Source: Sipunculus nudus (taxonomy: Eukaryota; Annelida; Sipuncula; Golfingiida; Sipunculidae). From it: a DNA stretch of 64,000 bases. The notes under the pieces were generated by a model. It was not told where the DNA came from, made no database searches, and saw only the letters and a program-made list of their open reading frames with translations. The position numbers and the translations under genes are program-made. How positions within the stretch are numbered: position 1 is the first letter of the stretch; the number at the start of each line of letters is the position of its first letter. Where the stretch lies: positions 32,980,008 through 33,044,007 of the forward strand of contig CM049313.1 in assembly GCA_026874595.1 (NCBI GenBank), read 5' to 3'. This document shows, piece after piece, positions 1 to 64,000 of this stretch.

Positions 1-172
1 AATCAGGCCGATGGTTACCGTCTTTGATCTATAACCTACACCTCAACGAGTCCCAGCGAAGACACCGAGTCGGGAAGATATGCGGGACCAGATTAAAACT
101 CGGGTTAAGAAACCTTGTTACCTGCTTTGATCTTTCGTTAAGGCGCCTGTGACAAGATGCAGTAATTGACTC

Positions 173-320
173 GTGACAAATGTTGTTTCAGTACTTCTCG
201 GCGGTGGTCGCATTAGCGGGGTCGCATTAGCGCTGGGGCCAGGAAATCTGGTCGTAATTCTGAATTCAGGGGTGGTCGTAATTTTGAGTCATTGTATCGC
301 AAGACAAAGTCTGGAGATAC
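173..320. repeat. Old repeat split by a later insertion (left part)
   Basis: GGTGGTCGCATTAGC and GGGGTGGTCGTAATT motifs here recur at 1950-2010 as GGTCGTAATTGTGGGG and GGTGGTCGCAAGGCAGGG. One older dispersed repeat appears to be interrupted by the element at about 300-1910. The first 170 bases of the window show nothing I can identify; they could hold the missing non-coding first exon of SHC. Confidence 0.5.
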
Positions 321-1910
321 TATGGTTTAGGCACGGTCGCGCCACCGCCGCCGCAGAGATTTCTTTTGGACACAATAACTCAAAAAAAAATTCACGGATC
401 TTTACCAAACTTGGTATATGTATAGATATGGGTGAGAGGACGACCCCTATTTAAAATGAGGTCATGACCTCAACTAGGAGAGTGACCTTGACCTTGAATA
501 GGTTCAATTTTGGGGAAAATCACACAAATTCTTAAATATCTCTAGAAAACTTGCATGGATTGATCCCAAAATCAAGTTGATCGAAGATCATGGATAGGGT
601 TGTCATGTTCCAGAAACTGGTGGCGCCACCTATTATTCTTTACTTGTTTTCATGCCGTTTAATATCCCCAAAATTACTACTTGACAGTACTGTGAGCATT
701 ATAAGTCAAAAACTAATGGACAGATTTCTTTCATATTATGCATATATATAGACATGGGTTATGGGATGATGTATATATAAATTGGGGTCATGACCTTTCC
801 TATTAGAGTGGCCTTGACCTTGAATATTGCCATATATGGTGAAAATCACACAAAATCATTAATTTCTCAATAAGGGATGCATGCATTGGTCCAAAAATCA
901 ACTTGACCGAAGATCTTGGATAGTAATGTCATGTACCGGAAACAGGTGGCGCCACCTGTTATTCTTTTACTTGTTTATGTGCCGTTTAATACCCCTTCAT
1001 TGCCACTTAACTGTACATTTATAACCTGTGAGCATTATAAGTCAAAAACTAATGGACAGATTTCTTTCATATTATGCATATACATAGACATGGGTTATGG
1101 GATGATGTATATATAAATTGGGGTCATGACCTTTCCTATTAGAGTGGCCTTGACCTTGAAAAATTGCCATATATGGTGAAAATTACACAAAATCATTAAT
1201 ATCTCAATAAGGGATGCATGCATTGGTCCAAAAATCAACATGTTCGAAGATCTTGGAAAGTATTGTCATGTACCGGAAACAGGTGGCGCCACCTGTTATT
1301 CTTTAACTTGTTTTGTGCCTTTTAATACCCCATCATTGCCATTTATCAGTACTGTGAGCATTATAAGTCAAAAACTAATGGACAAATTTCTTTCATATTA
1401 TGCATATACATGGATATGGGTTATAGGATAATGTTTATTTGAATAGGGGTCATGACCTTTCCAATGAGTGGCCTTGACCTTGAATATTGCCATATATGGT
1501 GAAAATCACACAAAATCATTAATTTCTCAATAAGGGATGCATTGATTGGTCCAAAAATCAACTTGAACAAAGATCTTGGATAGTGTTGTCATGTACAGGA
1601 AACAGGTGGTGCCACCTGTTATTCTTTTACTTGTTTTTGTGCCGTTTAATACCCCATCATTGCCACTTAACAGTATTGTGAGCATTATAAGTCAAAAACT
1701 AATGGACAGATTTCTTGCATATACAAAGACATGGGTTAGGGGATCATGTATATTGAAATTTGGATCATGACCTTTTCTATGAGAATGACCTTTTCTATGA
1801 GTGCGGTCTGATATTAATTGTTGCTGAAGATGGGGGGCCTATTCTTAAAGGGGGGGGGGATTAATTGTCTGGGGATATTATGGCACCTGCAGTGCCAAGA
1901 AATATCTAGT
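300..1910 (+). mobile_element. Non-autonomous element, AGGTCA-rich family, copy a
   Basis: The head has GACAAAGTCTGGAGATACTATGG with a GCCGCCGC-rich stretch. Four internal units of about 330 bp follow (near 480, 800, 1140 and 1460), each with TGACCTTGACCTTGAA and a (C)AGGTGG(C/T)GCCACCTG-like site. The tail is a G-run, then ATTGTCTGGGGATATTATGG and CACCTGCAGTGCCAAGAAA. The same head and tail bound copies at 9989-11850 and 15480-16665. Confidence 0.75.
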
Positions 1911-1939
1911 TTTTAAACATAAATAAACTAAAAAAAATT

Positions 1940-2030
1940 CGGGACCAAGCAAATTGGTCGTAATTGTGGGGTGGTCACAATTGTGGGGTGGTCGCAAGGC
2001 AGGGTTCCACTGTATATACATTTTTCAAAA
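1940..2030. repeat. Old repeat split by a later insertion (right part)
   Basis: It holds GGTCGTAATTGTGGGGTGG and GGTCGCAAGGCAGGG, ending near TTCCACTGTATATAC. This pairs with the similar motifs at 173-290. Confidence 0.5.
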
Positions 2031-2280
2031 GCAGCCAGGTTTTTCAAATTCACCTAGGTCCAATGGTAAAGAACACTGCAGGAAACAATGCATAAGAGAA
2101 ACAACAGAAAATGTCAAGAAAATATGCAAATATGAAAACCAATTTTATTTGCAAGATAGAATATAGAGAAAGACCATCATTTAAGAAAACATTAGATAAT
2201 TAATTTATTCATACAGCACTCAAAATAAAAGTGCACTGACCTTATTTATAAGGATGATCATATGTTTCATTCATTTCCAG

Positions 2281-2439
2281 GTTTTGATGCTCTAATCTAG
2301 AGAATTAAAGATGGCAGGGAGGAGACAGAATAGAGAAGAATGGACAAACACCGGCAGCTTCGTCCATAAGCCACAGAGAGGCTGGTTACATCCTGACCAG
2401 CAGCTTCAGCCAGAGGCCGGTGTCTGTTACGGTGTCAGG
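2281..2439 (+). CDS. SHC1: SHC coding exon 1 (5' UTR plus N-terminus)
   Basis: The acceptor is a pyrimidine-rich tract ending TTTCCAG at 2280. The 5' UTR is 2281-2310, with an in-frame TAA at 2293, and the ATG is at 2311. It encodes 43 residues matching the p52-specific N-terminus and first PTB strand, ending ...CYGVR. The donor GTAAGT starts at 2440. An acceptor just before the 5' UTR implies a further upstream non-coding exon that I did not find. Confidence 0.93.
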
Positions 2440-5400
2440 GTAAGTTTCATTATCGAGGGGTAATTAGCATTCATGCATGATCATTTTCATCAATGACAGA
2501 TATATATTTCCACACAGAATTTTCAGAACCATGGCCTGATTTGATCTGTTCAAATTGTGTGTCATGGCTTAGTTAACACGGTACCATCTCTCATACAGAA
2601 ATTAACAGTTTTATATTTAAGTCTATTTTATGGTATTATTTCCTTTATTGAAACATGATAAAAAAAATGACTTTCCCTACATCACACTCCTCTACCAGCA
2701 TTTCTTATTGGCAGAAATTCAATTTTCTGTATCTGCTTTGTACTAAAATTTTGTATATCTAAATAACAGGAATAAGCTTTGTATGAGTAGAAAATATATT
2801 TTGATCTTTAATATGAAAATCTACTACATAGATGTACACATTCATTATTTACCTCAGGTAAACTAAAAGAAAGAGTTTCTCCTCAAAAATAAAATATATA
2901 TCTATATAGATGATTATGCATGAGATGCTGCAGGAATTGATTATTCTGAAACAAAAGTAAGAGCTTTTTGGTCTGAGAGATTATTAATGGTGTTAGACTG
3001 CTAGTGCTACCACCAGGTATGAATTTGGGTACACCTCGCTGTGCTTCTACCACCAATCTGTATTCAAAACGTGTGTGAGTTGATCTCATATACATTTGTT
3101 GCCTCAGGTTTTCAGACAAATTATTTATCACTTAATTCCATCTGTATAATCTGGGTGTGCAGTAAATAAAAGGTCTTTTCAGATGCTTTAAAGCGATATC
3201 AACCTTGAATTTTGGTTTGAATCAATATCCAATGAATAATTATATTTATATAATTTCTCCCTTATTTTTCAGTACGTCGGCTGTATGGAGGTGAAGGTTT
3301 CAATGAAATCATTGGATTTTGAGACCAGGACAGCAGTGGCAAAGTGAGTCATATTGAAAACTGATTCCTTCCAACTTGTATGAATTAACAGTAATCAGTT
3401 GTAGGATAAACTGTATTATTTCAAAGATGAATATACATTGACAAAATCTTTAAATTCATATGAACTTTGTTTATAGAGAATCCATCAGCAGAGTTTGTGA
3501 AGCAGCGGGACTCAAGACAGCAACCTCAAAGAAAAAGAAGGTACTGGTAATCATATAACAATTTTAATGATAACCTGCATAATATAATGAGCACCGCTTT
3601 CAGCTTTCTCTTTTATTCAAATCCCAAGTTGTAAGAGCCCAACAACGAGATATTTCAAACTGCTGGAATCTTAAAGCATGCTTATTACAGACATAATAAT
3701 CCAAGTAATAAAATTGTCCAATCTTGTGATTGATTACATGGACAAAATATTTTGAAATGTACAGTATGGATATTTACATAGCCAATGGTTGAATTCTAGG
3801 CTGATCATACATCACTGAAATAAATGAAAAACATCAGAAAAGGTATTAATAAGCCTATATTGTTTTATGAGTCGGTTCATGCTGCCCACATGTAAGTGAA
3901 CAGCTTTGCTGAATACCTATTTTACTCAAAAATAGTTGTCTCATGTTGGAGTGGGTGTGAGAATAGTGCCCCTTTGCTTAAGATAAAGATTACTTGTGTG
4001 AGACTTGGCATTAGTGTTCTTCAAGTCCAAGTCAGAGTCCATTTAAAGCACCTTAAAATTTGAGATGATCAAATGTATTTGTAAGTTTACACAAGGTTTT
4101 TACTTAATATTGAATTACATTTAACTTCCAGTGCAGAGACTGAGTTTGGTACATAGTATAAACTTGCTTTTGTAATGTTCTGTTCATGTAAGTCTTTTTG
4201 GTGGGCTTTATGTATTGAATTTCAAGCCTTACGTGAGAATTTTTTGTCCCCCGCTCCCGCGGAATGGGGGACCTTGATTTGGGTTTGTCTGTCTGTTTGT
4301 CCATCTGTCTGTCTGTCTGACAATAACTTTCCTAAATATTATCCTGCTTCATTCAAATTTTGGTCAGTGCTCTCATGCTCACCTTGGTTGGGATTGGTTT
4401 TGGAGTGTCTATCTGAAAAATAATTCTGTCCAGCTCAAAAGCAAAATTATCAAATTTTGATCCAATTTCTCAATTTTTTTTTTTATGTTAGCTTGATGAT
4501 GTTTTGACATGTCATAATGGATCTGTTTAAGTTTCATGTGCCCTCAAGATTTTCTCCACGTCATAATTTTGGTTGCTTATCAAGCATGAAAGACAACAAG
4601 ACCCAAAAGCTGTGGATATTAATTCCACAAGTTTGGTAGTTTCTGCTTGACTCAGGATGGACTCGGCCTGATTTTTTATTAGTCCCAAGCCCCGAGTCAG
4701 GGTACATGTGGAGTCCAGGACCCTCAAGTCCAAGTCCCTGAAAAAGTGGACCTGGCCTTGAGTCCATGTCCAGACTGGAGTTCTACATCCCTGCTTGGCA
4801 TGTCTTCTAATGTCATGTTGATGACGTGGCTTGGAGTCACATTGTACAGTTTTCCTCTCTCGGTAGGGCAAGGCATAGCCTGGTAGTTATCGTTTGGGAC
4901 TGTAAGCTGAAGGCCCTGAGCTCAAGCCCAGTTGCAGACCACCTGTGTTAAATCTCAGAGATTCTGTAGCTCTGGACAACAGGTTATGCTGACTGGATTA
5001 TTCTTAGCAAGTGCAAATAAAACCTTAAATTCAGCAGGTTTAATAGTCTCAAATCATTCTTATCATGTTTGTAGCATCAACCACATTCAGTGCTCAGTAC
5101 CACCAACAGGCCATGGAACTGTCCGTAAAAAATACCTGCTGTCACACCTGTGTGGGAAGCTACAAAGAAAACTGATTAAAGAGTAAAGCATAATATGTAA
5201 ACATAGCAAATGGCCAGCTGAAGCAACAACATTCTTATAATGGTGACCTTTTGTTGAGTCTTAGTTAAGCCTGATCAGATGTTGTGCTGATATTGTGATT
5301 TGAAAATGTTTCCTGTTAAGGGATTTCAGTTACTCTCAATTTATACAGATTTTGTGATAAATTCCTTCCTCTTGAAAATGTATACACACATATGTTTATA

Positions 5401-8400
5401 TATGTTAAGATATGATACTTCCTCTTGCGCTTTGTGTGTTGGTGTTTGATACATTAATGCCTTGATAAAGTTATGCACAAATCATCACTTTTGGCTTATG
5501 AAGAAAACAATGATTGCTCTTAATCATTCAAGACTGAGTTCTGCACTCTTGATTGGCTACTTTTCTGCTGCTGGTATCAGTATCAATATTTATCCTGCCT
5601 GGCCTCTGTGGCTTTGGGTGCTGTGGTTTTCCTCCGGTCAGAATGGTGGTGTAAAATTGTGGCAGTCTCTTGCGGCTCCCTACTTTGCTTGTGTGGGATT
5701 ACATCTACAAGCTCCATCAAAATTCTCAAATTATGCTTAAGGAGCGCACAGGGCTGAAGTCTTGACTACAGCATTCTGTAGCTGCTGAATAGAGCTTAAA
5801 ACATCTTCAGTCAGTCAGTCATCACTGTTGGGCTCAGCAACTTTTACCTTAATACCCTGGTAGATATTTTGGAAACCTCCTTGGAAATAAAAAATATCAT
5901 CTCTGTGACCTAATTTTTTCACTTTCAAGTTTTTTTACCCCTAAAAATTCACACTGTTTGTCCATTGGACATGAGCATTAATATACTTGTGGAGAACTGG
6001 CAGGCAGTGTTCCATCTAAATGATCAACCTTGTATACCCATAAGCTGATTATTTAAACAAATTCTTTGTCCCCCATTTTATTCAGATAATCAAGGGTTTA
6101 CAATGTAAATATTTTATATAACCTCCAGAGCAAGATATGTGTTATTGTTGCACTGTCTTATATGTGCTCACAATGTTAGTTATATGCAAATTCCAATTGC
6201 ACAAATTTGTATTTTAAGATTTTCCATTTTAGTTTGTTATCATGCTAACAAGTACTTAGGCCAAGTTAAATGGCACCTTTTGATTGCTTTGGCCCAAAAT
6301 GAAATCCCCATTTCTACTCAGTTGTAGCCCCATAAGCCCTTTTAGTGAAAGACCCAGGTTACCCTTGATCTCTGTGAATCTATCACACTGTGGTACATGG
6401 ATTTAACAAGTGCTCATTATATATATACTTCAGTGCTTTGAATATTCATGATTTACCAACTACATTCTTTATCAGATTTTATATTCAGTGCGGTGTCACA
6501 TGGCTATAGCCATTCTTTCTTCGTATGAAGATTAATTGATATCATTAAGAAAAGCATCTAAATTTTATTATGATTTCACAAAGACAAAGAAATTATGTGA
6601 AACACATCATGTGCCATTGTGAATCAGCAGTGTTCAAAGTGCTTTAAAGATATCTATGAGAGCAGTAATATAAATATTTTCACAATTACAGGATAATAAG
6701 AAAATTAATCGATACCTTGGGGACCAGCCAGGGATGCAGTTTGCGGGGTCTAATGTTAACCTGACCATCACCACAGAGAGCATGAGTATGATGATTATGG
6801 AGTCAGGGGAGGTGAGCAGGTTAAAACTTAACATTGTTACCTGACTGTTTACTGATGCCACATCCATCTGTCATGTCATTCCTCTGTTAGCAGTATTCTA
6901 CATTTTATGCCTGTCTTGCCTGGAAAGATTTACACAAAACACGTGTGATCAGCCTTGGTGTCATATAATTGGCGCCACCTTTATTTTGCCTGTGTATCTT
7001 AGTGATTGGTCTTCACATTCCAGCCTAGATGGCGACACCTACATTTTGCCTGTGTATTTTAATAAGTAACCTTCACATTCCAGCCTAGATGGCACCACCT
7101 ACATTTACCTCATACTTTATACTAAGTGTTTCATAAAAGTTAAGTATTGTGAGATTTCTAGACTAAAGTATGCCATCAGACTGCAAGTCAGTAAAAATAT
7201 GACAGGTGAGCATCGTCCCTGTATAAAACCCTCTTATTTTACCAATATTAGCATGACCAGTTGAAGCGATATTTCATAAACTTTTGGTCATATGTGCCGG
7301 TTTTCTACAGGATGTTTATTTTTACAAACATTTCTCATCAGAGTCTGCCATGAATATCCTGTATCTATTGTCTTATTGATATGCCATGCACTTTACAAAT
7401 GCCTACCATACAGACATATTATATATGATAAAAAATAATTCTGTGGTTAAGCAATTTTATTGTCTTTATCTGTTGATAAATTAAATATTGTTTCCTTACA
7501 TCCCAAGATTATATTGTGCTTGTTCTGGGTGAAAGGCAAGGCAAACATAAATGTGATAGTTGATGAGTTTTTATTCTTTAATTCTTGAACATCTGAGTAT
7601 ATCTAATCCACAGATTATCGCTGAACATCAGATGCCAGGAATCTCATTTGCTTCTGGAGGAGACTCGGTAAGTGACTTAATACATTTACGAAAAAAGGCT
7701 GTTTTGTGGTAAATTCTGATTCTAGTTTTGACTAATGAATTGCTGCTCAGTGGTATATTCATTTCACACAGCATCACTTTGGTTCTTTTACCATTTTCCT
7801 GATTGTAGTAAGGAAATTAACTATTAAATGACAGGTAACCTTACTGACAAGATAAGCTTGGAGGACTATCTGTTTCTGATTCATAAACATAAAGCTTGAA
7901 CTGCAAAAAATAGAAGATAAATATTCTCCCCCCCCCCCCTCCATCCCCCACCCCATCCCATAATGTCCTACTGTAAGAAAAATATCTTGTGGCAAGAATA
8001 TTTTACTTGGGACAAGAACAATTTCCTTGTTATGAAAAAGAAAATATTCAAATTTTCTTGCTATCAGAAAAAGATATCTTAAGGCATGAAAGAAATATCA
8101 AGCATCCACATAGTGCATTTGATTGCACATAACAAAAATAAATTTCTTTTTATAAGAAATAAAATCTTATGACCAAAAAATATTTTTGGGAATCAGTAAG
8201 AATTTTTGTCTTACACTGGTCAAGAAATTATTTCTTCTGACAAGATAATATTTCTTTTTTAAGAATATTGAGAAAATTTATCATTAAGATTTCTTGTCAG
8301 AAGAAAATCTTTCTTGTCTTGAAATTTTATATTAACAAGAACATTTTTTTTTTGGCAGTGTGCACTTTGCATGCACTCTGGCACCTCCTATTCTTACTAT

Positions 8401-11400
8401 CTAAAACCAAGGTTCCTTGTACTTGTGAATTATTTTGTTTAAATTTTGTTTTGCAGGACACAGTGGACTTTGTAGCATATGTTGCAAAAGATGTTATGAA
8501 TGTGCGCGCATGTTACGTATTGGAGTGTGGAGGAGGCCTAGCACAGGATGTCATCACAACCATGGGACAAGCGTTTGAACTCCGCTTCAAACAGTACCTG
8601 GCAAACAGACCCACCGCAGTAGACATCAGTACAAAGTGAGTCTGCCATACATATAAAAGATAAGACTTAAAATATAATGTTCATTCATGAAACAAGACAA
8701 TCAGACCCAGGCCCAGCTGCAATCCTTCAAATGAAGGGTCAATTACCATTTGATGTTTTACAGTGTAATATATTTTTACCTAGAGTCAAGATTTTTATGC
8801 CCCCACCACTGCAATAGTTTTACCCATGTCTGTCATTCCGTCATTCCGAAATGAAACAGTTGTACAGACTTAACATAGAAAATTTCATGAAAAATTGAAA
8901 TTTTCCAGACAGATCCATATGTACGGCCTTATTTTTCGCAATGCTTGCAGATATTGGCCTAATTTTTGGTGTGTGGGTGCTAATGACCACTTACAGATCA
9001 AGTTCAGGTTTTGGCCTGGTTGACCTACTTTTGACTGTATGACTGCTGCTGCACATAGGAAATTTCATGAAAATGGAAATTTTCATGATAAATGCACATG
9101 TACAGACTTTTTTTCACAGTGCTTGTGGATATTGACCTGATTTTTGGTATGTTGGCATATATATGACCACTTACAGATTGAATTTGCATTTTGTCCCTGT
9201 TGACCTACTTTTGTCTATATGATGGCTTCTGAACATAGAAAAAATAGAAATTTTCATGATAATTTCACATGTACACACATTTTTTTTTGCAATGCCTGCA
9301 GATATTAGCCTGATTTTCCTTGTGTGGCTAGATCATGACAAGTTACAGATAGAGTGTGCGTTTTGTCCCGTATGACGGCCAAAGAACCAAAAATTTCATG
9401 CAAATAGAAATTTTCATGATAAATTCATATATACTGACTTTTTTCACAATGCTTGCAGATATTGACCTGATTTATGTACCTCACCAGATCATCACCAGTT
9501 ACAGATCGAGTTGCATTTCGTCACTGTTGACTTACTTTTGAACATATGACAGCTCCTTAACATAGAAAATTTCATAAAAATTGACATTTTCATGAAAAAC
9601 TCACATATATGGACTTTTTTTTTCAATTTCTGCGGATATTGGCCTGATTTTTGGTGTGTGGGCACATAATGACCAATTACAGATCATAGGTTCACCTACT
9701 TTTGACCATATGATAGCTCCTGAACATAGAAAATTTTACAAATTTTAACAAACATTTCTAATTTGCTCCAGGCGGGGGCATTCATGTCGTTCCGACACAT
9801 CTAGTTTAAAGTAGAAATGTGGTGCAATTGTTGACTTTCAAGTCTATTAATACATACATACATATAGACAGACAGGTAAGTAGACTTAATTGTAATACCC
9901 TTAATTTCCACTTCAGGGATAAGGGGTAGTAAATTATCAGCACTAATTATCAGGACCCTTCACAGGGTATATTCCCAAAACCCTTATTGTATCCCCAGAC
10001 AAAGTCGGGATTCTATGGTTTCACGATGATCCCGCCGCCGCAGAAAAACCTTGTGAGCAGGATAACTCAAAAAATATTTCACTGATCTTTTTCAAACTTT
10101 ACATTTGTATGGATATAGGTAAGGGGCTAAGCCCATTTAAAATGGGGTCATGACCTTTGCTAGGAGAGTGACCTTGACCTTGAATAGTTCTATTTTTGCT
10201 GAAAATAACACAAATTCTTAAATATCTCAAGTAAGCTTGCATGGACTGGTAAAAAAATCAAGGTGACCGAAGATCTTGGATAGCCTTGTGATATACCGAC
10301 AACTGATGGCACCACCTATTATCCTTTCTTGTTTTTACGCCTTTTAATACCCCCATAATTGCCACTTGACAGTACTCTAAGCATTATAAGTCAAAAACTA
10401 ATGGACAGATTTCTTTCATATTATGCACATGTAGAGAGATGGGTTATGGGATGAGGTCTATTTACATTTGGGTTATGACCTTTACCATGAGAGTGGCCTT
10501 GACCTTTAATGTGTCCATATTTGGTGAAAATCACACACCTCTTATGATACCTCCAGTGTTGATAGCCATATGGATTTCAAACATGACTTATGTATGGCAC
10601 ACCACTAAAGTAAGAACCCTATAGGTTCTAGGGTCATGAGGTCAAAGGTCAAGGTCACTTGACTCGCATCTTAAAAAAAAGATACTGTGGATGCATTTTA
10701 AGCCCAATTTTTATCCCAGGTCTTCCATCTTGAATATATAGCTCACTTGCCAATAGTGGATGATCCATATAAATTTTGGGGTCAAAGGTGAAGGCCACAG
10801 GAGCTATCTGTCAAAAAATTAGTTTCTTGATGATAATTCCTGCTTATATTGATGTATTGATTTCAAACTTGACTTACATATGTCCCATTAAAAAAGCAGG
10901 ACTCCAATTGATTTTGGGGTCATGAGGTCAAAGGACAAGGTCACAGGACACATCTTCAAAAAGATTGTGGATGCATTTTCAGCCAAACATTTATCTCAGT
11001 TCTTTCATCTTGCACATATGGTTCACCTGCCAAGAGAGGAAGAACCCTATCAATTTTGAGGTCAAAGGTGAAGGCCACAGGAGCCTTCTGTCCAAAAATT
11101 AGTTTCTGGATGATAATTCCTGCTTTTATTGATGTATAGATTTCAAACTTGACTTGTATATGTCCCATTGGAAAAGCAAGACCTGATTTGATTTTTGGAT
11201 CATAAGGTCAAAGGTCAAGGTTACAGGACACATCTTTAAAAAGATTATGGACGCATTTTAGCCAAACATTTCATCTCAGACATTTCATCTTGCACATGCA
11301 GTTCCCCTGCCAATAGAGGAAGAAGCCTGTTAATTGTGAGGTCACAAGGTCAAAGGTGAAGGTCACAGGAGCCATCTGTCCAAAAAATTGTTCCTGAGAT

Positions 11401-14400
11401 GATAATTCAAGCTTGGATTAATATATGGATCAAACCTGACATAGATAGCCCATCAATAAATCTAGACCTATATTGATTTATATATAAAAATGGATGATCA
11501 ATAACAATTTTTGGGTCACAAGGTCAAAGGTCAAGGCCAAAGGAGCCATCTGTCAAAAAATTAGTTTCTTGATGATAATTCCTGCTTTTATTGATGTATT
11601 GATTTCAAACTTGACTTACATATGTCCCATTAAAAAAGCAAGACCCCAATTGATTTTGGGTCATGAGGTCAAGGTCACAGGACCAACATCTTCAAAAAGA
11701 TTGTGGATTGATAGATGGAAGAAACAATAATTGCTTGCCAAGTGTCAGTATATGCTGCTAAAAACGGGGGCCTATTCTTAAAGTGGGGGGGGGGGGCGGG
11801 GCGTACTATGTCTGGGGATACTCTGGCACCTGCGGTGCCAAGAAATGTCTAGTTTTTTATGGAGGCTGTCGGCTGAATTGTTCCTTCAACCTTAGGACCA
11901 GGAAGGTTTACACTGCTTCACTTGTATTGAAAATTACCCTAGAAAAATGCAAACATGGGTACTGGGACGTTACTAATTATAAGTATGACTCTTGTGTAAA
12001 ATGGATATTTATTAAAGTACTTAACAACCTTGCTTATCCAAATAGTAAAGACTTAAAGTCTCTAAAATATTTTCTTATGAATACTTTTTCTGAAAAATTT
12101 GTAAGAAAATTCCAAAATAATACCTCAAATAAAATAAGAATATTATGAAATATCAAATAATTCATAGCCAGGTGAATATAATACCCACAAGATCTGCACA
12201 TTGGCCATCACTTTCTTGTGATTTGCCAATCATTTCTTTCTCATGATTGGCTGATCATTTATTTCTTGTGATTGGCTGACTAATGAAACAGAAACTTTTT
12301 GTATAACTTGGACATATCTTCTCGTAAAGGTCAAGTTAAATGTTAAATTACATTGCATAATCTGTTGTATTACTAAATTCTGTATATACAGGTTTGAGAA
12401 TCCAATGTTTGGTAAGACATCAGACTCCTGGGGGAACGAACCTGATTATTACAATGACAGACCAGGAGCTCAGCCACCGGAACCTGAGGTCCGAGCAGCA
12501 GCATCAGTCTACTCAGCAGCTCCAAACAACCTGCCAGTCAGTGTAAGTACAGACAACCTGTGAGTCAGTGTAAGTACAGACAACCTGTGAGTCAGTGTAA
12601 GTACAGACAACCTGCCATTCAGTGTAAGTACAGACAACCTGCCAGTCAGTGTAAGTACAGACAACCTATCAGTCAGTGTAAAATCAGACAGCCTGACAGT
12701 CAGTGTTAATTTAAGTACAGACAACTTTCGAGTCAGTGTAAGTACAGACAACCTGCCAGTTAGTGTAAGTACAGACAACCTGTGAGTCAGTGTAAGTACA
12801 GACAACCTGCCATTCAGTGTAAGTACAGACAACCTGCCAGTCAGTGTTTGTACAGACAACCTATCAGTCAGTGTAAGTACATACAACCTGCCAGTCAGTG
12901 TTTGTACAGACAACCTGCCAGTCAGTGTAAGTACAGACAACCTGCCAGTCAGTGTAAGTACAGACAACCTGCCAGTCAGTGTTAGTACAAACAACCTTCC
13001 AGTCAGTGTAAGTACAGACAACCTGCCTGTCAGTGTAGGTACAGACAACCTGAGAGTCAGTGTAAGTACAGACAACATGTCAGTCATTGTAAAATCAGAC
13101 AGCCTGACAGTCAGTGTTAATTTAAGTACAGACAACTTTCGAGTCAGTGTAAGTACAGACAACCTGCCAGTCAGTGTAAGTACAGACAACCTGTGAGTCA
13201 GTGTAAGTACAGACAACCTGCCATTCAGTGTAAGTACAGACAACCTATCAGTCAGTGTAAGTAGAGACAAAATGTCAGTCAGTGTAAGTACAGACAACTT
13301 GCCAGTCAGTGTAAGTACAGACAACCTGCCAGTCAGTGTTAGTACAAACAACCTGCCAGGCAGTGTAAGTACAGACAACCTGTGAGTCAGTGTAAGAACA
13401 GACAACCTGCCATTCAGTGTAAGTACAGACAACCTATCAGTCAGTGTAAGTACAGACAAAATGTCAGTCAGTGTAAGTACAGACAAAATGTCAGTCAGTG
13501 TAAGTACAGACAACTTGCCTGTCAGTGTAAGTACAGACAACCTGTCAGTCAGTGTAAGTACAGACAACCTGTCAGTCAGTGTAAGTACAGACAAAATGTC
13601 AGTCAGTCTAAGTACACACAAAATGTCAGTCAGTGTAAGTACAGACAACTTGCCAGTCAGTGTAAGTACAGACAACCTGCCAGTCAGTGTTAGTACAAAC
13701 AACCTGCCAGGCAGTGTAAGTACAGACAACCTGTCAGTCAGTGTAAGTACAGACAACCTGTCAGTCAGTGTAAGTACAGACAAAATGTCAGTCAGTGTAA
13801 GTACAGACAACTTGCCAGTCAGTGTAAGTACAGACAACCTGCCAGTCAGTGTTAGTACAAACAACCTGTCAGTCAGTGTAAGTACAGACAACCTGCCAGT
13901 CAGTGTAAGTACAGACAACCTGTCAGTCAGTGTAAGTACAGACAACCTGCCACTCAGGGTGAGTACAGACAACCTGCCACTCAGGGTGAGTACAGACAAC
14001 CTGCATGTCAGCACATGTACATGCATTCTCAAGGTAAAAAAAAATTTGAATATTTGTGAGTTTTGATAGGTTTTTTCTTAATAATTACAGTCTTCCCAAC
14101 CTTCAACCACAGCTTAGTGGAGTTGAAACATTATGTAATAAGTTATGCATAAGCTTCAGATTTGTAAATGTGTCAGTTTTTATCAGTTTATGTTCATTCA
14201 CAATTAAATCTCTCAACACTTTTTGAAGAAACAAGCATTAGTTTTGTTTAGTTTTAGGTAATCCATTGACTAAGGGATGGGCCTGCATTTTTTTTTTGTT
14301 TTATAAGTGTGGTAGACATCATTATTGGTAGAACCAAAACTCAAACAATATTTTGATGTAGCCAGTGTGCCACATAAAGCGTGAATTGATCATATATGTT

Positions 14401-17400
14401 CTTAGTTAATATCGGTAAAACCCTGTTGTATTGTAATCAAGAGGGCAGTGTTGTTTCTGTGTAGTAAAAGGCTCTGTGGGTTTTTGGGGGGCAATAATGC
14501 AATTATATGTACCAAGAAATATAAGCCTAGGATTTCTGCACAAAAGGAATGATTTAACAATCCAAATAGGAGCAAGATATGAACAGTCTTAACCACCAGA
14601 TGGTTCTTGCCACTGTGTTTGTCTTCCTTTTAGATTACTTCATAACAGGCTAACATAGATATTGGAATGAACGCATGCCCTACTTGCAAAGGCAATAATA
14701 TACAATATACCTAGATTAAGGATTAGATAAGACATCATAAGAAATAGAGGCAGGTATCTCCACCAAAAAAAATCTTTTAGGGAATGTGTTAAATTAAAAA
14801 AATATTTGTATACCCAAAGCTGTGTGCAATAAATATTGAATATCATTAACAGATGGGGCAGTACACATCAGTGAAGGAGAAAGAACCTCTGTATGACAAC
14901 AAAGGAGAGGCAGACCTTATCAAGTTAAATGATGGATCACAGACTTACGATAATTCTGCAGGTAAGAATAGTCATTGGTTTTAATAACTTGTAGTCCATT
15001 CAACTACCCCAGTCCACCTGATTGTTTGCAGTTATCTCCAGGTAAGCCTAACTTGCCAAACAAAATTTGCAATAATTGCAGAAAGAGGACAATTTTAGGT
15101 ACCATACCTGCTTATGATAAAAATATTTTTCACCTTAAGGCCTGGTTGATATGTTTCATGTACATCAGTGGTTCATGGCATCCCAAACAGGTGACTGTTG
15201 TTTATCCATCAAGAATATAGTTTTGAAATAATGTGTGATGTAAAAGTGAAGTGATGGCACAAGGAGAATACAACCCCCCTATAAACAGGGTTTAGCAGCT
15301 CTTGATAATATGTCCAATGAACGTGGGTGCTTCTTTTATGTATAATGTTCATTATGATGTCACTGTTCCCTGCCATATCCATTTCATAGGTTGTGGAAGA
15401 TGTCACTACAGAATAAATTAGTTTCTCATTAAGTGGTCTTAAATTGTTTACAGGAAAATGACAGGTAGGATGTTATTATTAGTTGTATCCCAATACAAAG
15501 TCGGGATACAATGGTTGGAGCACTGTCGCGCCGCAGAGATTTCGTTTGGACAAGATAACTCAAAAAATATTTTACGCAACTTTATCAAACTTGACATGTG
15601 CATAGATATATTGGTTAGAGGACAAAGCATTTATAAAATGGGGTCATAGCCATTACTAGAAGAGTGACCTTGACCTTAAAAAGATCCATTATGGGGGAAA
15701 TCACACAAATTTTTAAATATCTCAAGAAATCTGGCGTGGATTGATAAAAAAATCAAGTTGACCAAAGATCTTGTGTAGTGTTGTCAAGTACCGGAAACTG
15801 GTGGCACCACCTGTTATCCTTTTCTTGTTTTCGTGCCATTTAATACCCCCATCATTGCCACTTAACAGTACTGTGAGCATTATAAGGAAAAAACTAATGG
15901 ACAGATTTCTTTTATACTATGCCTATACATAGACATTGGTTATGGGATGATGTATAACTAAATTGTGGTCATGACCTTTCCTGGGAGAGTGGCCTTAACC
16001 TTGAATATTGCCATATATGGTGAAAATGACACAAAATCATAAATATCTCAATAAGGGATGCGTTAATTCATGCAAAAATCACATTGACCAAAGATCTAGG
16101 ATAGCTTTGTCTTCTGCAGAAGACAGGTGGCTCCACCTTCTGTTATTTTCTTGTTTTCGCACCTTTTAATACCCCATCATTGCCACTTGACTGTACTGTG
16201 AGCATTATAAGTCCAAAACAAATGGACAGATTTGGCTGAGATTGTGCATGTCCATTGATCTTGGATACCTCAATCTTATATTTAAGACTGGTGGTGCTAT
16301 CTGCAATCTTAATTGTGTTGTGTCCATCTGTACGTTTGCTTTCGGTGAAAATTGCTCATATCTTCAGAGTGGTTCAAGGTATTGATCTGAATTTCTGCAT
16401 GTCCATCCATCCTGGAAAGTTTTCTCGTATCCCAGACAGATTGCGCCAAATACCTTCCCCTGTTTTTTATAGAATAATTTAATGCCCTTTTCTTAAGAGT
16501 GATTCACCTTATTGGCCCCCATATTTGGTGAAAAATATTGTTTCTCAAGTTGATAGATGGAAGAAACCATAGTCACTTGCCAAGTGTCAGTATAAGCTGC
16601 TAAAGATGGGGGGGGGGGGCTATTCTTAAAGGGGGGGGGGGGGGTTATTGTCTGGGGAAACTAATAGATAAGAATAACTAATTAATTATGCATTTTCCTC
16701 TTACTGCCCTTTTGTTTTGGCATTCTTTGACTTGCAAATAAAAAAGGAATCATAAAAACACAGGTGGACAGGGGGGATGGAACAGACTGTAGTTGATTAA
16801 CAGTCATGCTGAGCTTCAGGGATGACTCTTTCTAAACCTTCAGTCCTTCAGTCAGCCTTTCTAAGATAGGAACCTGTTAAATCTTATATTGAGGCAAAAA
16901 CAAAGAACTTTTAAACCCAGGAAGTTCATACCTTATACATAGACAAGTCCTAGTGAGATCTCTCTGGAACTCAATGTATGGTTGAACACAGTGATGTATT
17001 TTGCTGACTGCAAAGCGGCTACACTTTCTTGTTATTATGAAAAATTTAAAGGCAGTTTGGTCAAGCAGTTCTGTAAAAATGTTATTAACAATAGAAAAAT
17101 GCCTGTATTATTGGACCATTTTATACAAAAATTCATAATAGCTCATTGTTTGTATTTCATAACAAGGTGCCATTGGCGGAGCAGCAGCTGTCCAGACTTA
17201 TGACAACCCACAAGGATCAGCTATTGGACCAGTTGCCTGGAACCAGAGCAACATCTATGATAATCGTGGACCTGCAGCGTCAGGGGCCAGCACAGAGAGT
17301 AGCACCTCGTTAGATCCATTTGATATGAGTAAGTCATCATATCATATAATAAAACCTCTCACATCAGTCTCATTCTGGTTGACTCTGTGCAGGAACGGCC

Positions 17401-20400
17401 ATATATGCTTTAATTGATACCCTAAAATGATGTCACATGAAAGTTCTAGAGTACTCAACACAGTTCTAGACAACGCCGTGCCGGTGATATTCAAACAGGT
17501 GGTGGTAACAGTAACTATGCAAAGCTAATTTCTCATGACCAAAACTGAAACAGAATAATATGTTTATGGAAAAAGCTCTGACAAAAATTATCAATTATTT
17601 GTTGTGTTCTTTAAGAATATTCAGGTTGATCAGACAAAATTGAATGGTGATGATTTAATTACAGAGCCATTTGGAGAATCTCTCAGGATGCAGGAGAAGC
17701 AGGAACCAAAACCACTGGCATCACTTGAAGATGAAGAATGGTTCCATGGCAAGTTGTCACGGCAAGAGGTATGCCATGGATACCATTAGGTTGCCTAGTA
17801 CAGGTCTGGCTGCCAGTGCTGAAACAAACCTTGGATGGTGTTTTCTAGATCAATATAGATATAATCTTGTATCTTACTCATAACAGCAAATAGATTCAAA
17901 TTAATTCACTTAATTCTTTATGAGTCAAATGAATTAGACAGTTTCAATACCTTGATGTTAGCAAGCAAACAAAGACAAACATAATTAAAATGGATCTTAA
18001 GATACTGTGATAGATATCCCAATCATAAGAAGTATTGCAAACATAAGAAATTACAGTCAACTCCAGAGGGGAATTTAAGCCTTGACCCAAAGAATCTTAA
18101 AGCCAACTCTATCTTTGATACTAGTGAATAATGTTTTTTTTTTTAGTTCACTCTGTGAACTTATGCCATGGCGCAGCGTCCGCCGTCCACTGTCCACTGT
18201 CAACTGTCCACCGTCCACCGTCTGTTACCAAATATCTCAACAGCCAAAGCAGCTACCTTCATGAAACTTTGCAGAATTACTGATCATGGGATGGACATGC
18301 AGAAATAAGCTTTTGGTGGCGCCACCTATGTTGACCTACTTTCTGCGGGAAGAAATGGTCTTTTCGACTTCTTTCAAGATAAGTCATAAAGTATTAATAT
18401 TTTGGCCTTCATATCATAGTCAACAGTTCCTTAGAGGAAGGGGAATAATTTGATTATAAATTCAGTCAAGTCATATTCAAGATGGCGTCTCTACGGAACT
18501 TCAAATTCTGTCGATCGCAAAATATGACAGCTTGATGTGTTTCTACACATGTATTGTCTGTTACCAAATATCTTAGAAACTGCTGCAGCCTTCAGTTTCA
18601 AATTTCACAGGAATATTGATCATATGACTGCCAGATGATTTTGACCTCCAGATGGCGCCACCTGTGTTGACCTACTTTCTGCGGGAAAAAATGGTCTTTT
18701 CCACTTCTTCCAAGATAAGTCACAAAGTATTGAAATTTTGGCCTTCATATCATAGCCAACAGTTCCTTAGAGGAAGGGGAATAATTTGAGTATAAATTCA
18801 GTCAAGTCATTTTCAAGATGGCGTCTCTACAGAACTTCAAATTGTGTGGGTTGCAAAATTTAGCAACTTGATGTGTTTCCATACAGGATGCATTGTCTGT
18901 TACCAAATATTTTCGGAACTGCTGCAGCCTTCAGTTTCAAATTTCACAGGAATATTGATCATGTGACTGCCAGATGATTTTGACCTCCAGGTGGCGCCAC
19001 CTGTGTTGACCTACTTTCTGTGGGAAAAAATGGTCTTTTCCACTTCTTCCAAGATAAGTCACAAAGTATTGAAATTTTGGCCTTCATATCATAGCCAACA
19101 GTTCCTTAGAGAAAGGGGAATAATTTGAGTATAAATTCAGTCAAGTCATATTCAAGATGGCGTCTCTACGGAACTTCAAATTCTGTCGATCGCAAAATAT
19201 GACAGCTTGATGTGTTTCTATACATGATGTATTGTCTGTTACCAAATATCTTAGAAACTGCTGCAGCCTTCAGTTTCAAATTTCACAGGAATATTGATCA
19301 TATGACTGCCAGATGATTTTGACCTCCAGATGGCGCCACCTGTGTTGACCTACTTTCTGCGGGAAAAAATGGTCTTTTCCACTTCTTCCAAGATAAGTCA
19401 CAAAGTATTGAAATTTTGGCCTTCATATCATAGCCAACAGTTCCTTAGAGGAAGGGGAATAATTTGAGTATAAATTCAGTCAAGTCATTTTCAAGATGGC
19501 GTCTCTACAGAACTTCAAATTGTGTGGGTTGCAAAATTTAGCAACTTGATGTGTTTCCATACAGGATGCATTGTCTGTTACCAAATATTTTCGGAACTGC
19601 TGCAGCCTTCAGTTTCAAATTTCACAGGAATATTGATCATGTGACTGCCAGATGATTTTGACCTCCAGGTGGCGCCACCTGTGTTGACCTACTTTCTGCG
19701 GGAAAAAATGGTCTTTTCCACTTCTTCCAAGATAAGTCACAAAGTATTGAAATTTTGGCCTTCATATCATAGCCAACAGTTCCTTAGAGAAAGGGGAATA
19801 ATTTGAGTATAAATTCAGTCAAGTCATATTCAAGATGGCGTCTCTACGGAACTTCAAATTCTGTCGATCGCAAAATATGACAGCTTGTTGTGTTTCTATA
19901 CATGATGTATTGTCTGTTACCAAATATCTTAGAAACTGCTGCAGCCTTCAGTTTCAAATTTCACAGGAATATTGATCATGTGACTGCCAGATGATTTTGA
20001 CCTCCAGGTGGCGCCAGCTGTGTTGACCTACTTTCTGTGGGACAAAATGTTCTTTTCCACGTCTTTAAAGATAAATCACAAAGTATTGAAATTTTGGCCT
20101 TCATATCATAGCCAACAGTTCCTTAGAGGAAGTGGAATAATTTGAGTATAAATTCAGTCAAGTCATTTTCAAGATGGCGTCTCTACAGAACTTCAAATTG
20201 TGTGGGTTGCAAAATTTAGCAACTTGATGTGTTTCCATACATGATGTATTGTCTGTTACCAAATATCTTAGAAACTGCTGCAGCCTTCAGTTTCAAATTT
20301 CACAGGAATATTGATCATGTGACTGCCAGATGATTTTGACCTCCAGGTGGCGTCACCTGTGTTGACCTACTTTCTGCGGGAAAAAATGGTCTTTTCCACT

Positions 20401-23400
20401 TCTTCCAAGATAAGTCACAAAGTATTGAAATTTTGGCCTTCATATCATAGCAAACAGTTCCTTGGAGGAAGGGGAATAATTTGAGTATAAATTCAGTCAA
20501 GTCATTTTCAAGATGGCGTCTCTACAGAACTTCAAATTGTGTGGGTTGCAAAATTTAGCAACTTGATGTGTTTCCATACAGGATGTATTGTCTGTTACCA
20601 AATATTTTCGGAACTGCTGCAGCCTTCAGTTTCAAATTTCACAGGAATATTGATCATGTGACTGCCAGATGATTTTGACCTCCAGGTGGCGCCAGCTGTG
20701 TTGACCTACTTTCTGTGGGACAAAATGTTCCTTTCCACTTCTTTCAAGATAAGTCATAAAGTAATAATATTTTGGCCTTCATATTATAGTCAACAGTTCC
20801 TTAGAGGAAGTGGAATAATTCTAGTATAAATTCAGTCAATTCATTTTCAAGATAGCGTCTCTATGGAACTGTGTCATTTGCAAAATTGACAGCTTGATGT
20901 GTTTCTATAAATGATGTATTGTCTATTACTAACTATCTTAGGAACTGCATCATGTGACTGCTAAATAATTTGACCTGCAGGTGGCGCCACCTGTGTTTAC
21001 CTACTTTCTACAGGTTGTAATGGTCTTAACTGCTTTTTCCAAGATATGTCATAAAGTATAAATACTTTGGCTTTTATGTCATAGTCAACAGTTCCTTAGA
21101 GGAAGAGGAATAATTTGAGTATAAATTCAGTCAAGTGATTTTCAAGATGGCATATCTACGGAACTTGATGTGTTTCTATACATGATGTATTGTCTGTTAC
21201 CAAATATTTTAGGAACTGCTGCAGCCTTCAGTTTCAAATTTCACAGGAATATTGATCATGTGACTGCTTAATGATTTTGACCTCCAGGTGGTGCCACCTG
21301 TTTAGCTGCTTTCAGCAGGCTGTAATGGTGTTTTCTGCTTTTATCCAAAATATGTCATTAAGTATTTATTTGTTATAATCCACAAAAACAGAGTCTCCTC
21401 TAGGACCCTTGGACTGATATTTCCAAAACCTGGCATACTTGTTCCCTCACCTATGTAGTTGAAGGTAACAATGATGGAGAACCTTTCTGTGCAGTACAAA
21501 CCTGGGTTTCTTTTATATAACAACCCTCAATCTCAGGAGTGGTTCAACATATTTAGCTGAAATTTTGCATATTCATAGATCTTGGACTCCTCAGACTTAC
21601 ACTCAAGACTGATGATGCCATCTGCAATTGTTTTCCCATGGCATCCCTGGTACATTTGCTGTGGGTGAAAATTGCTCATATCTCAGAAGTGGTTCAATGT
21701 ATTGATCTGAAATTTGTCATGTCTATCCATCTAGGAAAGTTTTCTCGTTAACCAGACACCTACACTACTTTTTGCGGAGTGTCCAACTTTACATTTGCCA
21801 TCTGATTGTCTTAGTGTTTGTTCAGTGTATTGGGTTGAAATTGTGCATGTCCATAGATCTTCGTCACCTCAATCTCGTAAACAAGACTGGTGGCGCCATC
21901 TGCAATAATTTTCCTGTGGTGTCCATTCATACATTTGCTTTTGGTGAAAATTGCTCATATCTCAGGAGTATTGGTCTGAAATTTGGCATGTGCAGTCATC
22001 TTGGAAAGTTTTCTCATAAACCATATAGGTGACGCCACCAACCTTGTGCAATAGGACAATGTTTACTTGGAAAGGAATGAATGGTATTTTCACATTCATT
22101 TATTTTTTAATCACTTGCCAAATTGCACAGTAATTCACAGAGTGAACATTAGACCCCTGGGTCTCTTGTTTCAATTTTTTAAACTCAGTGTTTCTCCCAT
22201 TTCTAGGCTGAAGACTTACTCAAGATGGATGGAGATTTCTTGGTGAGGGAGAGTGCGAACTCCCCAGGCCAGTACGTACTTAGTGGCACCAATAATGGGA
22301 AGGTTAAACACCTATTACTCGTGGATCCAGAGGGAGTGGTGAGTTTAACTGCACACAGTTGTCTGAATAGGATCATTTCATATAACATCATATTATAAAA
22401 TTACAGGGGTAGATATAGGATTTTGGAAATAGGGAAGGGGGTTCCAACCAAGAAAACTTATGAGAAACCCTTAAAAAGTTCTCAGGTTCCAAAAAGGGAG
22501 AGTCTATGCCACAAAGATTTATTTGAAATCCTTAAAACCTGTTGGGGCAGCTGACAGGGATTGGGTCTTGGACACCTCGGTCCCAATGGGGACCTGATTC
22601 TTCATTATCTCACAAAGAAACACATGGGGCAATAATGGTTTGTGATATACATTACTTATAAAGTGTATCATACACGTAAATTCCAAGCTAATGCTCTTCC
22701 TTATTCATAAAAAGATAACTGAACTGTCCCTCATAAAATTGGTTTAAATACTGTAATGAAAATTCAGTGTTCCCCCTACTGTTGGATGACTAATAATTTA
22801 ATTGGAATACAAAACGGCCAAGCCAGATTTTTCCTAAGTTCAGACTGTATTTGAAAATGAGTAATTGTATCCGCCAAAACAGAGTTTTGCGGATACTATG
22901 ATTTCAGTTGCACGAGGCCGCCGCCACACACCACATAGATCTCAGGAGAACTCCTCCATAACCACTGGGCAGTTTTTTTTAGCAAACCTGTGAGCTTATG
23001 CGATGGTGAGGCGTTGTGTGTCATGCGTCGTACGTCATCTGTACTTTAACCATAGCTATCCAAAAAATGGCAGAAGCTAGCATCACCAAAATTTTTTGCA
23101 AATAATCAGTCAACTGAAAAACTATCGAAAATTATTTTTTTCTAACTGCATTTTCTTAGATTTTATAGGGAAAAAGGTTTAAAAATATTCTTCTCCGAAA
23201 CTGTCCAGCCAAATTGTCCAATATTTCACAGAAATGATCCCTCGAACAATCTCTCTCAAGTTTGTTTGAATTGTTGTAGTTTGGAGATTTTTGGCTGAGT
23301 TACAGGAGGTTGAACTTAGTCATCTGTCCAAAAAAGCACACTAAAATTAAAATCTCAGAAACCTCTAGAGCTATAATCACTATATTTTATACCAAGTTTG

Positions 23401-26400
23401 TCACATATGTCATATCTGAAATTGAGGTATTGGTGGTGCCACCTATATTGATCTGTTTTTTACAAGCGTAAATGTAATTTTAAACTCTTCTAGCTTATAC
23501 ACTGATTTATGATGAAACTCTTAAGCTGATTAGTTTAAAATTATTCTATGGTAGGGTTCTGCCAGTTTTATAAGAATAGATTGGGTAAATACAGCTTTAA
23601 AAAAGGCATTGTATCCGATTGAAAAAGGCTTTCTGTGTTTGAAAACAGATTTGACAACATGCTGAGTTTCAGCAGCCAAGTCAAGAGGTCACTCAGTACA
23701 ACCAGGTGGGGTCCAGACATCACCATAGCAACTGACCTGGCTCTGGCGGGTGTCTAGACAATGTGTCTAGACATCTAGACACAGCATCTAGATGTCTAGA
23801 CACAATGTCTAGACGCAGAATTCCCAGATTATTGGATCTATATCTTTCAGCTGTTTGAAAAATTTTGGTTTGCATTTTTAGCAAATCTGTGAGCTTATGC
23901 AATGGTGTAGCGTTGTCCGTCATCCGTCGTGCATGATAGTTATCTCAAAAAGGGCAGGAGCTAGCATCACCAATTTTTTTGCAAAAAAAATTTTTCATCT
24001 AAAAAATTATCGGATTTTTAGCTGTGAGCTTATGCAATGTTGCTGCATCATCCATCGTGTGTCAGTGCGCCGTGCATCGTCTCTAGTTAACCATACCTAT
24101 CTCGAAAATGGCAGGAGCTAGCATCACCAAATTTTTAGCAAATAATCAGTCATCAGTCATTTATTTTTTTCAAACTGCATTTTCTTAGATTTTTGCACAG
24201 CTTCCATCTGTTCATCTACTTTGGGATAAAAACACTCATATCTCTGCATTGGTTGGACCTATCGACCTGAAATTTTGCATGTGTATACATCTTGGACAGC
24301 TTTCTTGATTTTATGACAGGTAGCGCTGCCTATATCACGTTTAAGCTGCAGACATCAAAGCTCATATTTAGGGAACCATTTGACCAGTTGGGCCAAAATT
24401 TTGCATGTGTATAGATCTCACATAGCTCTTTATCATACGCAAAACTGGTGGCGCCATCTGCAACCATTTTTGCACAGCGTACATCTGTTCATCTGCCTTA
24501 GGATAAAATTACTCATATCTCGGCAGTGGTTTGACTTATCCACCTGAAATTTTGCAGGGTTATACATCTTTGATAGCTTTTCAATTTTGTGGCAGGTGGC
24601 ACCACCTTCATGTATGTATAAGCTGCAAACATTCAGGCTTATATCTCAGGACTGGTTTGACATATCCCCCTGAAATTTTGCATGTGTATAGATCTCACCT
24701 AGCTCTTAATCATACACAAAATTGGTGGCGCTACTTGCCACCATTTTTGCACAGCATCCGTATGTTTGTCTGCAGTGGGCTAAAATCACTTATATCTCAG
24801 TAGTGGTTTGAATTATCTGCCTAAAATTTTGCATGTTTATACATCTTGGATAGCTTTCTCGATTTTGTGGCAGGTGGCGCCACCTACATTTATGTATAGG
24901 CTGCAGACATTCAGGCTTATATTTCAGGAATGGTTTGACATATCCCCCTGTAATTTTGCATGTGTATACATCTCACATAGCTCTTAATCATACACAAAAG
25001 TGGTGGCGTCACCTGCCACCATTTTTGCATAGCTTTCGTATGTTTGTCTGCCGTGGGCTAATATCACTCATATCTCAGTAGAGGACATGTCTGCCTAAAA
25101 TTTTGCATGTTTATACATCTTGGACAGCTTTCTGGATTTTGTGGTAGGTGCACAACTGACATACACATTTCGGCTGCAGACATCCAGGCTATATATTATG
25201 CAACACACCTCACTCTATCTCCCCATGCCACTCAATCCATGCCACCCTTCACCCGTCCCAATCTGATTTTGGCTGATACAAGTAGTCGCTTGTTGACTAC
25301 CCGTATTCTAGTTTTTGTGTTGTGTGCACCCATGCTAGAATTTCAGCAGTGATGTTTGTTTAATTGTTTCTTGTTTTAAGTGTTTAGTACTTGCTTTGTT
25401 CACATACATGTTACACATGTTCTTGAAAAGAAATGGTCTAGCATTGAAGCATTATACCTGGTGTAATCTCATTGCACAGGTTCGCATTAGGCCTGTAGGC
25501 CTTGTTAAATTTGGAATTATAATCAGGTCACATGTGAACTGCTTCCCCCTTATTTTGGTTGACCTCTGACCTTTCCTCTCTCAAGTGCATCCATCTGTGT
25601 GTCTGTCTTGACATATTAACCCATATATCTTCGGACTCATTTGACCAATCAGGAAAAAAATTTTGCACAAATGTAGCTCTTGAATAGCTTTATATCAAAC
25701 ATAAAAAATGGTGGCGCCACATGCGATTTTTAGCTCAGCTGACTATAAGTCATCTGAGCTATAGTCGTGGTCCATTGTCCGTCGTCCATCCGTCTGTCCG
25801 TCCGTCCGTCCGTCCGTCCGTAGATGTGGCACGTTTTGAAACCGTAAGACCTAGGAATCCAAAATTCAGCATAATGTTAGATGTCCCCAAGATCTCCTAC
25901 CAACCCGAAAACTGGGTCTTTGCGACTTCGTTCCTTTGAGAAATTAAGGAAAAACCTTAATTTTTTTATTAAAATCCTATTTTCACACTTCAGGACTGCC
26001 TAATATCAAAACCACTCATCTGTTTTTCCTCATATTTACCATAAATAATCCTCTATATGGTTCCTATGTACATGCCAGAAATTGGGTGTGTATTATATAA
26101 TTTAAAAAAGTTATGGGCCCAAACATAATGCGTTTTGTAAATAATCAGGAAAAAAATTTGATCACTTAACACAAAACTTGTTAAAGCTAAGCACTTTTTT
26201 TCCAGTAATATAACTTTTATTAATCAAAATTAAATTGTATACCCAAAATTTGATCAAAATCTTTTAAATTTTTTGAAATATTTGCAAAAATAAAAAATTT
26301 GTACCTTAAACTTTGCCCAACTTTGACCATGGCACGTTTTTTTCCTGTAACTGCTGTGGATTTAATTTTCAAAGCATGTTTTTGTTAGCATTTCAACTGT

Positions 26401-29400
26401 TAACATTTAAAATTTGAAACCAGTTGATCAAAAACTGTAGATTTTATTCAAGTTTTCAAGCACCATGTCACATATTGTTTACATCAACCTAGTGTTATGC
26501 AGTTTGCTAGAGCTCAGCTCCCCAGCTTCAGCTCTAAGTTCCTTAAATTAGGCATACAGTAAGATGTCTCCAAAATCCCCTACCATGCCAAGAATTTGGT
26601 CACCAGAACTTAATTCCTTTGAGATATTAATGAAAAACTTCATTTTTTCATTAAAAACCCTTTGTTACACTTCAGGACTGCCTAGTATCAAAACCACTGA
26701 TCTGACTTTTATCATATATAATATACATATTTTTCTATACAATCGCTATGCACATGCCAGAAATGATGTCAGTATTGCGTAATTGTTTTAAGTTATGTGC
26801 CCAAACAAAATTGACTTTGTAAAAAATCAGGAAAAATATTTACTCAGGTTTCATGAAAATTATTGAAGCTAGAGAATTTTTTTTAAGTATATAACTTTGT
26901 TTAATTAAGATTCAATTGTATACCCAAAATTAGATCTGTATTTTGTAAATTTTATAAGGTATTAGCATAAACATAAAATCAGTACCTGAAATTTTACCCA
27001 AATTTGACCATGGCACATTTTTCCCCTGTGAGTACTGTTAATTTAACTTTCTCAGAATGTAAACATAAGTATTTAATGTGTTTAAATCTGAAATTTGAAA
27101 CTAAAAGGTTGAAAATTAGGCTAGTTATTGAATTTTATCTTGAGGGTCTATTGTGTCACTTGCTTTGTTCCAGATGCAGGTAGGCCACTCCAGGTCACTG
27201 GAAGTCAGCTATGCCAGGGTTCCTGATTTGTTTCAGTCACTGGGGGAGATCCCCTGCTGTGACAGGTGTACAATTGTTCTCATATCACACCCCCTCCCCC
27301 CCCCCCATGAATATATAAATATACATTTGTATGCATGGTGTGGTGTTACATGACAAGATTGAGATTTATGATGATGCAATTTAGAATTATGAATCAACGT
27401 TTATATTCAGAAATATATGTTATATTGGAAATATATACAAATTAAACTTAAAATAAAAAAATGAGGATCTAATACAAACATGTGTTCATTATTTTCGAGC
27501 CTCAGCAGAATTGGAGATCATGCTTTGTTTTCCCTGAATGTTTATGCAAAAGTGTTGTTAATCCCATCTCTTCCCCCCCCCCCCCCCCCCCCCCGGCTGT
27601 CATTGATCCTTAGCACCTCACCGTCACCTGTGCACTGGGACATTAGTTATTATTGCAAATGTGTACAATTTTTTCAATTTGAAAGATAATTGGATTAGAA
27701 AAAATTAAGATCTAATATTGAAACATATTCTTGCCCCAGGAGAATGGAACATAAAGTGATCAGCTCTTGTCTGTCCATCATCTCTCAATTATCATTAAAT
27801 ATATATACTAATTATGAAATTTTTCCTTTAAGCACTGTTGAAATAACTTTCATATGCTGTATGTGTATGGATTTAAGCCATTAAAGTCTGAAATTTGAAA
27901 GCAACTTATGTATTCAGATGTGTAATATTGCAGATGAAAAACTTTAAAATATTAAAATATATTATCAGCTTTGTTTGTCTAACAGTCTGTCTGTACTTTT
28001 TTAAATATTATGTAATTGTGAATGGACTATTTAATCCTGTAAGTATTGTTGAATTAAGTGGAGATCCTATATGTATATACACTATACAGAGATGTTGTAA
28101 CTCCCATCATTCCAGCCCTCCCCCCCCCCCAACCACCCCCCAACCACCACCACCAGGTTCTTGCATCTGGGGACTGGAGACATCAGTTATATTTCAACTG
28201 TATACATTTTATAAAATAAAAATACATATATTTAATAATATATATTATGTAAAACAGGTCCAATTGAGCAAATGTGTAAACTACTGAACTGTCAACAAAC
28301 TATCAAAAAGCCAGCCAATGATCATGGTAATAATATACATCTTATGTTCACAAACTGCTCACATGCTCACATGCTCACAATTTTGACATTAGAGAATGCA
28401 TGGTTTGGTCACAAAATATTATTTGCAATAATTTCTCACTCATCAATTCAAACCAATCATGTCAACCAGCCATGGCATATATTACCTTTTCATCTTAGAC
28501 TTGATCTCCATTATTATTTTAGATTTTTACCTTCAAGGCCAACTTCAGCTGAGCACAGTGACCCATATTTATAGCACCATGTCTTGAATGTTTACATCAA
28601 GTCATTGGTTAACAGTGTTCCAGGCTGTTACATAACACCTTCACTCCTTGCCTACTGCTTCTGTGAGTGTCTGGGTCAGGCTGGGTCAGGCAGTAATTAC
28701 CAGAGAGCCTTTCTCCTCTCTCTCTTTCCCTTTCTCTCTTTCTAGCTCTCTTTCTCTCTCGCTCTTTCTCTCTCTCTCTCACCCCTATGCCTCCCTTCCT
28801 CCCTCCACCCCATTATGTTGACAGGTACTATAAACCTAATTTATTAGATATATATGTTGATGCAATTAAGAAATGTGAATCAACTGAAATATTCACATAT
28901 ATATGTTATACACTAAATGTTTAGTTACATTTTCAAACCTGGAAAAAAATGATGTTATAAAAAAGGGAATTTATGTAAAAATTGTTCATTATTTCCTGGC
29001 TCAGAAGAATGGTAATTAAAATTATTTGCTTTGTTTCTCTAGCTTTCTTGCCTGTTTTAAATATTTAATAATTATGAATAAACTTTTTTTTCCTGTAAGC
29101 TCTGATTAATTAAATTTCATATCCTGTACGTATATGCAAGGGTATTGTAACTCCCACCATCCCCTTCCCCCACCCCACTAAGTCCTTGCTCCTTCGCACT
29201 GTCAACAATAGTGCTATTGCTATAGCATAAAATTTAATAATTTGAAGAAAATATATACAGAGAGACAGAGGCGTTGTAACTCCCATCGTAACCCCCCCCC
29301 CCTCCATCAAGTCCTTCCGCCTGTGGAGTGGGGATTTTATAGCAACTGTATACATATCATAAAATAGAAAAAACAGTTTAATTAAAGTTTAAATTAAAAA

Positions 29401-31212
29401 AATTGGATCTCATTAGACAAATGTGTAAAATGTTGAACTGTCAACAGCCTGTCAAAAAGGTATCCAATGAAAACGCAAGGTCAGATCTTAAAATATTATT
29501 TGCAACAATTTCTTCAATCATATCAACCAACCATAGCCTAGATTACCTCTTTCTCTCAGACTTTATCTACATTTCATAATATTTTAGATTTTAACCTTCC
29601 AGGTGTTTAAGTACTGTTGAATGCTCCCTCCCTCTCTCTCTATCTCCTTTTCTCTCTACATCCAACCCTCCTTGCTGCCCACACTGTTTCCTTCTCCGAA
29701 CCCCATCCCAATGTCAGCCTCAGTAAACGAGAACAAGTTGAATCAGATATATTCATATTTTTATATATTGTATAACTGTTTGTTGCCTATGTACGTGCCA
29801 GAAATTATGTCAATATTGTGTAATATGTAGATGTGGTGGGCATCAATATAATGTACCTTGTCAAGACCTAAGAGATATCATGTCATACAGTCACAATTCA
29901 TAAATCCACTCATCAGCATAGTTAATAATAACATTATATATGTCAAATTGAAATCTTGGGGACTTCCATACACTATAGATCCTTCAACAAATAGCCTTAT
30001 CATCATTCTACCACTGCTTAGTGTACTGTCATTGCATTCATATTTGCTCAAATATATTGCTATTTTCAACAGCTCCCAAATAAATAAAAAATAAACCACT
30101 ATATTTACTCCATATTCATCCATCAGTCAGGTAATTTCATACATGATTTACTCACATATTACATTATATTCCTTTATAATAGCCTAATAGGTCCATGATA
30201 TTCATAAGGTTTGTCGACTAAATATAGTATCACAATGGTGATACATTTATAGTTCAATCATGATCAGCTGAGCGCCGTGACCCATAGGTCCCTTGTTTTT
30301 TTAACATAGTCCATCTGTTCATCTGCCGTGGGATAAAATCACACATATCTCTGCAGTGAATGGACTTATTCACCTGAAATTTTGCATGTTTATTCATCCT
30401 AGATAGCTTTCTCGATTTTGTTGCATGTGGCTCCTCCTACTTTTATGTTCAGGCTACAGACATCCAGGTTTATATCTCAGGACTTGTTTGACTTCTCCTG
30501 AAATTTTGCACGTGTATAGATCTCACATAGCTCTTTATCACTGGTGGTGCCACCTACAACCATTTTTGCACAGCGTCCGTCTGTTTGTTTGCCATGGGAT
30601 TAAATCACTCTTACTTGGCAGTGGTTTGACCTACCTGCCTAAAATTTTGCAGTTGTATACAACTCAGATAACTTTCTGGATTTTGTGGCAGGTGGCTCCA
30701 CCTACATACACATTTTGGCTACAGACATCAATGCTAATATGCAACACACATCTCTCTGTTTCCCCTTGCCTCTCAATCCATGCCTCACTTCACCTGTCCG
30801 ACTCGGTTTCGGTGGATACATGTAGTTGCTTGTCGACTACCCGTATTCTAGTTCAAGGTTACATTTAGATTTGACATGCACACATTAATACTTAATAATA
30901 CTTAATGAAACAGGCATTTTACTACCAACCACAAGGCCAACCAGAGGAATGTTATGTATTCTAGCCTACATCAGCTAGTTTCTTTCTAAACATATTAATA
31001 TATATTAAATATGAAACACCTTGCCTGTTGCAAATTTGAACAGAAATACATAATGCCACTTCAATATTTGTACATTACAGGTGCGCACAAAAGACAAAGC
31101 ATTTGACAGTGTCAGCCATTTGGTGATGTATCACATGACCAGGAATCTACCAATATGCTCCCAGGACAGCGAGCTTATTTTGCGGCGACCCGTTGTATCA
31201 TCTCCAGCTTGA
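2281..31212 (+). CDS. SHC1: SHC adaptor protein (PTB-CH1-SH2), 12 coding exons, p52-like isoform
   Basis: This gene encodes a Shc-family phosphotyrosine adaptor that links activated receptor tyrosine kinases at the plasma membrane to Grb2/SOS and Ras-MAPK. Exons are 2281-2439 (ATG at 2311), 3273-3343, 3477-3540, 6692-6811, 7614-7667, 8457-8635, 12392-12542, 14853-14961, 17167-17328, 17665-17768, 22207-22338 and 31081-31212. All have GT donors and AG acceptors, and the phases agree, giving 468 residues. The PTB domain spans about residues 32-205, including VRACYVLE with the phosphotyrosine-binding Arg at 163. The CH1 linker spans about 206-370, with YYND at 225-228 and four YDN motifs (Tyr 270, 288, 304, 323). 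The SH2 domain spans about 372-465 ([10 protein letters not shown], then FLVRES with Arg395). Human p52Shc is of similar length. The start is supported by an in-frame TAA at 2293 and by homology to the p52 N-terminus (EEWT..GSFV.KP.RGWLHP). The symbol is given by family; molluscs usually have one SHC gene, so the vertebrate paralogue number is not meaningful. Confidence 0.95.
2440..3272 (+). other. SHC intron 1, no recognised feature
   Basis: This is AT-rich intron sequence between coding exons 1 and 2. I see no repeat or gene in it. Confidence 0.6.
3273..3343 (+). CDS. SHC1: SHC coding exon 2 (PTB)
   Basis: The exon begins [11 protein letters not shown], which matches the YMGCVEVLQSM segment of Shc PTB domains. 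The acceptor is TTTTTCAG and the donor GTGAGT, in phase 2. Confidence 0.95.
3477..3540 (+). CDS. SHC1: SHC coding exon 3 (PTB)
   Basis: It encodes [13 protein letters not shown] followed by a Lys-rich end, which aligns with EAISLVCEAVPGAKG and the basic stretch of Shc PTB. The acceptor is GTTTATAG and the donor GTACTG, in phase 0. Confidence 0.93.
4250..4900. repeat. Intronic low-copy repeats with GAGTCC/GGACTC motifs
   Basis: A CTGT microsatellite sits at 4288-4320. From about 4680 to 4780 the sequence is dense in GAGTCC and its reverse complement. Similar patches occur at 35150-35215 and 44570-44680. Confidence 0.5.
4862..4935 (+). repeat. Possible tRNA-derived SINE fragment
   Basis: TAGCCTGGTAGTTATCG resembles a degenerate A box and GAGCTCAAGCCCAG a degenerate B box, with tRNA-like spacing. 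It does not fold convincingly as a functional tRNA, so it is called only as a SINE-like remnant. Confidence 0.3.
5187..6691 (+). other. SHC intron 3 remainder, no recognised feature
   Basis: This is AT-rich intron sequence. A short CAGT run (TCAGTCAGTCAGTC) occurs near 5811. Nothing coding is visible. Confidence 0.5.
6692..6811 (+). CDS. SHC1: SHC coding exon 4 (PTB)
   Basis: Forty codons encode the PTB segment with [17 protein letters not shown], the counterpart of LKFAGMPITLTVSTSSL. The acceptor is AATTACAG and the donor GTGAGC, in phase 0. Confidence 0.95.
6950..7125. repeat. Tandem duplication in SHC intron 4
   Basis: The segment TTCACATTCCAGCCTAGATGG occurs at about 7012 and 7072, followed by CG(A/-)CACCTACATT and TTGCCTGTGTAT. 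An imperfect third copy precedes them at about 6960 with TTGGCGCCACC. The unit is about 60-65 bp. Confidence 0.6.
7614..7667 (+). CDS. SHC1: SHC coding exon 5 (PTB)
   Basis: Eighteen codons encode [18 protein letters not shown], a near match to [18 protein letters not shown] of Shc PTB. The acceptor is ATCCACAG and the donor GTAAGT, in phase 0. Confidence 0.96.
7920..8360. repeat. Low-complexity block of alternating TTCTTG and CAAGAA motifs
   Basis: After a poly-C tract (7928-7940), the intron alternates AAGAAA, TTTCTTG and CAAGAA motifs on both strands, giving many short self-complementary pairs. It ends with TTTTTTTTTGGCAGTGTGCA. It looks like a dispersed palindromic repeat, not coding sequence. 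Confidence 0.5.
8457..8635 (+). CDS. SHC1: SHC coding exon 6 (end of PTB)
   Basis: It encodes [18 protein letters not shown] and [20 protein letters not shown], the most conserved C-terminal part of the Shc PTB. This includes the Arg (residue 163) equivalent to the phosphotyrosine-contacting Arg175 of human p52Shc. The acceptor is TTTTGCAG and the donor GTGAGT, in phase 2. Confidence 0.97.
8791..9807. mobile_element. Non-autonomous element with ATGCCCCC ends and internal ~170-180-bp tandem repeats
   Basis: The left end reads TTTTTATGCCCCCACC and the right end GGCGGGGGCATTCATG, so ATGCCCCC is inverted at the two ends. In between, GAACATAGAAAATTTCATG, a CACATGTACAGACTTTTTTT-like stretch and GATATTGACCTGATTTTTGG recur about every 170-180 bp (near 8873, 9052, 9229, 9557 and 9722). 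Confidence 0.7.
9989..11850 (+). mobile_element. Non-autonomous element, AGGTCA-rich family, copy b
   Basis: The left end GTATCCCCAGACA (from 9989) is inverted at the right end TGTCTGGGGATAC (11809-11821). The head has CCGCCGCCGCAG. The first half repeats TGACCTTGACCTTGAA. The second half has tandem units of about 280-300 bp with GAGGTCAAAGGTCAAGGTCA (10640, 10925, 11205, 11340, 11515, 11665). The tail GGCACCTGCGGTGCCAAGAAA matches copy a. Confidence 0.8.
12150..12300. repeat. Short CCAAT/ATTGG-rich tandem repeat
   Basis: TTTCTTGTGATT(T/G)GC and TCATGATTGGCTGATCA variants repeat three to four times, with ATTGG on the plus strand. It lies just upstream of SHC coding exon 7. Confidence 0.45.
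12392..12542 (+). CDS. SHC1: SHC coding exon 7 (CH1 with YYND Grb2 site)
   Basis: Fifty codons encode [23 protein letters not shown] and end ...NNLPVS. YYND matches the Tyr239/240 Grb2 docking site of human Shc. The exon ends CCAGTCAGT immediately before GTAAGT at 12543, in phase 0, which fits the next exon. The last 16 exon bases are themselves part of the 27-bp repeat unit that fills the start of the following intron. Confidence 0.93.
12543..14033 (+). repeat. 27-bp minisatellite, ~55 copies, 5' splice donor in most units
   Basis: The unit is GTAAGTACAG followed by ACAACCTGCCAGTCAGT, repeated with variants (CCTGTGAG, CCATTCAG, CCTATCAG, AAAATGTCAG). The array begins exactly at the donor of SHC coding exon 7 and the exon's last 16 bases form part of a unit. 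Blocks are themselves duplicated: the odd segment holding GTAAAATCAGACAGCC occurs near 12680 and near 13090, about 400 bp apart, and GTTAGTACAAACAACC recurs near 12980, 13338, 13690 and 13850. The unit length is a multiple of three, so long reading frames run through on both strands. These are by-products of the repeat. Confidence 0.97.
14040..14852 (+). other. Rest of SHC intron 7, no recognised feature
   Basis: This is AT-rich intron sequence between the minisatellite and coding exon 8. I see no repeat or gene in it. Confidence 0.5.
14853..14961 (+). CDS. SHC1: SHC coding exon 8 (CH1, two YDN motifs)
   Basis: Starting in phase 0, it encodes [20 protein letters not shown] then a segment ending SQTYDNSA. 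Two YDN (pYxN, Grb2-type) motifs are visible. The acceptor is CATTAACAG and the donor GTAAGA, in phase 1. Confidence 0.92.
15480..16665 (+). mobile_element. Non-autonomous element, AGGTCA-rich family, copy c (shorter)
   Basis: The head TACAAAGTCGGGATACAATGG and GCGCCGCAGAGATTTC, the TGACCTTGACCTT units, a CCGGAAACTGGTGGCACCACC site, two G-runs and the tail TTATTGTCTGGGGAAAC match copies a and b. The tail is truncated after TCTGGGG. Confidence 0.75.
17167..17328 (+). CDS. SHC1: SHC coding exon 9 (CH1, two more YDN motifs)
   Basis: It encodes ...[10 protein letters not shown]...[12 protein letters not shown]...LDPFDM. The ending corresponds to the DLFDM motif that precedes the SH2 domain in vertebrate Shc. 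The acceptor is ATAACAAG and the donor GTAAGT, in phase 1. Confidence 0.94.
17665..17768 (+). CDS. SHC1: SHC coding exon 10 (start of SH2)
   Basis: It encodes PFGESLRMQ...[20 protein letters not shown] matches PFEDAL, and EWFHGKLSR is the SH2 N-terminal hallmark of Shc. The acceptor is AATTACAG and the donor GTATGC, in phase 0. Confidence 0.97.
18141..22170 (+). mobile_element. ~4 kb satellite-bearing element with GTTCACTCTGTGAA ends
   Basis: The left end AGTTCACTCTGTGAACTT (18145-18162) is inverted at the right end as TAATTCACAGAGTGAACATT (22131-22150), followed by GACCCCTGGGTCTCTTG. The left end is itself a near palindrome and is followed by a CCGTCCACTGTCC-rich stretch. The centre is a tandem array; the right quarter (21500-22050) holds diverged ~280-bp units with GAAATTTTGCAT and CTTGGACTCCTC. 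It fills most of the intron between the two SH2 exons (10 and 11). Confidence 0.75.
18310..21300. repeat. ~340-bp tandem array with a dimeric higher-order pattern
   Basis: About nine units start near 18485, 18820, 19159, 19499, 19839, 20178, 20516, 20852 and 21146 (marker AAGATGGCGTCTCTAC). Type A has TTCTGTCGATCGCAAAATATG; type B has TTGTGTGGGTTGCAAAATT. They alternate A-B-A-B-A-B, then B, then diverged units, so the recent duplication unit was about 680 bp. Most units carry GGTGGCGCCACC or GATGGCGCCACC. Confidence 0.9.
22207..22338 (+). CDS. SHC1: SHC coding exon 11 (SH2 core, FLVRES)
   Basis: Forty-four codons encode [16 protein letters not shown], then GQYVLSG, then [17 protein letters not shown] holds the invariant phosphotyrosine-binding Arg395. 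The acceptor is TTTCTAG and the donor GTGAGT, in phase 0. Confidence 0.97.
22869..22945. repeat. Fragment of an AGGTCA-family head
   Basis: GTATCCGCCAAAACAGAG then TTTTGCGGATACTATG, followed by GCCGCCGCC, resembles the heads of copies a-c. No matching tail follows, so it is an isolated fragment. Confidence 0.4.
22980..25330 (+). mobile_element. Satellite-bearing element with stacked heads and a CGACTACCCGTATTCTAG-type tail
   Basis: Head-like copies with TGTGAGCTTATGC(A/G)ATG lie at about 22989, 23890 and 24023, each followed by CGTC/CGTG-rich sequence. From 24190 to 25140 there are four units of about 277 bp (TTTTGCACAGC at 24190, 24470, 24745 and 25025), several with GGTGGCGCCA. The tail TAGTCGCTTGTTGACTACC then CGTATTCTAGTTTTT at about 25285-25318 recurs at 30828-30853. 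Confidence 0.65.
23755..23820. repeat. TCTAGAC short tandem repeat
   Basis: TGTCTAGACA and TCTAGACAC are repeated six to seven times; the hexamer TCTAGA is palindromic. Confidence 0.7.
27576..27594. repeat. Poly-C tract
   Basis: This is a run of about 19 C in family H copy 1. Shorter C-runs occur at 27295-27305, 28118-28130 and 29291-29301, and at the matching place in the other copy (62511-62526). Confidence 0.8.
28715..28790. repeat. CT-rich microsatellite in family H copy 1
   Basis: This is an interrupted CT repeat. It has a longer, purer counterpart at 61850-61912 in the second copy. Confidence 0.85.
30297..30860 (+). mobile_element. Short copy of the CGACTACCCGTATTCTAG-tail element
   Basis: Two units of the ~277-bp repeat (CATAGTCCATCTGTTCATCTG near 30305 and TTTTGCACAGCGTCCGTCTG near 30566) are followed by TAGTTGCTTGTCGACTACC and CGTATTCTAGTTC. 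It matches the element at 22980-25330 and directly follows family H copy 1. Confidence 0.65.
31081..31212 (+). CDS. SHC1: SHC coding exon 12 (end of SH2, stop)
   Basis: It encodes [18 protein letters not shown]...[17 protein letters not shown] and stops with TGA at 31210. It matches VRTKDHRFESVSHLI.YH of vertebrate Shc. The acceptor is CATTACAG. The exon continues as 3' UTR. Confidence 0.97.
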   Translation: MRTKDKAFDSVSHLVMYHMTRNLPICSQDSELILRRPVVSSPA

Positions 31213-31318
31213 GAGGTCACTTCACATGCTCGAAAAAAGCTCTACAAAATCATCACATTCATATTCATGAGCTACACTTTTGATACATGTTTAAATTGTT
31301 CCAAGGGAGCGGCTGAGC

Positions 31319-31324
31319 AATAAA
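31319..31324 (+). promoter_or_regulatory. First AATAAA after the SHC stop
   Basis: This AATAAA lies 107 bases past the stop codon and is the earliest candidate poly(A) signal. Further AATAAA hexamers occur at 31935, 32163 and 33759. The sequence alone does not show which is used. Confidence 0.35.
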
Positions 31325-34300
31325 AAAACAGCTTCATGAAATGATATATCCTCACTGTTGGGTTTGCCTGGGACAATTCTGTTTCTGGATTATACTGCAT
31401 CCTATGATAATTTATAAATAAGTGTAAATGTTATAAATGACGGTAATGATCATAATGATAATATGCACAGTTCTTGCTGGGCTTCCATAAATTGTGTATA
31501 AACTGAGCATGGATAAAGACAGTGGTATTGTTTATAGCATCTTTGTTTTAAGTGTAAGAATCAAAGCCACAATTATTTCCATATTCATAATTTATCGTTA
31601 CAGAAATGTTTACTTTTATTGAATGGGAATTGGTGAGCTGGGCTTGAAATTCCAAATATATATGTGATGTTGAATTTATATATCGTTCATACACTAACAA
31701 TCTGATAAATTCTTTATTTTATTAGGACATGTACTTTACTTAAATTGGCTTCCAACATGAATGCTAACTGTGGCACTTTAAAATCTCAGCACTACACTAT
31801 TTGTATATAGTTTCTTCATGCTTGCCACATTTCATCTAGATTTGTTCTTACTTCATGTTTTATATTTCATTCAGTTATATACTGTATCAAGAGGGTGTTT
31901 CACATTATTTCAAGAGGATGCTTCTTGTGTTGTAAATAAATACCACAATTTCATCATGCATGAATGGCAAGCTACATATGTACAGATTCCAACAAGCTTG
32001 TACACTATCTTCAACTGTAACAGGCAAAATAAGAAAAAAGAGATTAGTCAATCTAAAGAGATTAGTCAATCTAAAGTACTCAGAGTAAAACACATAGTGA
32101 AAAACAATCTAAGGTACTCAGAGTAAAACACATAGTGAAAAACAAACATTCAGACCCATGTGAATAAAAATTCTTGCTCACCATGACAACTTGGATTCAT
32201 ATCTGTAATTGCAAACAAATTTGACCAACAGATTGGACCGAGATTTTACACTTCTCAGTCCACATTACTTACTGGTTGTGAACAAATCATTCAGCTAACA
32301 TTGAAATGCTGAATGCATTTTTGCATGTGGGAACAGGAAGCAGGAAGTATGTTAAGAAATTTCATATGTATGGTAGCTGGCTATATATTCTTTATGTCTT
32401 TTTCAGTATTCAATGTGGATCTGGCAAAAAATGACACATGTAGAGATTCTTTCAAGAGATATGCAGTCTGCACGCCATATATGTTCTTATGAAATTTAAC
32501 TTTACTTCTTTTAGTCAAAATTTATTTCTACATTCCACAAGTTCAATCTGCAATTCCATGAATAAGAAATCTTAGCTAGTCTGGCAGCTAGGGAGAGAGA
32601 AAGACAGACAGAAAGACTCTGAGACTGGAGGGGAAGGGGCCCTACAACTTGAAGGGGAAATTTATTCTGGGGATCATGTGTAGTTGAGGTTAAGAAAACT
32701 TATGTGATGAAAAGGGCCAAAACTTCCACTCTGTCCTGTATCTGATGAAGGTAGTCAGCGATATTTGCCATTTTCCCTTATATGCCTCTAATATAATAAC
32801 AAAAATTATTGGACTTGTGTCACCAGTGAGGATATAATTAATGCCATAGTTTTCTTAGGAAATTATTCATGTAAAATCACTGTTACAGATATATCATTGT
32901 AACATATTGTTAGTACATACTAAAACACTGCTTACCATGCACAGTCTTGCATTTATGTCTATGTCAGCACATGTTTTTCTAAAGATCTGGTGTCAGGGTG
33001 ACATGTCAGTCCACATTATCATGCTTGGTTTAATTTAAATCCTGGTAAATGAGATTCAGGTTTTGTAAAACATATTGAAATTTGATCAAAGAGATCCTGT
33101 CAAAGTGAATTGAATGTACAAGGATTTTATCCACTGTAGGAGGAGGGGGGGTACTCTGTCCATTTGGGTCACGCAGGATTTAGTATCCACTTGCATTTTA
33201 CATACACATTTTATTCTTTTGAAAATTAGTACTTTTGATTTGTAATGGACATGAAAGATGTTGATTTAATTATGGTGATAACTTGAGCTGTATCTTCTAT
33301 TTGTTTCAGTTGACTTCGTTTTAAACCGAGGGACCAGTTTGTATTTTTTTTTGTTAACAATGTTTACCTGAATGATTACATGATAGCCCACAGATCAGTT
33401 TGTTCATTGTTATTTTTATAGTGTAACGCAACACTATCAATCATAAAGCTTGCCTATGGGGATATTCTTTTCTTATTTTTGTGCTGCCACGTTCAGCTGT
33501 GTGGTTCCATGATAGCTTAAGGACAATGAGAATATTTATAAGTGTCAAAGTACAGTTTTATTTTAGCCTGCAGGTCAGGCAGGGGGAAGTTCTACTAAAT
33601 TTTACATTTTTGTTCAGGTCAGTGTAAGCCATGTCAGAATTTATTTGTAAGAACAGCAGGATGTGATAATTTCTTTGCCACCTTTGTTCTCACCAACCTC
33701 AGTATCAACATCGGGCATTTAATACATTTCTTTGGCTTCAGTTGTGATGATCAGATTAAATAAATGATGAGTAAAATTTATTCTTTTTATTTAATCAAGA
33801 ACTGCTACTTAACACTTCTGCCTCGGGGGTTGAAACAGTTCTTCATTTCAAGTCATGTGAAATTATCAGTATATTCAAATGGTGATAAACACATGACAGG
33901 ACTAGTTTGTTGAACTGATTCATTGTTAATATTGAAGCAGAATTAAGAAATTTATAAGATTATCATTGTATAATTACTATGATCACATGCAAACAAGTTA
34001 TCTTATATTTTATAAGACTCATGCCACATATGTACAGAAGCATAGCATAAGGTTTTGACAGGTGATATCTTATGCATTTAAGTAAAAATGAGGAAAATAC
34101 ATAGTTTGCATTTAGTTCAGTATAAGAGCTAGTAATAATTTCCCCATTTTAACAATTCTATGTGTTCAGTGTTTAAACACATTTAACAACCTTTTTAATA
34201 TTAAGGGGAATATTAAAATCTCTAATTTCTTGGTGTTTAATTGGAGGTTAAAATATGTTTTTCATCATGCCAGTTTGGATATGTGTTACTTGTGTTTTGA

Positions 34301-34942
34301 ATGACATTACTAACTGAATTAAGGAAGGATCAAATGAATACCTTGTAAAGTAAATAGTGTATTTATGTAAATATGGTAAATGATTTGCCAAAAACACTGT
34401 CTGCCAACAATCATATGTTTAGATATTCGATACTTGATTTTGATAAGTGGCACCAGTACATGGAAATCAGACTTTGAGACAGCTCTTTTATCCAAGTTTT
34501 CTTCTCTCTCTGTTTCAAGAAAAACAAGATTCAAACAGTTTATATAGATACTTCTAGGCAAGTAAGAGTTTAGATACTTCTAGGCAAGGAAGAGAATAGA
34601 TACTTCTAGGCAAGTTAGAGAAAATTTAACATATGGCCTTTTTATTGGCTTTATCAACAAAATACTATGTTTGTTTCTTCATTGCATAACTATGGCCAGG
34701 TGTGGTATATCATAGTAATTAAGTCATCAGGTTCAAATCATTTTGAACCAGAGTCAAAATCAGAGTCCAATTCAAATCTCCTTTTTAAAAGAAATTAAAA
34801 CAAAGGATTTTGAGATTAACAGATGTGTTTCTGTGTGTTAATTTAGACACAATTTTTACTTGAATGTGTAATACCATCTTGCCATGCAGAGCGAAAACTT
34901 TGCAGTATAATATAGCCTTTTTGTAATATTCTTTTAATGGTT

Positions 34943-34945
<3 letters not shown>

Positions 34946-35002
<57 letters not shown>

Positions 35003-35047
35003 TATATAGAGCTTTTCCTTAGCTACTGGACTCAAAATGGACTGAGT

Positions 35048-35126
<79 letters not shown>
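34946..35126. repeat. Two (AT)n microsatellites with a duplicated flank
   Basis: Two AT tracts, of about 50 and 75 bases, are each followed by GAGCTTTTCCTTAGCTACTG then GACTCAAAATGGACTGAGTA. The block was duplicated together with the microsatellite. Confidence 0.9.
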
Positions 35127-35128
<2 letters not shown>

Positions 35129-35149
35129 AGCTTTTCCTTAGCTACTGGA

Positions 35150-35215
35150 CTCAAAATGGACTGAGTACAAGTCCTGAGTCCAGGAGCCTCTAGTCTGAGT
35201 CCAGTCCCGAGTTCT
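35150..35215. repeat. GAGTCC-rich patch
   Basis: It is dense in GGACTC, GAGTCC and GTCTGAGTCCAG. It resembles patches at 4680-4780 and 44570-44680. Confidence 0.5.
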
Positions 35216-36743
35216 ATATCACTGGTTTATCAGATTAATCTCTCAGATCTGTGTCATTAATAATGTTGTATTGTCAATAATCCAATGCTGATAATCAACC
35301 CTAACATTTCTAATAACATCTAACCTAAATTCTATGGATACTCCATTTGACCCAGGCTCATTACTCAATAGCAAGCCTTGGTATTTATTAACCCATGCCA
35401 AACATTTGCCAAACCTTAATTTTGATAGGAATGCCTAGTGTGATTTGAAAATGTTTTCCAGTTATACAAATATTGTTAAAAAATATTTAAAATGAATTGA
35501 CTAAGTATGAAATGTATATTTGTTTGTTATCAATGATCATTTTAAAGTTTGGGTGCTGTTTTGACAGAATATGAAATGTTATTAATTTCATAATTTTCAT
35601 GTTATTTTTTATCAAATAAGGCTGCTGTAAATGCATATATTTTTGTATTTTCCTGCATATTAAAGAGATATCCACCAGATATTGCTTTTGTATTTTTTTC
35701 TAAATTATAATTAAATCAGTGGTACATCCAACCAGTAAAGAAAGGACACAATGTGTTAAGTACTGGAAAGTTGGGGGAGGGGGGTGGTAGGAAGTACCCA
35801 ACTATGAAAGGCCTACCGGGAGTTCATCTTGCAAGGAAAATTCACCCAGCTGTTATTCTTGTAATATTGTAAAATGAAGTTTCTCATAGAAATGTCTTTT
35901 TGTGCAGAATGTTCAAAGTTTACTTTTGTCATGCACCTGAAAGTGTTTCTTGCCTTGTACTGTCTTTTAAGATGCCAAGTGTGTCCTAAGGGGGGGATGG
36001 GTACTTTCCCATATGTTCCCATAGATTCAGAGATATATGACATTTCCTGAGCTGTGGTGACTGCAGCACCTTCTTTGAGGAACTACACAAAGTAAACAAG
36101 AATGGGTAAAATGCTTGTAGCTATAAGAGTGCCAGGCAACCAATTTACATGCAAGGACAAAGGAAATGTGGCACCATTTGCACAAATCGGTTCGGGGGGG
36201 ATTTGGGGTGAGAGGTGCATCCCTATTGCCCAGCCACTGCACCTGTGTATAGGCAGCCCTGCTGCTCAATACTTCTCTAGAAGTGTAATACTGGTCATGA
36301 ATAAAAATGAAATGCAGTTCTCTTTTGGTTTACTAAAGACTGACTATTTCGAGGAAACTTTAGTGCCTTTAATTTCATGAATACTGAGAAGACTTGTGAT
36401 ATGATTGCTGTGCCCAAAATTGTATGGCTAGGAAAACTGCAAAATGGATTGAATCATGAAACTGATCTGCGCCAAAGTCTTATTGATTCTTCGTAGGCCT
36501 TTCTTGAAATGCCCAGATTTCATGATGTACATTTTAAACAACACACAAGCTTAGATGACTGCATACCCTCCTAGTTCAGGCAAAAATAACAGCTACTTGA
36601 TATTAATAATATTATTTTAATATCAATATATGTATTGCATTTATACAAAATATTACTGATAATCTGTACCCCAAAAATATAAGTTTTGAATGTGTTGTTG
36701 ATTATCTGTCTTTAAGCCAACCCTGAATATATTTTTAATTTGT

Positions 36744-36868
36744 TTAAAATTTGACAACTTTTGGTCCCTTGGCCACTGGTTTCTTCAATGGAGCTTTTGA
36801 TAATAATGAATCTTCCTCATCTACACTTCTTGTACTGTCTATTGTGGCCAGATGATAATCAAATATAC
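36744..36868 (-). CDS. ZCCHC9: ZCCHC9 coding exon 5 (C-terminus)
   Basis: Forty codons end in KKPVAKGPKVVKF and TAA. The C-terminal PKVV(K/N)F is the family signature. The acceptor is TTTCTTTCAG. No canonical AATAAA is seen in the next 200 bases downstream on the minus strand, only AT-rich variants. Confidence 0.9.
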
Positions 36869-39800
36869 CTGAAAGAAAACAGAAACAAAAATATTTATAC
36901 TGATAAGTAAAAACTATCCAGTTAGTTGTAACCACAAAATATTTAGAGAATAAGATTTTCCCCACTTGACTAGTTATATAAATAAAAAAAATTACACAGC
37001 TAATGCTGTTACTATATATTTTTATTTAGAGGTAGGGTTTGGATCAAAAATATTATGCATCAGTTTTCCGACAAAACAAGGGACCCATGTATTATATTTG
37101 ACATGTGTATTTGAATTAGTGGTAGGAATCAGTTGTAAAATCATAGTCGATGATAGAAAGAAAATATGACAGATTATCAATTATTAATAAGTTTATTTTA
37201 TGTACCATCTTTATTACTGTGAAATATACTCTATAGAAATATACCTAAAATATGGACTAAGTAACTCATCCTAACTTCTACATCACACTTGAAAGGGCAC
37301 GGTAATGGCCAGGTTGTTGACACTTATTCATTGCAAAAGGTTAAGTTTTAAAGCTGTTTGCAGTTTTGGGCCCAATCTTTCTCATATCTCTGACAGAATA
37401 AGAATATTTTATCAGGATAATAGGACTGTGCATACATAATTTTTTTTGTGATCAATTATGCATATATGCAATTAATTTAATCATTATGAAAGAGGATGAC
37501 CAATCATTAATATAATTGATTAATTGGCACACAACTAAATAGAATGATCTTTATTTTATTTCCTTCATTCAAATTTGTCTTTACACAGACAATGTAGGCA
37601 AGTATTTGACCACTTCTGATCTTCTGTATTTTGTATTAGTCTGGTGTTTTAACCACTACATTATGCAGTTGGCTGGAAGCAGTCCTCAGATCCCAATAGT
37701 TATTCAGGAATTAGATCATGCTCATTGACAGGGCCATATGCAAAAAGGTCCCAGTCTTGCAGTCCTGAATTGGATTAAATGTGGCTTTAGGTCAGTTAAC
37801 ATACAGCAGAATGATGAGCAGATTACTGTCTATATGTAATCCTGGATGTGACCATCATAATGCACAGAGTGTGTGGTTTATGACAGTGTGTCTATTATGA
37901 CTCAGTTCCTTTACCTTGTGTGTGGTTAATGACAGTGTGTCTATTATGACTCAGTTCCTTTACCTTGTGTGTGGTTTATGACAGTGTGTCTATTATGACT
38001 CAGTTCCTTTACCTTGTGTGTGGTTTATGACAGTGTGTCTATTATGACTCAGTTCCTTTTCCTTGTGTGTGGTTAATGACAGTGTGTCTATTATGACTCA
38101 GTTCCTTTACCTTGTGTGTGGTTAATGACAGTGTGTCTATTATGACTCAGTTCCTTTACCTTGTGTGTGGTTTATGACAGTGTGTCTATTATGACTCAGT
38201 TCCTTTACCTTGTGTGTGGTTTATGACAGTGTGTCTATTATGACTCAGTTCCTTTACCTTGTGTGTGGTTTATGACAGTGTGTCTATTATGACTCAGTTC
38301 CTTTACCTTGTGTGTGGTTTATGACAGTGTGTCTATTATGACTCAGTTCCTTTACCTTGTGTGTGGTTAATGACAGTGTGTCTATTATGACTCAGTTCCT
38401 TTACCTTGTGTGTGGTTTATGACAGTGTGTCTATTATGACTCAGTTCCTTTACCTTGTGTGTGGTTTATGACAGTGTGTCTATTATGACTCAGTTCCTTT
38501 ACCTTGTGTGTGGTTAATGACAGTGTGTCTATTGTGACTCAGTTCCTTTACCTTGTGTGTGGTTAATGACAGTGTGTCTATTGTGACTCAGTTCCTTTAC
38601 CTTGTGTGTGGTTTATGACAGTGTGTCTATTATGACTCAGTTCCTTTACCTTGTGTGTGGTTTATGACAGTGTGTCTATTGTGACTCAGTTCCTTTACCT
38701 TGTGTGTGGTTAATGACAGTGTGTCTATTGTGACTCAGTTCCTTTACCTTGTGTGTGGTTTATGACAGTGTGTCTATTATGACTCAGTTCCTTTACCTTG
38801 TGTGTGGTTTATGACAGTGTGTCTATTGTGACTCAGTTCCTTTACCTTGTGTGTGGTTAATGACAGTGTGTCTATTGTGACTCAGTTCCTTTACCTTGTG
38901 TGTGGTTTATGACAGTGTGTCTATTATGACTCAGTTCCTTTACCTTGTGTGTGGTTTATGACAGTGTGTCTATTATGACTCAGTTCCTTTACCTTGTGTG
39001 TGGTTTATGACAGTGTGTCTATTATGACTCAGTTCCTTTACCTTGTGTGTGGTTAATGACAGTGTGTCTATTGTGACTCAGTTCCTTTACCTTGTGTGTG
39101 GTTTATGACAGTGTGTCTATTATGACTCAGTTCCTTTACCTTGTGTGTGGTTAATGACAGTGTGTCTATTATGACTCAGTTTCTTTACCTTGTGTGTGGT
39201 TTATGACAGTGTGTCTATTATGACTCAGTTCCTTTACCTTGTGTGTGGTTAATGACAGTGTGTCTATTATGACTCAGTTCCTTTACCTTGTGTGTGGTTA
39301 ATGACAGTGTGTCTATTATGACTCAGTTCCTTTACCTTGTGTGTGGTTTATGACAGTGTGTCTATTATGACTCAGTTCCTTTACCTTGTGTGTGGTTTAT
39401 GACAGTGTGTCTATTATGACTCAGTTCCTTTACCTTGTGTGTGGTTTATGACAGTGTGTCTATTATGACTCAGTTCCTTTACCTTGTGTGTGGTTTATGA
39501 CAGTGTGTCTATTATGACTCAGTTCCTTTACCTTGTGTGTGGTTAATGACAGTGTGTCTATTGTGACTCAGTTCCTTTACCTTGTGTGTGGTTTATGACA
39601 GTGTGTCTATTATGACTCAGTTCCTTTACCTTGTGTGTGATTTATGACAGTGTGTCTATTATGACTCAGTTCCTTTACCTTGTGTGTGGTTTATGACAGT
39701 GTGTCTATTATGACTCAGTTCCTTTACCTTGTGTGTGGTTAATGACAGTGTGTCTATTATGACTCAGTTCCTTTACCTTGTGTGTGGTTAATGACAGTGT

Positions 39801-42800
39801 GTCTATTATGACTCAGTTCCTTTACCTTGTGTGTGGTTTATGACAGTGTGTCTATTATGACTCAGTTCCTTTACCTTGTGTGTGGTTTATGACAGTGTGT
39901 CTATTATGACTCAGTTCCTTTACCTTGTGTGTGGTTAATGACAGTGTGTCTATTATGACTCAGTTCCTTTACCTTGTGTGTGGTTTAGGACAGTGTGTCT
40001 ATTATGACTCAGTTCCTTTACCTTGTGTGTGGTTTATGACAGTGTGTCTATTGTGACTCAGTTCCTTTACCTTGTGTGTGGTTTATGACAGTGTGTCTAT
40101 TGTGACTCAGTTCCTTTACCTTGTGTGTGGTTAATGACAGTGTGTCTTTTGTGACTCAGTTCCTTTACCTTGTGTGTGGTTTATGACAGTGTGTCTATTA
40201 TGACTCAGTTCCTTTACCTTGTGTGTGGTTTATGACAGTGTGTCTATTATGACTCAGTTCCTTTACCTTGTGTGTGGTTTATGACAGTGTGTCTATTATG
40301 ACTCAGTTCCTTTACCTTGTGTGTGGTTAATGACAGTGTGTCTATTATGACTCAGTTCCTTTACCTTGTGTGTGGTTAATGACAGTGTGTCTATTATGAC
40401 TCAGTTCCTTTACCTTGTGTGTGGTTAATGACAGTGTGTCTATTATGACTCAGTTCCTTTACCTTGTGTGTGGTTTATGACAGTGTGTCTATTATGACTC
40501 AGTTCCTTTACCTTGTGTGTGGTTTATGACAGTGTGTCTATTATGACTCAGTTCCTTTACCTTGTGTGTGGTTTATGACAGTGTGTCTATTATGACTCAG
40601 TTCCTTTACCTTGTGTGTGGTTAATGACAGTGTGTCTATTGTGACTCAGTTCCTTTACCTTGTGTGTGGTTTATGACAGTGTGTCTATTATGACTCAGTT
40701 CCTTTACCTTGTGTGTGGTTTATGACAGTGTTTCTATTATGACTCAGTTCCTTTACCTTGTGTGTGGTTAATGACAGTGTGTCTATTATGACTCAGTTCC
40801 TTTACCTTGTGTGTGGTTAATGACAGTGTGTCTATTATGACTCAGTTTCTTTACCTTGTGTGTGGTTTATGACAGTGTGTCTATTACGACTCAGTTCCTT
40901 TACCTTGTGTGTGGTTAATGACAGTGTGTCTATTATGACTCAGTTTCTTTACCTTGTGTGTGGTTTATGACAGTGTGTCTATTATGACTCAGTTCCTTTA
41001 CCTTGTGTGTGGTTTATGACAGTGTGTCTATTATGACTCAGTTTCTTTACCTTGTGTGTGGTTTATGACAGTGTGTCTATTATGACTCAGTTCCTTTACC
41101 TTGTGAGTGGTTTATGACAGTGTGTCTATTATGACTCAGTTCCTTTACCTTGTGTGTGGTTTATGACAGTGTGTCTATTATGACTCAGTTCCTGTACCTT
41201 GTTTTTGCTGATTCTCAGGACAATCTTTCTTGAAATGTTCTACAGATCCACACAACTTACAGCACCCACCTGTACAGGAAAAAAAGAAACATAACATGGG
41301 AACCATCCATTAAGTCAACAGTAAAACTATTTTGAATTTTTTATTTAGTGTATTTGAATTTTTGTATGTTTAAAGCATAATGTCTATGATGTAGTGCATG
41401 CTTATGCAGCAACTCATGCAACATGAAAATATGCAATTCACACTATGTACAGGAAATGAAAGTTTGCATAATTTTACATAATTTTGCATAACTGATGAAT
41501 TTCCAAAATTCTGTGTTAAAGTTTCAATGGGCACCCCTAGCCCTATATGATAAAACTAGCAGAACCAAAATTGATCAAGAAACAAGTGACCCATGGGTCA
41601 TGACGCTCAGTTGACTGGGAAGAGATTTGCAAAAGGAAATTTTATCATCTGAAATTTTATCAAACAGATAAACCAACAGGCTGAGATTGTGCCTGTATTA
41701 ATTTATCTAAAAAATAGAGAAAAAAATGGTAAACTTTAAAAAAAATACAGGTGGCTCCACCAGTCTGCAGAAACTAATATAAACACTTAATGGTCAATAT
41801 CCATGCAAAGAATCATGGTGGTCTCTGGATTAGTTGTTCAGATACTTCAGCTTTTGTATCAAATTTTTCATTATTCTGGGGGGTATTTTGGAGCCATACA
41901 GCTTAATGGGTATGGGTAACAGAGACCTAATTTCAGGTTTCGATGGAGATTTTTCATGGGTCTCCCTGTGTGTTAAGAATGAAGATTCTAGGTCCAGTTG
42001 TTATGATTTGTGGCATGTTAACAGATGTTCATATCTTTAAAGGTCTCAAAAATAGAGAAAAAAATTCGAAAAAAGCCCAAACAAATACATGTGGTGCCAC
42101 CAGGCTGCAGAAACTGATGAAACACTCCATGATCAATATCCATGCAAACAATTATGGTGATCTCTGCATTAGTTGTTCAGATACTTCAGCTTTTGTATCA
42201 AATTTTCCGTTATTCTGAGCTGTACTTTTGAGTGCCATAACTCAAAGGATATGGGTAACAGAGACCTAATTTCAGGTTTCCATGGATACTCTCATAGGTC
42301 TCCCTGTGTGTCAAGAATGAAGATTCTAGGTCCAATTTGAACCTTGTTGACAGATAACTACATCCTTAAAGGTCTCAAAAATAGAGAGAAAAAAATTGTA
42401 AAAATTTGAAAAATACAGGTGGCGCCACCAGTCTGCAGAAACTGAAAAAAAACATCTCATGATGCCAAAAATCATGACTATCAGTGATGTAGTTAATCAG
42501 ATATTGAAGTTTTTTTATGAAATTTTTTACTATTCTGGGGGGTACTTTGGGGCCCCATAGCTCGAATGATATGGGTAACAGAGACCAAATTTCAGGTTTC
42601 CATGGAGACTTTTCATAGGCCTCTCAGAATGTCAAGAATGAAGATTCTAGGTCCAGTCTTTACGATTTGTGCCCTGTTAACAGATGTCCACATATTTAAA
42701 GGTCTCAAAAATAGAGAAAAAAATTCGTAAAAAAATAAAAAAATACAGGTGGCGCACCCAGGCTGCAGAAACTGATGAAACACTCCATGATCAATAACCA

Positions 42801-45698
42801 TGCAAACAATTATGGTGATCTCTGCATTAGTTGTTCAGATACTTCAGCTTTTGTAATTTACAATTTGAACACTGTTGACAGATAACTACATCCTTAAAGG
42901 TCTCAAAAATAGAGAAAAAATTGTAAAAATTTGAAAAATACAGGTGGCGCCACCAGTCTGCAGAAACTGATGAAACATCTTATGATCAATATGTATGCAA
43001 AAAATCATGACCATCAGTGATGTAGTTGATCAGATATTGAAGATTTTTACAAAATTTTTGACTATTCTGGGGGGGGGGGGGAGGGTACTTTGGGGCCCCA
43101 TAGCTCAAAGGATATGGGTAACAGAGACCTAATTTGTGGTTTCCATGGAGACTTTTCATAGGTCTCTCAGAATGTCAAGAATGAAGATTCTAGGTCCAGT
43201 CTTTACAATTTGTGCCCTGTTAACAGATGTTCACATTTTTAAAGGTCTCAAAAATAGAGAAAACAATTTGAAAAAAATAAAAAAATACAGGTGGCACCAC
43301 CAGTCTACAGAAACTGATGAAACATCTCTTGTTCAATATGTATGCCAAAAATCATGACCATCAGTGATGTAGTTAATGAGATATTGAAGTTTTTGTATGA
43401 AATTTTTCACTATTCTGGGGGGTACTTTAGGGCCCCATAGCTCAAAAGATATGGGTAACAGAGACCAAATTCCATGTTTCCAAAGAGATTTTTCATGGAC
43501 CTCTCTGGATGTGAAGTAAGAAGATTCCAGGTCCAGTGGTTACGATTTGTGCCTTGTTAACGGACAGACAGCCGGATGGCAAGCAAAGTTTCATGCTTTA
43601 AAATATCCCCATACAAAAGTTATTTTCTTTTATTTCTGGGATTCTGAGAACTTTGATGACTTAATGATGCTGGGAATCAATAATTTGATAGATGCATGGA
43701 AACATCAGATATATGGAAACTGAGGGCTCAAGCAGGAGTTGTTGCATTTTACTGTACATTTTAAAAGTACCACAGTTATTGTGCCAAAAGGAACCACAGA
43801 AAGAACCATTTCAGTTTTTTATAGCAAAGTAAATCAGGAAACACTGGAAACCTTTGAGAGTAACACTTTAACAGTCTACTATAGTTTTATACAATATAAA
43901 TGCAACTGAAACATGCATAGCTTTTGTTGGCTCCTTCAAGAATTAACCTGCTTGGCCACCACTGATATGATGAGAGTTTAACACTCATTAAGAAACTGAT
44001 TGTTTTAATATATTTTTACTTTTCTCAAGCCATGAAATATTTTAAATATTTATACAAAAATTGAATGCTAAACTTAACCATTCCAAACAAAAGTCAGTCA
44101 TTATGAGAGCTAACTGCAGTGTATTACCTTTAAATCAGAGACTATTTATGGTTATTGACAAACAGATATTTTTTGTAAACATGTTACCTTTTGGATAGAG
44201 ACCCCTTGGATTGTCTGGGCACTGTTTGGACAAGTGGCCTTTTTCCCCACAAATAAAACACTTTGCAAATGGATATTCTCCTAAAATAAAAATGTGGTTA
44301 CAATCATCAAATGATAATAATAGGCAAAAAGAACAATGCAAAAACTTTAATCTACAAGTTATTGTAGTTCTGTCTCATCTGAAAAGAAAGAGAACATCAA
44401 AACCTGGAAAATATATGGACAGAGCGAAAAATACAGATCACACAAACTGAGGAAGGACCATGGATCCTGTGCTGATATTTGACATTACGATTCTCCCAAT
44501 ACCTGGCCCTTATGAATGCCTGTAAACTGAAGTGTTGACAACATAAAATTACCCCACACCAGCGATGAAAGACTCGAGTCCATGCCTTGAACCTCAAGGA
44601 CTCAGACTTGGACTTGAGCTGCCTGGACTCAGACCTGCACATGGACTTACAAGGTGTGGACTCAATTACATCACTGTGCCAGCTTTGCAGGCACATTGAA
44701 ATATCATACAATATGACAATCTTGTGTTATTTCACTAAAAGTGAATAACTGCTGTATCGTGCTGTGGCAGCCTTTTACAAGTACTTTAAATATGACCTTA
44801 TCATCAAGTACTGTGTAACCAACTCACCTGCAGGAACTCTTGCTCGACACTGGTGAACTGTGTGTTCTGTAGATCCACACTTAAAACAAATGCCAGTTCC
44901 AAAGTTGAGATCTGTCTTTGTTTTGGGGCATTCTGACACATCATGACCTTGTTCACGGCAGGTAAAACATACCTATACAAAGAAATAAAATATACTTAGA
45001 TGTATATGTATAATGTGATAGTGTCTCTGAAGAGTTAGAACAAAGGGTCCTCTGGGGAGTACAGTGGGTTAAATCCTTTATCTAAACTGGGTTGGAAATA
45101 CATCAGAATTCAGTGTAGCTTTCACATTCTGTGACCTGTGGCAAGCTGTCAATCCAATTTGTATCCACTGAAATATAGTAAGCCTTTGTAAACTTGATTC
45201 CATGAACATCTACACAGAATGGATTAACTATGACCTTAAGAATAGAATTTTGTATAACACCTCAAGTTAAACACTTTTATGTCCACAAAAAATTGTAAAT
45301 ACCTTATCATTCTGTCTCTGTTGTATCCTTTTAACTCGTCTTTTCTCTCTTCTGTCTTCTTTATGTAGGAACTCAACAAGTGATTCCTTCTCTCCATCTT
45401 GCAGAGCAGCAGCATCTTTAGATGACCCTAACAATTCGGTAAGCTGCTTTTCATACTGTTTTTCTCTTTTGAGTTTCTTGCTTTTCTTAATATCTTGCCT
45501 TTTTTTCTTAACTTTGAGTTCACTCTCCATTCCTGAAGTGTGAGATTTCTTGGACGATTTTGTTGCAACAATTTCCTTTGTCTTGTTCACATTTTTGTCT
45601 TTCTTTTTTCTTTTTGGTTTTTGTTGCATCTCCTCCCATGGTGTGGCTTCTAATGGCTTCTTCTTGTTTGCATTTTCTCCTCTTGCCCATCGAGTCAT
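36744..45698 (-). CDS. ZCCHC9: ZCCHC9, CCHC zinc-knuckle protein, five coding exons
   Basis: This encodes the animal ZCCHC9 protein, a small predicted nuclear RNA-binding protein with four tandem CCHC knuckles. Minus-strand exons are 45698-45303, 44972-44828, 44280-44188, 41269-41198 and 36868-36744. Splice phases agree and the product is 276 residues; human ZCCHC9 is about 271. The N-terminus MTRWAR..NKKPLEATPWEEM matches the family start, followed by a Lys-rich basic region (about residues 25-130). Knuckles of the form CX2CX4HX4C sit at 134-147, 161-174, 188-201 and 215-228. The C-terminus KGPKVVKF corresponds to KIPKVVNF in human. The molecular function of the family is poorly defined; the Air1/2-like knuckles suggest single-stranded RNA binding. 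Two introns are heavily invaded: the last holds a 49-bp minisatellite of 3.3 kb, the third a 2 kb repeat element. Confidence 0.95.
37868..41200. repeat. 49-bp minisatellite, ~68 copies, in last intron of ZCCHC9
   Basis: The plus-strand unit contains TGTGTGTGGTTTATGACAG, then TGTGTCTATTATGACTCAG, then TTCCTTTACCT. Unit identity is very high. Two main polymorphisms alternate in runs: TTTATGACAG or TTAATGACAG, and ATTATGACTC or ATTGTGACTC. A few units have TTTCTTTACC. The array spans 3,332 bases, or 68 units, and its right edge coincides with the donor of ZCCHC9 coding exon 4. On the gene's sense strand each unit includes CACAAG|GTAAAG, a donor-like sequence, and each unit includes TGACTCA. Confidence 0.97.
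41198..41269 (-). CDS. ZCCHC9: ZCCHC9 coding exon 4 (zinc knuckle 4)
   Basis: It encodes GGCCKLCGSVEHFKKDC then PENQQKQ, the fourth knuckle. The acceptor is CCTGTACAG and the donor AAACAAG|GTACAG. The 49-bp minisatellite begins directly at this donor and continues into the intron. Confidence 0.96.
41581..43585 (-). mobile_element. Satellite-bearing element in ZCCHC9 intron 3, reverse orientation
   Basis: On the plus strand it begins AACAAGTGACCCATGGGTCA then TGACGCTCAGTTGACTG. This is the reverse complement of a GACCCATGGGTCACTTG tail like those of the other elements. It ends with CGGACAGACAGCCGGATGG, the reverse of a CCGTCTG-type head. Between them are about six tandem units of roughly 200-345 bp marked by ACAGGTGGC(G/T)CCACCAG (about 41747, 42416, 42941, 43288) and TATGGGTAACAGAGACC. 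Confidence 0.7.
44188..44280 (-). CDS. ZCCHC9: ZCCHC9 coding exon 3 (zinc knuckle 3)
   Basis: It encodes EYPFAKCFICGEKGHLSKQC then PDNPRGLYPK, almost identical to the FPFAKCFVCGEMGHLSRSC segment of vertebrate ZCCHC9. The donor is GTAACA, in phase 1. Confidence 0.97.
44570..44680. repeat. GAGTCC-rich patch in ZCCHC9 intron 2
   Basis: Repeated GACTCGAGTCC, GGACTCAGAC, GGACTTGAG and GTGGACTC motifs make up this patch. It is similar to those in the SHC intron and downstream of SHC. Confidence 0.5.
44828..44972 (-). CDS. ZCCHC9: ZCCHC9 coding exon 2 (zinc knuckles 1 and 2)
   Basis: It encodes VCFTCREQGHDVSECP and GTGICFKCGSTEHTVHQC, two complete CX2CX4HX4C knuckles. The acceptor is TTTGTATAG and the donor GTGAGT, in phase 1. 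Confidence 0.96.
45303..45698 (-). CDS. ZCCHC9: ZCCHC9 coding exon 1 (basic N-terminus)
   Basis: 132 codons from MTRWARGEN to RQNDK, strongly Lys/Arg-rich, ending in donor GTATTT. The ATG at 45698 is chosen because MTRWAR is the conserved family N-terminus. An AG preceded by T6 near 45725 may be the acceptor of a 5' UTR exon. Confidence 0.94.
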
Positions 45699-46328
45699 TT
45701 TCCTCAGAGTTTTTCAAATTTACCTAAAAAATGGAAACTTGTATTTTATGATAACAATTACAAAGAGCAATGGGTCACTAACTATTACACGAAAACGAAA
45801 TAGGAAAAAAAGACTATTTATAAAAGCGTGTCCATGGATAAAGTCTTGCCTAGACAACCAGTTTCCTATATCCAACAGCTACTGAGATCTCTCATAAGTT
45901 AAATATTATGGAGATCATTTTAAAGATAATTAATGGAGAAAAAGGCTGTGCAAAGGAAAAGCTATTTTTTGGCTAGAACTGTCTTAATTGTGTATGCACT
46001 TTTAATGAAACTAGACTTTTATAAATGATTCCTATAATATAAATATTTTTCATTAAAAAATTAAATTTTATGTATTATTTTTAAAAAAATATGTGTACAT
46101 GTGTAATTGTGAGTATTAAAATATATCATACACTTTACTTAGAATAATGAATAGAAAAAACATCACAACTGTGAGCATTAACTGCTTCTTTCACTCTTAT
46201 TACAAACAACAGTCAACAAGCAAATAGGGGTTAGGGACACGCCCCCTTGCCACATCCCCCTATTAGCTGGCAGGCTGCCAGAGCTAGGGCAGGGCTGGTG
46301 GGCATTCACAGGTTTTGCTGGAACAGTG
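45699..46328 (-). promoter_or_regulatory. Presumed 5' flank of ZCCHC9
   Basis: This lies upstream of the ZCCHC9 start. It is AT-rich, with no TATA box or CpG-rich stretch that I can point to. A possible acceptor (TTTTTTAG) at about 45725 on the minus strand suggests the true promoter is further upstream. Called only by position. Confidence 0.3.
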
Positions 46329-46337
46329 GGTCAGATT

Positions 46338-46703
46338 GGGTCATCCTAAACACAGGATTCGAATACCCTGGAATACCACCTAAATACCACTTATATTGTC
46401 AAAATACCCTATAATTAATGACCATCGAGGCTTATATGATACGTTTAACCATTTTCAATAGAGGGAAGGACTAAATCGGAATTTTAAATTGGTTCTGGGC
46501 TTGAGCCATACATTCTGCTACACAAGCCGTAAAAGATAGAGCCTGTCTTAAGGTGTTTACCAGTACTCTGATGACAATTTAAATTCTGATTTAGCTCATC
46601 CCTCTATTGAAAATTAATTATTGGCTTAAACGTTTCAATTAATCCTCGATGGTCTTTCATTTTTGAGTATTTGGCAGGGATATTCCGGTGTTTAGGAGGA
46701 CCA
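46338..46703. mobile_element. 366-bp MITE-like element with 9-bp target-site duplication
   Basis: The ends are inverted: left GGGTCATCCTAAACACAGGA, right the reverse complement of TGGTCCTCCTAAACACCGGA. A second inverted pair lies inside (GACCATCGAGG at 46420 with CCTCGATGGTC at 46647, and AATTTAAATTC near 46577 opposite GGAATTTTAAATT near 46478). It is flanked by a direct repeat GGTCAGATT at 46329-46337 and 46704-46712. A 9-bp duplication fits Mutator-like elements, but no ORF is present. Confidence 0.8.
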
Positions 46704-47147
46704 GGTCAGATTTGCTTCATTACCAGATAACTCAGCATAAACAGGAGTAAATAAAATGCAATTACTTTGCACTGAAAAGTTATAAAAGCTTTATTTATAA
46801 ACTTCTGTAAATGTGAAATGAAAAGCTACCCGAATATTTTTCTACCAAAAAAGAAACCGATTTTAATTTTTTTGTGAAATACCTATTTTGGGGGGGGGGG
46901 GCATTACCTGATTACCAGGAATGTATTTAGAGGGAGAGCATTTCAACAGAACATAGAACAATTTATCTTTAATTTAGCTGAAGTTACCTTTCAAAGTTTA
47001 TATGACAATTAAAACGACATATAAATACGTCAATCGTGTCTGGGGTATGTAATTTGCGTGCTTCTCTCAGTGTTGATGTCACATTCATTCAGTTCACCCA
47101 CGTTTCTAAATAACTTTTAATGGTCGACTATTTCGGGGTTTTCTGAA

Positions 47148-48192
47148 GGCAATAAATAAAACTCGGAAGTCGGAAGTCGGAAGCCTTCGGAAGTCGGAAG
47201 CCGTTTTAAATTTAGTATAATTTAAAAATAAATTAAAAAAATAAATAAAAATAAATGTTGAAATATACATTCAAATGTTTTACATTATATATCATATCGC
47301 AAAGTAATATTTTAATATGGAATGTTATTTCAGAAATATAATATAAAAGCATTTAAATTTCGTAATTTTATCTAAATGGTGTTATCATTTTTTTCCTTAT
47401 ATAACAAAATAGATTAAATGATTATATCATATAAAAAATTTAAGGATAACTTAAACGACATTCATTTGTATTGTAATAGTTTTGCATAATAATATTCAAA
47501 TATTTTTTTTAAATACATAAATTTGTATACTAATGTAAAAAAAACAAAGTATCGAACTGTCGCATCCTTGCAGGAACTGGCACAACTGTAAGAAAAGTCC
47601 ATTCAGTTTTATATTAATAAAACTATTTTTTTTATCCATTAGGATGCTTAATACATTATTATTGAAACTAATTATATTTTGCATCATGTATGTGTTTGTT
47701 CAATGAAAAAAATAATGAATACCGAAATAAATCTGTTTTGGATTAGACTGGTTTTCTTAATTGTTTTTACAGTATTTTACATTCATTTTATATATTTTAT
47801 ATTAATTTATATATTATTTTCTTAGTTAGATACATTATGATTTTATTCAAATACATTAATATTACCTAAATTAATATTTGGGTTGATGCAAGACACTTTC
47901 TGTGTCATTTTTGGTTGGAGCTATGGGCTTGACTCCCGAGTTTTATGTATTTTGAGCAACATCTGTCACTTCAGGATGACTTCCGAGAGGCTTCCGACGC
48001 ATTAATTATGCTTTAATTTTCATATTTTTCAATATATATCTTTTAATCTTTCTCGTATGACAAAGGGGGTCTACATCTTCCGTTTAAACACAAAAACTTG
48101 TCGATTTGTTCGGTTTTTTTAAAAGTTATATAAAAAATTAAAACGGCTTCCGACTTCCGTAGGCTTCCGACTTCCGAGTTTTATCTATCGCC
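47148..48192. mobile_element. 1,045-bp element with ~65-bp inverted ends and 9-bp target-site duplication
   Basis: The left end is GGCAATAAATAAAACTCGG followed by runs of CGGAAGT/CGGAAGC up to CCGTTTTAAA. The right end is the same in reverse (TTAAAACGGCTTCCGACTTC ... CCGAGTTTTATCTATCGCC). It is flanked by TTTTCTGAA at 47139-47147 and at 48193-48201. The interior is AT-rich with no transposase; a further CCGAGTTTTAT and GGCTTCCGAC stretch lies inside at about 47935-48000. This is a non-autonomous element of Mutator type by duplication length. Confidence 0.88.
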
Positions 48193-49499
48193 TTTTCTGA
48201 AAGGTCACGGTTACTTATAAAGGGTTGTAACAAAAGGGGTTGTATCTAAAACCCGGAGTTCTCCGGCAGGAGATCAAAATAAAACCCGGAGATCGCGATA
48301 TCTTAATTAATAAGGCAGCAATTCGTATTAAACGTTCCCCTTGACACTTCTAAATGACATCCGCATCGAATATGATACTTAATTTGCAAGTGCACAAAGT
48401 ATTTATTCGGTTATCCACGGAAACTTCACCCGGAGACGACCCGGAGATCGTCCGGAGACCGCCATCTTGCCCGGAGATCCGCCAATGAGTGCTTCCCACT
48501 GATTCCCACTCGCCACAACAGATGCCGCCACAGACATGTCTTAATTCCCCGCTCTGATATGTGATACCGTTTACGAGTCTAATTGATTGGAACTGTCACT
48601 AAAATACGTATATTGTTAAAAAAACTTTTTAATACATTTATCATATATTCTCTTTACCAATTTTCAATTTCTGAAAACTCTAGAATGTTTGTAATATGTT
48701 TATAACTAATTATATTTTCTTGCATATCATACAGAATATTTTCTTTTAGTATAAATTTTATAATATAAATATGTGATAATATATCCTTAATTTTTAATGG
48801 TATAAAGGGTATGCATTAAATATGAAAATATCGAAATTATAGAACATATAAAATAGTATGTCAAATATGTGGTTTACTTAATATTGAAATATCGAAATTA
48901 TAAAACATATAAAAACTATGTCAAAATTGTGGTTTATTTATTCGGCACTAAGACCAGAATTTAACGGATTTAAAACATAATTATATAAAAAGGGCAGCGT
49001 AAGGATACCCCCATCAAAGTTAATTGATTACTAAATTATGGATTCTCTTCCCGGGGCGCCTGGGCATTCAGGCAGGTGCTGGTGTGTAGAACTGTGTACA
49101 CAGTTATTACGGGCAAACCTCATTAACGGTGTGGCTCATCCAGAGACATGGCCAATTTGGCTATTTAATAATAAACTAATTAAACTCATTAATTTCCGTT
49201 GCGCACCGTTGAAGGCAAACAAATTCATTTATGGAGTAATATTGTTTATGTACGGACAATGATGACCAATAGACCTCGGCAGGGAAATTAATCCTTTGTA
49301 GCTATTTGAAGTACTGTAATCCTATTATCCTTTGATCGTACGGCCCCCTAACGAAACCCCTTAGTTTGAAAATATGAGCATTTCCACTTTCTTGCTTTCT
49401 GTAGTTATATAAATAGTGTAACCTCTCTCTCTCACCCTCTCTAACACACAATCTTAATACGCTTCCCTATATATCCTACCATCTCTCATTCTCTTTCTC

Positions 49500-49503
49500 T
49501 CTT

Positions 49504-49567
<64 letters not shown>

Positions 49568-49703
49568 GCACACACATACACATACAGTCTAAATATGTTT
49601 CCCTAAATCTCCTATTACATCACCCATTCTCCTTTCTATTTCTCCCTCTCTATCTCTCTCTCTCTCTTTCTTTCCTCCCTCTCACTCTCTCTCTCTCTCT
49701 CAA
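49500..49703. repeat. CT microsatellite inside the MULE
   Basis: A CT tract at 49512-49564 is followed by a second CT-rich run to about 49703. The inverted partner element has the matching GA tract at 53290-53352. Confidence 0.9.
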
Positions 49704-49814
49704 TTGGCATTACCCCTCTGTTACCTAATTAATTTCACATTATGTATTATATCACACAATTTTAGTAAAGTTAATAGAAGACAAATAAATACATATATGG
49801 AATAATATTAAAGT

Positions 49815-51346
49815 AGGGCAATCTCAAATGCTATTGCCACCGTTCTGCCAAATGTTCCAATTTTGCATTGTTGGAACCACATTAAAAACGACTTAAAAAG
49901 GTTCGTTCAAAAACATGATGATTACGCGAAATGGTCAGAATACAAAGTAGATTTGATCAATATTCTGCATAATGCTTCCTTGTCAGACTTCGAAGGAAAT
50001 TGTGAGAATCTTTCCCTGAAATGGCATGAAACTGTAAGAGAATATTTTGATAAGCACCTTAAATCAGATTTGATGAAATACGCATATGTGCCTATTTTAG
50101 AAGAGTGTAACGTGTATACATGACAGTGCCTCCGGACTTGCTAACTACGGAGCTGAATCGTTTAATGCTGTAATTAAACGTCTAAGAAATTGGAAAGAAG
50201 CACCAACAGACACCTTGACGTTGTGCTTTTATTATCTACAAAATTATTATCTGAAAGAAATTTTGCGGGGTTATTGTAATTTAGGTTCCTATCATTTAAA
50301 GTCAGAAAATATGCATTTATTAGAAATACCTGAGGATCAACCATTCCCCAAGGATACTTGCGCCCCGGGACTAATAGTTCAAAAGGTAAAAAACAATATA
50401 AACCAGTTCATGTCTGATCCCCCGTCACTTCAATCAGATTTGTTGATTCTGATGCTGAGACAAAAGAGGAGAACATAAAATTGGATTTCGTTAGAAAGAA
50501 TCTGACACAAATTGAAAGGGTACAAGATATAATAAATAACGGAAAAATATAATTAGTTGCGAAATTTGGTACTTTCATTGTGGAGGGCAACAATGACAAT
50601 AAATATGCCGTAACTCTGTTCCCAAAAGAAAAATATCAGTGCGCAGCAACAAATATTTGCTACCATATTCTTACAGCCAGGAAATTTATAGGTATGGATG
50701 TAATCGATCAAAAACGCAAACTAAATGTTTCACTAAAGTGTCGCCGTAGTAAGAAAAGGGTGGCTAGAAAAACGGATAGAAAACAGCCGAGAAAATCAGA
50801 TTTCGTGTACGAATTTGAAGCTGCTCCCGATACCGATGTTTCCATGATAACCTCGCCTAGAGATAGAACTCTGCAATCTCCAGAGCTAGATGACCCGGTT
50901 CCCTTTTCGAAACAAAAAACTATAAACAGGGTACTGTTGATAAAATTAAGACACAAGCTACCCCAGCCAAAACACCATTAAATAATGTTACATTTAAAAT
51001 ACACCGAAATCAATTTTGAAAAATTCAGAACGGAAACGAGGGAGAATTAGACTTGATTTTAGCGAGAGTAATAGTAACAGTAAAGAAAAAAAGTAAAGAC
51101 GACAGTTCATCCTCGCTTCCAACTCCTAATTGTAGTCCAGTAGGGATGCCGGAAAGCATTATCGATACACAATCTTTTGAAATGAGTCCATCCTCCACAC
51201 CAAAACAGACCACAAATAAAATAACCCAGGAAAATTGTGTGACCTCCAACGAATGTAATCGCCCGCTAAGCGAAATTCGTAAAGTAAACCCCGAAGATAA
51301 CACCAACCAAAAAAAAAAAATCGACTCTCGCTAAAACGAAATAAAT
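49815..51346 (+). pseudogene. Broken MULE transposase with SWIM-type zinc finger
   Basis: Three consecutive reading-frame segments carry a recognisable MULE transposase C-terminal half. Segment 1 (to 50123) includes LHCWNHIKNDLKRF and LSLKWHETVREYF. Segment 2 (about 50122-50478, shifted frame) includes NYGAESFNAVIKRLRNWKEA and FYYLQNYYLKEILRG. Segment 3 (about 50476-50981, shifted back, with a TAA near 50550) includes YAVTLFPKEKYQC and NICYHILTARKFIGM. The CYH and preceding C fit a SWIM finger (CxCxnCxH), but the first Cys of the CxC pair appears to be Tyr. A Ser-rich, Lys-rich tail continues to about 51334. Frameshifts and stops make it inactive. The N-terminal part with the first catalytic acidic residues is missing. 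Confidence 0.75.
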
Positions 51347-52003
51347 TGCCGACATTAGAAACAATTTTTCAGTTAAAAAGAGAAAGGCAAATGAACCTTC
51401 TTGGTGAAACCCTCATGACGGACTTCGGATAAGGAATAATAAATTTTTATTTGGCTTGGCTACGCTTTTGCTTCTTTGGTTTTATAGTAGTAAGAGTTTT
51501 CCTGTCTTAAGTAGTGGTAGAGAGTAGTTGTATACAGTAGTAGAATTTACTACTGAGTTGAATTTATATCACTTTCGAGATAAGGGAGGGGTTTCTAGAA
51601 ATTTCAGTTTCTTAAAATAATATTACCAAAAATAAAAAAAAAAATAATTAAGCTGATGATTTTAAAAGGAAAAGGATATATAAAATCGGTGGGGTTCTTC
51701 GATTTAGAGACACTGATAAATTGGTTAAAAAACAAATTTTCGAGGGGAATTTCGACCTTTCCGTTGTTACGTATTTAGTTGCATTTAGTAGAGCTCGTAG
51801 TGGTAGAGATAAGAAAAAAAAAAGAAAAAAAGGTCATTCTGTCAACTGCCTCAACGTGGCACTGACCGGGCAATAGGCATTGATGTAACTTTCACACAGA
51901 TATATCAATGTCTGGCAATAGTTTGACATTTATTACGGGAAAAAATAAATAAATAAACATAAATAATAATACTTAATAATATAATTTTTAATTTTAACAG
52001 TTT

Positions 52004-52008
<5 letters not shown>

Positions 52009-52056
<48 letters not shown>
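52009..52056. repeat. (TA)n microsatellite in MULE copy 1
   Basis: A pure TA tract of about 48 bases. An equivalent TA tract sits at 52742-52795 in the inverted copy. Confidence 0.95.
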
Positions 52057-52057
<1 letters not shown>

Positions 52058-52741
52058 ATATCGTATAAAAAACCATATCAATTACATATCAATATATTAT
52101 CATCATTTTATTTAATATCGTTAATATCGGAAAATAAAATTTATACATTCCAGTTAGAAGCAATACATATTTTAGTGACAGTTCCAATCGATTAGACTCG
52201 TAAACGATATCACATATCAGAGCGGGGAATTAAGACATGTATGTGGCGGCATCTGTTGTTTTAGATACACCCATCTAAAACCCGGAGACCTCCGGCCGGA
52301 GATCAAAATAAAACCCGGAGATCGCGGTATCTCAATTAATAAGGCAGCAATTCGAATTAAACCTTCCCCTTGACACTTCTAAATGACATCCGCATCGAAT
52401 ATGATACTTCCTTTGCAAGTGCACAAAGTATTTAATCAGTTATACACGGAAACCTCTCCCGGAGACGACCCGGAGATCGTCCGGAGACCGCCATCTTGCC
52501 CGGAGATCCGCCAATGAGTGCTTCCCACTGATTCCCACTCGCCACAACAGATGCCGCCACATACATGTCTGACTTCCCCGCTCTGATATGTTATATCGTT
52601 TACGAGTCTGATTGATTGGAACTGTCATTAAAATACGTATAGCTTCTATCTTGAATGTTAATTCATCTAAATTTTATTTTCCGATATAAGCGATATTAAA
52701 TAAAATGATAATAATATATTGATATGTATTTGATACGATAT

Positions 52742-52795
<54 letters not shown>
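52742..52795. repeat. (TA)n microsatellite in MULE copy 2
   Basis: A pure TA tract of about 54 bases, the counterpart of that at 52009. Confidence 0.95.
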
Positions 52796-52799
<4 letters not shown>

Positions 52800-53274
52800 C
52801 TGTTTAATAAACTAATTATATTTACCTGTATATAATAAAAAAATTATATTATAAAGTATTATTATTTATGTTTATTTATTTATTTTTTCCCGTTATGAAT
52901 GTCAACCTTTGCAGAGTTCTATCTTTAGGCGAGGTTATCATGGAAACATCGGTATCGGGAGCAGCTTCAAATTCGTACACGAAATTTCTCGGCTGTTTTC
53001 TACCCGTTTTTCTAGCCACCCTTTTCGTACTACGCCGAGACATTAGTGAAATATTTAGTTTGTGTTTTTGATCGATTACATCCATACCATGTCCCATTGT
53101 TTTCCCATGAATACTGATCGCAGCGCCAATCATCTGGAACAGATGGGAGGAAAATACTTTTAATATAAAAAAAAATAAACTGGTATCTGGTGGGATTTAA
53201 TTTTTGACTATATATGCTGTACTTCATATCACACATTAACATACTTGCATAGATTTAGGGAAACATATTTAGAC

Positions 53275-53278
<4 letters not shown>

Positions 53279-53352
<74 letters not shown>
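53279..53352. repeat. (GT)n-(GA)n microsatellite
   Basis: A short GT run is followed by a GA tract of about 60 bases in the inverted MULE copy. Confidence 0.95.
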
Positions 53353-53355
<3 letters not shown>

Positions 53356-54639
53356 GGGGAGGAGGGGCGGGAAGAGAGGAGAATGAGAGATGGTAGGACA
53401 TATAGGGAAGCATATTGAGATTGTGTGTTGGAGAGAGAGAGAGGGAGAGACAGAGAGAGAGGTTACACTATTTATATAACTACAGAAAGCAAGGAAGTGG
53501 AACTGCTCATATTTTCAAACTAAGGGGTTTCGTTAGTGGGCCGTACGATCAAAGGATAATAGGATAACAGTACTTCAAATAGCTACAAATGATTAATTAC
53601 CCTGCTGAGGTCTCTTGGTCATCACTGTCCGTACATAAACAATATTACTCCATGAATGAATTTGTTTGCCTTCAACGGTGCGCAACGGAAATTAATGAGT
53701 TTAATTAGTTTATTATTAAATAGCCAAATTGGCCATGTCTCTGGATGAGCCACACCGTTAATGAGGTTTGCCCTTAATAACTGTGTACACACCAGCACCT
53801 GCCTGAAACCCAGGCGCGCCGGGAAGAGAATCCATAATTTAGTTATCAATTAACTTTTATGAGGGTATACTACGCTGCCCTTTTTTTATAATTATGTTTT
53901 AAACCCGTTAAATTCTGGTCTTAGTGCCGAATAGGTAAACCACAATTTTGACATAGTTTTTATATGTGTTATAATTTCAATATCAAGTTAACCACATATT
54001 TGAAATACTATTTTATATGTTTTATAATTTCTATATTTCCATATTTAATGCATATACCCTTTATACCATTAAAAAATTAAGGATAGTTAAGGTTACGATA
54101 TTTTCTATATATAAATATCAAATTAAACTATTTTATATGTTATCACATATTTTACTATTAAATTTATACTAAAAGAAAATATTCTGTATAATATGCAAGA
54201 AAATATAATTAGTTATAAACATATTTCTAACATTCAAGAGTTTTCAGAAATAGAAAATTGGTAAAGAGAATATATGATTAGTTTATTAAACAGTTTTTTA
54301 AACAATATACGTATTTTAGTGACAGTTCCAATCAATCAGACTCGTAAACGATATAACATATCAGAGCGGGGAAGTCAGACATGTATGTGGCGGCATCTGT
54401 TGTGGCGAGTGGGAATCAGTGGGAAGCACTCATTGGCGGATCTCCGGGTCAGGTTTCCGTGTATAACTGAATAAATACTTTGTGCACTTGCAAATGAAGT
54501 ATCATATTCGATGCAGATGTCATTTAGAAGTGTCAAGGGGAAGGTTTAATTGGAATTGCTGCCTTATTAATTAAGAAATCGCGATCTCCGCGTTTTATTT
54601 CGATCTCCGGCCGGAGATCTCCGGGTTTTAGATACACCC

Positions 54640-54830
54640 GGGGTCAGAGTTCATAATTGATGTTTGATGTTTACTTCAATATGGTTGCTGCTATGGACGC
54701 CAATTTAAACAAGCATCTACAGGCTGACACATTCCAGCGGAAACTCAAAGCTCTGACCGCATGTTGTGACGTCAGACGAGTAGATTTTAGTTTACTGATT
54801 GTTTTTTAAAAAGGTGAGTTGATAAACAGC
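54640..54830 (+). other. Possible 5' exon with a CRE-like site
   Basis: A non-repetitive stretch of more balanced base composition. ATGGTTGCTGCTATGGACGC starts a short frame of about 43 codons (MVAAMDANLNKHLQ...), ended by TAA shortly before AAAAAG|GTGAGT (donor-like, about 54814). TGACGTCA, a full CRE palindrome, lies at about 54769. I do not recognise the peptide. It could be a first exon of a gene running to the right, or chance. Confidence 0.2.
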
Positions 54831-55466
54831 AGGCAATCAAAGTTTCTCAATTTGACAGGTGCCATATATATTGATCATTTGATGGCATAGCCAAGGCACA
54901 GGTGTAATTTATATTATTACATATTACTAATCGGTTAATATTGCCCATATTTTATTTTTATATATTGGTTCAGCTCAGATAACTATAAATTAACTGAGCT
55001 AAAACGCTGGTCTTTTGTCCGTCATCGGGCCGACCGTAAACACTGCAGGGCTCGGTTTTTAATCGCTTGGATCTACAAATTCCAAATTCAGCATACCCAT
55101 ATATGTCCCAAAGTTCTCCTACCACTTTGGTAACAAAACCTGAAACTTGGTCACTGTAATTTTTTTTTTTCCTTTGAGAAATTAAGAAAAAACCTCATAT
55201 CCATGGAAAATCTATATGTTTATACTTCTATTATCAAAACAACAAGTGCTGTATTGTTTTAGCCATTAAATATTAGTCCATATGTTTCCCTTGTGCATGC
55301 CAGAAAACATAGGTCAGTATTGGGTGTAATTTGTTGAAGATATGGACCAGAACATTCGGTACCTAAACAAAACAGCAAGAAATACATTTTTTAGCTTAAC
55401 TTTGTGACTAGTGAAGCTATAGAGACTTTTTTTCGAGGATATAACTTTATATAATCAAGATTTCAT

Positions 55467-55469
<3 letters not shown>

Positions 55470-55527
<58 letters not shown>
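55470..55527. repeat. (TA)n microsatellite
   Basis: A TA tract interrupted once by ATGT. Confidence 0.9.
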
Positions 55528-55533
<6 letters not shown>

Positions 55534-56079
55534 TATCACAGGATTAATATCAAATGTTAAAGTGGTCTTTCACAAGGTATTACGTTCTATTGCATGTGTA
55601 AATAGATTTCATTACACGCACTGTAATGTAGTCCTTGGCCCCCACAGGGAGTATTGTGACAATAAATATTTGTATCGTATATAACATAAATTAGATTAGA
55701 ATTTAGTAATTTTTCAAGTTATTAGCATAAATGAAAAATCAGATGAATTAATTGAAAATTACTATATTTTGTCCAAATTTGACCATGTCATATTTTTCCC
55801 TGTAAGCCCTGTTGAATTAACTTTTACAACATGTAAACATAAGGATTTAATCTTTTAAATTTTGAAATGTGAAAATAAAGGCTCAAAATGGGGCTAGTTA
55901 CTGAAGTTTATTTTAGGCTGTATTCCATTCACTTGCATTGTCATGACTTCTGGTCACTGGAGGTCATTTAGTACAGCTCTGCCAGTGTTCCTGATTACTG
56001 GTAGTAATGCATCCCCCTCCACACAGACACACAAAAACACTTAAGCAATAAACTCCAATATTTATCATTTGTATTCTTT

Positions 56080-58480
56080 ATTCCACTCCATGTACAAACT
56101 TATGAAATAGTACAGTAGAGCAGTGTTTATCTGAAAAGCTCGGAGAAATGATCATGCAGATAACAAATTTCACAGGATTCACCTTGATTAGTCGAATACT
56201 TGACATTATCAGCTACTGACAGACTAAAATATACCTGGACAAAAAATTTTGAGAAGATTTCCATTAATGTAATGTATGATATAAAATACATTGAAATTAT
56301 TGTTTCTTGATCCTGGAAAATAAATTTTGTATTACCTATCTCTATACAATTTCTTGGAATTTTTTACAATTTTTGTTTATTGTTTTGAATTAAGCATAAA
56401 CAATAAAAAATTTGGTACTCAATTATTAATATTAGATAAAGGATGTTTCAGATAAAATGTGTGAATAAACAAGTTCTACTGTAATTCATGGAGTAATCCA
56501 GACGATGCCATGTTGTGGTAATGTGGCATTTTGAAAGAAGTTAATTTCCTTTTGAAAGTTTAAACAAATTAATGATTCAAAATAAAAATAGATCCATCAG
56601 TATGCATTATTTGATAAAACAGTAAAACTCAGCTGAGGACACTCCTCTAGGGTGGAAAAACCTGCGTAACGAATACAGACACTTTTCTTCCACCCGACAG
56701 TTAAACCACCCTGCTAATGGACACACAAACGCCTGCCTTGGCTTGTGGCAGTACAAATACTTTGTAACTGCAGTTAAGTTCTGCTTTTAGATGAAGTTTC
56801 TTGCCGTTTAATTCATTATTTAGAAGGCAGCTACAGTAACTGTACTGCCGCTTTATGAGTTCCTATTGTGCCGAGCTTTAGTCTAGTGAAATAGTAATCC
56901 TGATTTCTGGCCATATTTATCTCTCATTGGCCCGGGGCCAAGGTAGTGCCATATAAGCCCTCTGACATCACAACTAGATAACTGGCCTGACAGAGTGCCT
57001 ATACATCTATGTCTGATGAATGCATTATAAGGCCACATGAGGATGCAAATATTTTTGTCATTTCTGACAATGCCTCATGGCCTATAGATACACTGTTAAT
57101 TGATATAAACCAGACTAATCATTTGCATTTTTAGTGTACTATCTGAAAACACCAAACGTGAATGAGAAAAGTTCTGTTGTAACTCAGCATATTGGCAAAT
57201 CTCTCCGCATGTCTTTTAAATTTCTGACTGCATGAATACAAGCATGGCTCGCACAGGTTACTGGGTGCAGCCAACTTTTACGCAATACAGGAAATGATTT
57301 GTTACCATAGAGACAGGGTTTCAGTTTGGGTTGTGAGTTCACATGTATTCTCTTGCATTAATGCATCATTCGTTGCATAATATCAAGATTATGGGTTGTT
57401 CACAACAATACGAATGCAACATGATGGAAAACTACTGCGATGCATTCCTCTTTATTACTTGTATCATGACTCAAGTAGGCTTACCAGCCCAATTATCATT
57501 GCCTACTGATTCGATTTTCACGGCTAGGGGCTGAGGATGATAACATATTTGCCAGGTGTTGCACACATGAAAGGCCTGGCATAACAACCTCCCGTCCAGC
57601 CTAGGACTTGGTTAGGTTTAGGTCAAAGGTGATCAAAGACATTTATTATTTGGTGATTGTTATGGTCATACATTGTTCAAAATGATGAACCTTTAATTTC
57701 TTTGAGTGTTCACTTGTCAGCCCTTTTAAATGAAGTAATTACAGTACAGATGATAAGGTGTACCATGGCCTTGACATGAGCCAATCACTGATGGTATAAC
57801 ATATGCCTCATGGATACGAGTCACACAGGACAATCACAAGGGACGTAGGATACACCTTTAATTTATTGGTCTTTATTAACTTTGCCATCATGAAGAATGT
57901 CAATATAACCAAGATTTAGAAATGATATGTTAGAAATTGTTTTTAGTTAAGCTATGATTCTTTCATGATTACAAATAGACAGAGTAATTAAGAATTTTGA
58001 TTGACATATGGGAAATGCATCGAACAATACACTGAGTATCGGTGAGTAAATCCTGTCACTGTCAGTCAGTTTTAGAGTGTATATGATGTTAATGACCCAA
58101 TCAATGATACAAGTAACAGCTTCAAAAATAAAAAAAAATAAAGCAAATTATTTCATGAATTTTGATGTCCCTTACCTTGGGGGACACAAACTTGGACACC
58201 TGGCCACAACAGGACTGGCGCGCCCCACTCTCTCTGGGGCAGACAAATCAGTTGTCCCTGGACTGTCTGCTATATAGAGGGGTTTCACTGTATATGAGCC
58301 CTAATATACTGAGGAATAAATAATTGTGTAGGTTATAATTCTGTATCAAGCTATATTTTCAGATATTTCTTATTTTTAAATTTTTTAATATGGGTAATAT
58401 ATAATATTTATATAAAATATAATTTTGTGATAAAAAAAATAATAAATACATCTGTATGCATTATGTTATGTTATATGAAA
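56080..58480. other. No recognised gene
   Basis: AT-rich sequence without coding exons that I can identify. GGGGTTTCACTGTATATGA near 58279 resembles the end of the old repeat at 1940-2030 (GGGTTCCACTGTATATAC), so another fragment of that family may end here. Confidence 0.4.
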
Positions 58481-60239
58481 GTAATTAGGGATAAATAATG
58501 ATGCAATTTAGAATTGTGAACAACAAGAATATCTGAATATTCAGATATATAAATTATATTGCAAATGAATAAAATTTATAATGTATTAAATTTGTTAATA
58601 AAAAATTTATGATCTAATGCAAATATTTGTTCATTATCCTCCTGCCTCAGCAGAATGGGAAATTAAGTGTCCAGCTTTTTTTTTTTGTCGATCTCTCAGT
58701 TTTTTAATATTTAATAATTATAAATCAAATTTTTTCCTGTAAGCACTGTTTAATTAAAGTTCATATCCTGTATTTATATGCAGAGATGCAGATCACACCA
58801 CCCCAGCCCAACCCATGATATGATAGAAATAATAAATGGTGATTAAAAAAAAACTAAAATAGAGGCAAGTGTATGCACAATTAGACTTGGTATCAGTCAA
58901 TTATAAATAATAGTGCAATTTGTAATTCAGAATCAACTATAATTTTTTATTTTTATATATTTCAAATTTATAAACTTTAAAAAATAATAACAAAATTAGG
59001 ATATGATACAAACATGTATACATTATTCTTCTGTCAAAAATAGGTAAAAATGAAAAAAAATAGGGTTTAATATAAACTTGAAATCATTATTTCCCTGAAT
59101 GTGAAGTATAGGATGAGTTCATTCTGTCCATCAGTCATTTCATCTTTGAATGTTTCATGTGCAATACATCATCTAAAAAATCTTTACTAATTTTTATGCT
59201 AGTCATATCAGAGTAAGTTTGGCAATCATATATTTAGTATTTTATTACCACCAAATAGAAGGGCCATTTCCTCTTATCATTTCAAATGCTAATATATAAG
59301 AACTGTAGAAATAAGTATATTTTCCATGGGTTAAAAATTTTACTAGGTTCAGCTGGGCACCATGACCCATGGGCCAGGTTTTTAGCTCAGCTGACTAAGT
59401 CATCTGAGCTATAGTCATGGTCCTTTGTCCGTCAGCTGGCTGTCCATCCGTCCATCCGTTAAACTGGCACGTTTTGAAACCGTTAGACCTACGAATCCAA
59501 AATTCGGCATACAGTTAGATGTCCCCAAAATCTCCTACCATACCGAAAATTGGGTCATTAGGACATCGTTCCTTCGAGATATTAAGAAAAAACTTCCATT
59601 TTCCATAAAAAACCATTGTTACACTATAAGACTGCCTAATATCAAATCCACTGATCTGATTTTGATCATAGTGAATATGCATATTCTTCCATACATTTTC
59701 TATGTACATACCAAAAATTAGGTCAGTATTGCGTAATTTGTTGAAGTTATGGGCCGGAACATAATGCACCTCATAAAAAATCAGGAAATAAATTAACTCA
59801 CTTAACATAAGAATGGCTGAAGCTAGAGACTTCTTTTCAGGGATATAACTCCATTTAATCAAGATCCAATTGTATACCGAAAATTAGATCTGAATTTTTC
59901 AAATTTTATAAGATATTCGCATAAATATGAAACCAGTACTTAAAATTTTGCCCAAATTTGGGCATGGCACTTTTTCCCTGTAAGTACTGTTGGTTTAATT
60001 TTCATATGATGCACACGTAAGGATTTCAGCTTCTAAATTCTGAAATTTGAAAGGAATTGACCAAAACCTGTAACTTTTATTACATTTTTATGAGACCATG
60101 TCACACCTAGGCTGTACTGAAGCCCCTCTAATGTCCCCATATTGACCTTTAATGCTTGAAGCTAGGCATATACTGCAGCAAGCCAGCTCTTGGGTGGCCT
60201 CAGCTGGATATAGCTATTCAACCCCCTCCTCTTGTAATT

Positions 60240-61600
60240 GTTTTGCCAAAAACATAAAAATAAACAATAATTTAAAAAAAATATTGGTTTACAATAACAA
60301 CTTTAAGAAAAATAAATGGAAAAGGAATTTTATGGTTAATGAGTAACAGGGACCTTGCAATTACTGATGTTTTATGGATCTTTCATGGGTTGCTGAAAAT
60401 ATATTTCAAATGACACCATGCAGTCACCATTGGGTATTTTTTAATTTCAATCATAAAAATGAAAAATAAATAATTAAATAAAATTGTTGTTTACTATAAG
60501 GGATTATGTGAAGCAAGTTTATGATAGACAAGGATGCATTTGATCATATTAAATATTCTAAATTTCCAGGTCTTTTCCAGGTGTTTAATTTGTTGTTTTT
60601 TTTTTTTACAAAATTAAAAAAAATGAAATATGTCAAAAATTAAAAAATATTACTCAGACAAGTGCTCATTAAAGATGTCAATATGTTTGTATAATAACAT
60701 TCAGACTCATGGCTGTATCAGCTGTTACATGATACTGGGTAAATAATCAAAATTTATATTTCTGATAACTTTATTTCAGTTAATAAAATTAAACATTCCC
60801 AACTCCAGTTTGCACCTAGTATAATATATTGGTTTGTTTTGATCCTTGGGTTATTTTTAACACGTATTAGTTTCATAGTAGAGATTATTTTCTTTTTTTT
60901 CTTATACAAATTAAAAAAAAAAATGAAATTTAAAAAATCTGATAAAAAAAACAGGTCTTAAAGACAAGTTCTCATTATGATGTCTATAATGTTAATAATT
61001 GTCATAAGTGTCTTGACAGTGATGTGAAAGTATTCAAAAGTTAATATAATATTTTTTTTTTTAATTAAAGCCATAGAACCAGGTAGTAACAATCATTATT
61101 TAAATTTGTGAAATTTGTATATTCTGGATTCTCAACAGTTTTGTTCAACTGAAACTGAATAAATATGAGACCTTGAGTGAATACTAAATAATTGTATTCA
61201 AATAAGATTTAAAAAAATTCAATTGTTCAATAATGTAAATTAATACAAATACTAATACAGGTAAAAAGAAAGAATTTGAGTGCAAAAACTTCCAAAAAGT
61301 ATTCATTAATGCATTCATGAATATATTTTATAATTTTATTTTAATCATTTATTTCAATTATATTATTAAAGGAAATCTGTTTAAATGTTATTGTTAATAT
61401 TTTTTAATTCAAAATTATATTTTGCCCAATAATTCCAATTAATTTTTAATGAATAGTTTAACTCTCATATCATTTGTGCTAGTGGTACTTTTGGCCATGG
61501 GCAACCTGAAATTATTGAATAACATTTAACTCCTTTGTAAAAAGCATGCATGATAATTAACATGACTTACAGTGGACATTTATTTCCTGTTACTAGTGTT
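60240..61600. other. AT-rich interior of family H copy 3
   Basis: Long A and T runs without coding potential. No repeat unit is clear to me here. Confidence 0.5.
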
Positions 61601-61849
61601 AGTGCTGTGGATTTAATTTTCACAGCATGTACACATAAGCATTTCATCTGTTAAAATCTGAAATTTGAAATCAGTTGATCAAAAACTGTAGATGTCATTC
61701 AAGTTTTCAAGCACCATGCCTTGATTGTTTTCATCTAGTCAGTGAAATGTGTGCTTGGGCAGTATTACATAACTGGTTCAACTTCTGACCTAGCCACTGC
61801 CTCTGTGATTGTCTGGGTCAGGCTGGGTCAGGCAGTAATTACCAGAGAG

Positions 61850-61912
<63 letters not shown>
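61850..61912. repeat. (CT)n microsatellite in family H copy 3
   Basis: A CT tract of about 60 bases, followed by further CT-rich runs to 62000. It sits at the position corresponding to 28715-28790 in copy 1. Confidence 0.95.
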
Positions 61913-61913
<1 letters not shown>

Positions 61914-62510
61914 GGTGTCTCTCTCTCTCCAAGATAGTGTAGCTCACTCTCTCTTGCTCTCTCTCTTTCTCTCTCTCTCTCTTTCTCTCCCATTCTCTCT
62001 CACCCCTAAGCCTCCCATTCTCCCTGCACCCCATTATGTTGACAGGTACTATAAACCAGATTAATTAGCTATGAATGTTGAAGCAATTTAGAAATGTGAA
62101 TCAACTGAAATATTCATATATATATTTGTATTATACTGTAAATGTGTAGTTACATTTTTAAACCTGGAAAAAATGATGTATTGAAAAAAAGGAATAAAGG
62201 CAAATATTGTTAATTTTTCCTGGCTCAGTAGAATGGGAATAAAAATGATTTGCTTTGTTTCTCCACCTTTTTGCCTGCTTAAATTTTTAATTATTATGAA
62301 TAAACATTTTTCTCTGTAAGCACTTGAATTCAATTTAATATCCTGTATGAATATGCAAGGGTGCTGTAACTCCCACCATCCCCTTTCCCCACCCCATAGA
62401 GTCCTTCCTCTATGGCACTGTGAACAAAAGTTCTATTGCTTTTCCATAAAATTTAATAATTAATGATAATATATACAGAAAGACTGAGGCGTTTTAACTC
62501 CCATCATAAC

Positions 62511-62526
62511 CCCCCCCCCCCCCCCC
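62511..62526. repeat. Poly-C tract in family H copy 3
   Basis: A run of about 16 C after ATCATAA, at the position corresponding to 29291-29301 in copy 1. Confidence 0.9.
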
Positions 62527-62828
62527 GTCAATCCTTCCACCTGTTAAGTGGGGACTTTATGGCAACTGTATACATATGATAAAATAGAAAATAGGTTTAT
62601 TAAAATAATTGGATCTCATTAAACAAATCTGTAAACTGTTGAACTTTCAACAGCTTATCAAAAAGGTAACCAATGGAAACACATGGTCAGATCTCAAAAT
62701 ATTATTTGCAACATTTTCTTCAATCATATCAACCAACCATGGCCAAGATTTCCTTTTCCGATCAGACTTTATCTGCTTTTCATAATATTTTAGATTTTAA
62801 CCTTCCAGGTGTTTAAGTACTGTTGAAC

Positions 62829-62834
62829 GCTCTC

Positions 62835-62872
<38 letters not shown>

Positions 62873-62880
62873 CTTTTCTC
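62829..62880. repeat. (CT)n microsatellite in family H copy 3
   Basis: A CT tract at the position of the short CT run near 29630 in copy 1. Confidence 0.9.
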
Positions 62881-63559
62881 TCTACATCCACCTCATAGCT
62901 GCCCTCACTGTTCTCTTCTCTGAGCCCCATCCCAATGTCAGCCTCAGTAAACAAGAACAAGATGAATCAGATATATTCATACTTTAATATTTTGTATAAC
63001 TATTCGTCCGTAGGTACCTATGTACATGCCAGAAATTATGTCAATATTGTGTAATTTGTAGACATAGTGGGCATCAAAATAATGTACATTGTCAAGACAT
63101 TGACAAGAGATATTGTGTCATACAGTAACAAATTCATAAATCCCCTCATCAGCATAGTAAAGCATAACATCATATCTGTCAAATTGAAATCTTGCAGACT
63201 TCCATACACTATAGATCCTTCAACAAATAGCCTATTCATCATTCTACTACTGCTTATTACTGCTGTCATTGCTTTCATATTTGCTCAGATATATTGCAAT
63301 TTTCAACCCCTCCTAAATAAAAAATAAACCACTATATTTTACTCTATTAATCCATCAGTCAGGTTATTTCATTTTTTATTTACTCACATATTACATTCCT
63401 TTATAATAGCCCAACATGTCCATAATATTCATAAGCTTTATCGACTCGATATAGTATCACAATGGAGAAACATTTATGGTCCAATCACAATCAGCTGAGC
63501 ACCGTGACCCATGGGTCCCTTGTTTTATATAAGTTCTTTATTTAGTAGATCTCTCGTAC

Positions 63560-63790
63560 AACCAATTTATTGTTGCCATATAGTCGGATAGTCAAGGTGT
63601 TAAACTTTCGGCTCTCTCTGCCGGCGACTTGGGTTTGATCCTGTAGTGGCCATGAGAGTGGGTTGTAGTAACCTGTCCTACTTAGATGGTTTTCCAGACT
63701 ACCAAATGCCACCATCCGAACCATGGAGAGTGCCTGGTATTAATTATTAACTAGTTGTACAATCCGTGTAAAAAAATAAAGTTTAACTTT
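63560..63790 (+). repeat. tRNA-derived SINE
   Basis: TAGTCGGATAGTCAAGGTG is A-box-like and GGGTTTGATCC is a good B box about 50 bases downstream, followed by a tRNA-unrelated body and an A-rich end (GTAAAAAAATAAAG at 63769). The arrangement is that of a tRNA-derived SINE. I do not know the family name. Confidence 0.6.
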
Positions 63791-64000
63791 CAGTGCATTC
63801 TTCCTCTGCTAGCAAACCTGTTCACCTGTCCCCCTCCCCCCCCCCCCTTAGGTGTAGGTTCTACCTTTATTCCTGCTCCATCAACCTATCATGGCATTAA
63901 GTCCATTTTGTTATAGTCATTTTCCAACCAACAAGTTCACCAGCAAACTATAGTGCTCTGGTTTTCTGTCAGCTTTTAAATAAAACATTGTCAGCCAGTA

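Follow-up and report, generated by a model that had tools for sequence, protein, structure and literature searches.

A minisatellite in an SHC gene of the sipunculan Sipunculus nudus spans an exon-intron boundary, such that copies of the predicted 5′ splice site at which it begins recur in most of its approximately 55 units. The array was found in a 64,000-nucleotide stretch of the genome, C8:32980008-33044007 (the window). We read it as a tolerated minisatellite of the ‘mirage’ type, and not as a sink for U1. Specifically, it probably grew from the junction itself, and its later donors would then be tolerated decoys rather than parts of a regulator.

Both the identity of the gene and the position of its exon end can be read from an open frame and from homologous proteins. 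Six plus-strand exons (8457-8635, 12392-12542, 14853-14961, 17167-17328, 17665-17768 and 22207-22338) join into one open frame, with AG preceding and GT following each of them, and the joined product matches the PTB and SH2 domains of Pfam. This product has 910 protein homologues at E ≤ 0.001, the best of which is 50% identical across the whole query, and SHC-transforming proteins form the majority of the named rows among the best 120 of the 910. In a tree of SHC proteins, the window sequence is grouped with unnamed rows, outside the molluscs and nemerteans. The exon that ends at the array (12392-12542, plus strand) is followed in frame by the exon at 14853-14961 (plus strand), and this open 12542/14853 junction, together with a donor position defined by homology, supports the claim of an earlier note on this DNA that the array adjoins a real exon end.

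In an alignment of 36 homologues, the window has NLPVS|MG at the junction, where several bivalves and one nemertean have NLPVS|DG; gastropod and other rows are less well conserved at this exon end. No repeat of the exon-end piece is present in the aligned stretch examined in these 36 homologues. Because several orthologues keep the exon end and do not carry the repeat at the protein level, the exon end most likely came first, and the array arose from it. Seeding at a 5′ splice site, as proposed in the earlier note, is therefore the most likely origin. Two other tandem repeats lie in the same gene region, namely a 25-bp repeat of 2.7 copies at 12212-12279, approximately 113 bases upstream of the array-bearing exon, and a 339-bp unit repeated 7.8 times at 18315-20948, in the intron between the SH2-coding exons.

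TRF places the minisatellite at 12526-14011 on the plus strand, with a period of 27 bp, 54.6 copies and a score of 2143. When split by a pattern rule, the array resolves into 54 recognisable units and a degenerate one at the edge, and two units measure 33 bp. Unit 1 consists of the last 17 bases of the exon (12526-12542) and the first 10 bases of the intron. The exon end and its donor had already been assigned to this first unit, with an exonic part counted as 16 bases, one too few. The earlier estimate of about 55 units, most of them with a donor copy, agrees well with the present counts. Specifically, the main unit reads CAGT|GTAAGT, and the donor position holds GTAAGT in 39 of 55 units and GT in 51.

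The units fall into 25 types arranged in an ordered pattern, and the repetition of the block PQJR (units 28-31 and 41-44) fits the duplication of blocks of several units. Growth from the junction most likely proceeded by tandem duplication, and would have involved slippage or unequal exchange. A search for the 27-bp unit elsewhere in the genome found none, with all 23 matches falling inside the SHC array. Variation among the units was compared position by position in the 52 full 27-mers. At the six donor positions, 17 cells are non-major, or 2.8 per position versus 3.8 per position elsewhere, and circular hexamers of the unit range from 5 to 57 such cells. This per-position variation in the 52 full 27-mers carries no signal of selection that keeps or removes the unit donors. 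The donor hexamer varies like the remainder of the unit, as expected of a passenger, and is neither specially conserved nor eroded.

If dozens of units carry a donor, which of them should be used? Unit-by-unit donor scoring, which the earlier note had recommended, was carried out as an estimate of U1 pairing, that is, as the RNA duplex energy formed with the U1 5′ end. The first donor (GTAAGT, 12543-12548, plus strand) scores −9.7 kcal/mol, third among the ten donors of the SHC gene and of the ZCCHC9 gene described below. The same energy is predicted for 37 units including the first, with −9.9 kcal/mol for unit 27 and −11.5 kcal/mol for units 53 and 54 (13942-13995, plus strand), which read CAGG|GTGAGT. 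Besides the first, 39 units have a predicted U1 pairing at least as strong as its own.

The reading frame separates the first donor from all others. Only 1 of the 55 choices, the first donor, leaves the SHC frame free of stops, and mRNAs spliced from donor 2 onwards would all meet an in-frame TGA in unit 2 (12561-12563, plus strand). This stop sits 6, 33, 60 and so on bases before the new junction as successive later donors are chosen. Since the first copy alone keeps the frame open, the other copies are likely decoys. Use of a later donor would give a truncated product. Nonsense-mediated decay usually requires a distance of about 50-55 bases between a stop and the junction that follows it. 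From unit 4 on, the stop would lie at least 60 bases before the junction, and transcripts that use these donors would likely be decay targets if the usual distance rule holds in S. nudus. The earlier suggestion that the array could spread donor choice is conceivable given the predicted pairing of the 39 other units, but every later donor reads the TGA. We propose that exon definition would keep the first donor in use, with the later donors as passive decoys that the gene tolerates.

Other roles for the array were also considered. Nothing was found in support of U1 titration by the SHC array. A coding function was rejected, because the exon frame meets the TGA at unit 2. On the opposite strand, a stop-free frame of 522 amino acids crosses the array (12509-14077, minus strand), and most likely arises because the unit lengths can be divided by three. 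The acceptor-like TACAG reported earlier is indeed present, and pyrimidines account for about half of the 20 bases that precede it, a share as low as at the poorer of ten real acceptors. Specifically, pyrimidines make up 40-55% before the AGs of units 2, 10, 30 and 50 versus 40-90% at the ten real acceptors. Because 2 of these 10 have 45% pyrimidine or less, the measure is compatible with acceptor use by the units.

A second donor-copying minisatellite, which the earlier note omitted, lies approximately 24 kb from the first, in a ZCCHC9 gene on the minus strand. TRF and pattern matching place 68 copies of a 49-bp unit at 37869-41202. On the minus strand, the array starts at the donor of an exon with a zinc knuckle (41269-41198), where the sequence is ...CAGCAAAAACAAG|GTACAGG..., and its units read CACACACAAG|GTAAAGG. 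At exact 49-base steps, 66 of the 68 units have AAG|GTAAAG, the first has GTACAG, and one lacks the GT. Frame, homologues and alignment identify the exon at 41198-41269 (minus strand), which encodes the zinc knuckle GGCCKLCGSVEHFKKDCPENQQKQ and ends at the array, as ZCCHC9-like. The terminal exon at 36744-36868 (minus strand) joins it in frame, and 16 aligned homologues likewise continue across this junction, from the knuckle into the C-terminal part. The gene has five exons and a complete frame of 276 amino acids, and nearly all named homologues among the best 120 of 793 are zinc finger CCHC domain-containing protein 9 or similar. The later donors of this array lead to an early stop as well.

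The 27-bp and 49-bp units look unrelated. The two arrays are the only ones in the window with at least 10 copies of a unit of period 10-120, given that a 17-bp TRF row of 16 copies lies within the 49-bp array and that rows of 5-7 copies with periods of 11-14 overlap better-scoring rows. Both start at a donor, although the stretches within one unit of a known donor make up 0.9-1.5% of the window. Elsewhere in the window, open frames at 49812-51334 look like transposase remains, with one weak, below-cut-off Pfam match to MULE.

Donors in other parts of the genome were sampled through exons that encode protein kinases. From 138 kinase exon matches, 80, mostly short and exon-like, were picked by hand before sequence inspection; 76 were left after removal of overlaps, and 60 of these were examined. 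Of the 60, 40 extend 1.2 kb downstream and the other 20 are stretches of 0.5 kb. A plausible donor is present in 55 of the 60 stretches. Arrays of at least 5 copies (period 10-120) occur in 3 of the 40 longer stretches (L035, L029 and L060), and no array of at least 5 copies was found at the donor in the 20 stretches of 0.5 kb.

One of the three copies its donor. In L035 (1-1231; C4:93860513-93862006, minus strand), a 65-bp array of 18.9 copies runs to the end of the stretch and begins 19 bases, with one mismatch, inside a kinase exon that ends ...IAPEVLRSEPYSTK. The units inspected have AAG|GTAGAT, a copy of the predicted donor, and the copied exon end lies inside the kinase-domain match. In L029 (590-1196; C9:48357259-48358803, minus strand), 15 copies of a 40-bp unit follow the donor CAG|GTATGT from intron base 9 and do not copy it. 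The kinase identity of both exons is supported. The array of L060 (1-828; 50 bp, 16.6 copies) starts approximately 350 bases into the kinase intron, downstream of the exon, and, with 99% matches, is probably a young expansion. A further donor array is possible in a random stretch, L017, where units of a 29-bp array at 2422-3544 contain CAG|GTAAGT; the open frame of 113 amino acids before it has no Pfam match at E 0.01.

Random sequence contains 7 arrays of at least 5 copies in 190 kb. Against this background, we counted array starts at 69 donors (60 kinase donors and 9 of the window, with the SHC donor left out), none of which was picked for an array. Starts within 30 bases of a donor number 3 versus 0.15 expected (Poisson P 6e-4), and the donor-copying subset numbers 2 versus 0.08 expected (P 0.003), with a 30-base limit that was set once the cases were known, small counts and a short random sample. 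The use of the 55 plausible kinase donors instead of all 60 hardly alters the excess of array starts.

Motif counts across the genome give a less uniform picture. Three donor 9-mers (MAGGTRAGT) spaced 14-44 bases apart match 1,422 times versus 251 for the reversed motif, 327 for a motif with GT swapped to TG and 765 for this swap reversed, where a single large array can yield dozens of matches. When arrays rather than matches are counted, those among the matches listed number 15 for the donor motif on C1 and C2 versus 6 for the swap, approximately twofold (binomial P 0.08). Versus the 22 swap arrays on C1-C7 among the matches listed, the donor arrays give a P of 0.005. In the first 76.5 Mb of C1, the arrays among the matches listed are 4 for the donor motif versus 5 for the reversed motif. 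These genome-wide counts are equivocal, and we do not claim genome-wide enrichment from them. The claim of an excess is consequently confined to the exon-anchored counts, by which an excess of arrays at donors in S. nudus is likely.

Could the arrays meet splice sites by chance? TRF repeats cover 13.24% of the S. nudus assembly (PMC10212961), so tandem repeats are common, and a few arrays in such a genome might happen to include a donor. The random-sequence count of 7 arrays in 190 kb fits this idea, as does the near parity of donor and reversed-motif arrays (4 and 5 among the matches listed) in the first 76.5 Mb of C1. However, both window arrays of at least 10 copies start at a donor, within so small a share of the window, and 3 of 69 donors have a nearby array start versus about 0.15 expected (P about 6e-4, under the 30-base limit set after the cases were seen). 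We consider coincidence unlikely. A different reading assigns the copies a function. Splicing might be spread over a regulated ladder of donors, such that a set share of SHC transcripts is lost through the unit-2 stop and array length tunes SHC dose. The same TGA is indeed read by all later donors, the predicted U1 pairing of 39 other units equals or exceeds that of the first, with units 53 and 54 better, and the human IFI6 gene is reported to use two downstream units of its own repeat (PMC4526556). Against such a ladder, the donor hexamer is no better conserved than the remaining unit, lancelet mirages are reported to be neutral to splicing (PMC3087553, PMC3902484), and the same structure recurs in the unrelated ZCCHC9 gene. 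Regulation by the ladder therefore seems rather improbable.

The direction of growth could also have been the reverse, with an array or element arriving in the intron and overwriting the exon end by conversion. The units are numerous and partly homogenised, which counts in its favour, and the lack of a match to the 27-bp unit elsewhere in the genome is neutral as to a source since lost. However, the SHC exon end encodes residues kept in several bivalves and a nemertean, and the exon end copied in L035 lies inside a kinase-domain match, which makes arrival from the intron very improbable. An assembly artefact or a wrong exon boundary, either of which the earlier note would have taken as refutation, is scarcely credible. 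The assembly was built from HiFi reads with an N50 of 14 kb at 72x (PMC10212961), and reads of this length should span arrays of 1.5 and 3.3 kb. The variation among the 25 unit types is ordered, and no joined exon of either gene interrupts the open frame. We therefore favour the tolerated minisatellite that grew from the junction, for which the unrelated ZCCHC9 array, the donor copy in L035 and the L029 array at intron base 9 also count. Counting against it are the use of downstream units in IFI6 and the 39 later SHC units with predicted U1 pairing as good or better. Moreover, the direction from exon to array is one that we infer, and the exon end is less well kept in gastropod and other rows.

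A more far-reaching idea, which we offer tentatively and consider somewhat doubtful, is that S. nudus has a donor-directed minisatellite process. Arrays would nucleate at 5′ splice sites approximately twenty times as often as by chance, by a mechanism tied to splicing or to nascent RNA (such as U1- or R-loop-linked breaks) and independently of lancelets. If this is true, thousands of introns should open with a series of copied donors and would form a natural experiment in the spliceosome's choice among dozens of equal sites. If the excess at donors holds genome-wide, it would link splicing signals to the birth of repeats. Regardless of the process, an intron that opens with about fifty near-equal donors would show cleanly why the first donor prevails. 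Near-constant use of donor 1 would mean that the distance to the upstream acceptor, by exon definition, overrides U1 pairing. Otherwise, most transcripts would be non-productive.

Known systems resemble these arrays to differing degrees. Recursive splicing sites, in which an acceptor AG with its pyrimidine tract is joined directly to a GT donor, likewise place donor signals within a long intron. Unlike these, the main SHC unit, CAGT|GTAAGT, has no AG joined directly to the GT and no pyrimidine tract, with 40-55% pyrimidine before the AGs of the four units measured. Tandem duplication of AG/GT-bearing segments, a route to intron gain discussed in connection with mirages (PMC3087553), also copies splice signals, whereas the S. 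nudus case lengthens an existing intron. The minisatellite of human IFI6 (6-16, G1P3), with a unit of 12 nt, is similar in that a tandem repeat at an exon end offers multiple donors. Two of its downstream units are reported to be used (PMC4526556), whereas the S. nudus donors are predicted from sequence. Among the papers listed by our literature search, which covered few subscription papers, none reports minisatellites that span a donor in sipunculans or annelids, and a paper on earthworm metallothionein describes intronic minisatellites with no donor copies in the passages concerned.

The closest relatives are the mirages of lancelets, tandem duplications of exon-intron boundaries in the Adh3, globin, troponin C and PGBD5 genes that seem not to disturb splicing (PMC3087553, PMC3902484). 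The lancelet globin paper calls the mechanism that generates them unclear (PMC3087553). As in these minisatellite-like duplications, exonic and intronic bases of one boundary are combined in a unit of the SHC array (17 and 10 bases), and many units carry the splice signal (GT in 51 of 55, GTAAGT in 39 of 55). The ZCCHC9 array has 5 exonic bases per unit and GT in 67 of 68 units. The S. nudus units of 27, 49 and 65 bp fall within the 10-72 bp of Adh3 mirage units (PMC3087553, PMC3902484). The S. nudus arrays, read from one haploid assembly, differ in belonging to another phylum and in their size, with 55 and 68 units versus 6 and 3 in two BflGb6 globin haplotypes, and the search for them covered the donor side. 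The kind of structure is already known as a mirage, and what is new is that a sipunculan has two cases within 64 kb.
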